From assembly GCA_032622095.1 (NCBI GenBank), contig CP136064.1:126221605-126285604 (forward strand): 64,000 bases of DNA, in the 5' to 3' direction. The DNA is from Siphonodentalium dalli. Its lineage: Eukaryota; Mollusca; Scaphopoda; Gadilida; Siphonodentaliidae. Below are positions 1-64,000 of this stretch, one piece after another. The translations under genes were made by a program, and so were the position numbers. Numbering within the stretch: the stretch's first letter is position 1; each line of letters begins with the position of its first letter. The notes under the pieces were generated by a model. That model had not been told where the DNA came from and did no database searches. It was given only the letters and a program-made list of their open reading frames with translations.

Positions 1-350
1 TAAACTTGTCTAGTCTTAATGCTTTTCAGCCCCAGCGACAATATATACTAAGTTCGATTATAATTCTGCATACATAAAATTGTCTGGTCTGAATGCATGT
101 TGTGTAATGAAGTGTCTGGTCTGAATGCTTTTCAGCCCCAGGTATGTCAGGTATATGAGTTGTCTGATGTAAATTCTTTTCACGGTTGTGTAGTCGATAA
201 GACAAATGTAATTATTTACATAAAACTGGTCTGGATACGTTTCAGCCACAGCAATGATATAAAATATGTTCGAGATAGTATAACTTTGCATAATAATTTT
301 CAGCCTCAGTGTATGTGATAGTCTGGTCTCAATAGTTTTCGACCACCATC
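1..350. repeat. Degenerate tandem repeat, 'GTCTGGTCTGAATGCTTTTCAG' type
   Basis: A phrase close to GTCTGGTCTGAATGCTTTTC followed by AGCCCCAG recurs at about 8-36, 80-98, 113-142, 225-253 and 310-340, with unequal spacing and growing divergence. This is a decayed tandem array that probably continues left of the window. The open frames here run through the repeat on both strands and have no protein-like character. From about 350 to 545 I see nothing definable. Confidence 0.6.
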
Positions 351-550
351 CACTCATGTAATTGGAAAATTGCAATCATTTACCACACTGACTGATCGAA
401 ATATTACAGTATATCAACCCATGTGATAGTATGACTACCCGTATGTTCTCTGTTCTGTTCAGCTATACTTGTATAGTCTTTAAGACAACAATTTATTTAT
501 GTTGCACAGATGAACAGTTGGCTAATGTTTCGGGCCCTAATAATTTTTGC

Positions 551-1083
551 ACGAATGGCTTGGAGTTGACTATGCCAAAATAGTGGTCATCGGGGAGGAA
601 TAGTCCACGAGCCGCAGGACCACTATTTTGGCATATTCAACGACAAGACATTCATTATTTATTATATTATATCGAACATTTGTCGGCATTGGTGCCAATT
701 CTTACACAATTTCTCTGTCTGATTTGTCACAATTTTATTTACCGTGAATTTTGAAAATCGGTCTCAGATTTTACAATTTACGGCAATCTTTTGACGATGG
801 CAGGGGAGCATAAATATGTTATTAGTTACATCTAACAGCATCTCTTCGTGACTCATGCATTTATTTCTATAAATATGTCATTAGCAAAGAAATTTTGGCG
901 ACATTTTAGAAGTTAAAACGGAAATAACGTCCACTGGTATTACAAAATTAAGACTGTCCGCTTGTCAACTAAACGGACAAACTATTAAATACAATGGATA
1001 GCAATGATCGGGCATTTGTAAGATCATTATAATACGCCAATAAATCTAATGATATACCAACAATGTAACAATTATCGTACAAG
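551..1083. repeat. Repeat block A, copy 1 (with terminal foldback)
   Basis: The block recurs at 2151-2705 with high identity, from GAATGGCTTGGAGTTGACTA through to ATCGTACAA. Its first 100 bases fold back: TGCCAAAATAGTGGTC pairs with GACCACTATTTTGGCA. Copy 1 lacks part of the inner stem present in copy 2, where GGAATAGTCCAC pairs with a matching TGGACTATTCC. The foldback looks like a MITE end or hairpin that travelled with the block. No coding potential. 1084-1255 is not duplicated elsewhere in the window. Confidence 0.7.
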
Positions 1084-1255
1084 TTATACATTAAGATTGG
1101 CCGTATTTTCGAGGCGGCAACCCGATTTCGCGAAATGAGTTTGTTACTATAAATAGAAAAAGAATAGTAGGCATGTAGGAATCCTACTGGGGTACTATCG
1201 TAAAATAGTATAGCAGTGTGCAGCCAATCAGAATGTGAGAAAGTCACGTGAGATA

Positions 1256-2135
1256 TAATATACCATATTACTAAATTGAAGAGGAAATGTTAATATACAT
1301 ATTGAGAGGGTTATCTTGTCCAATTTTAAACACTTTTCATGCAGAATTTGGCTATTTATAATAAACATTTACCAAAATTAACAGAAAATAAAAATAAAAA
1401 ATACTTTAATAGCAATATAAAGCAACCATAAATCAATTTAAATATCTAAACATAATGATACAACATCAGACACAGCCTCAGGTATGAAATTTTACCAGAT
1501 GGCAGGGCATACTGTCTGTTTAACAAACCTGCCATGACAATTTTACACGACAGTAACTCTAGTGGTGATGCCATCACCCCCCTAACTTGGGCGGGGCTAC
1601 GGTCCTCGGTAAGACTACTGGGTGCCGGAAAAGCTTAATTGGGTCAACTGTCACCTTTTCCGAATGGGGGGGGCTAACGCTCCTCAAAATTGTAGGGAGG
1701 TAGGCGTTAGACCCCCTGACCCCCTAATGGTACCTGATGTCCATGCAAAATTCCCAGATTTATCACTTTCTTTACTATCTACATGTCAATCCATGGGTTT
1801 CTTCTTTAAATGTGTCAAAAATGTGGTCATTATCATTTGAAAATAAGAAAATATGGAATTAACAACTTATCATGGCGAGACGTGAAATTTCGTAAAATTC
1901 AAATTTTTCTTGTATATCTGTATATGTGTGAAACACACCGTTTCTTATAGTATTTTATCAAAATATAGACCTTACCGAAATCAAAAATGGATTATATCGA
2001 GCAGTAGTGGTTTATTTTTCCAATATGAGGCATCCTGAAAATTAGTGTCAATCCTCAAAATAAAGCCAAAAAATTTAGATTTTAAAACAAAATTTTGCTA
2101 GCTGGTGCATCTCGTAAATCTGAAGTATGCCACTA
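1256..2135. repeat. Repeat blocks B (1256-1525) and C (1525-2135), copy 1
   Basis: Block B recurs at 3067-3325. Block C recurs in two pieces: its right part at 2706-3066 and its left part at 4893-5310. At 1515-1530 the sequence reads straight through 'CTGTTTAACAAACCTGCC'. That makes it the unoccupied version of the site that holds the piggyBac-like element at 3330-4892. Short frames, for example 1622-1840, lie in the G-run-rich part of block C and recur with it, so they are not taken as genes. Confidence 0.7.
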
Positions 2136-2150
2136 TATTATATAGATAAT

Positions 2151-3325
2151 GAATGGCTTGGAGTTGACTATGCCAAAATAGTGGTCCTCGGGAAGGAATA
2201 GTCCACGAGCCGCAGGCGAGTGGACTATTCCCCATCGAGGACCACTAATTTGGCATAGTCAACGACAAGACATTCATTATTTATTATATTATATCGAACA
2301 TTTGTCGGCATTGGTGCCAATTCTTACACAAGTTCTCTGTCTGATTTGTCACAATTTAATTTACCGTGAATTTTGGCAATCGGTCTCAGATTTTACAATT
2401 TACGGCAATCTTTTGACGATGGCAGGGGAGCATACATATGTTATTAGTTACATCTAACAGCATCTCTTCGTGACTCATGCATTTATTTCTATAAATATGT
2501 CATTAGCAAAGAAATTTTGGCGAAATTTTAGAAGTTAAAACGGAAATAACGTCCACTGGTATTACAAAATTAGGACTGGCCGCTTGCCAACTAAACGGAC
2601 AAACTATTAAATACAATGGATAGCAATGATCGGGCATTTGTAAGAACATTATAATACGCCAATAAATCTAATGATATACCAACATTGTAACAATAATCGT
2701 ACAATACTATCTACATGCCAATCCATGGGTTTCTTCTTTAAATATGTCCAAAATGTGGTCATTATCATTTGAAAATAAGAAAATATGGAATTAACAACTT
2801 ATCATGGCGAGACGTGAAATTTCGTAAAATTCAAATTGTTCTTATATATATGTATATGTGTGAAACACAGCGTTTCTTATAGTATTTTATCAAAATATAG
2901 ACCTTACTGAAATCAAAAATGGATTATATCGAGCAGTAGTGGTTTATTTTTCCAATATGAGGCATCCTGAAAATTAGTGTCAATCCTCAAAATAAAGCCA
3001 AAAAATTTAGATTTTTGTTTTCAATTTTACTAGCTGATGCATCTCGTATAACTGAAGTATGCCCTTATATACCATAATATTACTAAATTGAAGAGGAAAT
3101 GTTAATATACATTTTGAGAGGGATATCTTGTTCAATTTTAAACACTTTTCATGCAGAATTTGGCTATTTATAATAAACATTAACCAAAATTAACAGAAAA
3201 TAAAAAATACCTTAATAGCAATATAAAGCAACCATAAATCAATTTAAATATCTAAATATAATGCTACAACACCAGACACAGCCTCAGGCATGAAACTTTA
3301 CCAGATGGCAGGGCATACTTTCTGC
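2151..3325. repeat. Repeat blocks A', C' (right part) and B', second copies
   Basis: Block order here is A' (2151-2705), C' (2706-3066), B' (3067-3325). The complete foldback of A' lies at 2151-2275: arms GACTATGCCAAAATAGTGGTC and GACCACTAATTTGGCATAGTC with an inner GGAATAGTCCAC stem. The switch at 2705/2706 is abrupt: block A ends in ATCGTACAA and block C enters at TACTATCTACATG. The block order suggests tandem duplication followed by unequal recombination or insertion. Confidence 0.7.
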
Positions 3326-3329
3326 TTAA

Positions 3330-4892
3330 CCCGTTGAACCCGTAGCACCGATATTTAGGTGCACACGAACCGTGACTATATCCCGTAACACCGATATTTC
3401 GGTGCAGCGACGCCATGATTCGGTAGCAAATTTATATATAGTATAACGAGCGTCAGACCCACTGATTTATATTTAAATTGCCCCCAGATATGTCAGCGGC
3501 GCCCATGGTTCGTATGGAATGGTTGGCCACTAGTATCGGGTAGAAATATATGCGCATGCGCATAGCATATAATCTACAAAAACATACGATATTTAAGCGA
3601 ACTGTGCTGCTATATTTAGGGCATATAATTTCGTGTTCCCCGTGTGTGTACAGAACAGACATAATTTAGACACACAATTTCAGTTTAAATTACCCTCGCG
3701 TATATTAGTCAGTGTTCTGCTACATATGGGGAAGGGTCTATCGCCTGTCAAGTTGATTTATTCGCGCATGCGCAGACCAGCACAATGACAAATAAATGGT
3801 TTATAACGTACTTATACACGACATACCAACTAATATATATATATATTTAAATGGGCCTATTGAAGTCAGCGCTGGCAAAGGTGTGTATATGGAATGGCTG
3901 CCCGCTAGAAACGGGTAGAAAAATATGCACATGCGCGCAGGTTATAATTCATTTTGAAAAATGCGTTTAAGTGAATTGTGGCGCTATATATGACATATAG
4001 TTGCATGTTTCACATGTTCAGTAGACACAATCTAGACAGCTTACTTGAACAATGGGGCCACGATATGTTACGGGAGATTACGTTGTTTCTGCATGGTCTC
4101 TGTAATATCAGTCTCTGTTATGCCACTTGCGACAAAAAGTCTATCGCATATCAAGTTGACTTACTCGCACATGGTCAGGTATATCTTAAATTTCACATTA
4201 GTATAGTGGTTGCATCGAAGCGCAATTCGCTGATGTATAATACAACGTTAAACGCTAGAATTCGTTTATCCTGCAAATTTCGGGTAGTTGCCCAGTAACC
4301 GTTTCTAATGAGAGATCGGGTGGCAAAGTATCCCGGTCTTACAATGATCAGTGGTCCATGCATGCATAGCATGCCTGTACAGTTTCAGTTATGTGTCCCC
4401 TTTGAACATAACCAACACCACGCGACTATAGACACTGTCTTAATTAAGGCAACACATACCACTGAATAGTTAGTGCAATGTCATTCGATCATTAGTGGTA
4501 TTTGCTTAGCAACCGTTGCTACCCATAAATGAGATATTTGGTTCACTATTCTGGTCGGGTATATCTCAAATTTCACGTTAGGGTATATTACCTGTATCAA
4601 AAAACGCAATCACTGGGGTTGAATAACGATGCTATAAGCTATATTTACATTTTCCATTCAATTCCGGGTAGTTGCCTAGCAAACGTTACCAATGAATTGC
4701 CGCGAGGCAAAGTCTCGCGATCTTATAATGATCGCTGATCCATGGTGGACTAACCTGTAAAGTTTCAGACCTGTGTCACAGTTTGAACATAATCAACACC
4801 ATGCGATTAGACACTGTCTAATTTAAGCGGAAATACCACTGGGAGCCCCGGGTCAGGGTGTCGATCACTGTGGGGCGTCAGAGTTCAAAGGG
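3330..4892. mobile_element. piggyBac-like non-autonomous transposon, TTAA-flanked
   Basis: The 1563 bp insert is bounded by TTAA at 3326-3329 and TTAA at 4893-4896. The left end reads CCCGTTGAACCCGTAGCACC. The right end, read inward on the minus strand, is CCCTTTGAACTCTGACGCCC, so the terminal inverted repeats start CCCkTTGAACyC. The related block at about 1515-1530 gives the empty site with a single TTAA. piggyBac-superfamily elements duplicate TTAA and commonly begin CCC. Near the left end are two small palindromes, GCACCGATATTTAGGTGC and ACACCGATATTTCGGTGC. No transposase is visible; the open frames (for example 3978-4298) match no transposase motif I know. A diverged internal repeat is present ('GGTATATCT(T/C)AAATTTCAC' at about 4177 and 4557). 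Confidence 0.85.
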
Positions 4893-5310
4893 TTAACAAA
4901 CCTGCCATGACAATTTTGCACGACAGTAACTCTAGTGGTGATGCCATCACCCCCCCCCCCCCCCATTTGGGGTGGGGCTACGGTCCACGATAAGAGTACT
5001 GGGTCCCGGAAAAGCTTAATTGGGTCAACTGTCACCTTTTCCCAATGGGGGGGGGGGGGGTAGGCTAGCGCTCCTCAAAATTGTGGGGAGGGGGGGCTTT
5101 AGACCCCCTGGCCCCATAATGGTACCTGATGTCCATACAAAATTCCCAGATTTATCACTTTCTTTACTATCTACAGGCGAATCCATGGGTTTCTTCTTTA
5201 AATATGTCCAAAATGTGTTCATTATCATTTGAAAATAAGAAAATATGGAATTAAGAACTTATCATGGCGAGACGTGAAATTTCGTTAAATTCTAAATTTT
5301 CTTATAGGAA
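4893..5310. repeat. Repeat block C'', left part
   Basis: The sequence resumes after the TTAA insertion with AACAAACCTGCCATGACA and follows block C (1525-1905) closely, including the C-run near 4950 and the G-run near 5050. The frames at 5020-5232 and 5025-5228 are opposite strands of this repeat and are not genes. Confidence 0.7.
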
Positions 5311-7345
5311 TCACTGAACTAAATGGTTTCCCCTAGGCGACAGTGTTTATGTTTCACTGAACTGAAGCCTGCAGGCCACACCTGTGATGTTTACCCAGCT
5401 AGATTGACAACAGTTGATCACGAAAATGCAAGAAAAATCATAGGTCATGTGTTTACTTTTTAAAATAAATCCCCAAGTCTACGACAGGGCTATCTAACAG
5501 CCAAATTTGATCTCGAAAAACCCAAAACTACAGCAGCTAGATAAATAAATTTCCCGATCACAAAAATCCATTCCCCCATTCATTCACCAGTTTAAATTCA
5601 CCCAATTTGGGTATTTATATCATGGTTGTTTGTGAAGTAATGTGTGTGTCGACAGAAAATAGGTGGAGGATTTGTGTAAATGTTAGCCCAAACTACATTT
5701 CGAAGTATCGACGGTCTTGTTGTTTATTTCGAGGAATAATACCGCATCAGATGAATTCAGCCCAAATATATTGAGAGGTGTCGAGGGTCTAACCCTATAC
5801 TGAGCAATAAAAAAGTAATCTAATAATTACCGAGTAGATTTCATTTAACGGCAATGGGTCGTTTATGTGCGTTTAATAGTGTATTGATGTCTAAAGAAAT
5901 TTAAATAACGACCTTAAAATGAATTGGCCTGTATATTTGATTAGTTATCAGCGTCGTAGTTGCATAAATTAGAATATATCTTATTTTTATGCTAAGATAA
6001 TTGCGTGGTATTTCATCAGTATTGCGGTTATCAGAAATCCCATATATGGAAATTCCAAACATGGAAATTGACTTGCGCATGCGTAGAACAGATACAAGGG
6101 TTTTGATAAAAACCGATGCAGTTAAATAACGGCATTGCATGGTGGTGTATTGTGTCTTTAAGAGTGTGTTGATGTCTAAATGGATGTGATTAACTATTTA
6201 AAAATTATTTAGCCTACATATTTCGATTATCAGGTCCGCAGTTTGATCATGAAACAATATTTCTGACTTTTATGTTAAGATTATTGCTTGGTATTTGTTT
6301 CCAATCAGATAGCTGCATCTCGGTAATCTTGATCGCCTTGAGCAGATATATTTATAGCGTCGGTTCTGCGAACGAAGCGAAGAAATATTGTCCAGTTCCA
6401 CGTCTCAAAACGCGTCTTATTCTCACTTATACCGTGTTTCGGTACTACTAAACAACGAAAACACAAACGAACACAAACGAACATAAACGAACACAGGTCT
6501 AAAAAGCGGAATAGAAGGGTGAAATTTGGTTTATTTGACTTATATATATATGACTTATTTTTCGAGTTATTAGCATTATTTTAATGCAAAGCTACTAAAC
6601 AACGAACACAAACGAACATAAGATTAGCCGTATTGCAAAGGTGTTAATAAAGGTGTTAATTAACTATACGGCCTTCTCTATGGCTTATACTCTGTCTCTG
6701 TGTCCCTGAGTTGTTTTTACTTAGTTATTTTGTCTTATTATGACTTCGTTTAACTTCCCTAACAGCACACTACTCTATCAGTAGAGCTTCAGGTAGAATC
6801 AAAGTTTGTTTTATATACAATCGAATATTTATATATTATTTTTCATTAGAGGCGGCAGCAAACTCAGCCTTCGGTGGAACGATGGGCAGAGCTTGTTCTC
6901 ATTGAAGTCAGTGGATGCATGAAAATGGCTCCAGCAAAATATTTCATTATTTAAATCAAGTAATGCACTTACTTGATATGAATCCAAGAAGTCTATATGC
7001 TATTTTATTATTATTATTACATCTTTATTTCCTCCATAAATGAAGATTGACATAAATTAACAAACATGAATATTACAATATCATTATATACAATGGAACA
7101 ACAATGTGTGGTGCACCCCTGAAAATAAGACATTTATAATATAATAATTTGACTCTATTGGCATGTATCTGTAAAAAAAAATCAATGTGTAAACATATAT
7201 ATTGTCAATTATCGCACGAGAGTCTCTCCGAGAAATATGGAACTGTGTGTGGACCGACACGAAGACAGAGCCTCGGCTCCATCGAAATCGAATCAGTTGT
7301 GATCTGCCGGTGCCACTGACTTAGAAGATAGGCAAAAACAGACAC
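5311..7345. repeat. Non-coding, with a diverged duplicate pair and short AAACGAACAC repeats
   Basis: About 5853-6020 and 6141-6305 are diverged direct copies: both have TTGATGTCTAAA and, 110-130 bases on, TTTATG(C/T)TAAGAT(A/T)ATTGC followed by TGGTATTT. The motif AAACGAACAC is repeated at about 6450-6500 and again near 6600-6630. The rest holds nothing I can name. Confidence 0.45.
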
Positions 7346-7349
7346 AGAT

Positions 7350-8208
7350 GAATCACAACTGATCCGTAACATTATTGATTTGTTGGAGAGTCATGCTATG
7401 GAAACTGATCGATAGTCTATGGCGGATCAAAGTATCGGTGTATGAAAGTTCACAGAGAGAGCAAAACCCTGCATCTGAGGAAGTGGTTGCTTCAATTACA
7501 CTTGCTAGTGTGTGGTGTTGTTTGGGAATTTTCTGCAAAGGTACCAAATAGGTGATACTTGCAGCGTGTTATGTACTAGCTTTTACATATCGATTGAATG
7601 ATTGGTCAGAACTTATTCTTGATTTCCATGCAAGTTCGTCTGCATTGTGTAAAGTACATCGGACTCGTCTTTTCCAGGATAATTTCGGAACGAATGTACC
7701 AAATTGGACATATTCAGTTAGGGCATCGGCCACGTCGTGCTTCTCGAGTATAGATATACTATTACATAACACTGACGAACTGTTGTCATATGGCGGTGTG
7801 TATATCCACTTGTAACACTGCATGAAAAGCGAGATTTATAAAATATAAATGTCGCATAAATTTAGGACAGGTTAGATTATTTGGGTACGTTGTCCTGTTA
7901 AGAAGAATTGCAAGGTTCTTGTATTTTGATGATAAGGTAGGTTGTGAGCGCAAACGCTTCCAAACGTACCAGCCGGAGAGTGGGTTGGGAACAACCTTCC
8001 AGGACACACTCAGGTCAGAATCGTTTGAGACTGACGTGCGCCACTCTGAAATATAAAACAGTTTTACTGTCTCCCTCGATCACGATACGTTTCCATGTAG
8101 TTTGGTTTGGAAATACACCAAGGTCTAAAAGATTATCCAAGAAAGAATCAAGGCGATAGGCTCTTAATATAGGCAGTATCTCCTTGACGAATCCAGATGC
8201 CGGCCTGT
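7350..8208 (-). pseudogene. Decayed 3' part of the LINE whose RT lies at 8209-9672
   Basis: This lies directly downstream of the reverse transcriptase on the same strand. Minus-strand frames at 7786-8007 and 7569-7823 are protein-like but in shifted frames. The first reads NPLSGWYVWKRLRSQPTL, which could be the RT-distal domain of LINE ORF2 after frameshifts. No zinc-finger or RNase H signature can be read with certainty. An inverted repeat, AATCAGTTGTGAT with ATCACAACTGAT, sits at 7288-7362. The assignment is inference from position and strand. Confidence 0.4.
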
Positions 8209-9672
8209 TTACAAGCGCTGCAAATGTGCTTTGGCCAGGAAATTTTTCAGTGGATCCTGTTTGTGTGATGGAAGGTTTATAAGAATACCAAGGAAGCCCA
8301 GTTTACGAATGTGTATTTCCATCTCCATTGGTAAGATACCCAAAAGTCCGAGAGAAAGTTTTGTACTGGCGCGTTTAGGCAGACTCTGAGCAGATTTAAC
8401 ACATGCACGTAATGAACGTTCAACGATTGTTATAGCAGTTGTTTGTTGTAATGACATCACCGCAAAACCGTACAGTGCTTTCGGTTGGACGACAGTGTTT
8501 ATTATGTTGCACATTGTAATTGGCGAAGCATTGCGTAGTAATCGGTTACCAGCGATGGCGAAGAAAAATTTTCTCATTGTTGACGAAATATGTGAACTGT
8601 GAGACACATCAGACACGAACTTCCCTTGTACCAAGCCAAGGTGTGCACAATCAGTATCCTCTGTTAGTGAATCGGAACCAAGCATCCAGATACGTCGATT
8701 ACGATTATGTGCGGCCTTTGACTCATTAAAGACGATAGTCTTACTTTTTGAGCACGAGAAACTGAATCTCCAGTTGATACTGTACTTGTAGCATGTGTCT
8801 ATCAGATTGTCCAGACCGTGTTTAGTTAGCGACATAATGGTGATGTCGTCAGCTGTAGTTGGGGAAACACATAGAATTGAACCAACATGTAGGCCAAACG
8901 GAGAATTCCTCAAGTCTATTAGTAGATCGTTTATGTACACCAGGTAGCACAGTGGTGATAGGACATCCCCTTGCCTTGTCCCTTGGCCGATGCTGAACTT
9001 ACCAGAGAATCTGTTGTTAGAGAACACCATGCTGTTCACATCCGTGTGGATGTTGCCGAGAAGTCTGATGAATTTGCTGGAAAAGCCCAGACGTATAAAT
9101 TTAAACAGAAGGCCTCCGTACCACACTCTATCGAAGGCCTTATTAGAATCCAGGAATGCTACAAACACTTTTGATCCATTATCTTTTGCGTGTGATATAG
9201 CTTCATGTAAGACAAATGACGTGATGTTGCAACCAAAACCTTTTTGGAATCCATATTGTAATTGATCCGGGAAGTTAGAAAGTTCCCGTGCGCTGAGGAT
9301 TCTTTGCAGTAGAATTTTTTCAAACAGTTTATATATCACAGGTAGGAGGGTTATGGCCCGGTAGCTGTCGGGAGACGTAGCAGGCTTAGACTGTCATTTA
9401 TACAGAATAATAATAACACCAAGTTTCATACCCGGTGGGATCCATTCTAGATCCAGTATGGCGTTGACTAAAATCAGAATACATTCCTTCAGTTTATCGG
9501 TGTGATTGATAATATGTTCACTTGTGACACAGTCATAGTCGGGCGCTTTGTTTGCTTTCAATGTTTTTATCGCACACTCAATTTCATGAATAGATATTTG
9601 GCGACACTGTGAGCACATCTGGCTTTCTTGCCTGAGCATGCATTCTCTAACCTCAGCAGTAACATTACAATG
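8209..9672 (-). pseudogene. LINE reverse transcriptase fragment, one in-frame stop
   Basis: The minus-strand frame is continuous from about 9672 to 8209 except for a TGA at 9394-9396. Upstream of the stop is IKTLKANKAPDYD, the N-terminal RT block of non-LTR retrotransposons. Downstream come YRAITLLPVIYKLFEKIL, YGFQKGFG, then the catalytic block FLDSNKAFDRVW (first Asp present), then GTRQGDVLSPLCYLVYIND. The YADD position reads TADDITIM, so both Asp of the active site remain. The frame lacks the endonuclease and 5' part, so the copy is 5'-truncated. It could not make full-length protein because of the stop. It differs clearly in sequence from the LINE at 34-38 kb. I cannot place the clade by eye. 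Confidence 0.85.
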
Positions 9673-9689
9673 GGAAATTAATAATTATT

Positions 9690-9825
9690 TTATTTTTCAG
9701 GGTGACATATAGGCCCGATATGTAAAGGGTGCGCAATGTAATTGTTCTAATGTACCATAAACTGTAAACATGCACATGTCACTTAAATAAATGATTATAC
9801 TACTACTACTACTGTATCTCAGGTA
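9690..9825 (+). repeat. Short retroelement tail ending in (ACT)n, copy 1
   Basis: About 130 bp beginning TTTTCAGGGTGACATATAGG and ending TGCACATGTCACTTAAATAA before an (ACT)5 run. A second copy lies at 45306-45437 in the same orientation, with the same start, middle and ACT tail. Its size and microsatellite tail fit the 3' end of a LINE, or a SINE that shares it. It abuts the RT fragment but points the opposite way, so it is a separate insertion. Confidence 0.65.
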
Positions 9826-10190
9826 TACCACTCTGTTATATCCTGGTGTTGGAACACCAGGGTTTATCAGGGTGGTTGCACTTGGGTTGAACCTGGGTAA
9901 AAATACTGGGGTACACCAGGGTAAATCATTGAGTTGAGCCTGCTTAAGAACACCTGGGATATACCCTGGTAGAAACACCTGGGGAAACACTTGGGTCGAA
10001 AACACCAAGGTACACCTGGGTGGAAACATTGAGATACACCTGGGTTAGAAAACCCCAAGGTACATCCAGGTAAAGAAACACCCAGGTACACCTGGGTAGG
10101 AAAACCACAAGGTACAACTGGGTGGGAAACACCAAGGAACACCTGGGTGAATAACACCAAGGTACACCTGGGTGGGGATACCAGAGTGAA
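9826..10190. repeat. Minisatellite, unit about 24 bp, core 'ACACCTGGGT'
   Basis: The phrase AACACCAAGGTACACCTGGG, with variants, repeats about every 23-25 bases and is most regular from 9980 to 10180. Four overlapping minus-strand frames, full of VFLPRCTLGFS-like periodic peptide, are translations of this array and should not be called genes. A related core occurs at 27790-28040. The array sits next to the end of the LINE fragment. Confidence 0.85.
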
Positions 10191-10338
10191 ACGATGAGGA
10201 TAGAGTTGTTTTAGTATAATAGAACATTAAGGAAACTGATTGTGGAGCAATACAAATTTATTCAAGATCAACAAACTAACTAAAGATAAAATACATGTAT
10301 AGAAACACATGTAATACATAAATATATAAACTCATTAA

Positions 10339-10763
10339 TGGTACTCAATCCTATCAGAGGGTCCTATATTACTATTTCTTTGGCTTTGGTGGAAAGAAAT
10401 ATTTGATTCGAGTCGAGGAACCCATCAAACAAAGCTCAGAGTTATTAGATATTGATTTTTGATTTGTTATTTTCTCGAGATGAGTACTAATAATTGCCCC
10501 TAACTCCGTAATTTGCTCGAGATGTGCACACCAGAAACACTATTCAAACAGACAAGGATGGATAACTCTAAAATCAAGTGGTAATAATAACGCAATTTTG
10601 ATCGTGTTCGGGACAGAACGAATAGAACTAACAAAACTTCAAATATCGATATCTGATCAGCCTGAGCTTTGATTGGTAGGTTCCTCGACTCGAATCAATT
10701 ATTTTTTACTCCCCAAAGCCAAAGAAATATTAATATAGGACCATCTGATCGGATTGAGTACCT
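10339..10763. mobile_element. TTAA-flanked foldback MITE, family 'GGTACTCAATC', copy 1
   Basis: This 425 bp element is flanked by TTAA at 10335-10338 and 10764-10767. The ends read TGGTACTCAATCCTATCAG on the left and, inward on the minus strand, AGGTACTCAATCCGATCAGA on the right. The arms continue inward for over 100 bp, including CTTTGGCTTTGG with its partner and TTCGAGTCGAGGAACC with GGTTCCTCGACTCGAA, so the whole element folds on itself. It encodes nothing. Related copies lie at 14067-14485, 14506-14903 and 20040-20210. The TTAA target fits the piggyBac or Kolobok superfamilies. Confidence 0.85.
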
Positions 10764-10767
10764 TTAA

Positions 10768-12260
10768 ACTGCATGGGTTAAAACTTACTGTCAAGAGTTG
10801 GGTTAAATTTTGATTAAAAAACACTTAAAAATTCTCTCTTCATACATGTATATGGTATGTTAGGCAAGTCACATGAACATGTAGTTGCAATGTATACCGG
10901 TACCTGACATACCGTTGGACACAAAAATCATTATTTTAGTTCCAATGGCATTTACAAGTATACATGTACCTTGCAACTACATCTAGAGTGAGGTAGTTTT
11001 GTCTCATTTAATCTTTCTAAATGAGTTTCTCCCTTTGAATGACATAAACTAATGTGAGTATACACATGAGCTCTGATGTGAAATACATACTGTATGTATA
11101 CCAAAAAATCATTATTTCTTAGTCTAAGGACATGTTTCCTGTCATTATCTTACTGCTTAAAAATATACATTTGTAATATTATGCTGTATTGCTCCAGAAA
11201 TAGCCATATTTTGTCCTGGTTCATAAGAACACATTATTTCTTAGTGTTAGAAGGACATGTTGACTGTTATTATCTGACTCATAAACCCCCAAATGTACAT
11301 GTAAACAGAACATTTGGGAAAGAGACACACCATCTTTATTCTTTTTTATATTGGTAGCAATTGATCAGATAGCAATATATGCTATAAATAGTATTCAGAT
11401 GGTAGAGATTAAACAATTAAATTAATTGCACCAACTCGAAACGGTTAACATACCCTGTATAATACAGACTATGATCAAGGAGGGTGACACACATACACAC
11501 ACCGACCCCGCTTTGGTATGTGATATTCAGACCATTTTCAGGTGGTATGCTATATACATACCCAATGTTATCTGGTACTAGGATGTTTTGGATACTATTC
11601 CAGCAAATGTGAGAACACTGTTAACTGGTGTTCAGTATTCATGGGTGGTAAGGGGCGTGTAACCCCCTCATAAAGGCCAATCACAATTGAATTGACCAGT
11701 CTGGAAGGGGTCGCCGCCTCGCCCCATCAATACCAGTTAATTTAAAAGGTTGAATCATGCGTACCAGTTACAAGTAAGAAAATATTGAATGAAAACTAAT
11801 ATTAAACTAATAATGTAGTTTTCATATACATGTACTAGTATTTGCTGAAGTTGTATCCATAACTTCTACATATACTATAGATAATAGACTGAATTACATC
11901 ATAAATGTCATTTGGGCTGGTAAATAGTAAAACAAAATTAATTTTGTGCCAGAAAATCTGCGAACCGGCCTTTTTGTTGAATCCTGAATACCGGTTAAAC
12001 TGTGCAAATGAATCCCGACTACCAAATTAACAGAGGGGTACGAATCATGCGTACCGCCTGAAAATTGTACTTAAAATGTTTTCAATTTACTTCATTTACA
12101 AGTACATGTACCTGCACATGTAGCTGATTCACCTAACAATTTTTGTATCTTTAAATATGTGAGATCCAACCGGAAATCATTTGAGTACTGTGCATTAGTC
12201 TGAGAGTCTGAAAACCTGGGTGTTTAATAGTCCCACTGTTTTGTTATTATACAGTGTATA
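10768..12260. other. Non-coding, no clear feature
   Basis: I find no gene here. ACATGTACATGTA-type sequence is frequent. A weak inverted similarity, TGTTAACTGGTGTTCAGTATTC near 11618 against GAATCCTGAATACCGGTTAAAC near 11982 in rough form, might be the ends of a small, old DNA transposon, but I cannot define its limits. A motif GAATCATGCGTACC recurs at about 11752 and 12045. Confidence 0.4.
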
Positions 12261-12261
12261 T

Positions 12262-13525
12262 TGTCTCAAAATGTGTAATCTTCATGCCCAGTTTATAGCG
12301 AGGCAGTCAAGTCACAAAATATCTTCCCTAAAGCATCAGTACATGTATGCATAAACTATCAATTGCATAAATATTGCATTAATTTGTGTACATTTTTATG
12401 GGCAACACATGTTATGTCATGAGTAATTTATTTTGTATGAGGGTAATACTATTACCATACATGTATATAACTAAAATTAATGTGTTGTAAAACACAATAA
12501 ATTTTTTCAAACTCGGGTTCCATGAAATGAACCGTTGGACAATTTGAACCCTCAAACTATTGAACTTCCTGACAATCGAACTACTAGTAATGAACACTCT
12601 GACTAACGCACAGTACATGATTGAGTTAATGGTTATGTGACCTCAGGAATTGGTCCAAGTAATTTTCTGATTTACTAGTAAATGTCATTCAAATTGTTCC
12701 AATTGTATGGACCTACCGATTTTTTGTTTTCATCCAAATTGCAATGAAGGACTACACACATGTACCAGTCCAAGACGGTCCAAGAGGCCCCCATTTACAA
12801 TGAGAGGCCGCAATAATAATAGTCTCCCAAGTTGTAATCTTCAGGCCCAGTTTATAGAGACAGTTACATGTAGGTAACATACTAGTAGTAGACACCCAAT
12901 TATACACAAAATATCTTCCCCGAAGCATCTATCAGTACATCTACATGCCAGGCCCCTGGGGAAAAAACTGAAATACCAATATAGACTATACCAGTCACTG
13001 GTATAGTCTATATTGGTATTATTGTATTTTTCTCCAGGGGCTTGTTGTGAAGTTGTGAGTAGATATATTCATAAAATATCAACTGGATAAAACATGCATT
13101 GTGTACATGTACATGTATATCGACAATATATGTTAAGTCTCAAGTAAATAACTTTGTACGACAGTAATTGATACTCTCAACCCGGGTAACACTGAACCTT
13201 TGGACTATTGACCCCTCAAACTATTGAACTTCTTGACAATCGAACCCATCGGACTACTAGTAACGAACACTCTGACTAACGCACTATCATTCAATCATCA
13301 TAAATATGATTGAGGTACATGTAATAATGTACATGATTGAGGTAATGGTTTTGTGACCCTATGAATTGATCCAAGCTATATTTCTGCTTTAAATGTCAAT
13401 CAAATTGTCCCCATTGTATGGACTTATCGATTTTTGGTTTTCATGAATTTCATCCAAAAAGTCAAATTACACTGAGGAACTATACACATGTAAATGTATT
13501 AACAGCCCTCCATTTGCAACGAGAG
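12262..13525. repeat. Diverged tandem duplication, two units of 0.55-0.7 kb
   Basis: Unit 1 (about 12262-12800) and unit 2 (about 12827-13525) share, in order: TAATCTTCATGCCCAGTTTA, CACAAAATATCTTCCC, CCTCAAACTATTGAACTTC, CTACTAGTAA(T/C)GAACACTC, TGACTAACGCAC, and ATTGTATGGAC. Unit 2 carries two extra pieces: the hairpin at 12950-13043 and a short duplication around the TGATTGAGGTA motifs near 13309-13342. The frame at 12412-12618 lies inside unit 1 and is not conserved in unit 2. Confidence 0.75.
12950..13043. repeat. 94 bp near-perfect hairpin, present only in duplicate unit 2
   Basis: The inner arms 12972-12995 and 12997-13020 are perfectly complementary over 24 bp (AATACCAATATAGACTATAC and onward) with a single-base centre. 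The outer arms AGGCCCCTGGGGAAAAA and TTTTTCTCCAGGGGCTT pair with few mismatches. The tandem duplicate unit at 12262-12800 lacks this sequence at the equivalent place, so it arrived after the duplication. Its size resembles a microRNA precursor, but the near-absent loop favours a foldback mobile element. Confidence 0.8.
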
Positions 13526-14066
13526 GCTGCAAATGAGTAAGGCAGTGATGTACGTCATGATGATGTACGTCATGGTAAGTACTGTAAAAAATTATCTGGC
13601 TGAAAGGCTGTCATGAGAAAAATTAATGTGGTGTACCACGGTTGAAACACTGCAGTAATTCACTTGGTTACAGCCGTTAACACAAATATTACTGCAGTAA
13701 GATTTAATACCAGCGGATACTGCATTAGTGTTTAAATGGCTTGGGGTTTTCATAGTTGACTAATCGACAAAACAAAATCAAGTCGAAGTAGACTAATCGA
13801 CCCATTTCCATGGAAAACTTCCAACTTACTATGTGGTTATTGAGTTAAAATCAATGAGAGATAACTGTAGTTCCCATTTTGTGTGGGACGTAATGATTCA
13901 TTGTATTGGGATACACTATCAATGATACACGTATCATATCATGTGTATTGTGATACAGGAAATCAAGTAATATTTTAAGATGGGAATGTGTAATCTTGAG
14001 AAAAACCTGCAATTTCCAAAGTTTAAATGCCTATTATGTGTATTAACTCATATAGCTTACTATTAA

Positions 14067-14485
14067 AGGTGCTCAATCAGATTTTAATGTCCCCATATAA
14101 TCAGATTCCAACAACAACAACAACATTTAAAAAAATGCTGCTTCATTTATCAGAATCGATTAATTGCTACATGTACATGTATAGTATAAAATTGCCCGAT
14201 ACGTTGTTTGATGAAGTTTGGCCTTATTATCAACACAAAGCCTCTTGATTTTAGAGTTATCCATTTTCATCCCCAATTTGGTCTGAGACTGTCGGCTCAT
14301 GAACTTTTTCTGGGCCACTAATAAGTCTCGATTGTGAAAATTATTAAGATTTAAAAAATCAATATCTAATAACTGAGCTTTGATACATGTAGGTGGGTTC
14401 CTCGACTTGATTCAAATAATTTTTACCCCGGAATCCATATACATGTAAATAGTAATTGAGGGGCACTTAATCGGATTATGCATCT
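14067..14485. mobile_element. TTAA-flanked foldback MITE, copy 2
   Basis: This 419 bp element lies between TTAA at 14063-14066 and TTAA at 14486-14489. Left end AGGTGCTCAATCAGATTTTA; right end inward AGATGCATAATCCGATTAAG. These align with each other and with the ends of the 10339-10763 copy. The interior has TAGGTGGGTTCCTCGACTTG, shared across the family. A frame at 14027-14248 runs across the left end and is not a gene. Confidence 0.8.
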
Positions 14486-14505
14486 TTAAACTGTATTTGA
14501 ATTAA

Positions 14506-14903
14506 AAGATGCATAATCCGATTAAGGGCCCCATCAATTACTATTTATTTGGACTTGAAGGTTAAAAAATAGTTGGTTCGAGTCGAGGAACCCACCTATC
14601 AAAGCTCAAAGTTAATGGATATAAATTTTTGAAATATACTATTTATACGATCAAAAATTATTAGTGGCCCAGAAAACAGTCGACGAGCCGTCGGAGCCGA
14701 CGATCTCAGACCAAATTTCAGATGAAGATCGATAACTCTAAAATCAAAAGGCTTTCTGTTAATAAGGCCAATTTTTTTAGAACATGTTGATAAATAACAC
14801 ATGTTGGGCATTTTTATACTGTAGTTGACAGTGGTCAGCATTTCTAAATATGTTGTTGTTGGAATCTGATTATATGGGGATTATCGAACCAGATTGAGTA
14901 CCT
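14506..14903. mobile_element. TTAA-flanked foldback MITE, copy 3, back to back with copy 2
   Basis: This 398 bp element lies between TTAA at 14502-14505 and TTAA at 14904-14907. Left end AAGATGCATAATCCGATTAA; right end inward AGGTACTCAATCTGGTTC. Only 12 bp (14490-14501, between two TTAAs) separate it from copy 2. Together they form a larger palindrome: the outermost ATAATCAGATTCCAACAAC at about 14097 pairs with GTTGTTGGAATCTGATTAT at about 14855. The family motif TTCGAGTCGAGGAACC is at about 14577. Confidence 0.8.
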
Positions 14904-15194
14904 TTAAAATGAACTGTATCCAGTTATAAACATGTTAAACCAGATAATTAATTAGAGTATGCAGTCCCTGTTGACATGCGGTATCCGCTGGTAATCTTAC
15001 CACAGTAATATTTGTTAACTGTGATAACCAAGTGAATTGTTTTTGACCACAAAAATTCTGAATTCTATCAAGACATTTTGAAACAATAAAAACATTCTCT
15101 GGTGTGGTTACAATGTCAACTTTAAAACAAAATTCATATAAACGTCGCATGAAAAATACAGCCCAACCGCAAATGTGAGGTGGACCACGGTCTG

Positions 15195-15585
15195 TGGCGG
15201 TATAACTGACTGCGGTTGACGCATGAACACGCTTGAATACTGTGGTAATACCCGGTGGTCAACCTTTAAAGGCGAGTTGATCAATTAAAGCATAGCTGTA
15301 ATTTTCCATGTATGTTCTATGGACTTTGTTGGGAAAGAGAATATAGCTGTCCGACAATGGATGATATTTCCCCACCTCAGCAGGAGTCGATTACAGAAAA
15401 ATATACCAAACATGCTGGTAGTCCGTTAACCCTGATAAGTTAGAAATTTTCCAATCGAAACATCATAATAAAAAATATAAATTAAGTTCTCAATTTTCGA
15501 ACACTTCTAGGAAATTGTTAAAAATTATTGTTAAAAGATGCCCATTCGATTTGACACTGTAAATACACTCCTGTTCAAGTGGTCC
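15195..15585. repeat. Segmental duplicate, copy 1 (lacks the MITE at 16133)
   Basis: Shares with 16066-16130 plus 17246-17515: TGACTGCGGTTGA, TGGTCAACCT, GGAAAGAGAATATAGCTGTCC, CGATTACAGA(A/G)AAATATACC, and CATTC(G/A)ATTTGACACTGTAAAT. Across the join this copy reads 'CAACCTTTAAAGGCGAGTTG', so it is the empty counterpart of the Harbinger-like insertion in copy 2. Confidence 0.75.
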
Positions 15586-16132
15586 TGCTAATGTGCTATG
15601 ATGCGGTTGTGTCCTGCTGAATTGCTATGATGCTGTTCGGGCAAAGACTTGCCAAAGATGCTGTTAACAAAAAAGTACTGCTATATTTTTATAATTTGTC
15701 CTAATTAAATTACCCCATCCCAGCAACAAGATTGACCACCGGTATTTGACTGTTCAACCACATTCAATTACAATGCCGCCGACCGCTGCAATGCCTCATA
15801 GTATTTACGGTATTTAGATTAATCGACAACACCACTGTTACAAACAGTACTGTCTTACAGCGCCCACATTTTCTTCTTAAAAGTATATTGGCAGTTCAAT
15901 AACATATCGACAAACAAAACTATTGAACATTCTCATGCAAACATGAATTTTAAATGTACATGTACTAGTACCAGCAGATATTGTATACTAGTATCAACTA
16001 GGGCTGTAATGATCTTGAATGATGAATCCATGCATTGTATCGCTATATGCTATCAGACTATGGTATACATGACTGCGGTTGATCGATTTGTTATGGACTG
16101 CGGTACTAAATACTAGTTGTCAACCTCGATAA

Positions 16133-17245
16133 GGGTGCATTTACACTGATATAGAACTGTATACAGATATGTATGAAGTCACGTGTCGCCCATAACTGTG
16201 ATCACAATATGATTACTAATAGTGAACGCGCGCTGATCAGTACTCTGGTAATTGACAATCCACTACGAGTCGTTTCAGTTTAGGCCAGACATAAAAATGT
16301 ATCAACTATCAGCAGACAACAGCGATTTGGTATGTGCCGCGTGTATTTAAAGTGTATCCTTATACCACTTGATAATGGATCGAAGAAAGAATGAAAATCG
16401 CATAGGAATGCACAACAAACAACCGTGTGCACAAATAAAGAGGCCGGAGAGCACCCATATAGCTTCAGATGGCGATTCCACCAATATTTAGGATTTAAGG
16501 TGATCATCTATATATCTATATGTCTCCTGTTTGACACCATCTGGGCGGTGGCAATTTTGGATCTGTGTGGAATGGGTATCCACCCTACAACACCCTTTAT
16601 TTGACCAAATGTAGTAAAAATTCCAACTGATGACAATTCCAATGGCAATGTTGACCCAATGGAGGACAATATTATTTTTTTTAATTAACTAGCAGTTTTT
16701 TACTGGCCACGGGGAGGGACCAGGAAACAATCTTTCCAAGTTTTTGAAATTTCCCACATGACACCCGCCCCCATAAGGTTGGAAAACTTCCAGCTGATGG
16801 CCATTCCAGCCCAAAAAATTGATAAAAAGTAGGAAATTATGCAAATATTGGTCCCCCCAATATAATGTTTGAAAATCAAACTACAAGATCATTTTCAACC
16901 TATTGTTGGTTTGGAAATTACAACTAATGTTGTGTCAGGTATGAAATTTCCAACTGTTGAAAATTTTGACCAAAGTTGCCACGTCCCTGTCCGTGTTCAA
17001 TATTCGAAATACACGGGTTGAAATGACAACGAACGCTAAAACACATTCGCCAAGCCCGAGCAACAATTAATCAAAACAGATTTGCCTGGCTCAATGCTTC
17101 GGCGTTGACCGTGACGTACAGCGGACATGATTTTTGCTCACACGAACTAATACCGTTTTCTTTCTGTGTGCATTTCTATATCAACCCGTTTACACTAGTC
17201 TGCGTGTATATCTGTGTTCAGTTCTATAGCAATGTAAATGCACCC
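16133..17245. mobile_element. PIF/Harbinger-like non-autonomous transposon, TAA target duplication
   Basis: This 1113 bp element is bounded by TAA at 16130-16132 and 17246-17248. The ends are GGGTGCATTTACACTGATAT on the left and, inward on the minus strand, GGGTGCATTTACATTGCTAT. Similarity continues about 38 bp, through TAGAACTG and ACAGATAT. A three-base TAA/TTA duplication and GGG-type ends fit PIF/Harbinger. The paralogous empty site is at about 15258-15275. No transposase is recognisable; the frame at 16280-16507 is unrecognised. The interior 16700-17000 matches a repeat at 31880-32275 in inverted orientation. Confidence 0.8.
16700..17000. repeat. Dispersed repeat, inverted relative to 31700-32275
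   Basis: Phrases such as ACTGGCCACGGGGAGGG, AAAGTAGGAAATTATGCAAATATTGG and GAAATTTCCAACTGTTGA, allowing mismatches, have reverse-complement partners in 31730-32275. Both regions are dense in 'TTGGAAATTTC'-like phrases, suggesting an internally repetitive, old element carried inside the 16133-17245 insertion and elsewhere. Confidence 0.5.
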
Positions 17246-17248
17246 TAA

Positions 17249-17515
17249 GTCGGGTCGATTAATTAGCGCACAGCTGATTCGTTTGGAAAGAGAATATAGC
17301 TGTCCGGCTAAATGGATAATATTGTCCCACCAAAGCATGCCTCGATTACAGAGAAATATACCAAACAAACTGTTAGTCTGATCATACTCTGATCAGTTAC
17401 GTTAGAAATGAATAAATTAAGTTTATTATATCAATTTTCGAATATTTCAAAGAGCCTGTAATTATAATTGCTTAAAGATTTCCCATTCAATTTGACACTG
17501 TAAATCTACTGTAAT
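17249..17515. repeat. Segmental duplicate, copy 2 right part
   Basis: Continuation of the copy that begins at about 16066 and is interrupted by the Harbinger-like element. Follows copy 1 (15290-15585) through GGAAAGAGAATATAGCTGTCC and TTTGACACTGTAAATCTACTG with scattered changes. Confidence 0.7.
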
Positions 17516-19378
17516 GGTTCAGGTTTTCCAAACCGAATATGGCGCCTCTCAAGCTAAGGCGATGTTTTATTTGAGAGAGTCCTATGTTTATGTAGGATGG
17601 AACAATGAACAGAGATCCTGAGAGATGCATGCCAAATAATGGATTTATGCCGTAATGTGGTTAAGGCCTGACGGCATACATGTACATGTATATGTAGTGT
17701 TGAAACGACTAGGGATTTCATAGTGTTTAGAGAGAGGAGGGTAATCCAAGTGGTTATAGCACTTGTCCTCCAATCCTTTTTGTCATAAATCAATTTATGA
17801 ACATATAAGTTACATGTATGTTTAAACCATAGTCGACATAAATGCTGCATGTACTTTATGCTCATTTGGAATTTCATTTGGGTGTTATTTAATTCTGTTT
17901 ATCTTCAAGTAACTATGATGGCTGCACAGCTAAATTTGGACACATTTGATGTCATTTATTGTCCATCACTCCATCTAAAAGCCGAACACAACCAATAACA
18001 AATCACAAATACAACTACTAGTACATGTAATTGTCAGTGGGCTTCTAGAAGGTTGTACCTGCCATTTTGGAGCGAAACTTTTTATTGCATTCTCGGAATC
18101 TACGGGTACCGTTCCCGAGATAACTTGTCAAAATGTCAGGTATAAATGCCATTTTTCAATGTTTTTCAGGGAAATTTGTGTTGTAAAATGTTGTACCTGG
18201 GTTCTCCATGAAAAATATTTGTCATTTATGAATGTTGTATATTTAATATTCGAAACCATTCCCGATAAGATAATTCTGATGAGATTGTTTTGTAGAAGAA
18301 TGGCATGAGGGCGTATCTTCCTTATCCTGGGTGACAGAGACTAATGAAGATGCGGCGATCATCAAAATTAATATGTTGTATACATGTACATGTTGACAAG
18401 ATGTTTTATTTTTTTACTTTTAAAAGTGTCATATAACACCATAAAATCATGTTTTCTCATCAACTAGATGATAAGTGAAAATGAAAGTGTAGATGTACCT
18501 AGTATAACGTTCTGTGTTATTATGCAAAGATATTGGCATTATACCAATCTATTTTCAGATATGATTAGTTTTTTGTTAATCCTGAACAGTTTGAATTTCC
18601 TGAGGTACAACCTTGTATAAGCCCACCAAGTTGGCACCAACCATATAAAGTTGATTTGCATTAATACAGATACATTGTAGTTATGTTTAAGAATACAATG
18701 TAGCATCTTGTGAAGTGTTGTGCAGTTTGGGTCACTAATAAGATTTTTATTCACATACAATATACAGGTACACAGTTAATGTGCTTTCAAACAAGTACAG
18801 TGCACCAGTATAACCACCAACTTGCAATTTTTATAATTAATTAAATAAATTAAGTACTTATATTTAATAAATATAAATGATATCTCCACTACTTATTGTC
18901 GGTTTTGTAAAAATAATTGGCAATGCAGATGCAGGGCCCAAAATACTAGTACAATTAATTTTGCAAGAATCAAATGACGAATCAAGTTAGTCATTAAGCA
19001 CTGAAAATGGAAAAGTTTCGCGAGAATCATTACAAAAATCGATTCGGTGATTCTCATCGAATCTTAAGCAGGGCTTATATTTTGGCGAGAATCCAAATCT
19101 AGATTCCTGTAAATATTCTCGCAAATTACCCTGGATTCTCGTGAAAAAGTATGTATACATGTAGATTATCGCAAAATCAGATGAGATACCGGTATATGCA
19201 GCTACAGATGCATAATGTTGATCCAGGGAAGAAATTTGACATGCTTGTATTTGGATATACAAACATGCATTAAAGATCTTATTAGTGACCTTAAACTACA
19301 TATAAACATGTTCACTGGACTTCACATGGAACTAATTAAACATGTGCGCATGTCTAAACTGTCTTAAAAAACATTTTC
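17516..19378. other. Non-coding, no clear feature
   Basis: No gene signal. The frames at 17554-17877, 18539-18760 and 18987-19262 are isolated and show no known motif. Around 19015-19145 the phrase 'GAGAATC' or 'GATTCTCG' recurs six or more times in both orientations, a local low-order repeat. Confidence 0.4.
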
Positions 19379-19381
19379 TTA

Positions 19382-19962
19382 AGGTTGATCCACACCGGAT
19401 GCGAGCGCATGATTATAGCGGCCATTTTCTGTCATCTGTAGCAGTTCAAACTTCAAAGCGCGCAATTTTTATATTCACACTGCAAGAGACAGAATCGCTG
19501 ACCATGATTCGACCACAGCAGTGATTTTATGCTTCGTTGATTTCTCGCTTTGTGGCCAACAAGCGGGATAATTAGGCCGCTGTCAAATAGGATATTTCAT
19601 GCATGAAATTCCTTCTAATTGAAGGCGACACATTGCATTTGTCATCGCGATAACAAAGATGGTGGGGGACTTTACTAGTAGCAACATGCTGATAACTGAA
19701 GTGCAAGGATAAATGAGAAGAGAAAATTCCTGGCAAGAGCTCGACGTAATAACAGGATCATCTGGTTAATTTTTTATCCCAATTTACATGTATTCCAAGC
19801 TTGTGAAGTCACTTCGCACACAATTTGCCCCCTCCCCCGGAATTGTACCGGAATAGAATTAAATTCAATTAAACGCAAATGCTATGATAATTCAATAAGC
19901 TGCTACGGACGACAGAAAACGGACGTAAAAATCGCTCGCTCGTGGCCGGTGTGGATTGACCC
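19382..19962. mobile_element. PIF/Harbinger-like MITE, TTA target duplication
   Basis: 581 bp between TTA at 19379-19381 and TTA at 19963-19965. Left end AGGTTGATCCACACCGGATG; right end inward GGGTCAATCCACACCGGCCA. Similarity extends about 65 bp, including GCGAGCG and TTTTCTGTC(A/G)TC(T/C)GTAGCAG. The ends differ from the 16133 element, so it is a second family. No transposase is visible. Confidence 0.8.
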
Positions 19963-20039
19963 TTACTTGAACTTGTCTTCGGTTGACCATTGTGTTTCAC
20001 TTTTTCATACACCCATCATAAATGATAAAGCATCTTTAA

Positions 20040-20210
20040 AGGTACTCAATCCGATCAGACGCTCCTAAATTACTATTTATTTGGCTTCGGGGGTGTAAAT
20101 ATTTTATTCCGAGTCATAAAAGCTCAGAGTGAACAGATATAGATTTATGAAATTTGTTAATTTCTCGAGATGTGGCCCGGCCAGAAAACATGTTAGACCG
20201 GCCCCCAGAT
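20040..20210. mobile_element. TTAA MITE family 'GGTACTCAATC', truncated copy 4
   Basis: Starts after TTAA at 20036-20039 with AGGTACTCAATCCGATCAGA, as in the other three copies, and keeps the internal ATTACTATTTATTTGGCTTC and TTTCTCGAGATGTGG segments. The right half is missing: no inverted end follows before the large inverted repeat starts at about 20344. Partial or deleted copy. Confidence 0.7.
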
Positions 20211-21187
20211 GAGGGTAGTGTCACACGAAAGGGAAGAAATTTTGACGCTATCTCCAATTATCCTTGTCCCATGGGGTTCCAAAACACTGAGGTATACAGG
20301 GCGGAACATGTGGAAAATAATTTTTTTTGACCTTTTTGGTGTTTTTGACCTGCAAATTTCAGTATAATTAGGAAAACCAATAAAATAAGACAAATGTTGA
20401 ATAAAATATACTTGAATATAAGATATTTATTCTATCTGGGTTGCTTAACATTTATGATTTGCAAAAAGTTATATTATCCAGCAAATTATGAGGAAAATGC
20501 CCAAAAAATGCATAAATTGCAGTGCTTTTTCAAAAAAGTTTTCCAGAAGATTTCCTATAAAATTTTCATTTTTCGGTATAAAGCTCTCAATGGTATATCA
20601 AAATTTTCAGCATTATCTACCTGATTTAATAATATCAACATCACAAGTAATGATATCCAGAACGCCGAGATATTTCCAAACACTTAACCCACCCCGTTTT
20701 GTTAACCAATTCAGAGTCTTATCATATATCATGGAATTTACATGTATCTGAGGATGTTTTTATGGTATGGTAGAGTCTATTTTTGTTTAATGTTTTGAAT
20801 TTTTTGGGGTAAATTAGCTAAAATTTAGAATATTTTTAAGTGAAAAAGTTCTGAAAAATTCCCATGACTTTGTCAGTTTTATGGATACAGCTGCACAACT
20901 TGCACCACAATAAGCACGAATTATTCCCCAATATAAGACATGAAATGCTATAATCATGTACCAGACCATAATTAAGAAATAAAGTAAAACTTAACCATAC
21001 CACAAGATAGTGTTCTCAATGCTCTCAATGTTATGCTATACTAAGCTCGAAAGGTTGTTCATACTTAAGTGGATATAATTCATATCATAAATTGCAATAG
21101 TTCTGCCCACGGATTATGCAATCTCATCTTCATTGTCAATTTCATCAAATGTGATGGTATCAGTCAATAGAAGTTCTGTGCAACATC

Positions 21188-21606
21188 TTACAGGAAGAAT
21201 GGTTCAAACAACTCAGGTTGCCTATCGGCCGTCCATCCACGAAGAGCTACACCGCGAGTGGTTGATTTGGCAACGGTTGCAAGTTTCCACTGTTTTGTTA
21301 TCCTGTTGGTTCGTTTTGAGTGTAGAATTAAAGATTCCTCACATGGTGGAAGTGCAGAAAGATCAAGTAGCTTCTGCTGATTCTCGAACTTCTGTGGGAA
21401 CATTATCCGCCTAGCTTGATTCACTTTTCTAGAACGTTGAACATATAAGGCACATGCGTGTCACTGTCCAAAACCCAATTCGTTCCTAAATATGCCATGA
21501 CTTCCATATATTTTGATCGTCTTTCCAGCAACTTCCAGGCAAGTTTTTTCCCTTTTTTGAAGGTATGTGAAGGAATGGAACCCAATAAGTGCATTCTTCT
21601 GTACAT
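21188..21606 (-). pseudogene. Decayed transposon-associated ORF, left arm
   Basis: Two minus-strand frames overlap around 21421-21424 with a frameshift: LAWKLLERRSKYMEVMAYLG, then LDLSALPPCEESLILHSKRT, then GVALRGWTADRQPELF. The combination of an 'xWKLL..YxxxxxxLG' block, an 'LPPCxxSLxxHxxRxNxxxxxW' block and 'GW' recalls an uncharacterised protein family that is multicopy in marine invertebrate genomes; I know it only as a pattern. The codons are not intact and no start is defined. The counterpart is at 24027-24488. Confidence 0.5.
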
Positions 21607-21799
21607 TTGACTTGAATCACCTGCCCATTAGCATCAACATTGATTAACTATTATCAGGCCTGAGGGGGAAATCATTTAACGTTTTCTCCAACGTGCATAA
21701 ATGGCATCAAGGTGGAGAACTCTCTGACATGACCTCTCTGTCGATTAATAAGTCGTTGAGTTATTGTGGAAAGCAATAGCAACCCAAGGTACACATGTA

Positions 21800-23370
21800 T
21801 AACCAACCCAGTGACATACAGTCACTCCATATATACACATAAACACCACACAAATGAGTGGATAGTCACTCACTCTGTGTACACGTACACCTGACCCATG
21901 ACCATATAGTCACTCCCTGTATACCTATTCACCACTTTCATGACCATAAGTCAATCCTTGTATACCTATTCATCTCACCATTGGCCATACGGTCAATCCC
22001 CGTATACCTATTCGCCATGGTCAAAATAGCCATTCAAGATAAACATATACACCCCATCCATGACCATAGAGTAACTCCATGTATACATATGCAATGCATC
22101 TCACCATTGGCCATATAGCCACTCGCTTGATATACGTACCCCTCACCCAAGACCATATATAAATCCACACTCGTGTATACATGTACACCCAACACATGCC
22201 TGTACAGCCATGAGTCACCATGCAGACACACCAGGTATACTCATACACTTGACCCATGACCATATAGTCACCCCCTGTGTATCTATATTCAACACATTCA
22301 TCATCATACAGACAATAATTGTATACAAATCCACCTCACCGTTGGTCCTACTTCACTCACTGTATACATGTTCACCAAACTCATGGCAAAATAGCCATGC
22401 AAGATATACATATACCCCCAACCATGACCATATAATCACTCCAGGTAAACATGCACCTCACTACTGGCAATATAGCCACTCACTTTATACACATATCTCT
22501 CCATCACCATACAGCCGCACTTATGTATACCCGTACACCATACACATGACCATACAGCCTTGCAGGCACACCAGATTTACTCCTACACCTTACCCATGAC
22601 CATATAGTCACTCTCTGTATACCTATTCACCACATTCATGATCATACAGTCACTCCTTGTATACCTGTTCACCTCACCATTGGCCATACAGTCACTCCCT
22701 GAAAACATATTCACCTCACTATTGGCCATAGAGTCACTCACTGTATATATATTTGCCACGTCAATAGTCATATAGCCACTCGATATATGTATATACATCC
22801 ACACATGACCATCCACACACTTGTCAATGACCATTCAGCATACATCAGGTACACATATACACATTATGACTACTGCCATTCCATGTACACCTATACGCAT
22901 TACACATAGCTGCACATCTATTTATCCATTCACCCCACCAATGACCATACAGACAACACATGTATACATATACACATACCTATGACAATACAGCCACACA
23001 AAGTACATCTGTACATCTCACCCATGAACATAGTCACTCCATATATACATAAACACACATATGACCATGTAGGTACTCTCGTTATTTACATACATGTAAA
23101 CCACAGCAATGCCCATTGGGCCACTTTGTTTACACCAGTACTGGGTAATCATAAACATTCAACCATACAGTCACTCCCTGTATATATATTCACCTCACAC
23201 ATGACCATACTCTCACTCCTTGCATACCTATACATATCACCATAGCCACCCCATTCATGACCACATAGCTAAACATGTACACCTATTCACATCATTCATG
23301 ACCATACAATAACTCCCTTTATACATATTCACCTCACCTATGACCACACGATAACTCCCTGGTTGCCATA
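21800..23370. repeat. Minisatellite, unit about 42 bp
   Basis: Unit consensus is close to CATGACCATATAGTCACTCC then CTGTATACCTATTCACCTCA. More than 30 units are visible with frequent substitutions and one- to few-base indels. All frames in this interval (for example 22210-22599 and 21858-22118) are translations of the array, as the periodic HDH..TPC..Y peptide shows. Scattered units of the same type occur at 26905-26990. Confidence 0.85.
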
Positions 23371-24019
23371 TTGACCTCCACCCTGTACCACGTCGATCAA
23401 TGTTTATCCTAATAGGTCAGAATAGCCACAAATTATGATTCATTTCAGTTCCATTTCAAAGTTCTGCCCATTTATTAAAAAAATATATAGCCAGTATCCA
23501 AAAACAGGTTTTCGGGGAAAAAAACAAATAAGGCAACTTTAAAATTAATTTGTTATACCCCATAAGGAAATGGGACAACCAGAATACAACATGTAGTTAT
23601 CAGTTGATTAGCTAACATGTAAAATAACCAAGTGAGTCACAATTTGCTACATTTTCGGAAATGCAGAGAATAATGTTCGGGATATATGTAAAAAATGGTT
23701 GCCATTTTGAGTAATTTAGTTTACAAACACATTAGTGTGACACATTTAAGGTAGATCAAAACAATAAACATCTTTCATACCAAACATACCGTAGTTACAT
23801 TTTACTTGAAATTTTTTGTGCCGTTATTTAATTCAAGTTTGTGAGAGAAAAATCCAATATTTCTGGTAATGTCAGTCGTGACAATAGTAAAAATTAACTA
23901 AGGTGCATCAGACATGTTATTGTTCAATGTATAGAAGGTAGAATAGCCAACTTTATACATCAACCACAACTTGTAAGCGATTGCGGGACACGCTGGGTCA
24001 ATATCTACCATTTCGACAT
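23371..24019. repeat. Spacer tail with dispersed repeat 'AACTTGTAAGCGATT'
   Basis: About 23890-24010 contains AACTAAGGTGCATCAGA and CACAACTTGTAAGCGATT. Related sequence lies at 27010-27090 (same strand) and at 26420-26520 (opposite strand, GCTTACGAGCTGTGG and CTGATGCACCTTAGTTAATT). Nothing coding. Confidence 0.5.
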
Positions 24020-24026
24020 TTTGGCG

Positions 24027-24488
24027 GCCAAATATACAGAAGAATGCAGTTGTTGGGTTCCATTCCTTCACAGGTAATAATTACCTTTCATCGTTGTTCC
24101 AAAAAGGAAAAAAACACAACTAGAAGTTGCTGGAAAGACCATCAAGATATATGGAAGTCATGGCTTATTTAGGAATGAATTGGGTTTTGGACAGTGACAC
24201 GCTTAATACAATCAAGGAGTTAACATGTGCCTTATACATGTATGGTCCACATTCGAGAAAAGTGAATTAAGCTAGGTGGGTAAAGTTCCAGAGAATCACC
24301 AAAAAGTAGTTGATCTTTCTGCACTTCCGCCATGTGAGGAATCTTTAATTCTACACTCAAACCGAGCCAACATGATAGCAAAACAGTGGATACATGCAAC
24401 CGTTGCCAAATCAACCATTCCCGGTGTACCACTTCATGGATGGACGGCCGATAGGCAACCTGAGTTGTTTGAACTATTCTTCTCGTAA
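24027..24488 (+). pseudogene. Decayed transposon-associated ORF, right arm
   Basis: Same coding relic as 21188-21606, on the plus strand. Around 24030-24075 one frame reads AVVGFHSFTG, after which the usual continuation is lost. At 24276-24488 another reads VVDLSALPPCEESLILHSNR and ends VPLHGWTADRQPELFELFFS. The parts lie in different frames, separated by stops. Both arms keep the 'LPPCEESL' block, so the ORF predates the arm duplication or lay inside a long TIR. Confidence 0.5.
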
Positions 24489-25243
24489 GATGTTGCACAG
24501 AAATTCTATTGACTGATACCATCACATTTGATGAAATCGACAGTGACAGGGAAAATGAGATTACATAATCCGTGGGCAGAACTATTGCAATTTATGATAT
24601 GAATTCTATCAACTAGTATGAGCGACCTTTCGAGTTTAGTATAGCACAACATTGAAAGCATTGAAAACACTATCTTGGGTAGGGTTAAGTTTTACTCTAT
24701 TTCTTAATTCTGGTCTGGTACATGATTATAGCATTTCATGTCTGATATAGGGGAAGAACTTATGCTTATTGTGGTGCATGGTGTGCAGCTGTATCCATAA
24801 CACTGACAAAGTCATGAGAATTTTTCAAAAACTTTTCACTTAAATATAATAATTGTTTTTAGCCAATTTACCCCAAACAAAATCAAATATTTAAACAAAC
24901 TAGACTCTACCATAACATAAACCTCCTCAGATACATTGCAAATTCCATGTTATATGATAAGACTCTGAATTGGTTAACAAAATAGAGCGAAAATGGACTA
25001 TTCTGACTTGACAGGTATTTTCAGATAGAAAATCGGATTGTTTGATGTCATTGATTGTGATGTTGATATTAATAAATCAGGTATACAATGTTGAAAATTT
25101 TGATGCACCAATGAGAGCTTTATACGAAAAAATGAAAATTTTATAGGAAATCTTCTGAAATTCTTTTTTGAAAAAGCACTGCAATTTATGCATTTTTTTG
25201 GCTTTTTGGCTTTTCCTGATTATACTGAAATTTGCAGGTCAAA

Positions 25244-25920
25244 CCACTGCATCAATTTGCGTAATGTCAAACATCGACGCTGGGAGCCAAAAGTCTTTGG
25301 CATGAAGACAATATAATTTTAAAACAGTATACATATACTCTTCCAGACACTCTTATTTCTTTGTTGCGGTGATGCGAAGGATCATCACTTTAAAGTTTCC
25401 AACGTCCAAGTCGATTGGCTAATTAATACTAAGTTATACAGTACAGTTGTAGTCCTAGAGTACAGGTACTAGTACTGATCTGAAGCCTGTAGATCAAACT
25501 TCTCAGTTGCCTATCAGTAATGAGTGACCCAGTGGTTTTCATTCGTGCAATAATAGCCATTGCGTACCGGTATTGGTACCGTCATATTCAGTCCGTTTCC
25601 TGGTCCTCAAATTGGAAATATAAATATTTTTTACAAGACTTTTCTTTAGATATTATGCGAACATCCATATGAATAAAATCGTTGAATCTTGTATTTAATT
25701 CACAATATATCCGATTTGTATCTAGTCGATCATTTTCTGTTGTCAATCCATGTTAATTTGCGACAAAATTACCATAAAATACACGCTAACTCTTTTGCGC
25801 GCATTTCATGTTGGAAGAATATATTTAGTTTGCCGAACGAAACGAAACGAAATCTTAAAGATTAAAGGTTACAAACTGTAATTATATGCCCTAATATTTT
25901 TCTTTTCATTTAGGGTCTAA
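25244..25920. other. Non-coding, no clear feature
   Basis: No repeat partner in the window and no coding signal. It lies between two large inverted-repeat structures. Confidence 0.4.
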
Positions 25921-25924
25921 TATA

Positions 25925-27620
25925 ATATAGCTCCCGACTCATTTTAAGTCACTCAACTTGTAAGCAATGTCAATGCGAAAAAGTGTCCGTGTAGACACCA
26001 GGCAAGATGGCGTCCAATATGGTCGCCGTTTTTTCCAGTCGAGTCCCCAAGTCAATTCGATGCATATTATAGTGAAAACATCTTGTCTTGTGTATACGAA
26101 AGTATATACTTGTGTGAAGCTAAGATGTATTGCCACATTTTAAGGCAAAATTGCCGCCAAAATGGCTGCCGGAAATTTTGACGTTTTTATACTAATATCT
26201 TGTAGATTAGTTTCTGCTCTATGGAATTGGTTCAGAATAAGGACTTTAGTTTGTATTGTTCAAGTTAATGATCATCGAGCAATGAAATGTGCCATTCATT
26301 TTGGGTCCCAGCCCCTTCAGAGCCCTCAAAATTTCGATTTTACAGAACGCGGAAAGAAATTTGTCATTTTTTCTCAAAATGGCGGCCAATATATGGAAAA
26401 CGGTGAATTTTTCCCTAGCATGCCATTTAATCGCTTACGAGCTGTGGCTAATGAATAACATTATGTCTTATATACATGAAGCTAACAATTCTGATGCACC
26501 TTAGTTAATTGTTATTAGTGTAACTACTGACATTACAAGAACAAATCTGATTTATCTATCACAAGCTTGACGTCGAAATCGTCAAAAATAACAACCAGGA
26601 GGTGAATATGTGGTCACAGGTGAGGTGCGGTAGAGGGGTAATGTCACAAGAGCTCTACTCGACCTTCACCACATAATTTGCAGTCACATTATATTCAATT
26701 AATTAACGGGTCTTTTCTGGTGGTTTATAGAACACCAAAATGGGTGGAACATCTTGATATATATGTCAAATTGCACATACGGGTGGAACGGAATCGAATG
26801 AGATTATAGATGCGCCCCTACGAATATACCATTTATTAAGGTCAAGGGCGACATTACCCTGCTACCGTGAGGTGCATATGTATAGAGGGAGTTACTCTAT
26901 AGGTCTATGATAACACCATGATCATATATAACAATTCCTTATTTTTATGATCACATAGTAACTCCCTGTATTCATATTCACTTCATATCTGTCCGCATAC
27001 AAATGTTTGTATTTAATATATGTAAGATAGAATAGTCCATTTTATTCCCTAATCACAACTTGTAAGCGATTACATAGCATGATGTGGCAATATTTGCCTT
27101 TTTTTCTTCAAATTTTTGTTGCCATTTTTTTGGGACAAAGTGACAATTTGGATTAAATTGAGTTAAAATATTTATAGGCAATGGTATGCCCCAGTTACGT
27201 TGCACAGTTCTGTTCAATTCTTGTTGAACAATGAATAGAATCACAATGGTGATTTTTGGTGAAATTTTATACCACGTTCTGTAAACAATTTAATATTTGA
27301 GGGACCGGAAGGGCTGGGACCACAAGAATGTCATATTTTATTGCTTCAATGATCAGTTAACATGAAAAATAATAATAATAATAATAGTCCCAACTATGAA
27401 CCAGTCACATACATAATTAACTTATCTAGAAGATATCGGTGGGAGAAAACATAAAATTTTCCACTTCCAGCTGCCATTTTGGCGGCCATTTTGGAAGGAG
27501 CAATTTTGCCCTAAAATGTGGTATTGTAACTTCACAAAAAACATATACATTTGTATACATATGACAACATTTTCTCACTTTAATTTGCATCAAACTGGCT
27601 AAGTGACTCGTAAGAAAAAC
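25925..27620. repeat. Second large inverted repeat, diverged, with minisatellite remnant
   Basis: Left arm about 25925-26520 and right arm about 27000-27620 are approximate reverse complements: TACCACATTTTAGGGCAAAA on the minus strand at 27500-27525 matches 26130-26150, and AAAATGGCGGCC-type phrases and the CTTGTAAGCGATT block pair across the centre. Between the arms, 26905-26990 has units of the 21800-23370 minisatellite. This looks like a smaller, older relative of the 20344-25243 element. The frames at 26162-26458 and 27053-27244 are in the arms and have no recognised motif. Confidence 0.5.
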
Positions 27621-27784
27621 GGTGGATCTACACCTGGTATTAATTAATTAATGTAATGGTAACCCATACTATACATGTGAAATATGTGAATACATGTGAA
27701 GTAATTTAAGGTATGAGCACCAAGGCTTGGTCGAAAATACATATTCAAGTTCGCTCCTGTTGGTAACTTTTTTCCCATAATGGA

Positions 27785-28045
27785 AAGTAAAACACCCCGG
27801 TATATCATGAGATGGATAAACACCTGGGTATACCATGAGATGGAGAAACACCTGGGTAAATCCCTACCAAATGGATAAGACACCCGGGTAAATCTCGATA
27901 TTGGTTTTATATACCTGGATTAACCCCGGTATAATGACTTTTTAATTGGGGTTCACCTGGGTAGAATATCATTTTACCCTGGCGAACCGGGGTTTACCAT
28001 GGATTAACACGGATAAACCCCCAGTTTTACCCGGGTAAATTTTTA
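27785..28045. repeat. Minisatellite-like array, core 'CACCTGGGTA'
   Basis: AAACACCTGGGTATACCATG-type units with 'GAGATGGA' spacers run from about 27785 to 27900. More irregular 'ACCCGGGTAAAT' and 'AACCCCGGTATAA' phrases follow to 28045. Related in core to the array at 9826-10190. The minus-strand frames at 27644-27883 and 27669-27851 are products of this array. Confidence 0.65.
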
Positions 28046-28604
28046 TATGGGTTTGCACAGCATACCCACCACCAAGAATCGCCAAGGCCTCCCGTACCTT
28101 TAAGGCTTTCACAATTGTTATTTGTCCAACATTCCGGAGTTGTAGAATTTTGTTTTCTAGCATTGAAAACTTTCGTCTTTAGTCTTTCCATAAACGATGT
28201 AAGGTATCGTCTGTTGTCACATAGATTTGTCAATTGTGTCTGTCTTTATTTCGTCATAAATCATTTCGTTTTATATTGTTACCAAGCCGCTCTCGCTATT
28301 GAATACTTTTCCATCTTATTGACAGTTTGATCACTGTCTGTTTTACTTAAATTACGATTGAGATTTTTTGAGATTAAGATGCCTGGTACATAGCGTATGC
28401 GTGTATCGGGAAAGCAAGCAGAAATAGCATTTACCAAAGTGATCTCCGAGAAGAAATATGTAGTCATCACTCAAATGTTTTGTTAGCTATACATTAAAAC
28501 GCCGACCTCTGACGTTTCCCGTCTTTTTATTGCCATCAGTAATAAAATTGAAAATTACCTTGCAGTAAAACAAGGAGACAGAGTAATCCGTAGTTAATTA
28601 ACAC

Positions 28605-28745
28605 CTGCATGGTTAATCTCATGCGCTTAAGCGCAATAAGGAATTTCGTTTAATATTTCCCTTAAGCGCAATTAGATTTTCCCTTAATGCCTTAAGCGTA
28701 ATAAGGGATTCCTTATTGCGCTTAAGCTCAATTATTTATTAAATG
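28605..28745. repeat. Palindrome cluster 'GCGCTTAAGCGCAATAAGG'
   Basis: The self-complementary core GCGCTTAAGCGC at 28622 is followed by three further TTAAGCGCAATA-like phrases in both orientations up to 28735 (CCTTATTGCGCTTAAG). No coding signal. 28046-28604 also shows nothing definable. Confidence 0.6.
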
Positions 28746-28865
28746 TCAATTTGGCATCCCATACATGTTGGCCATTAAGGCATTATAAATAAATAATAGC
28801 CATAAAATAAATACAAGTAGGGAAACAAAACATGTTCGAGGCACATGCACCTTATGATTATCAGG

Positions 28866-29666
28866 TCTGGCAAATGTGAGAATACAGCTACAATAGCTGT
28901 ATTCAGCTAACCTAGCTGCATTCTGCTATATATTATGCTCTCAAACCGGCTGTTTTTCGATATTAACTATTTTATGTGAAAACATACTACGGCGGTTGAT
29001 GTCGGTGAGTAAATATTCTGGGGACTATTTTCTGCGAATGAATCCACTAACTAATTGTTGTTTGTATTTTCGCAATTCGCATTGAATTTGACAGCTATTC
29101 GTTTCCGTATTTTTGCGGATAGTCAGCTCAAGCAGTGAATGGAACTCGCTCCGTTAATCTCTGGCTCGAGATGTTCCCTTTTTGACCTATTTTAACGCAC
29201 CAACCAAACAGCGTTTTAGCATCATCATATTGATCATACTATAGTTCCATCTTCGGTGATGAATATTGTATTTAATGTACATTTCAAGGTATTCCTCATT
29301 GCACAAGAGTGTTATTAAACCATTATGACCGACATCGACCGCTGTAGAAAATTTTCACACAAAATCAGCATCGCCGTGTCGACAAAAGGCATTGCACTTT
29401 ATCAAAAAACTTGTGATTTGGTTGAGAGTGGTGGAGAATATGGTAGGTCAACATGACCGCTTTCGCAGATTGCTGCTTTCATACGCACTACGTTCATGAC
29501 TGAACTAGAAGGATACGCACTACGTTCATGACTGAACTAAGACTATGGTAGCCTATTTTCGATGCGCAAATTAGCGCTTATAGATTAATATCGAAAAACA
29601 GTTGGTTTGAGGGTATAATATATAGCTGAATACAGCTATTGTAGCTGTATTCTCACATTTGCCAGA
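28866..29666. mobile_element. TIR DNA transposon, non-autonomous, about 800 bp
   Basis: Left end TCTGGCAAATGTGAGAATAC; right end inward TCTGGCAAATGTGAGAATAC. The match is exact for the first 40 or so bases and continues past 90 bp, with AAACCGGCTGTTTTTCGATA against AAACCAACTGTTTTTCGATA. Inside is another inverted pair, CGGCGGTTGATGTCGGT and ACCGACATCGACCGCTG. A 29 bp unit (ATACGCACTACGTTCATGAC and onward) is duplicated in tandem at about 29482-29540. No clear target duplication is seen, so the superfamily is undetermined. Confidence 0.8.
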
Positions 29667-31540
29667 GTACCTGCTTATTGCTTGTAGAAAATTTAGAAAA
29701 CAATCTTTACATGTAAATATTGATAAAATTAATATATCGAAAGGCCAGACATCTTCCGGTTTCCGATTCCGAATTTGTTTTGTATTTGTGACTTACTGCA
29801 GCATTATGCGCATAAAAGTCATTAATTGTCGCTTGTTTTTATTCTTCCATTCCAAATATGAAATACCTGATATTGCACTGTCAATTGAATGCAGCAAAAT
29901 GTCCATAAAAGAAATATCTGGGATTAAATACGACGTGATTGTTTTGGGCTGACTTTTGTAGTACGTGTCCATCCGTGCGCCCCAAGCCCACCCACCCTGA
30001 GTTTAGCATTTCTTATACGTTTTGCGAAGGTTGTGTTTTTGTGGTGTAAATCTACATGTATAGACTTGACCGTTATTTAATAAAAGTAATTTACGAAGAT
30101 AACGGGAATCTTAGAGTTCTCTCTCATTTTGAAAACATAAACATTGGGCGCTGTCGCATCTAATCCCATACTTACTATGCTCCATACAAATATTTTGTAT
30201 AACGTATATTACTTTGCTATGATGTAATTAAGCGAGCTATTAACGAGGTTACGGGTCGGTACTTACTGCGGTGATACCACCATAATACCGCGGTTATCAT
30301 TTTGCACCGCAGGTCACCGCGTTATTTGTGCTCGTTGTCGCCATACACTGCGTTATTTTTTTTGCGACCACGTTCAATTTACTGCAAACCGCCCTCCACC
30401 GTGTAGTGAAAACATGCGTGAAACAAACTAGGTGGCCTGCAGGAATCCAATTTGTTATCTCGGGAAGTTAAAGAAATACATTATTGTAACGACGGAACAC
30501 AATCGTACTCAAGATATTACAAATTTTCGTATTGCGATAATCGCCAACCGAAAAAGTTATATTGATCACACATCTTCTGTGCTAATTTTTGTCGTGTTTT
30601 TTATTATATTCAGCTGATAAAAAATTAAATTGTTATCTGGATAAACCTGTAATGCAGTCTGTAAGTTATAACTAGACCAATGTTTCCTTAGTTAATTCTC
30701 AGTCGAGAGACACAGCGGTACTTAAATTAATTTTTGAGATGGACAGAGAATTCCCAGCTTGTAACAGCTAGCCTAGCTCATTAATATTCAAGCCTAATGG
30801 AGTTGTTAGTGAGGTAATAACGCTTAAGAGTAATTAGCTATTAAATATGAATTTGGCCTCCCATAGAAAACACTGTTTGATCTACGCTCAATTGTAAATA
30901 TTTACATCTCGATTCGGGACGCAACAATCTTCGATAAGCTAATGCAGATGATTTTGCCATCAATATACGCATTGCATTTAACAAATATATAAGACTGTCG
31001 GTGTGTTGTAAAATTGGATTAATATTCATAAAAATAACTAGTTTGAGCAAGATTATTCTACATTTCTTTTGATCACCCAACAAAATGTTTCATATCACTT
31101 TAATATTGGCGCCATCAGCTTGTTCCAGACAGACCTCCCATATTAACTAAACTTTCGGTTAATTACACACATAATATTATTAAAGACTATTATGTACTTG
31201 TTCGGCGTGTAAAACTAACTTTATAGATCATGCCACGAATCTATAATCTAGGTAACGCCCATAAAAATAATATATGCCATGCACCTATCCATAATCTTGG
31301 GACCTTTGGAAGTTTTGACGGGAACCTTAATGTAAAGTCGAAAATATAACTTGAGGAGAAATTGCATAAATTATTGTAAGCAAAGCAAAATCGCTCACAA
31401 AATCACTTACATCATCAAATTTCGGGTTGGGTCCTTCAGTCAAGTAATAACGAAGAACTATTTTTCCTGCGTTATTTTTTGGACTTTGTAATGTTCCCTG
31501 TCAAAACTTTAAAAAGTTCCAAGGTTTTGTACACGAAGCT
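29667..31540. other. Non-coding, no clear feature
   Basis: No gene recognised. The frame at 29659-29952 starts inside the transposon end and shows no domain. At 30255-30390 short 'ACCGCGGTTAT' and 'CACCGCAGGTCACCGCG' phrases resemble the 'CTGCGGT' sequences at 15170-15250 and 16066-16110, so a distant repeat relation is possible. Confidence 0.35.
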
Positions 31541-31597
31541 GCAAGAAAATATCTGCAAGAAAATATCAGGTCAAATTGCACACTGATATTTTCTTGC
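31541..31597. repeat. Hairpin with 15 bp perfect arms
   Basis: GCAAGAAAATATCAG (31555-31569) and CTGATATTTTCTTGC (31583-31597) are perfectly complementary around a 13-base loop. GCAAGAAAATATC also occurs just upstream at 31541. The half-site CTGATATTTTCTTGC recurs near 32717 within a similar context ending in ACGCGCC, so this belongs to a dispersed repeat. Confidence 0.65.
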
Positions 31598-31699
31598 TGC
31601 AAAGATTACGCCCGTGAGAACGCGGCGGTTTAAACGGCGTTGATTGAGCTCAATCAGAACAGTATTAGTCATGCTGGTTCAAGTGAATTGCGTCCGGTA

Positions 31700-32275
31700 A
31701 ATAACCTATAGTCCATTTTGGCAATTCATAGCTTTGTGAAATTTCCAACTGTTGACATGTATTACCGAAGTCGGGTTGGATTAGGCACCCACCGACATGT
31801 AGCAACGTTACTGATCTCATGCATAAAGACATTCTGCATAATGAGAAAGTGGTCACGTTATTTGGAAATTTGAAAATGTTATAATTTCATAGTGTATGCA
31901 CATGTGGGGTGACAAATATTATTATGGTTTTGTGGCAAATCGGATGACCCCACCCCCATTGAGACCCCATATGAAGTTTTCAGGAGATTGTTTCTTGGTT
32001 CATGGGGCTGTGGTGTACATTACGTTACCGAACTTACATGGGTGCATGTGGGGACATGACACCCCGGCCAACTATGGCCAAAGTTTTTACCAGTTGAAAA
32101 CAATATTAGTTGGAAATTTCACACCAACAATGGTTTGAAATTGAGTCTGATTTTTCAACCATTAATGTATGTGGAATTAGTGGTTATAGACCAACATTTG
32201 CATTTCTTCCTACTTTGGTCAAAATATTGGTTTGGAATTTCTTCTAGGCCCCTCCCTCCCCGGTGTCCAGTCAAA
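31700..32275. repeat. Dispersed repeat, inverted relative to 16700-17000
   Basis: Carries GTGAAATTTCCAACTGTTGAC (in part) at 31737 and, on the minus strand, GGGGAGGGAGGGGCCTAGAA and AAAGTAGGAAGAAATGCAAA, matching the interior of the Harbinger-like element with mismatches. The plus frame at 31896-32138 is within the repeat and is probably not coding. Confidence 0.45.
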
Positions 32276-32532
32276 ATTCAAGACATGTGAGGTACCAGAT
32301 GGGAAATTCAAAGACGATGGCAGGTGTGCAAATTAAATTATGTGATATTGGGTCTTTGGCCCGATTCATCATTCAAGAGGGGGTGCAGTTGGAAATACAC
32401 GGACATCCTCCGTCAGCGGAAACCTTCAAAAGATATATGTCTCCACACATATCCATAAAAAAGCTCAGCGATTATGTCAAACAATCCAAAATGGAATTAC
32501 GAAGTCAATTGTTGAAACAGGCGATATATTGA
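32263..32532 (+). CDS. Uncertain 89-codon ORF, unrecognised
   Basis: The frame has a more even composition than its surroundings and reads like soluble protein, for example GVQLEIHGHPPSAETFKRYM, ending at TGA. I recognise no domain. It starts in repeat sequence and has no convincing splice or promoter context, so it may be a decayed exon or transposon fragment rather than a gene. Confidence 0.2.
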   Translation: MSSQNSRHVRYQMGNSKTMAGVQIKLCDIGSLARFIIQEGVQLEIHGHPPSAETFKRYMSPHISIKKLSDYVKQSKMELRSQLLKQAIY

Positions 32533-32599
32533 TGGATCATAACTCGAGTGCGTGGACGGTTACCAGCGTGTCCCTTATAGCGATTAGTTAACGGATACC

Positions 32600-33990
32600 G
32601 GTGGCCACCAATCAAGGTGAACACATATCACCAACTGGCGATACAATATCAGCGCGCTGTCTTCGTCGGATATTTTATTTATTTCATTGGTCAAGTAAGT
32701 CACATGGGGCATACCTGATATTTTCTTGCCCGTCATGTGTACGCGCCCTAAACTAATGAAAATTATTTATTTTGCCATTGAGAGTCACTGGATTTAATTA
32801 ATATATAGGAATGGCGATGTGCATTGTCAATTTGGTTTATAAATTTGTAAAAAATAAATACCGGTACTTTGATCAAGATTTTATTCCATTTCTATGTGAT
32901 CACCCCACTGGTGTGTTTTACATAACTTTAATATAATAAACCAGAAATAATTAAATTTTAACGTGTGTCTAGTATTTTATTTAGTCATCAAAAGTAAACA
33001 AAACAACATAAGTATATTTTGACCTAATTCAGAGCATGTTGAATGTAACCAAATTAATGTTTAAAGATACGGTTGGCCTTGGCGGTGGGTATCCTGTGAA
33101 AATATTTCCACCCGTCAAAAACCGCCACAAACAGAAAGAACATCAAAATGTAGACAGACTTTGTCCGTATACAAATAAGAAATATCGCATAAACTGTATG
33201 TTATTGACATATGTTTGATCATTGTTATGTAAACAAAGGCATAAAAAGTTACTTTCCTGGTGTTTGTTTATATTATGATGGTAAACATAAAGAGCGTTCT
33301 TTGTTGGTGAATTCCTGATATGGAATTAATAAAGAGCGTTTCTGCCATTTATGTGTGATTAGCCAGTAACATTCTGCTGTCTTCTGTAACACAATCATAC
33401 TCTTGCTTAGGTAAAATATAGTGGGTCTTGATGATAGCATGCTGTTTACGCGATGGTCATGGTATATATGAACGAAACTGTATGCGTTTTAATGTTTTTC
33501 TTTTTACCGTGATTGGAACAAATATGAATATTTTCGACAACAAAGGCCGCACGTGCCTTTAAACCAAGTACAGGATGCAAACTTTTATACACTTATACGC
33601 CATATACCACACACCAATGATTTTCAGCAATAATAAGGCCAGTGTTGTTAAACGAATTCAGGTAGTGGACAGCTCGAGCTGCTTTCCACGTTTGGGACAG
33701 CAGTTCAGTAATTGAACAGACCTGGATCCAATAAGATCGTTAATCGAGTACACGTGAGTAGATGTTGACTGGATGATGGAGACCACCCTAACAGATGCAC
33801 ATTTTAAAATTATATTGCTTCAAAATATTCTCTTTGGGGAAGTTGTGTCCAAATAGTAAGTTCATGTAGCCATTGTAGGCAATATATATTTTGGTGCATT
33901 GAAGTATATATTAGCATATATACAATACTTTGCAGTTCTCATTAGGCCAAAGAAAATTAAATGTGTCGTTGGTGTTACCACAGGAGTTTG
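32600..33990. other. Non-coding, no clear feature
   Basis: No repeat of note and no domain in the short frame at 33036-33218. AT-rich. Confidence 0.35.
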
Positions 33991-33997
33991 TCAGAAT

Positions 33998-34066
33998 GAT
34001 AATAAATAATAATAATAATAAATATATACAAATAATAATAAATAGCAATAATAATAAATAGTAACT
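33998..34066. repeat. (AAT)n microsatellite
   Basis: An imperfect run of AAT/AATA triplets, interrupted by TATATAC and GC bases, just outside the 3' end of the LINE at 34123-37690. Confidence 0.8.
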
Positions 34067-34579
34067 AGAGGTCAGATTCCATGGAATCAGATATACTTCC
34101 ATGGTATCCCATCCCATCCCATGTGAGTGTAGTAGTAGTAGTATTTATTTGTACAATATATAGATATTTGTAACAATACAATATACAAAAGTGAACATAG
34201 GTATATTGTACAGGAGCGGCATGGCCAAAATTGGCCGTCTTCCTGCCGCCCCTATATATAGCTGTAATTTAAGTCATAAAACGACAACGAGAAATGGAAT
34301 GGTATTTTGAAATAACGGAATGGTGTATCCAAACTTATTGCACACATGACGGTTTACAATGGACTGGGCTTAGTGTTACTTTATCATAGGAACAGAGTCT
34401 GGCTGAAGTATTATTCCTTTGGAATGGAACAGAGCATGTGTCTTTCAATGTTTCTGTTCATTTTGATCGTACTCATCTAGTTGTAAAGACTAATTTTGCG
34501 TTCTTCCAGCCAAAATGTAAGATGAACATACCTGACTTTTTCAATAGCAAGTTTAATGGTGGGGCTCATGTCGTGCAGT

Positions 34580-36748
34580 TTATGTATCTGTGCAATCTCG
34601 ACAAAATGAATTCTTACATTTAATTTGTGACGTGTATCGCGATATGTAACTTTTTGTCAGTACATTTTTAAATCTATTTCGAAAGATTATGTTCTTGTTA
34701 TTTTTATCCAATGAGTTCCATTTGTCAGGGAATGTGTGCTTTGGTAACACAGAACTAAAAGCAGTTCTAGGAGTCGATGCTTGTCGGGTATTAGCAGTTG
34801 TATAATCAAATGATTCATTGAAAGATTTGGGAAGATTTCCTCTTTTCCAGTCAAAAATAAATGTCGCAGCTTGTAGTTGATATAAGTCGTGGAATTTCAA
34901 AATATGTTCATGCAGAAAAATGGGTTCTGTGTGACTTCTATATGATTTATTGGATATTATTCTGATTGCCCTTTTCTGTTGTTTAAAGATAGTGCCTCCT
35001 GTATCGGCATGACCCCAAATTGACAAACCATAGATGAGATGACTGTGGATCAAAGAGAAGTATAGTGTTTTCAGGCAGTTCTTGGGTAGCATTCGCTTTA
35101 CCTTATTTATGGAATATAATGCGTTGGATATTTTGTTACTTAGCATAGATATGTGATGTTTAAAGGTGAGATTCTCATCAATTATAATACCAAGGAAATT
35201 TAGAGATTGTTCAGATCTTACATTGCCTACTCGCGTTAAGGGCTTGTCGTTCAATTTTATTTTAAGATTATTCTATTTGAAATCATTACTAGTGGGATGT
35301 AATAACATGTATTTACTTTTTGATGCATTAATTGCTAATTTGTTGCTACAACACCAACGGTGGATTTTGATCAATTCCGAATTAACTTGCTTTTCAATTT
35401 TCCGATAGTTGTGGCCGGATATATGAAGAGTCGTGTCATCTGCAAAAGAGAGGAGATTTAAGCTTGTGCTATTGGGCATATCATTGACATATATAAGAAA
35501 TATAATGGGTCCTAGTATTTATCCTTGAGGCACACCACAGGTGATATTGAGTAAGTTTGATTTTTTATTTTCGATTTCAACATATTGTTGCCTCCCCATT
35601 AAATAGCTTTTGAACCAAGTTTTTGTAATTCCTCTAATGCCATAGTGGTCAAGTTTTTGGAGAAGTATCTCATGGCTAATCGTGTCAAATGCTTTGGATA
35701 AGTCGATAAAAATTGCCAAAGTAGAATCTCTTGTCTTTTTGTTGTTGTTTTCAGCAACATGATTTAACAGATGAATTAAGGGGTGTGTTGTCGAGTGATT
35801 TTCTCTGATGCCAAATTGTTTGTTATGTAGTATATCAAATTTTGTTAAGAAAGAATTTAGACGTTTATGCATAAGTTTTTCAATAATTTTCGAGAAAGCT
35901 GGCAAGATGCTGATTGGTCTATAGTTTTCGATATTATCGCGCATATTATTTTTATATATTGGAACAACTCTAGAAATTTTCATTTTCGTCGGCACTATTC
36001 CTTCTTTGAATGATAAGTTTATGATGTATGTACGTGCGTGGGCCGTTTCGTTGATAGTAAGTTTCATCAGCTTCATAGATATGTTTGAAAAATCGACGCA
36101 TTGTTTATTGGAGAACTTAGAACATGTTGATACAATTTCAGCCGTTGATGTTTCGGAGAGAAAGAAGTTTTTTTGATTTTTTTCTTTCATATAGTTAAGG
36201 GGATGTATGTTCTGAATTTGTTCAAATTTGGCAGCAGTATTCTGACCTATTGTGGCGAAGTATTCGCTGAATGATTGTGCAATTGCAGCCGGATCTGAAT
36301 ATGTTTTATTTTGATAATTTACATGTTTTGGAAGTTTGTGTGGAGAAGATGACATTTTAAGTGCGTCTTTTAAAATGGTCCATGTTCGCTTCATGTTGTT
36401 TTTACTTTCGTTAAGTCTTGATTTGTAGTAATCATTTTTACACTTTCTTTTCACTTTGTTGAATATTTTGCAAAAGGCTTTGTATTTGTCTATATTTTCT
36501 TTTGTTGGATAAGAAAGTTTTTTTGTGAATAGTTTATTTTTATTTAGAGAAGATTGCAATAAGCCGTTTGTCATCCATGATTCTCTTTTGATATATTTTC
36601 CCCTTTGGTCGGGGTATTTAATTGGGAATGCTTGTTCATATGCTGCAATATATTGATCAATAAAGTTATCGTAGGCTTGTTCTGCAGTCGAGCAACTAAA
36701 AACAGAGTCAAATGATAGGTGGCTCAAAATATATCTGAATTTTGACAT
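34580..36748 (-). pseudogene. LINE reverse transcriptase with two in-frame stops
   Basis: Three open segments, 36748-35519, 35479-35273 and 35254-34580, are all in the same frame. They are separated by TAA at 35519-35521 and TAG at 35273-35275. RT blocks in order: YRPISILPAFSKIIEKLM, QFGIRENHSTTHPL, AIFIDLSKAFDTISH (first catalytic Asp), WFKSYLMGRQQYVEI, CGVPQG directly before the TAA, LLSFADDTTLHI (catalytic Asp pair, about 35446), NASKSKYMLL, then the thumb with VGNVRSEQSLNFLGIIIDEN. The thumb-distal part (HLIYGLSIWG, RAIRIISN) is complete and ends at TAA. The TAA falls where Ser of the usual GVPQGS is expected. Confidence 0.9.
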
Positions 36749-37679
36749 GTTTTTCTCATTAATGACCCGAATTGGTGTTTGTGGCTCACTTTTAATATTA
36801 TTTTGAGTAAGTTCATGTTCAATATAAAATGTTGCAAAATGGTCAGAAACATCTGATAATATGATTCCACAGTCATATTTCCGTTTTTGAGTTTGTATGA
36901 ATGTGGTCTATTATGGTAGCTGAGAAATCTGTTACTCGGGTTGGCTTTGTAATCACAGGGAGATAACCGCGTTCAAATACGTTGTCTACAAATTCGTTGG
37001 TTTTTGAATGATTGTTGGAGTTCAGTAGATCTATATTAAAATCTCCAATTAAGTAAGATTTCGTGTGAGATTTATTGAGTTTTTCCATTATGCCATCTAT
37101 TTGAGATATGAATTCATCGATATTTGCCATAGGAGCTGTGTTGGGTCGGTATATTGATACTATAACATATGCATTTCTTTGATTTGGGTTTATTTCAACA
37201 AACAACGTTTCAATTACGTGAGGAATAAATACCGATAAGTCAGGTCTGTGTTGGAATGTTAGGTCATTTTTTATGAATAGCCCAACCCCTCCCCTTCCAT
37301 CGTCTTTATCTGGGCGCGTTGAATATTCAAACGGCTGATAACCGGGTAATGAATAGGTTTCTTTTATCCTGAAAATCTCGGATAGTGCGATTACGTCGAA
37401 AGAATTATTTTCATTTTGCATAACACATAACAAATTTCTTAAGTTATCCCAATTAGCGTTCATGCTTCTACAATTAAGGCCCATCAATGAGGTGCTTTTA
37501 TGTGATTTTGTTAATTTATTCCGATATTCTGAGGGTGCGTAATAGTTACACGAATGATCAATAAGCTCGTATGGGTTGATGTCCGATTCACAGTCACCTC
37601 TATCATTAATGTTTGTAAAGTCATATTTTTTATTTGCCTGGAGTTCACCGAGGTTTATTTCACCTGTCATAGTATTCAC
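36749..37679 (-). pseudogene. LINE endonuclease domain (APE type), frameshifted C-terminus
   Basis: The frame from Met at 37679 gives an endonuclease/exonuclease/phosphatase fold: GLNCRSMNAN near residue 68, FDVIALSEIF with the catalytic Glu, GRGGVGLFIKN, IVSIYRPNTAP, YLIGDFNIDLL with the catalytic Asp-x-Asn, and ATIIDHI. After SKTEI the frame is lost near 36875 at an A-run. Shifting by one base recovers the expected last block, ILSDVSDHFATF, at about 36863-36828, and runs on into the RT frame. In the family this nuclease nicks the target DNA for target-primed reverse transcription. A single-base indel in the A-run explains the break. Confidence 0.85.
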
Positions 37680-37690
37680 TATTTAGTTTT

Positions 37691-38500
37691 TTTGTGTCAC
37701 ATCTATAGCCAAAAGGTATAAAACGATGCCTTTTTGTGCATGCCAGTTAATTGATTTGAACACAATATAATATTGATAGTTTGGATACCCATTCACGCCT
37801 CTTTCTAATATTTCTAATATATACATAACACAAAAATACATAGCATAAATGTGAGTATTTGCTGGTGGGAAGCATTCCATTCATTTGGTCCATTGTATTC
37901 AAACAAAATTCCATATCAAATCTGCAAGTGATTTTATACTAAGTATAGTATGTACGAATTTTGATTGACTGAGGACTACACTGTGGTTGAGATTAGAAGC
38001 AGGTCATTTGAAAACATGCGTTACTGGTCTTTGTGTATACTTATATACATGTGTGGAAATATATATATATATATATATATATCTATTTTTCTATTCATTA
38101 CGAATCTATAAGGAATATGCAATTCGAAACTAAAAGGAGTTCAGTAAATGGTCATACAAATGGCTAATTCTTCCCAGAATACAATGTAACATTAAATATA
38201 CAATACAAAAGCAATACAATACAATACAATATTATGTAACAAAGAGAAGAATTATTGTATTATAATAACAACAAGGCACATACATTGTTCACGGCATATA
38301 AGCCACCCCGGTCAAGCTGTACGTCAGAAGCACCGCGACGTCAGAAGAAATGCGCCTCAATTCCATTTAACGGAAGGACGGAAGGTCGGACGAATAAAGA
38401 CCATTGATTTTTAGATTAGACAAATGTTAGTGATGGACGTACATGCATCTTATCACTACATGAGTAATTATGTAAATTGTTCTGAAAACATCCTTACTAG
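37691..38500. repeat. Non-coding with (AT)n and (ACAAT)n microsatellites
   Basis: (AT)12 or so at about 38059-38083; CAATA-type pentamers at 38195-38232. No gene. At 38375-38400, GGAAGGACGGAAGGTCGGAC resembles the satellite tails that follow. Confidence 0.6.
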
Positions 38501-38514
38501 ATACAAGTGTACAT

Positions 38515-40165
38515 TTGACTAGATAAAAGGCATTCCTGCCACAGTGTCCCCGAAAAAGTGGCTTCATTTGGGGCATCATCTTTTCTGAGAAAAAAATAAC
38601 AAAGACCCTAAATCCGACACTAAATTTCAGAATAAAATGGGTGGATCTTACCCATATTCGAACTTTCTGTGTATTTAGAGCTGGTGAAATCATATGCCAA
38701 ATTTGATTCAGATAAAGTTATGATTCGTAAACAGAAATTAACAGGATTCTAAATCCTAAAAAGGCCATAACTCTAAAGAAAACTGGGCAGAGCAAACCCA
38801 TATTCGACCCTGACCTGTAGATTGGGCTAATAAACTATCATACTAAATTTAATTCAGATATGATCACAACAAACTAATGTTATCATCCGGAAACCAGAAA
38901 TTGACAAAATGCTAATTCGAATAAAAGGTCGGTAGACGTCATGTCCGCCTCTAAGCGTCGGCTTGATATGACCGTTGTTTGCGCATAAAAACCCGTCTTT
39001 AGTGCTAGTAAACATACATACCAAATTTAATTTCATTCAGTAAACATTTACTAAAGTTATCATCCGGAAACCTCAAAAGTCAAAAAGGGACATAACTCTG
39101 GTGAAAATTGGCGGGCGGAACCCGAATTAGAACTTTACCTGCGTTTTGTTGGGAGAAAGACACATACCAAATTTGGTTTAAATCTGATTAACTCTACTAA
39201 AGTTATCATCCGGACACCAACTTTTGGGGTTTTATATGTCGGGTCGGCGGACAAAAAAGGGCCATAACTCTCGCAAAAATTATCGGATTAAACCGACATT
39301 CGATCTTGAGCTGTATTTTGATATAAGTAATCCACACAAAAACGGGTTTTGCATATAACCAATCCAAAATCAAGTTATCATCCGGAAACCAAAAAACAGA
39401 AGAAAAACAAAATTTTCTAAGTAAAAAAAGGGGCATAACTCTGGTGAAAATTGGCGGACGGAACCAGAATCGAACTTGACCTGTCTTTTCTGCTAGTAAA
39501 CCCACATACCAAATTTAATTTAAATTGGTTCACTCTAACTAGATTTATCATCCGGACACCTCGGACGCACGCACGGACGCACGTACGGACGCACGCACGG
39601 ACGGACGTGCTGATTATAATAGTCCTCCGAACCCGTTGGGTCGGCGGACAAAAATGGCCATAACTCTAGCAAAAAATAGGCGGATTGTACCATATTCTAA
39701 CTTGACCTGTATTTCGAGCTAATAACTGCACATTCCAAATCTTATTCAAGATATGATCACAAAACTGAAAATTATCATCCGGAAACCAGAAATTGACAGG
39801 ATTTCAAATCGAAAAAGGGCAACAACTCTCGAAAAATTCGGCGGAGCAAACCCCATATGCGAACTTGACCTGTATATAGGACTGATAAACGCACATACCA
39901 AATTTGGTTCAGATATGATCACACAAACTGAATTTATCATCCGGAAACCAGAAAATTACTAGATTCTAAGTCGAAAAAGGGCCATAACTCTCGCAAAAAT
40001 GTGCGGAGCAAACTCATATTCGAACTTGCCCTGTATTTTTGTCTGATAAATTCACCTATGAAATTTGCTTTTGATTTAATTACCGAAACTAAAGTTATCA
40101 TCCGGAAACCATTTCTGGACGCACGCACGCACGCACATGCACGGACGGACGGACGGACACTGGCT
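38515..40165. repeat. Satellite, unit about 163 bp, with (GACGGACGCACG)n
   Basis: The landmark CCATAACTC and variants lies at about 38764, 39090, 39262, 39434, 39656, 39819 and 39982, which gives a step of about 163-173 bp; one unit near 38925 has lost the landmark. Each unit also has TTATCATCCGGAAACC and CATACCAAATTT(A/G)(A/G)TT. Two units end in ACGCACGGACGCACG-like runs (39565-39605 and 40118-40155). Short frames on both strands here are translations of the satellite. Dispersed pieces lie at 46805-46930 and 48480-48770. Confidence 0.85.
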
Positions 40166-40700
40166 ATTTTACGGGGGACAAAAATGTGTCACGATGTGAC
40201 ATACGTGCGCAATCATGGTCTGTTATAACTCGTCAGTGGCAGTTAAAATGGGTCACCAATCTTTGTGTTTCTGGTCCGTACTCGACCATGCGGTGTACTG
40301 GGTCAAATATGGTGACAATTAGATGTGTTTGTCCGAAAAGGCGATGGCCTTAATTTTGACTTGCTTGTGAGGATATCGAGAATTTCGTGCAGTGCGGTGA
40401 AGTGGAATAGTTGGTTTTCGCCAGTGTGGATGGGAACTTTCAGGGAAAACAACGTTAGTAAATGTTTTAACGATTGTTTTTAGAGTTGTCTGCAACAGAG
40501 GTAAAAAGTTAATTTTCTTGCGTTTATTGAACATTTTAGAGATGCCGATTGAACTGAAAATGCAACATGTCAATATATTTTGAATGTGTATGTTGAGGAA
40601 TGTATTTGGCTGACAGAGCCGTATATATGCTGGTATACGAAAAAACTTTTCCTGGTTTTGTCTTGATAGTCTCAGATTTATCCACTGTCTTGGTCGGGTC
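40166..40700. other. Non-coding, no clear feature
   Basis: No repeat partner or coding signal found. The frame at 40319-40573 has no known motif. Confidence 0.35.
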
Positions 40701-40704
40701 TTAA

Positions 40705-42284
40705 GGGGATGGCAAAGTCTGTTTCATAAAAAATGTCTGGAAACGGGCTGACAAAATTGGTATTTTTCACATAAAAGCAGACAGAAATAGAAATAACAAC
40801 ATAGAGATAATATATAGAGCATATATCGTTAAAGGAGGTGCCACGAATAGATGTGAGCTAAAAAGCTTTTTGTACCAGAACAATGACTTTGAAACAGAGT
40901 ATATCTGCAATATTATGGCATTGTTTTGGCATTCAAATGTGAAAAACTATAACTTCAACAGTATCATTAGGCAGCCCATTATGATAAGTGGCATACCGTT
41001 AAGAGCCAAGGAGCTATGCTTTAGATTAATGTTCACTGTATCGTTTGAAAAACGTCCGCTAAAACGTGTCAGTTTTTCTTGGGAGCCAGTCGCCATATTT
41101 CTATTGTAAACACATGTTCATGATGTTGTTGTCGTTTTTTAATTCGCGGCAGGTACATGAAAATCGACCAGAAAAGCAATTCGATCCTGCAATCGGGCAA
41201 GTTTATGATATGAAATCGATGCTTTCAGTTTATTTAAGTTGTTGGAATTAATTTAGTTGCTTGATTACCTGATTACCCACGATTTATGAAGTTTTGTGCT
41301 GTTTACAGATGGAAATGTTGATATTTTATTTTTAGAATTACCAGTCTATAGTCGAAAGCGAGATTACAAGATGTCGTATTATTACGCAAATCACATAAAT
41401 AGAAAACTTACATGTTTCAGAATATTGTATTATTCTAAAATCAAATATCCTCTATAAAAACATATTTATGAATAGGAAAGTACCGTATTCCGACGAAATA
41501 TGACATATTTTACGACGGACTCCTTGTGCGAGTTCACTTCCGGTCAATTCTATTTTGGTGCACTGGGAGAAAAACATTGTGGAGTAACATACGTTTAATA
41601 ACATTTGAATGTAAATTAATCGAGAAATTGTCGGTTATCAGGTACAATCATATAGCTTATAACCCATATATATTGATGGGCATAATCAAAAGCTTGATCC
41701 CATGCGCGATTGTCTATACTGATCGATTTCCATTCGTAATCGTATTCTACTAGTAGTAATAGTATTGACAGATGGGTTTGTTTGTAATCATGGCCGCCCC
41801 GCCCCCATGGCATGTGTATCGGCTATCGCAAAAATAATGTTAGGATATTATGGTCTCCCATACCAAGAAAAATAGTTCCTAAGAATGTAAACAATGCAAA
41901 TGGAGGACATTTTGCCATTATTCAGGATGACAGTACTATTTTCACAGGCAGGGTATTTGGGAAAGTTCTTGTTTTTCCTCAAAATGATGTCTCCTTGTCT
42001 CTAGCCAGATTCTTATAGGACCATTTTGACTGTTCAGTTTGTGTAAAAAGTTAACCATTGGAACTGGAGAAACGCCGTTTGGGGACATGATTTTTTGTCA
42101 CTCTACCGCGAGTAAATTCTAACAGCTAAAATTTCTCTACTAATGACAAGATCTATGTTTATTATTGATTATTATGTGTGAAAAATATGAAGTTTATCCA
42201 TTCTATGGCCGGTGAGTAATTATTGATCATCTGGAGGTAGGGTGCAATCCGCGGTGGCCATCTTGACCAAACTTTGCCATCCCC
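40705..42284. mobile_element. TTAA-flanked DNA transposon, ends GGGGATGGCAAAGT
   Basis: 1580 bp between TTAA at 40701-40704 and TTAA at 42285-42288. Left end GGGGATGGCAAAGTCTGTTT; right end inward GGGGATGGCAAAGTTTGGTC. A TTAA target is shared by piggyBac and Kolobok superfamilies; the G-rich ends do not match the CCC ends of the element at 3330, so this is a different family. No transposase is seen: the plus frames 40870-41109 and 41526-41753 are short and unrecognised, so it is non-autonomous. The interior contains no strong internal repeat. Confidence 0.8.
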
Positions 42285-42364
42285 TTAACATAACGAGCAC
42301 TTGTGTTGTGCATTTTGTTTAGGGACATTAGGTGACTGAGGGCACCGATTGCAGAGGTGAGGGG

Positions 42365-43600
42365 CGGGGTGGGTAACAGCCATGATTGTCAAATTGGTGC
42401 TTAACTTAAAATATACAGAATTGTAGACAATAATATGTGGGGCAATGTGTAATAGGACCACCTATTATTATCATAATTCAGTCAACAATTCTGGATTGAA
42501 AGAGAAAGTTCAATGAAAGTCAATTCATAATTCAGTTAAGTTACAAGTGACAGAGCATATTTTGTGGGTTTTTTATAATGATGTCATCTTATTGCTTTTC
42601 TAGTAGACAATTCAGACAATAAGTATATGTATGTGGCAATACTAAATCAGAATTAGTTATACAATATTGTTACCATGATTCATAATAAACAATTAATTGA
42701 ATTAATGAGAATCAATGGTCACAATTCAGTTTATTATGAGTGTGTGACAAAAAGCAGTCATTTGGTGTTAATACAAGTGAATAATTACTTGCTGCTGACA
42801 TAATATTATTAAAAGTGACACTTAACTTAAGAGCTTATTAACGATATACAGAATTATAAACAATAAGTGTGGGCATTTTGCAATAACTTCAGAATTTAGT
42901 TATGTTTCAAATGACAGAGTAAATGTTTGGTGATGTAATGCTGCCATCTTATAGCCACATGGCTAGAATGCTTTAGCATTGGAATCGTAAGCTTTTCGTG
43001 CTACTTTCAGATTAATGTGTAATGAGTCCACACTACTTATTTTACTGGCAATCGGCAAATAAAGTGTCTTAACTGACATTGAATTTATCAAGAATAGTCC
43101 ATATGTAAGGGATTTATTAATGAAACCAACATATTATTAATATGATTGTTAATCAACAAGTAATATGACCTAATGATGCTAAACTTTTTCAAAATTAACT
43201 TTACCAGATAATCTGAATTTGAGAATAAGTTCAATGAAAGTCAATTCAGAATTTAATTTTGTTACAAGTGATAGCAAATGTTGGGGGGGGGGGGTTATAC
43301 TAATATTATATTTTTCCTTAATTAATAGATCATTCAGGGAATGAGTATAAGCATAGGCATTAATAGATCTGAATTCAGTTATGCATATTGTTACCATGAT
43401 TCACAACCAACAATTAAGTGACTTTATAAGATTCAATGGTCCACAATTCAATTCATCATGTGTGTGTGATATTAAAAAGTCTTTTAGTTCTAGTACCAGT
43501 GAATAATTTAATTGCTACAGCCATGATTGTCAAATTGATGCATTAACTTAAAATATACAGAATTACAGACAATAATATGTGAGTGTTATGCGTATATGTG
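42365..43600. repeat. Diverged tandem repeats, about 0.5-0.7 kb
   Basis: ACAGCCATGATTGTCAAATT followed by TTAACTTAAAATATACAGAA occurs at 42376 and 43517, with a weaker version near 42815. TGTTACCATGATTCA(T/C)AA precedes AACAATTAA at 42670 and 43390, and GAGAAAGTTCAATGAAAGTC matches GAATAAGTTCAATGAAAGTC at 42501 and 43222. Spacing varies, so copies have lost and gained blocks. A G-run lies at 43284-43293. No coding signal. Confidence 0.65.
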
Positions 43601-44129
43601 TTTTCCTCTTCACACGAATGCATACTGGTGCTTTGTGATCCGATGGTGGACTTGCATTGACATTTCTGAATAAGAAATATATTCCAAAGGTTTATGTCAT
43701 GATGATTAATGCCTGTCTAATGAATCATGGTCCTGACCAACTGATTCGCCATTCACCCAGCCAATCAGTTCATTTGTATTCGGTAGGGATACATTTTAGG
43801 GCTAATTATAACCCCTCCCCAGGACGCCCAAATCCTGTTCAACGGCCACGGAATTTGGCGTGTCTGATTATATATTTATTGGATAGTTCTTTCAGTTTCG
43901 GATTCAGACTTTTTTAGTTTTATTGGCGGAGGAAAGACCGCTTATTAATTAATTCAGAGCCGCATCGCTACACTATAGTCGTTAACGTCTTTGTAATAGA
44001 GTTAACTGTAATCGATAGATAACTATATCACAATCGATAATGCCATGTGAGTGCTTACCCGTCCGCTTTAATACTAATGTTGTCCGTATATATACTACCA
44101 AACACATTCACTGTTCCAAATATAAAACA

Positions 44130-45010
44130 CTAGATTCGCGATTATCCATTGTTTCGCGCTCTCCGTCGGGCAGGTTGCTTTCATGATAGAGCAGTGAATC
44201 TTTGGGGGCATATCTATGGTATATCGTTGTACCTGCTCGTGCATTAGCTTGCTCCTTGATAAATAGTTTGAATTTGGCATCAAGAAGAGTGCGTTTGAAT
44301 TTGAGTAATAGATATCACCCGTTAACAATGTTACGCGCTACCATGAGTAAACAGTCCACTCTAAGACTTTTAAAATGGTACTAAAGTTGTGCCTGGATAC
44401 TACTAACCACGTCCAATCGTCAACAAGTTTTTATCTCAAAGTTTTATTTTTGGAGTAATTTTCCGCATTTGTTTCCGGTGGAATTTGCCAAGTCTGAACC
44501 CACCCGACGCAAGCTATCCGTTGAGCAGGTTGCATTTATGGTAGAGCGGTGAAATCTTGGGAGGCGTACTTAGTATACCGACGTACATGCTCCTGCATTA
44601 AACTAGCTCCTTCGTTAGCACGTTTGGATTTGGGGCTAAAAATAGGTTAGTTATAGACTATACTTAAGTATACATATTTATATTATATAGCGTTGTCACG
44701 AGTAAACCGTTCCATCTGGAAATTCGAAAATGGCACTTTAGATGTGCGTGGACACTACCCATCAGATGTATTCATCCAAATGTTTTTATCTCGATGTTTG
44801 AATTTTGCGCTTTTGCGATTTTCAGTGGAATTTTCCAAAAGTCTCAACCCACCCCGACTCGCATTCTCCGTTGGGTAGGTTACTTTTAAAGAATAGCGGT
44901 CAAGCTTTGGGGCGTGCATTGAATATCCCAATGTACCTGCTACGGCATTACCTTGCTCTTTAATTAGCCCGTTTGGATTTGTCGGGAAGAATAGGTGCAA
45001 TTTTTCCGTT
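44130..45010. repeat. Tandem repeat, three units of about 350 bp
   Basis: Each unit contains, in order, a version of ATGGTAGAGCGGTGAAATCT, GTACCTGCT(C/A)(C/G)(T/G)GCATTA, and CGTTTGGATTTGG, followed by GAGTAAAC(A/C)GT(T)CCA(C/T)CT. Landmarks lie at about 44187, 44538 and 44888, so the period is about 350. Units differ by many substitutions. The frames at 44095-44328, 44202-44384, 44693-44878 and 44755-45000 are equivalent pieces of successive units and not genes. 43601-44129 shows nothing definable. Confidence 0.75.
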
Positions 45011-45305
45011 CCCCGTTCCCCGTATAGCGGGAAGACATCTGAGAAAACACTTTTAAGTTGTATATTCGTGTCCGAATCACTCTTCCCATTCGGAATATGC
45101 GATAAAAAAAATAATAGGGCTGGAAAAAAACCTCGGTTTATTCATCCTGGTGTATAGTGTGTCCCTATATTCAGAATATGGCAGGAATGTGCCAACCCTT
45201 GAATTTATTGGTGGCTTGGAGAGTATATACATGTCCACTGTATATCCCATTATATATCCAATAAATATATACAAAATACTACATGTACAATGCAAAAATT
45301 AATTA

Positions 45306-45437
45306 ACTCTTATTTTCAGGGTGACATATAGGCCCAATAGGGCCGGGTGCGCGATGTAAATTAAATGTCTTAAATTTGCCGTTTGTAATTTAACATGCAC
45401 ATGTCACGTAAATAAAATATATTACTACTACTACTCC
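45306..45437 (+). repeat. Short retroelement tail ending in (ACT)n, copy 2
   Basis: Second copy of the 9690-9825 sequence: TTTTCAGGGTGACATATAGG at the start, AACATGCACATGTCACGTAA near the end, then an (ACT)4 run. The middle is partly diverged. Same orientation as copy 1. Confidence 0.65.
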
Positions 45438-47330
45438 TTACATCGCAGGATGGACATCATGTTGCTCAGCTTGTTATTGTTATGGTGAACTGGGCCACAT
45501 ATGTCATCCAACAAATACGAATATGGCCCATTCAAATCTAGACAAGAGCCGATTTGTGATTTACGGATAAACGTCATGTAAAGTTTGTCAGTGACGGTAC
45601 GATGACGGTGGTTTCTATATGCAGTGGGGTGATTTGTGGGTGGCATGCTTCAACTGCACGATACATATTTAACGCCCGACAAACACTGATAAACATCATT
45701 ACTCCTTGAGCAGATAAGAAGGGAATATGTTTGAGTCGCGTTCTGTACCGAACCCAGTGTTTACACTTTTTTAAATCAATCGGGACGCACGGACGGATAT
45801 GCTGATTACTATATTCCTCCCAAATATATCGAGACGACCCCCCCCCCCCCCCCCCATAAAGTGAAATATCCACCGTTGTGGTCACACTCAAGATTATATC
45901 ATATATTGTTATAACTTATAAGTGAAACGATGTTATAGATATGAATTATCATGTTTGTGTGTAATTGTATTTTATGTTCATTTTGTGCAATAAAATTATA
46001 TGGGGAGAGAGACCCTTTTTAAGTTGCAAAACGTATGTCTCAATCCCGTTGCGTTATTATGCCAAAAACTACGTTTATACTAAGAAGGGAATGCCCACAA
46101 TCTTGTACATCATCTCGCTGTTAGCATTGGTAAACGCCTCGAATATATTGTCATGGATTAGTTACATGTGTGATATGTATTAACATAAGAACTGTTTTGT
46201 ATTCAATTAAATACTATTAAAATAAGACATTGGGATAGAAGCGTAGCATAATATGTCACACGAAGCACTTCGGATATGCTGCAGCTCGTTCCATTTTAAA
46301 AAACGCGAGTTTGTTTCTACGTGCAATGAAATGAGTTCCCGTTAGAACAATTCAACTGCACGTAGAAATCACTGACGCCTGGCAATCACTGACACAAATA
46401 ATAATACCCATTATGTGTTGTTATACATTTTGTTATATTAATTAAGTTGTTTTGTGAACAGTGAAATACTGTAGCGATTACATATTAATCAAGTAATTGC
46501 TCATGTTTCTGTTCTTGACGTTAATGGGCCAAAGCACGAACACAATTGCATGAAATACGTATAGACACATATTTTCAGACGGAATATGCTTTGAAAAGAG
46601 TCACATAATGACAGATATTACGTACAGGGGGGAATGAACGCGACTGGTTTCGAGAGCGTCTTGCGTTATTCTTCTGCATAATGGGACAATCCTTTAATTT
46701 CTCACGTCTCCATGAAATCATTATAATCACCAGGATGAGATAAAGGAGAATATTTGTTTAATTGAAGATCTACTATACCCCCAACTCCAAATATCACACA
46801 CATGTCACATACGAATCAGTTAACTAATACTAAAATTATCAATCATGCAAAAACCATCTCGGACGGACGCACGGACGGACGGACCGACATTCTGATTACT
46901 ATATTCCTCCCAAATCTATCGGGAACAATTAGATTTATATATTGATGAACGGACGGACATGCTGATTCCAGTATACCATCCCCACCCCACCCACAACTGG
47001 TTGCATGGGTATAATACAGGTAATAATTCTAAAATAAATGGTACCTGAACACTCCACATCACCCATTCTCATAAGTCTTGCTCCACATGGGCAGATGCGT
47101 GGTTTGAACAAGCACATAACATGAACCGCAATCCATGAACGTTCGATCCGAAGAATAAAATGAATGATAAACAACAACACACGGCGTATGAACGTAACCG
47201 AACAGAAAAGAGCGTTCTCTCTAAGTACATTCCCTATATGGTAGGAATAAGGAGCGTTTGTTTCACGTTTGCTTTTTGACAAGACATTACATGACGGTGT
47301 ACGAAACTAACAGTGGTGTTTATTTTGTGA
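45438..47330. other. Non-coding, scattered satellite remnants
   Basis: A C-run at 45838-45854, a TTTCTACGTGCA/TGCACGTAGAAA inverted pair at 46312-46370, and GGACGGACGCACGGACGGAC at 46861 (tail of the 163 bp satellite type, followed by CTGATTACTATATTCCTCCC, also seen at 45804). I recognise no gene. Confidence 0.45.
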
Positions 47331-47333
47331 AAG

Positions 47334-47516
47334 TATAAAGGGAGTCATTTCCAATTTGGCAGACATACTAACGGAAAGAATTGAATGTACATTTGCAGTA
47401 TTCTACTATTCATAAAAATATACGAATTGTTGTTACGAAAATGATGATGTTTGCATTTTTCTATGTGTTTATCGTTGTTATCGCAAACGAAGTAATTGGA
47501 TATACGTCGTCTTTAC
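47334..47516 (+). CDS. Candidate first exon encoding a signal peptide
   Basis: ATG at 47441 (context ACGAAAATG, A at -3) opens MMMFAFFYVFIVVIANEVIG then YTSSL, a textbook secretory signal: short N-region, about 13 hydrophobic residues and a small-residue cleavage region. The frame meets a stop at once if read through, but a donor-like GTTAGT at 47517 would end a coding exon of 76 bases in phase 1. A TATAAA at 47334-47339 lies 107 bases upstream and could drive it. The protein function is unknown; a secreted product is the only safe inference. It might join the C-type-lectin exon at 50088 through a further exon, since the phases (1 here, 0 there) do not fit directly. Chance occurrence cannot be excluded. 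Confidence 0.4.
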
Positions 47517-47540
47517 GTTAGTATAAGTATACAATGTATA

Positions 47541-47642
47541 ACTAAGTCTTGTTTGATCCCATTAATGTAATGTTTGTATTTTGTTTGGTTGACTAAGTCT
47601 TGTTTGATCCCATTAATGTAATGTTTGTATTTTGTTTGGTTG
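47541..47642. repeat. Exact 51 bp tandem duplication
   Basis: The unit beginning ACTAAGTCTTGTTTGATCCC and ending TTTTGTTTGGTTG occurs at 47541-47591 and again at 47592-47642 without change, so the duplication is recent. Confidence 0.95.
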
Positions 47643-48474
47643 TACATGAGATGCAGTGCATTGAAGATTCCAAATACGATACAACAGTGAAACACACGGT
47701 CGCAGAAAACTCATGGCACACTATACACGTTAAAATTATAATTTAGCCCACACCATTGGCAACAAAATTTACGAATAGGTGGGTTTATATTCAAATCCAA
47801 GTTATTTGCTTTATAACAGCTCCGATATCTGCTCACAACAGTATACCAGTCTGGAAATGATTGTTCGAATTCGGTAGTCGTTCTATCGGTTCCCAGGTAG
47901 AGGAATGAGCCTGGCCCGCGAGACGGGCTTTCTTATCAGTTTTGAGAAATATCGAAATTATTTCAGTTTCTAGATCGGCTGACGGTGTTGATGACATCCA
48001 AAGTTCGACATCTTCGGAGTAGATGTGTTAACAAGCACATGGGCCCAAATTGCAAACTTTGAGGGCCCGTTACCCTTGCATTTCTTCTCGGATTTCAAAA
48101 AAATCTTTTTCGGTATGGGTTTGTTTTCGTTCAGGAAGTACATATACGTAAATAGATGAATGTCAATAAAAACTTTTTTGGCGAAAATTTTGCCCCCACC
48201 CCAGTGTAAAATCTATGACCGACCCTGTCAAATTTTCTACCTCGGACTAATCTGATAACGGTCAACACGACTATGAAAACCAAATGCAGTTATCTGGAAT
48301 TATACGGGAGGACAACAGAGTACAATCAAATAGTGTTTTGCAAACTATGGGCGGTAACTCCTCAGGGGAAAGCGCGGACACAAGTTTTGATGTCCGTGGG
48401 CAGTAGGGCATATCGAAATGTGCATACGGTCCAATTTTCGATGCTCTGCTCCTTATAATTTCCGAGATAATAAA

Positions 48475-48780
48475 ACGACAATTTTTTCATATAAAGGGAG
48501 ATAACTCCGCGGGGAAAACGCTGACAATATTCTTTATGCGACTAAGGCTTACAACTCTTTGGCCCCAACATACGTACCAAGTTTTACTGTGCTACTCCTT
48601 GTACTTTTCGAGTAATAGTGATTACAAAAGTGTCCAGTATAATAATGAAAAATAATCGAATAAGGGCCATAACTCCGTTTTGAAACATTGGGCCGAAGAT
48701 TTCAAGAATGATAACATATGAAACTAACAAGTTTCAGTTGTGGATGATAAAAAATTGACAACACGCCGTAATACCATAAT
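48475..48780. repeat. Dispersed relatives of the 163 bp satellite
   Basis: GGGAGATAACTCCGCGGGGA at 48498, ACGTACCAAGTTTTACTG at 48571 and AAGGGCCATAACTCCGTTTT at 48663 have the layout of the satellite at 38515-40165, but are strongly diverged. 47643-48474 and 48781-49552 hold nothing I can define. Confidence 0.5.
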
Positions 48781-49552
48781 GATATATTTCCGCGGTCGTG
48801 GCTTGTGTGTTCAGAGGAGATGAGTTTATACCAGTAGGTGCAGGGAAACAATACTGATTATAGACCAATACAAATTGATTGCCAAATCCGGACGTGCTGA
48901 ATAGTCAAGCGTGTGGGCAACATTATAATTCAGCAATTGAATCGATGGAACACCGCTTATTATTTCAGGGGGAAAAAATTACAAAACTATATGATTTTCA
49001 TAAACATGAAATAAAAAATTATACTTTGGTGGATTGCATAATATAAACTTTGATTTTACATCAAAGTGATTATTCGTTAGCCATTACAGACTGTGTGAAT
49101 AAGTGAATAATAATTTAATATGCAGGTAGCTATTCATAGGTCAATCAAGGCATCGATCGCTCGTTTGAAATAATTTAAACCAAGACAGTCCTCAGACCGT
49201 AAGTTGATTGAAATGAAACACGTTCTGAGTTTTGTTAGACTGATCAAAACCATGTGGCTGTATACACTATATCAATGTTATATTATATTCTAAGGAAGAG
49301 GAAACAAATATATAAAATATGTGTGAAAAAACACTACGGCAGTTTCATGATTATATTGAGTTATCGGTGTGTTACGGATAAGTAGCACTTATATCCTACA
49401 CATTTATTTAATGTATACCCATATGTACAACTAATATTATCACACCCGTATGATACACCGTAAAATATCTCACACGCGTGGGAATGTTAGGCAGAGTTGA
49501 CAACTATAGCCAACGCAAATCGGGTGAATGTTATATAACAATCTGCTTATTA

Positions 49553-49689
49553 TATAAGGATTAACTGTCAGGTAAGGATGTAACCGTGAGGTAAGTGGGA
49601 ATAACTTCGGGCTTTACATACAAGTTATGACCACTTACCTCACGGTTACATCTCCATAAAAACAGTCCACATGACAGTTAATCCTTATA
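49553..49689. mobile_element. Palindromic MITE, 137 bp
   Basis: The outer arms TATAAGGATTAACTGTCA (49553-49570) and TGACAGTTAATCCTTATA (49672-49689) are perfect. The inner arms GATGTAACCGTGAGGTAAGT (from 49577) and ACTTACCTCACGGTTACATC (to 49652) are also perfect over 22 bp. The element would form a long hairpin. The target duplication is masked by the AT-rich flank (TTAT or TA). Confidence 0.85.
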
Positions 49690-50087
49690 TTTATATACAT
49701 TTAGCGAAAAAGCTACTTTTGTAATTGTATTCAAATCGAAAAGTGTATCGTGTCAAAACCAGCCCAAAATATCCCATAGCACCCTTTGCATAAGTCAACA
49801 GGAACAATGTCTTTATATTGAAACCTGATGATTTAAGTCAATCCTGCACGAGTTTAAAGGCGGTCAGAACATTACGCGTTTTTCTTTCCGGTATCGATGA
49901 CGTATCGATGTTGTTATGTGCTTTCAGTTATGAGCTGTTGCGCGTTCACCGAGAAATAACTACAACTAGTCACGTAGGCGCCGACCAATCGAAATGCTGG
50001 ATTTGGTATATCACACTTAGTATGTAAATATAAAATATATTGATGTCATTTCATTTTATTTTTCTAAATTAAAATTTCACTGGTCAG

Positions 50088-50313
50088 ATGCATACAATGT
50101 GCGTGTGTTACTTTACCGACTGTCCATCGGGATACAACTTTTATCGGCTAGGCGGAAAAGATCACTGCCTGAAGTACGTTGCCTCTCCGATCCTGATTGC
50201 TGCGAAGCAAAAAGCAACCTGCGATGCGGAGGGAGCCACTCTGATTCTAATCGAGAGTCGAGCTATGTTAGATGATCTACAGACGTTGCTGATATCAATT
50301 GGACACGACATAG
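50088..50313 (+). CDS. C-type lectin-like domain exon (N-terminal half)
   Basis: The frame reads DCPSGYNFYRLGGKDHCLKY, then IAAKQKATCDAEGATLILIE, then SRAMLDDL. This is the first half of a C-type lectin-like fold: opening CPxGY, the paired Cys, then 'A...C...GA.L..I.S....' with helix residues. A splice acceptor (pyrimidine-rich tract ending TGGTCAG at 50087) precedes it and a donor (ATAG|GTAACA at 50313/50314) follows, giving 226 bases, phase 0 in and phase 1 out. The carbohydrate-binding half (WND, long loop, last Cys) is not readable in the next 600 bases, though the frames 50314-50610 remain open for a while. Such proteins are usually secreted or on the cell surface and bind glycans. It may be one exon of a real gene, or an orphan or pseudo-exon. 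Confidence 0.65.
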
Positions 50314-51200
50314 GTAACAGTTCAGATACTATACAGACACGTTTTTTTGGAAATTTCAACGGGTGTTCCATGGTATTGCTATGGCGATGCACTTGGCCAG
50401 AAATGTCACGAGGTACTTTGTTTATGGCGCCAGACCTACCTACTAGTTTACCAACATCCAGAGTCCCGATATCGACAAACTAGTAAGCATGCTTGGAGCC
50501 AATTAAGAAACAATTCATTTAACTATTCTATTTTATACAGACTGCCTCATCAACAAAACATTACTTTAACAAATATACAGATTAAGCGTTTAGACGATCA
50601 GGCTGGTTAAATGTTAAATGTTTTGTTTAAATATAGCTTATCTGTTGCGGTCTAGATAGTTTGATTATGTGCAGTGAATGTGAATGATTGACACGGGAGA
50701 GAGTAGAATGGCGTGAAGCGTCCGGGGTGGTCGAAAAGATCGAGTGATCTTCTCCTTCACCCCTATAATGATTGACACTATTCGGATCCGCCAATTTATT
50801 GGACATTACAAACACACTCCATAAAACAACAGCGTCAAATTTAGGTATTCAGCTATTTAGTATGCTCACTGATAACAACTCACTTCAAAGTATACATGTT
50901 TACATAATCGGTGTCATCGACCGCGTATAAACAAAAATCCGCATATTTATTGGACCGTTACGGTACGATATTTTTGAAGTACGAAATACTGTCAGTCAAT
51001 TCAGTGCGTTTTAATTAGCTTTCTGGCTCCATGATATCTTTCTTCATTTGGGGTAAACAAAAATTGGTCAAAAGTTTGGCAAAATTAAATTTGTATTAGC
51101 CAAATTCGAAAAAGATTGGCCATTGGCCAATTTGGCCGCCGACAGCGTGAACACTGGTCGGGACTACGTCTCGCACAATATGGTGAGGACAAGCTGTCCT
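50314..51200. other. Non-coding, possible intron or flank of the lectin exon
   Basis: The frames 50088-50483 and 50347-50610 overlap here, but their peptides do not continue the lectin fold. Otherwise nothing definable. Around 51075-51130 'TTTGGCCAATTTGGC'-like phrases repeat. Confidence 0.4.
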
Positions 51201-51203
51201 TAG

Positions 51204-51319
51204 AGGTTATTACTTGGTTTGATTGATATCGACCGAGATATCAGCCAGAGGTAACTTCAGATGTGAAGTTACCGAGGGCTGATATATCGGCCGATAACAA
51301 TCAAACCAAGTAATAACCT
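51204..51319. repeat. Nested foldback, 22 bp perfect outer arms
   Basis: AGGTTATTACTTGGTTTGAT (from 51204) pairs with ATCAAACCAAGTAATAACCT (to 51319). Inside, GATATCAGCC pairs with GGCTGATATATC, and GGTAACTTCA pairs with TGAAGTTACC around GATG. The inner phrase GATATCAGCC is the unit of the 21 bp repeat at 51704. Confidence 0.85.
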
Positions 51320-51703
51320 TCTTATTAATTAGATGACCCGGGCCATTATAAGATCAATTAGGAGGTCCTACATGTTCTTTCGCATAGGTGCTCCTTAAAA
51401 CAGAATAAAGCAGATTAAACAGAAAGTTACCTTTATATACCAATTATATGCGACGTTATAACAACATTTATAATCACTTTCCTCTTGATATGATTACTCT
51501 TCGTGTCCGTTCTTCGTTTGTGTACAATATACATTTACGTTGTTACTTTTTGCCTCATCAAAGTTAATGTTGAAGGGAAAACGGCAACCAAAACTTGCAA
51601 AAGCATTTACATCGACCTGTTTCTCACTAACTTTGATATCACGTTTTGATGTGAACAACGTTGCTCATCGTGGCGTCATAAGGGCGACAACTCCTGCGAA
51701 ACC

Positions 51704-51766
51704 AATATCAGCCGGGTTTGAGGTGATATCAGCCGAGTTTGAGGTGATATCAGCCGAGTTTGATAA
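51704..51766. repeat. 21 bp tandem repeat, three units
   Basis: GATATCAGCCGAGTTTGAGG starts at 51725 and 51746, and a first unit with one or two changes starts at 51704. The shared core links it to the foldback at 51204. A plus frame (51540-51827) reads through it, but its repetitive part is EVISAEF, an artefact of the array. Confidence 0.85.
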
Positions 51767-51811
51767 TAGGCCGATCTCGGCAAAAACTCTATATCTAATT
51801 AATAATATAAG

Positions 51812-51947
51812 TTACACGGCTTGTTGATGGGGGATACGGTGTGGTATGCCCCGGTAGATGCTCGTATCCCCCGATGCGATAGCCGAGGGGGATACGATAT
51901 TCGACCGGGGCATACCACACCGTATCCCCCATCAACAAGCCGTGTAA
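51812..51947. repeat. Perfect 44 bp inverted repeat with a nested stem
   Basis: Arms 51812-51855 and 51904-51947 are exact reverse complements over all 44 bases (TTACACGGCTTGTTGATGGG and onward). The 48-base loop holds a further perfect stem, TCGTATCCCCC (51862-51872) with GGGGGATACGA (51887-51897), whose sequence resembles part of the outer arm. GGGATACGGCGTGGTATGGC, close to the arm, recurs at 53225, and GGGGCATAC is also in the 87 bp satellite, so these palindromes and satellites share ancestry or a common element. Confidence 0.95.
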
Positions 51948-52285
51948 TGTATTTATCCCCGGTCAAAATTAACAAGATATTCCCACAGACATAAAGCGCG
52001 GAAACGAGCAACGAACAGTAACTCTATTTGATTAGACTGCTCATACGATGAATATATTTATATAGCTGTTTCCACAATTTGTCCATAAATACTTGCTGGC
52101 CTCGCTTACTTTTGGAATCTATATGTTAGAAGATATAAAAGAGAGCAATACACTTCAAAAATAGTAATGGTAAATGAGTCAGACAACGTAAATAAATGAA
52201 GCAAGATAACATCACACCAGGAATCAACGTGGCTTTGAAAGATGTACATTAGACCTTCAAACTTTTGCCAGGTCATAAAAATTCT

Positions 52286-53176
52286 ACTAGGGGGCATACG
52301 AGATTGTTATGACCTTGTAAAAATCTGTCTTCTCTAGATCATACGCTATTTCGCTATTGCGAAATGGGTGATCGTTGCTTCTCGGCCTTTTGGCTAAGAT
52401 CAAAGTGTAGTATCTGTTCCGCGCTGGCCGTGAGCAGGGTCGCTATGCTTTGATCGAGCCCTTACGGTGTGATACGTCCCCCACAGGTGGTTCTTCCCAC
52501 ACGAAGGGACTTCCACTGTTTGGGTTCGCAGCCTGGGGCCGACAAGCGGACCTGACTGACTGACGGACTTCCGCTGCAAAGCGGGGACTGACCCCGAATG
52601 GCAATTTGACCATCTCGTAAGGGTGGGTCACCTCTTTCGGGGTGCTCCAGCCGATATGAGTGGTCCGCAATAGCCCCGAGTTTAAAAAAAAAAAAATCTG
52701 TCTTCTCTATATAGCGACGACAATTTTTGCGGAGTAATATCACTTTTACACGGGGCATACGAGATTGTTATGACCCGTGTAAAATCTGTCTTCTCTATAT
52801 AGCGACGACAATATTTGCGGGGTAATATCAGTTTTACACGGGGCATACGAGATTGTTACGACCTTGTTAAATCTGTCTTCTCTATATAGCGACGACAATT
52901 TTTGCGGGGTAATATCAGTTTTACACGGGGCATACGAGATTGTTATGACCTTGTAAAATCTGTCTTCTCTATATAGCGGCGACAATTTTTGCGGGGTAAT
53001 ATAAGTTTTACACGGGGCATACGAGATTGTTATGACCTTGTAAAATCTGTCTTCTCTATATAGCGACGACAATTTTTGCGGGGTAATATCACTTTTACAC
53101 GGGGCATACGAGATTGTTATGACCCGTGTAAAATCTGTCTTCTCTATATGGCGACGACAATTTTTGCGGGGTAATA
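52286..53176. repeat. 87 bp satellite, split by a SINE insertion
   Basis: TCTGTCTTCTCTATATAGCG starts at 52697, 52785, 52872, 52959, 53046 and 53134, a step of 87-88 bases. A partial unit (GGGGCATACGAGATTGTTAT and on) lies at 52291-52335, left of the SINE. In some units the arms TTTTACACGGG and CCCGTGTAAAA form an 11 bp perfect hairpin; in others one arm has decayed to ACCTTGTAAAA. The minus frame at 52746-53072 is the translated array. Confidence 0.9.
52336..52696 (+). mobile_element. SINE with U2 snRNA head and poly(A) tail
   Basis: 361 bp inserted into an 87 bp satellite unit. A 17 bp direct repeat, AAAAATCTGTCTTCTCT, flanks it at 52319-52335 and 52692-52708 (overlapping the A-run), and a run of 13 A ends it at 52684-52696. 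After a 35-base leader with a small hairpin (ATTTCGC TATT GCGAAAT), 52371-52419 follows U2 snRNA from its 5' end: GCTTCTCGGCCTTTTGGCTA, then AGATCAAAGTGTAGTATCTG. The branch-point-pairing GTAGTA is at 52407-52412. The next part is unlike U2 except GTGATACGTCCC at 52469, which matches the stem II region. The U2 Sm site is absent. A body of about 200 bp of unknown origin follows, ending in GCAATAGCCCCGAGTTT before the A-run. Known snRNA-headed SINEs (SINEU class) are a family precedent; this body I do not recognise. Confidence 0.8.
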
Positions 53177-53298
53177 CGAAATAAGTGTTTCCTGTTTAGT
53201 TAACATATATCGAACAAGAACACCGGGATACGGCGTGGTATGGCCCTAGAAGAACAATGGTGCCTAAGAAGGCTTACAATTCTACAGAGGGGATAAAC

Positions 53299-53545
53299 AC
53301 TGATATCGCCTGTCCACACTGATATCGCACTGATATCGCCTGTCCACACTGATAGCGCCTGTCCACACTTATATCGCATGTCAACACTGAAATCGCCTAC
53401 CCGCACTGATATCACCTGCCCCCAACGCTATCGCCTGTCCACATTGATATCGCCTGTGCACACTGATATCGCATGTCCACACTGATATCGCCTGTCCACA
53501 CTGATAGCGCACTGATATCGCATGTCCACACTGATATAGCCAACA
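53299..53545. repeat. Minisatellite, 19 bp unit CACTGATATCGCCTGTCCA
   Basis: About a dozen units with single-base variants and some short units of 'CACTGATATCG'. The minus frame at 53381-53815 (YQCGQAISVWT periodic peptide) and 53200-53415 are translations of it. It ends about 40 bases before the Helitron array. Confidence 0.9.
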
Positions 53546-53582
53546 AGCTATTTTGTTATATGTGTTATTGGAGAAACAATTA

Positions 53583-54384
53583 TCTATATATATATTTTGA
53601 GACTTCCGTATATATGTGTGTATGTGTGTATGTGGGTACTTCATAGATTCAAAAACGGCTGCGCGGATCGAGCTCAAATTTCGTATATAAGGGTAAAAAC
53701 CCACGGGGATCGTCCACGTCGCATTTTGGACAAGATCAGAGCACCGATTCTCCCTCCCAGTCACAAAAAATGGTACCGTGTGGGTTAACACACCAACGCT
53801 CCTTATATCTTCCATATTTGGGAGATTTCACCGGTTAACGCTCTTTATAGTCATCGACGAAAAGGCAGAATTGATATAAGAGGCGTAACTCTACATTTTT
53901 TATTAGTTTTCGCTATCCATTCACGACCGATCCAAGTGGGAACTACATAGCCGTGATCTCCCAAGCCGTGAATGCCAACAACAATGACTCTTTTAGGGAC
54001 GGGTACCATTAGTTCAACGACATAATGCCAACAACAACGACTCTTTTAGGGACGGGTACCATTAGTTAATATAGCCGTGTTGGCCACCCAAGCCGTGAAT
54101 GCCAACAACAACGACATTGTTGGCATACCTCTTTTAGGGACGGGTGCCAACAACAACGACATAATGCCAACAACAACGACTCTTTTAGGGACGGGTACCA
54201 TTATATAATATAGCCGTGTTGGCCACACAAGCCGTGAATGCCAACAACAACGACATTGTTGGCATACCTCTTTTAAGGACGGGTACCATAATTTCTCTTG
54301 ATTAAAAAGGCACAATTAACTCATTGAAAAGCAAAAAAATGTCATGTTTCGGACAAACGCCGCAGTGGCGGGCTAACCTGCTAG
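53583..54384 (+). mobile_element. Helitron unit A (non-autonomous), first of the array
   Basis: Starts TCTATATATATATTTTGAGA after a host A at 53582 and ends GGCTAACCTGCTAG at 54384. In canonical Helitrons the element runs from TC to CTAG, has a hairpin about 10 bases before the end and inserts between A and T. The 3' hairpin here is CCGCAGTGGCGG, slightly decayed. The 802 bp interior holds several ATGCCAACAACAACGAC phrases and CTCTTTTAGGGACGGGTACC. No Rep/helicase is coded. The minus-strand frame 54046-54315 is repeat-derived. Confidence 0.75.
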
Positions 54385-54942
54385 TCTCATATATATATTT
54401 TGAAGACCTCTGTCTGTCTGTTTGTCTGTCTGTTTGTCTGTCTGTCATTTATACAAATCTACGATTCTCGACAGATCGGGACGAAACTTGGTACGTGTGT
54501 GTAGTTTGACCAGGCGGTCGTCGTTGTCGTATTGGCGAGCCCGTGTGACGCCCGTGCAGCGCATGCGCAGACGAGATATCGGAAACGGGTGGAGCTATCG
54601 ACTTGAAATTTGCTATGTGAATGTATCTTGCCCCGGATACGAATTTTATCGGGTCGACGAGCCCGTGCCACGCCAGCTTCGCGCATGCGCAGACGAGATC
54701 TCGGAAACGGGTGGAGCTATCGACTTGAAATTTGCTATGTGAATGTATCATGCCCCGGATACGAATTTTATCGGGCGCCGAGCCCGTGCCACGACAGCTT
54801 CGCGCATGCGCAGACCAGATATCGGAAACGGGTAGAGCTATCGACTTGAAATTTGGTTTTTGAATAACCCGGACAACGTCGGGCTCATCGACTTGAAATT
54901 TTGTTTTTGAATAGCCAGGACAACGTCGGGCTCATCGGCTAG
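54385..54942 (+). mobile_element. Helitron unit B, a different family with 122 bp internal repeats
   Basis: 558 bp. Starts TCTCATATATATATTTTGAA followed by a (GTCT)n run at 54411-54446. Ends CAACGTCGGGCTCATCGGCT then AG, a 3' end unlike the other units. Three tandem units of about 122 bp contain GCGCATGCGCAGACGAGAT (near 54561, 54683, 54804) and GACTTGAAATTTGCTATGTG. The open frames on both strands arise from this array. It still joins its neighbours exactly, CTAG before TC. Confidence 0.7.
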
Positions 54943-56518
54943 TCTACTATATAATTTGAAACTTCCGTATATATGTGTGTATATATGTATGTGGGTACTT
55001 AATGGAATCCAAAACGCGTGTACATATTGAGCTCAAATTTCGTATATAAGTGATCGCGTTTTGGAGAAGCTCAGAGCACCCTTTCTCCAATCCCAAATCA
55101 CCGCAATCGGCACTTCGGGGTTAATTGATATTCGCTCGCGATCCAAGAGGAGTAACTCTACATTTTTTTATATTTATATTTTTATATCCATATTCACTTC
55201 AAACTGCTAAACCCGTTGAGCCAAAACTTGCTAATACCTCGCAAAATATAGAATTTACATTTTCTCATATATACATTTCTTGTTACGGCTGAAAATCTTA
55301 GTCTATTTTCAATACATTCATATAAACAAACTCTAAACTTACACCCCTCGATTCCTGCTAACTGACGCAGCTATATGGCCACTGCCCCAAACCGTGAACG
55401 CCAACGACATTGTTGGCGAGAAAATAGCCCCCAGCCGTAAATATCAACAACAACGACATTGTTGGCGAGAAAATGCTAACTGACGCAGCTATATGGCCAC
55501 TGCCACAAACCGTGAACGTCAACGACATTGTTGGCGAGAAAATAGCCCCCAAGCCGTAAATATCAACAACAACGACATTGTTGGCGAGAAAATAATTAGT
55601 TAAAATTACTAAATACACGCAATCCTATTTTCCCTTTTGTGATGCCAACAACTACCACCCGAAGCCCTGAATGCCAACAACAACCACATCATCGGGTCAG
55701 TTTTTTAAGTGAATCCAAGGCACTGCGTTGTCTGTCGTTCCGCCAATGACATTGTTGGCGAGAAAATAGCCCCCAGCCGTAAATATCAACAACAACGACA
55801 TTGTTGGCGAGAAAATGCTAACTGACGTAGCTATATGGCCACTGCCCCAAACCGTGAACGTCAACGACATTGTTGGCGAGAAAATAGCCCCCAAGCCGTA
55901 AATATCAACAACAACGACATTGTTGGCGAGAAAATAATTAGTTAAAATTACTAAATACACGCAATCCTATTTTCCCTTTGTGATGCCAACAACAACTACC
56001 CGAAGCCCTGAATGCCAACAACAACCACATCAATGGGTCAGTATTTTAAGTGAATCCAATGCACTGCGTTGTCTGTCGTTCCTAGGAAGGGGGGATTTCT
56101 ACGGGTAAATTTCGTTTCGCTATCTACTTATCTGTATGACGGGAGTCTGTAGCCTGTCGCTCGAAATATTATGCAGAGACATTTCACGACGGGAAGCGTT
56201 TGTTTTCAATTCAATGCAATGTTATCGCTCGAGCGTTGTCTGTCGCTCCTAGGAAGGGGGGACTTCTACGGGTAAATTTTTCCACCAGAAACAAAAATTT
56301 TAATGAAAACAATTTAAAATTAAAAAAATTTAAAAATAAAAAAACAATTCAGAAAAATAATATATTAAATTTAAAAAACATTAAATTCATATTAAAAAAT
56401 GTCATGTTTCTGACGAAATTTGGTACAAATGCAGCACAAGTGTCTCGGAACCTGTTGCAATTGCTTCTTCGAACAAAGCCATGTGACGAATGCCGCCAGT
56501 GGCGGGCTAACCTGCTAG
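54943..56518 (+). mobile_element. Helitron unit C (longest unit, 1576 bp)
   Basis: Starts TCTACTATATAATTTGAAAC and ends with CCGCCAGTGGCGGG then CTAACCTGCTAG. The interior has two near-identical stretches (about 55360-55620 and 55735-55960), each with repeated GCCAACAACAACGAC or ATCAACAACAACGACATTGT, then TGGCGAGAAAA. The right part contains CTGTCGTTCCTAGGAAGGGG and an A-rich stretch at 56280-56400. Minus frames at 55358-55618 and 55697-55960 are the same repeat twice. Confidence 0.75.
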
Positions 56519-57385
56519 TCTACTATATATTTTGAGACTTCCGTATATATGTGTGTATATGTGTATGTGGGTACTTCATAGAATCGAAAACGGCTGCACG
56601 GATCGAGCTCAAATTTCGTATATAAGTGTAAAAACCAACGGGGATCGTCGACGTCGCGTTTTGGACAAGCTCTGAGCCCTCATTCTCCACTCCGAATCGT
56701 CAAAATCACCACAAACGACAATTCGGGGTTAAGGCATCAACGATCTTTATATTGACCGTATTTGGAGTCGTTAACCGACTAACTCTCTTTATTGCCATCG
56801 ACGTTGCTAAACGGTTAACCATGCGTACGAAACTACGGACGCTAAACGCGAAATGCATTTATCTCGATTAAAAAGGCAGAATTAACGTGTTGTGCGATTC
56901 TTATGTCTGTCGTTCCTAGGAACGGGGGAAATTTTCAATCATACCTCTTTTAGGGACGGGTACTGCGTGTTGTGTGAAAACAAAAAATGCGTGTTGTGTG
57001 ATTCTTAGGTCTGTCGTTCCTAGGCACAGTGGAAATTTTCATCGGGTCAGTTTTTCCGCCCGATGTACCTCAAATCATACCTCTTTTAGGGACGGGTACT
57101 GCGTGTTTAGTGATTATTATGTCTTCTTCACCTTAATCGGGTAAAATAAGGTCTAATCGGGTAAAATATTGAAAAACCAAAAATTAAATAAAAAAAATTC
57201 AAAAATCCAGTAAATTAAAAATGCACGGGTATAATATTGAAAACCCCAAAATTAAATTAACAAATTAATCGAAAAAATTAATTTTAAAATCCGGTAAATT
57301 AAAAATGCGCAATTAACTCATGTTATAAACAAAAAAATAATATTAACTCATTGAAAACGCCGCCAGTGGCGGGCTAACCTGCTAG
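56519..57385 (+). mobile_element. Helitron unit D
   Basis: 867 bp. Starts TCTACTATATATTTTGAGAC, then TTCCGTATATATGTGTG, as in the array consensus. Ends CGCCAGTGGCGGGCTAACCT then GCTAG. Contains GAGCTCAAATTTCGTATATA, the palindrome CGTTCCTAGGAACG at 56911, CTCTTTTAGGGACGGGTACT twice, and A-rich sequence near the 3' end. Confidence 0.75.
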
Positions 57386-58524
57386 TCTATACTATATATT
57401 TTGAGACTTCCGTATATGTGTGTGTGTGTGTGTGTGTGTGGGTACTTCATAGAATCGAAAACGCGTGTACAGATTGAGCTCAAATTTCCTATGTAAGTGT
57501 AGAATCCCACCGACACCGCCGTGGTCGCGTTTTGGAGAAGCTCAGAGCACCCGTTCTCCAATCTCAGTCACAAAAAAACGGCACTGCAGTGGTTAATCAA
57601 GTGATAATTTAATGAGCGTTTGTTTTTGACGCATCGCTATAAAGAGCGTCTGTTTACCATTCAACGTTATTAGCATCTGCAGAGAGATATACGGGAACAA
57701 TAATTTTGAGTGGTTTCCTATGCGGGGAGATTTATTGGATGCCATAGTACTCTTACAACATCATTCTTATAGTATGTATGACACTTAAGTCAGGGCTTAG
57801 GGGGGTAGTTAGTGTGGATATAGGCATAATGCTTCTCAGAAATCCCGGCACAATTTCGTATTTACGCAATCGCAACGTTATCGCTCGAAATTTATTATGC
57901 AGAGAGATATACGGGAACAAGTGCTTTCCTATTTTTAGAACGCAACACATGATACCAAACAAAATTACGTCGCGTTGGTGATGGGGTTCACGACGGGATT
58001 AATTGACTGTCCGCTCTTTGCGAGGTTGGGATTCACGACGGGATTAACTTTGACAACCTCTATCGGGCTGCTCAATGGCCACGGGCAGGTTAAAAAAAAT
58101 CATACCTCTTCTGGGTCTGGGCGTGTATTGACATGAGCGTGTGGTGTTCCCAAGAACGCAGAGCGTGTTGTGTTCCTACGAACGCGGATCGGGTAAGTTT
58201 TTCCGCCCTAGGTGAGCTCAAACTTCGTATATAAGTGTAAAAACACACGGGGATCGTCGACGTCGCATTGTGTGAAACATTCTTATGTCTGTCGTTCTTA
58301 GGAACGGGGGAATTTTTCATCGGGTCAGTCTTAACCTTCAAACGGGTACCCACAAATTATATATTGTGACCCCGACATGACCTTGACCTTGAAAATGATC
58401 AATTCAAGGTAAAATAGGGTAAAATATTGAAAAACCCAATATTAACTCATTGAAAAACACAAACAAAACATAAAACATTGTCATGTTTCTGACCAAGCAC
58501 GCCAGTGGCGGGCTAACCTGCTAG
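57386..58524 (+). mobile_element. Helitron unit E
   Basis: 1139 bp, start TCTATACTATATATTTTGAG, end GGCTAACCTGCTAG. The leading part has (GT)n at 57418-57440 and GAGCTCAAATTTCCTATGTA. The block at 57610-57980, with TAGTATGTATGACACTTA and TTATCGCTCGAAATTTATT, recurs at 62530-62820 in unit J. Confidence 0.75.
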
Positions 58525-59604
58525 TCTCCTATATATTTTGAGACTTCCGTATATATGTATATATGTGTGTGTGTGTGTGGGTACTTCATAGAATCGAAAT
58601 CGGCAGGTCGGATCGAGATCAAATTGTGTATATAAGTGTCAAAACACACGGGGATCGTCGACGTCGCATTGTGGACGAGCTCTGAGCACTCCTTGACCAT
58701 TAAAGTGCGACATTTGTTTCAATACGATGGGTTTCGCTATCTATTCGCTCGCGATCCAAGAGGCGTAACTCTACATTTTTTATATCTGTATATGTATCTT
58801 TTTATATCTATATTCACTTCAAACTGCTAAACACGTTGAGTCAAAACTTGCCAATACCTTCCAAAATATAGAATTTACATTTTCTGATATATACATTTCT
58901 TGTTACGGCTGAAAATCTTAGTCTATTTTCGATACATTCAGATTTTAAAGCTATAAACTTACACCCCTCAATTCGTGCTAACTCACGCAGCTTATATGGC
59001 TGCTAAAATTTACTAAATACGAGGCACTGTGATACGTCCCAGAATCTGAAGGGACTTCCACTGCCTCAAGCCGTGAATGCCAACAACAACGACATTGTTG
59101 GACTCGCCAAGCCGCGAATGCCAACAACAACAACGACGTTGGCGAGAACGCAGCTTATATGGCTGCTAAAATTTAGTAAATACGAGGCACTGTGAAACGT
59201 CCCAGAATCTGACGGGACTTCCACTGCCTCAAGCCGTGAATGCCAACAACAACGACATTGTTGGACTCGCCAAGCCGTGAATGCCAACAACAACGACTTT
59301 GTTGGCGAGAAAACACACAATGCTATTTTCTCCTTACGGCAATGTGATAATTTTCGGGTGGGCCAAGCCGTGAATGCCAACAACAACGACATCGTTGGCA
59401 TACCTCTTTTAGGGACGAGTATCATAATTCCTCTTGATTAAACAATTTTTCATCGGGTCAGTTCTTTCCGCCCGATGTACCTTAAATCTTTTAGTGATGG
59501 GTACCATAATTTCTCTTGATTAAAAAAGCACAATTAACTCATTGAAAAGCCAAAAAAGTGTCATGTTTCGGACCAACGCCGCCAGTGGCGGGCTAACCTG
59601 CTAG
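58525..59604 (+). mobile_element. Helitron unit F, with SINE-body-like insert
   Basis: 1080 bp, start TCTCCTATATATTTTGAGAC, end GGCTAACCTGCTAG. Two copies of a segment at 59029-59063 and 59190-59228 read GTGATACGTCCCAGAATCTG (with variants) then ACTTCCACTGCC. The same GATACGTCCC and GGGACTTCCACTG lie at 52471 and 52506 in the U2-headed SINE. Several GCCAACAACAACGACATTGT hairpin motifs. The minus frame 59066-59425 is repeat-derived. Confidence 0.75.
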
Positions 59605-60531
59605 TCTAGATATATATTTTGAGACTTCCGTATATATATGTGTATGTGTGTATATATGTGTGTATGTGGGTACTTCATAGAATCGAAAACGGCTGCGCGG
59701 ATCGAGCTCAAATTTCGTATATAAGGGTAAAAACCTACGGGGATCATCGACGTCGCATTTTGGACGAGCTCTGAGCACTCCTTGACCCTTAAAGTGCGAC
59801 AATCGTTTCGATACGATGGGGTTCGCTATCGATTCGCTCGCGATCCAAGAGGCGTAACTCTACATTTGTTATATCTGTATATGTATATTTTTATATCCAT
59901 ATTCACTTCAAACTGTTAAACACGTTGAGTCAAAACTTGCTAATACCTTCCAAAATATAGAATTTACATTTTCTGATATATACATTTCTTGTTACGGCTG
60001 AAAATCTTAGTCTATTTTCGATACATTCAGATTTTAAAGCTATAAACTTACACCCCTCAATTCGTGCTAACTCACGCAGCTTATATGGCTGCTAAAATTT
60101 ACTAAATACGAGGCACTGTGATACGTCCCAGAATCTGACGGGACTTCCACTGCCTCAAGACGTGAATGCCAACAACAACGACATGGTTGGACTCGCCAAG
60201 CCGTGAATGCCAACAACAACGACTTTGTTGGCGAGAAAACACACAATGCTATTTTCTCTTTACGGCAATGTGATAATTTTCGGGTGGCCTCAAGCCGTGA
60301 ATGCCAACAACAACGACATTGTTGGAATACCTCTTTTAGGGACGGGTATCATAATTCCTCTTGATTAAACAATTTTTCATCTGGTCAGTTCTTTCCGCCC
60401 GATGTACCTTAAATCTTTTAAGGATCGGTACCATAATTTCTCTTGATTAAAAAGGCACAATTAACTCATTGAAAATCCAAAACAATGTCATGTTTCGGAC
60501 CAACGCCGCCAGTGGCGGGCTAACCTGCTAG
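59605..60531 (+). mobile_element. Helitron unit G
   Basis: 927 bp, start TCTAGATATATATTTTGAGA, end CTAACCTGCTAG. Nearly identical to unit H in the first 150 bases and to unit F for most of its length (CTCGCGATCCAAGAGGCGTA, ACACGTTGAGTCAAAACTTG). It carries the SINE-like phrase once, at 60117-60154. High identity between neighbours implies recent array growth. Confidence 0.75.
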
Positions 60532-61237
60532 TCTAGATATATATTTTGAGACTTCCGTATATATATGTGTATGTGTGTATATATGTGTGTATGTGGGTAC
60601 TTCATAGAATCGAAAACGGCTGCGCGGATCGAGCTCAAATTTCGTATATAAGGGTAAAAACCTACGGGGATCGTCAACGTCGCATTTTGGACAATCTCTG
60701 AGCACTCATTCTCCACTCCCAATCATCAAAATCACCGCAAACGGCACTTCGGGGGTTAAGGCATCAACGATCTTTATATTGACCATATTTGGAGTTGTTA
60801 ACCGACTAACGCTCTTTATTGCCATCGGCGTTGCTAAACGGTTACCCATGCGTGTTGTGTGATTCTTATGTCTGTCGATCCTAGGAACGGGTGAATTTTT
60901 CATCGGTTCAGTTTTTCTGCCCGATGTACATTAAATCATACCTCTTTTAGAGACGGGTACTGCGTGTTGTCTGATTCATATGTCTTCTTCACCTTTATCG
61001 GGTAAAATAAGGTATAATTGGGTAAAATATTGAAAAACCAAAAAATTAAATTAAAAAATTAATCCAAAAAATTAATTCAAAAATCCAGTAAATTAAAAAT
61101 GCACAATTAACTCATGTTATAAACAAAAATTTAATATTAACCCATTGAAAAAAAAATAAAAATAAAAAAAAAATTTAAAAAATTTAAAAATTGTCATGTT
61201 TCTGACGAACGCCACCAGTGGCGGGCTAACCTGCAAG
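60532..61237 (+). mobile_element. Helitron unit H (3' end CAAG)
   Basis: 706 bp, start TCTAGATATATATTTTGAGA. Ends GGCTAACCTGCAAG, where the consensus is GCTAG, so the terminal tetranucleotide has a T-to-A change. The 3' hairpin reads CCACCAGTGGCGGG, with one mismatch. Ends preceded by A-rich sequence at 61146-61190. Confidence 0.7.
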
Positions 61238-62326
61238 TCTATCTACTATATTATTTGAGACTTCCGTATATATATATGTGTGTGTGTATATATGCATATG
61301 GGTACTTCATGGAATCCAAAACGCGTGTACAGATTGAGCTCAAATTTCGTATATAAGTGTAAAATCCCACGGAAACCGTCGTGGTCGCGTTTTGGAGAAG
61401 CTCAGAGCACCTCTTCTCCCTTCCCAATCATCAAAATCACCGCAAACGCCACTTCGGGTTATAGGCAACAACGATCTTTATATTGACCATATACGGAGTT
61501 CTTAACGACGAACGCTCTTTATTGTCATTGGCAGTTTGTTTACCGAGCACCGACGGCCATTCATTAGATCAGTGCGTTTGTCGCATTCATTCGAACAGTG
61601 CTTTACTGTTATTCATGTTATCAGACTGCATTGTTATCATTCATTCGATAGCATTGCATTCATCTGACCACTGTTAGCAGACTGCATTGTTACATTCGAT
61701 AGCAGGCCATTAATTCGATCAGTGCTTTACTGCCATTCATGTTATCACGCATTGCATTCATCTGACCATTGTTTGTTTTCAATTCAATGCAATGTTATCG
61801 CTCGAAATATTATGCAGAGAGATTTCACGACATTAGGACGGGTACGGGCAGGTTAAAAAAAAGGAAAACAAAGAATGTGTTGTCTGTCGTTCCTAGGAAG
61901 GGGGATTCATATAACGGGTACGGGCAGGTTAAAAAAAAGAAAACAAAGAATGCGTTGTCTGTCGTTCCTAGGAAGGGGGAATTTCTACGGTTAAATTATT
62001 AAATTTAAAAAACATTAAATTCATGTAAAAAAAATGTGTCTGTCGTTCCTAGGAAGGGGGGATTTCTACGGGTAAATTTTTCCGCCAGAAACCAAAAATT
62101 TAATTAAAACAATTTAAAATAACAAAAATTTAATAATAAAAAAATCAATTCAGAAAAAAAATATATTAAATTTAAAAAACATTAAATTCATATTAAAAAA
62201 TAAAAAACAAAAATAACAAAAAATATAATTAAACAAATGCAGCACAAGTGTCTCGGAACCTGTTGCAATTGCTTTTTCGAACAAAGCCATGGGACGAATG
62301 CCGCCAGTGGCGGGCTAACATGCTAG
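61238..62326 (+). mobile_element. Helitron unit I
   Basis: 1089 bp, start TCTATCTACTATATTATTTG, end GGCTAACATGCTAG. Interior duplication: GCATTCATCTGACCA at 61657 and 61754, CAGTGCTTTACTG at 61598 and 61720, and ACGGGTACGGGCAGGTTAAA at 61839 and 61915. A conserved stretch, GCAGCACAAGTGTCTCGGAA at 62240, precedes the terminal hairpin and is shared with units C and J. Confidence 0.75.
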
Positions 62327-63616
62327 TCTATACTATATATTTTGAGACTTCGTATATATATATGTATGTGTGTACTTCATAGAATCCAAAACGCGTGTAC
62401 ATATTGAGCTCAAACTTCCTATGTAAGTGTCAAATCCCACCGACACGACCGTGGTCGCGGTTTAGAGAAGATCAGAGCACCCGTTCTCCAATCTCAAATC
62501 ACCACAAAGGCACGGCGTGGGTTAATCAAGTGATTATTTAATGAGCGTTTGTTTTTGACGCATCTCTATAAAGAGCGTCTGTTTCCCATTCAACGTTATT
62601 AGCATCTGCATAGTTATACGGGAACATTGAGTGCTTGCCTATGCGGGGAGATTTATTGGAGCTCTTACAACATCATTGTTATAGTATGTATGACACTTAG
62701 GTCAGGGCTTAGGGGGGGGGGTAGTTATATGCATAATGCTTCTCAGAAATCCCGGTTACAAACCAACACTCACAATTTCGTATTTACGCAAATGTTATCG
62801 CTCGAAATTTATTCCCTGCGAGCATGGATGGCGCGCTTTGTTTTTACAGTATATACCTTTGGTATATACAGAAATCATCCCTGGTAATCACGAATATAGC
62901 ATGAGATTTCTCCCCAGATATACCGTTATAAAGCTACTGGAATCTGCCAATCTACTTATAGAATCGAAAACGCGTGTAGGAACGGGCATCCCCACGGCAA
63001 TGTCGACTTATAAGACATCTTTACTACACATGACAGCCGATGGACAATTGGTCTCTATATATGTACCAAAATTACGCCGCGTTGGTGACTGGGAAATTCC
63101 AGGGAATGCCGATTGAGCTCAAACTTGCTACCTACGGGAAGTGTCATATATATATGAGTGTGTCCTTTATAGACTCGAACCGATTGAGCTCAAACTTGCT
63201 AAATATTGACTGGGAAATTTCCGAGCCGGGAATGCCGATTGAGCTCAAACTTGCTACCTACGGGAAGTGTCATATATATGTGTGTGTCCTTTATAGACTC
63301 GAACCGATTGAGCTCAAACTTGCTAAATACGGGAAGTGTCATGGACGGGTTCATTGAAAAACAAAAAAAATCGGGTAAAATAAAAATCGGGTAAAATTTA
63401 AAAACAAAAAATTCAATTAAAAAATTAAAAAAGCACAATTAACTCATTGAAAAACAAAATAATTAACTCATTGAAAAACAAAAAATAAATTGTCATGTTT
63501 CTGACTATTGCCGAAATTTGCTGCAAATGCAGCACAAGTGTCTCGGAACCTGTTGCAATTGCTTTTTCGAACAAAGCCATGGGACGAATGCCGCCAGTGG
63601 CGGGCTAACCTGCTAG
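62327..63616 (+). mobile_element. Helitron unit J
   Basis: 1290 bp, start TCTATACTATATATTTTGAG, end GGCTAACCTGCTAG. Contains an internal tandem repeat at 63095-63345: CGATTGAGCTCAAACTTGCT recurs four times, with CTACGGGAAGTGTCATATAT between. The ORFs 62736-63116 and 63040-63357 are not recognisable as proteins and overlap this repeat. Confidence 0.75.
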
Positions 63617-64000
63617 TCTATACTATATATTTTGAGACTTCGTATATGTGTGTGTGTGTACTTCATAGAATCCAAAACGCGTGTACATATTGAGATCAAA
63701 TTTCGTATGTAAGTGTAAAATCCCACCGACACCGCCGTAGTGGTGTTTTCGAGAAGCTCTGAACACCCTTTATCCACTCCCAAATCACCGCAAAGGCACG
63801 GCGGGGGTTAAGGCAATAACGCTCTTTATCTATACCTTATACGGAGGTTTTAACAATTAACGCTCTTTATTGCAATGGACGTGGCTAAACGATACCCAAT
63901 GCGTCCGATGCGGATTCCAATGGACGTGGCTAAACGACTGACCCCATGCGTCCGAAATACGGATGCGGACGAAATGCAACTAAAAAGGCAGAATTGATCT
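63617..64000 (+). mobile_element. Helitron unit K, cut by the window end
   Basis: Starts TCTATACTATATATTTTGAG directly after the CTAG of unit J and follows the family 5' region (CGTATATGTGTGTG, GAATCCAAAACGCGTGTACA). The 3' end is outside the window. TGCGTCCGA with ATGGACGTGGCTAAACGA occurs twice at 63875-63960. Confidence 0.75.

Follow-up and report, generated by a model that had tools for sequence, protein, structure and literature searches.

A U2 snRNA-headed SINE family in the scaphopod Siphonodentalium dalli and the probable origin of its head among LINEs inserted in snRNA genes

The SINEU elements of crocodilians, which Kojima is said to have described in 2015, are reportedly short A-tailed or LINE-mobilised elements with a head derived from U1 or U2 snRNA; they are also said to insert preferentially into another repeat and to be linked to LINEs of the Tx1 clade. 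SINEU is listed as a class name in PMC5753468. According to PMC4640811, Utopia (NeSL clade) inserts into U2, forms tandem copies in the U2 genes of Nasonia and reaches off-target U2-like sites, and Keno inserts in U2 at the same site as Utopia. For squamate satellites derived from SINEs, PMC10702118 considers that further copies may have inserted at one and the same locus. Here, we describe a U2-headed SINE family from Siphonodentalium dalli, together with LINEs found inside snRNA genes of the same genome. U2-headed LINEs were not recognised in a partial literature search.

The element lies in an 87-bp host satellite within the window, the whole stretch of 64,000 nucleotides that was analysed. 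Its parts are as follows.

52319-52336, plus strand: left target site duplication, AAAAATCTGTCTTCTCTA, 18 bp, identical to 52692-52709, in the host satellite
52337, plus strand: lone extra G between the target duplication and the leader, absent from the target; HR copies have C
52338-52376, plus strand: leader stem-loop that matches the separate repeat HR, as read at reference locus L034, in 39 of 39 bases
52377-52419, plus strand: U2 snRNA-derived head, 43 of 43 bases identical to host U2 nt 4-46
52420-52683, plus strand: SINE body and 3' part by sequence reading
52470-52481, plus strand: 12-base U2 word TGATACGTCCCC within the body, matching host U2 nt 63-74, from the region of stem-loop II, at every base
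52684-52696, plus strand: A13 tail, read directly
52692-52709, plus strand: right target site duplication, its first As overlapping the A13 tail

A preliminary description had reported the 5' end of U2 fused to an unknown body, with an A13 tail and a duplication of the host satellite. This architecture holds, with the 5' boundary displaced by one base. The duplication, given there as 17 bp, reads as 18 bp, or as 17 bp if the first A is assigned to the flank. The "about 49 bases" of U2 do come from its 5' part, and the identical bases number 43. The body, called unknown there, contains the TGATACGTCCCC word, which was equalled in 5 of 3000 dinucleotide shuffles, and may conceivably carry further U2 ancestry. 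The U2 family (RF00004) is the sole Rfam match at gathering threshold across the window (52374-52463, 49.8 bits for a threshold of 46, E = 6.7e-07), and its alignment to the SINE backs only about the first 46 model positions. Elsewhere in the window, at 51817-51945, a long inverted repeat surrounds CGGCTTGTTGATGGGGGATACGG, probably a hairpin-type mobile element or a satellite unit.

The family was searched for in one assembly of 2.23 Gb in 9 contigs. The SINE query matched at least 132 places, with 40 of 805 candidates scored; these collapse to 37 sites at a gap of 1500 bp, 26 of which hold two or more matched places, the second place being only a leader or U2 head fragment in 4 of the 26 by our own reading. 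A 23-base degenerate pattern of the SINE tail gave 421 exact matches, some of them in local repeats, and none in the control. Twelve tail matches fall within 1 kb at C2:18914559-18915442, several of them spaced by 33 bases, and form a tail-derived minisatellite. The 44-base U2 head was matched exactly 132 times (a count that includes U2 genes), with a control of 0. By best match, 84 units from the fetched loci were assigned to three subfamilies: A, which includes the window copy, B and S. The window SINE differs by 0.3% from a unit of locus L015, which indicates recent activity. The window element is thus a SINE: it is short, non-coding and A-tailed, with many copies and variable target duplications. 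That a family with a U2 head, an A tail and variable duplications exists, as the preliminary description had proposed, is borne out by many loci, each with its own target duplication. Most of these duplications start with A runs; endonucleases of the LINE-1 type favour A runs. A preference of the SINE for U2-like targets was considered and set aside: the window duplication vaguely resembles U2 (ATCTGTTCTTATC), but the others are, by eye, mostly not U2-like.

The head is of host type. Of 46 scored U2 matches, 29 score at least 184 bits, and 25 of these 29 lie in an array of 920-bp spacing on C5. The extra A of ATCAAAGTGTAG is common to the SINE and the four host U2 genes read (five loci fetched), and the SINE head is therefore taken to be host-derived. 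U2 is also left after nt 46 by the B-type copy L043 and by copies L041 and L044. A pattern search (up to 2 mismatches, one SINE type, with the U2 array partly in an assembly gap at C5:203.289-203.294 Mb) found a U2 promoter-side flank in 0 of 8 SINE places; a G preceded ATCGC at 7 of the 8 SINE starts, a share that is no more than a hint as the ATCGC start pattern favours some flanks. Other elements also carry parts of U2. Two U2-headed elements (L035:803 at C9:108.738 Mb, and L057) keep the stem-loop II core CTGATACGTCCCCACAGGGGACTTCG, with altered flanking stems that look compensatory. Another repeat family (L042, L048, L049, L052, L054, L056, L058 and L059) shares an upstream stretch, the U2 5' end and a U2-like stem-loop; there, U2 sequence sits inside a different mobile repeat.

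The leader folds well in the window copy (-18.1 kcal/mol, z = -5.3, 0 of 200 shuffles as good). A leader with its own hairpin upstream of U2 had been noted in the preliminary description; the observation stands, but the leader is shared with the separate repeat HR. At loci L033 and L034 it occurs inside HR with no SINE. Since HR holds the leader at 39 of 39 bases and occurs without the SINE, the leader is most likely a 5' transduction, a transduced flank and not part of the U2-derived head. HR sequence continues beyond the leader in 23 of the 72 SINE loci compared, a share biased by the many loci that were fetched with a leader query. Outside HR, leader-bearing copies share one start point, each directly after its own target duplication, clearly so in the window copy, L022, L025, L028 and L094, and also in L001 and L002, where the G is ambiguous. 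Such a common start is what a transcript that begins in HR and runs into the SINE would produce.

A lone G stands between the duplication and the first A at ten junctions, five of leader type (the window copy, L022, L025, L028 and L094) and five of U2 type (L043, L050, the first unit of L051, L095 and L097). At this position, U2 genes have T and HR copies have C. A G copied from the cap is known from LINE-1 work, and we infer that the extra G was copied from an mRNA-type cap, which would explain both types of 5' end. Four resolved junctions speak against a lone G, namely L024 with five additional bases, L030 with TG, and both L047 and the second L051 unit without any extra G. Junctions L001, L002, L018 and L020, in which the flank also has a G, are ambiguous and were left out of the count. 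The extra G is absent at the U1-headed ectopic LINE described below.

LINEs and gag-like elements have inserted into U2, U1, U4 and U5 genes, as seen in the few copies that were read. Inside a U2 gene of the 920-bp array, L061 holds a 1.9 kb element that begins behind U2 nt 53 and ends in an A tail, after which U2 resumes at nt 37, giving a duplication of 17-18 bp. It carries an ORF of the same 381-aa type as its ectopic relative L005 (76% identity), a U2-headed element also of 1.9 kb, whose ORF has a zinc-knuckle-like motif by eye and no match in Pfam. The junction of U2 nt 1-53 with ATTCTTTGACAGCC is identical in the two, one inside a U2 gene and the other outside. At L067, a U2 gene is interrupted after nt 51 by a LINE that brings a U2 head of its own, ending at nt 48; the 3' part of this LINE falls within 5000 N. 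The LINE of L070, whose two ORFs are open over 335 and 1155 codons, follows a U2-gene-like promoter-side flank and U2 nt 1-51. U2 heads are also found next to other snRNA sequences: L068 (open frames of 355 and 1155) has a head to nt 39 and U1 on its 3' side, and L069, with one stop in ORF2, has a diverged head and U4 on its 3' side. At L071/L072, a LINE is preceded by U1 nt 1-28 and followed by U1 sequence. This U1-LINE junction occurs seven times, six of them at C4:20.64-20.88 Mb (one read), and the seventh is ectopic at C1:103.88 Mb, with an unrelated flank in front. In L064 and L078, A-run ends are followed by U5, which was identified by visual comparison with the L041 copy of the U5 gene, since Rfam did not list it.

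Several further arrangements were seen around these genes. A U5-like stretch (46.6 bits) precedes a LINE ORF in L063 and L066 (C1:9.43 Mb), its U5 loop sitting on a stem rebuilt into an extended hairpin without mismatches, and a U5-like head precedes a LINE ORF in L077 (C3:85.11 Mb). At L041 (C3:85.11-85.18 Mb), a 3.9 kb tandem unit holds the U5 gene and a U2-headed SINE, with LINEs flanking. The U1 gene region at L068 and C4:20.63-20.91 Mb is dense in LINE copies, with at least three ORF2 identity groups.

The ORF2 tested has human LINE-1 ORF2p as its best PDB match (E = 2.4e-75), with R2 at 1e-20. Two ORF2s contain an AP-type endonuclease (Exo_endo_phos) and a reverse transcriptase (RVT_1) domain; a restriction-like endonuclease was not found in either, the C-terminal part of one being in an assembly gap. 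U2 heads end at nt 48-53 in several LINE-type elements, which is the zone of entry into U2 genes, and the SINE head ends at nt 46. The LINE partner that the preliminary description had hoped to trace by its 3' tail was not found among these LINE-1-like elements: the SINE body and 3' part show no excess similarity to four LINE or gag-element 3' ends (99, 143, 159 and 37 of 200 shuffles as good) or to three 5' ends (96, 159 and 157 of 200). The same comparison gave 8 of 200 for X1 and 1 of 200 for U2 from nt 47 onward. L053, a candidate SINE-LINE fusion, was discarded, as its ORF2 fragment belongs by eye to a different kind of LINE.

We favour, with a probability of about 0.72, the reading that the window element is a recent copy of a U2-headed, A-tailed SINE whose head was acquired by co-transcription from snRNA genes via a LINE lineage, and whose leader was added later from HR. 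A LINE-1-like lineage would insert a short way downstream of the 5' ends of snRNA genes. The snRNA promoter would then drive a capped RNA starting at the snRNA start site, and reverse transcription of that RNA elsewhere would carry the snRNA 5' end along as a lasting head. Most likely, the SINE ancestor obtained its head in the same way or from such a LINE-type element; passage of the SINE through the same route, and thus once through a U2 gene, is proposed because its head ends in the LINE-type zone. A later SINE copy within HR would have been read from a start inside HR, yielding the leader-bearing form, and the window SINE would have been copied by target-primed reverse transcription. Its RNA would be capped. 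The LINEs of this genome presumably move the SINE, to judge from the A tails, the similar lengths of the duplications and the shared head, although the 3' ends differ. Counting against the favoured reading, besides these 3' ends, are the lack of a U2 promoter-side flank at the 8 SINE places searched, the mostly non-U2-like target duplications of the SINE, the four junctions that depart from a lone G and the missing G at the ectopic U1-headed LINE.

Other origins of the head were weighed against this reading. The preliminary description had named a single genomic copy as the mark of a one-off chimeric retropseudogene belonging to no family, which the at least 132 matched places, the 421 tail matches against none in the control and the many loci with their own duplications make almost certainly wrong. 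A conventional SINE headed by tRNA, 5S or 7SL, into which a U2 fragment was inserted afterwards, is very improbable. A B-box-like word, GGGTTCGCAGCC, can be picked out in the body by eye against the consensus, but a search of 52300-52720 at E up to 1 gave no Rfam family other than U2, 52200-52800 yielded no tRNA gene, and the head contains TTTT, normally a terminator of Pol III transcription. Template switching, in which the reverse transcriptase jumped from SINE RNA to free U2 snRNA and the chimera founded the SINE, is the more serious alternative, though still unlikely. Copying to the end of U2 RNA would fit the 5' ends at U2 nt 1, and chimeras of U1-U6 are known in mammals (PMC13174262). 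The well-described U6 chimeras of that text, however, have a full-length snRNA part, whereas the heads here stop at nt 46-53, the very zone where U2-gene insertions enter. Moreover, one element has the same junction in and out of a U2 gene, with a matching case in U1.

Many copies are arranged in tandem, separated by the target duplication. In L015, TGATATCT is found at all five borders of four units, and units are separated by their duplication also in L018, L019, L020, L051, L007 and L009. The subfamilies follow each other as S, B, A in L007, as B, A, B, B, B in L018 and as A, B, S with three different 5' cuts in L019; in both L019 and L020, differently 5'-truncated units lie behind one duplication. 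The same pattern is seen in L065 at a U2 site, with two different elements and U2 nt 32-53 between them. In our reading, the mixture of subfamilies behind one shared target duplication fits repeated insertion at a single site, some arrays having been amplified locally afterwards. That a single initial insertion gave rise to the arrays purely through unequal crossing-over and subsequent gene conversion retains some chance but is improbable. In its favour, L009/L010 (C3:68.476-68.488 Mb) looks locally amplified, the four L015 units are all cut at the same U2 base despite belonging to two subfamilies, and the mean distance over all pairs is smaller between array-mates (0.057 for 154 pairs, of which L009 supplies 105) than between loci (0.131 for 3320 pairs), the related arrays L019 and L020 both being kept in these statistics. 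However, the within-array mean rises to 0.107 (49 pairs) without L009, and for 42 of the 57 units in 15 multi-unit loci the closest unit lies at a different locus and not within the same array. The mixture of subfamilies in L007 and of truncations in L019 and L020, as well as the unlike elements of L065, also count against it. L041, a duplicated satellite, counts in turn against repeated insertion. L062 was set aside as an array, ATCATTCG between its gag element and the next SINE being a shortened leader end and not a duplication. SINE arrays separated by target duplications were not recognised in a partial literature search.

Repeated insertion and head acquisition through snRNA genes may be parts of one process. 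We suggest tentatively, at somewhat less than even odds, that snRNA genes serve as rented promoters for a radiation of LINEs, in which lineages specialised on U1, U2, U4 and U5 would keep the 5' heads, carry them between snRNA gene types, as when a U2 head ends up in a U1 or U4 gene, and lend them to SINEs copied from capped Pol II rather than Pol III RNA; repeated cutting of one site would produce mixed arrays spaced by the target duplication. A single genome here holds both the suspected donor and the product, with LINEs in snRNA genes, snRNA-headed LINEs elsewhere and SINEs headed likewise. It thus bears on where the snRNA heads of SINEs originate and suggests how such elements get them. 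The genome also lends itself as a natural test case for two questions: whether capped transcripts can sustain a SINE, and whether insertions can recur at a single site.

Among known systems, Utopia shares insertion into U2 genes, but it has a restriction-like endonuclease, in contrast to the AP-type endonuclease of the LINEs described here. With their L1-group reverse transcriptase and AP endonuclease, the latter resemble Keno and the Tx1 clade, to which they may belong. Keno and Tx1-clade LINEs likewise combine these two enzymes with insertion into U2 genes. Here, in addition, U1, U4 and U5 genes are entered and LINE 5' ends bear snRNA heads. The U2 sequence behind the L061 element starts again at host nt 37, which is 36 in standard numbering owing to the one extra A of the host, and not at 39. 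The LINE-1/snRNA chimeras of mammals (PMC13174262) also have snRNA at the LINE 5' end in the same orientation; those are single events, mostly with full-length U6, whereas the heads found here are heritable and break off within U2 or U1, where the insertion zone lies. The squamate satellites derived from SINEs (PMC10702118) share the head-to-tail arrangement. In the present arrays, by contrast, it is the target duplication that lies between units, and these vary in subfamily and in where they are truncated.

The closest known kind, to judge from its reported features, is SINEU of crocodilians, with which this family shares a head from U1 or U2 snRNA on a short element. The present family differs in its animal host, in its HR-derived leader and in its heterogeneous arrays sharing one target duplication; it differs further in that the same genome contains snRNA-headed LINEs inside snRNA genes, the likely donor of the head.
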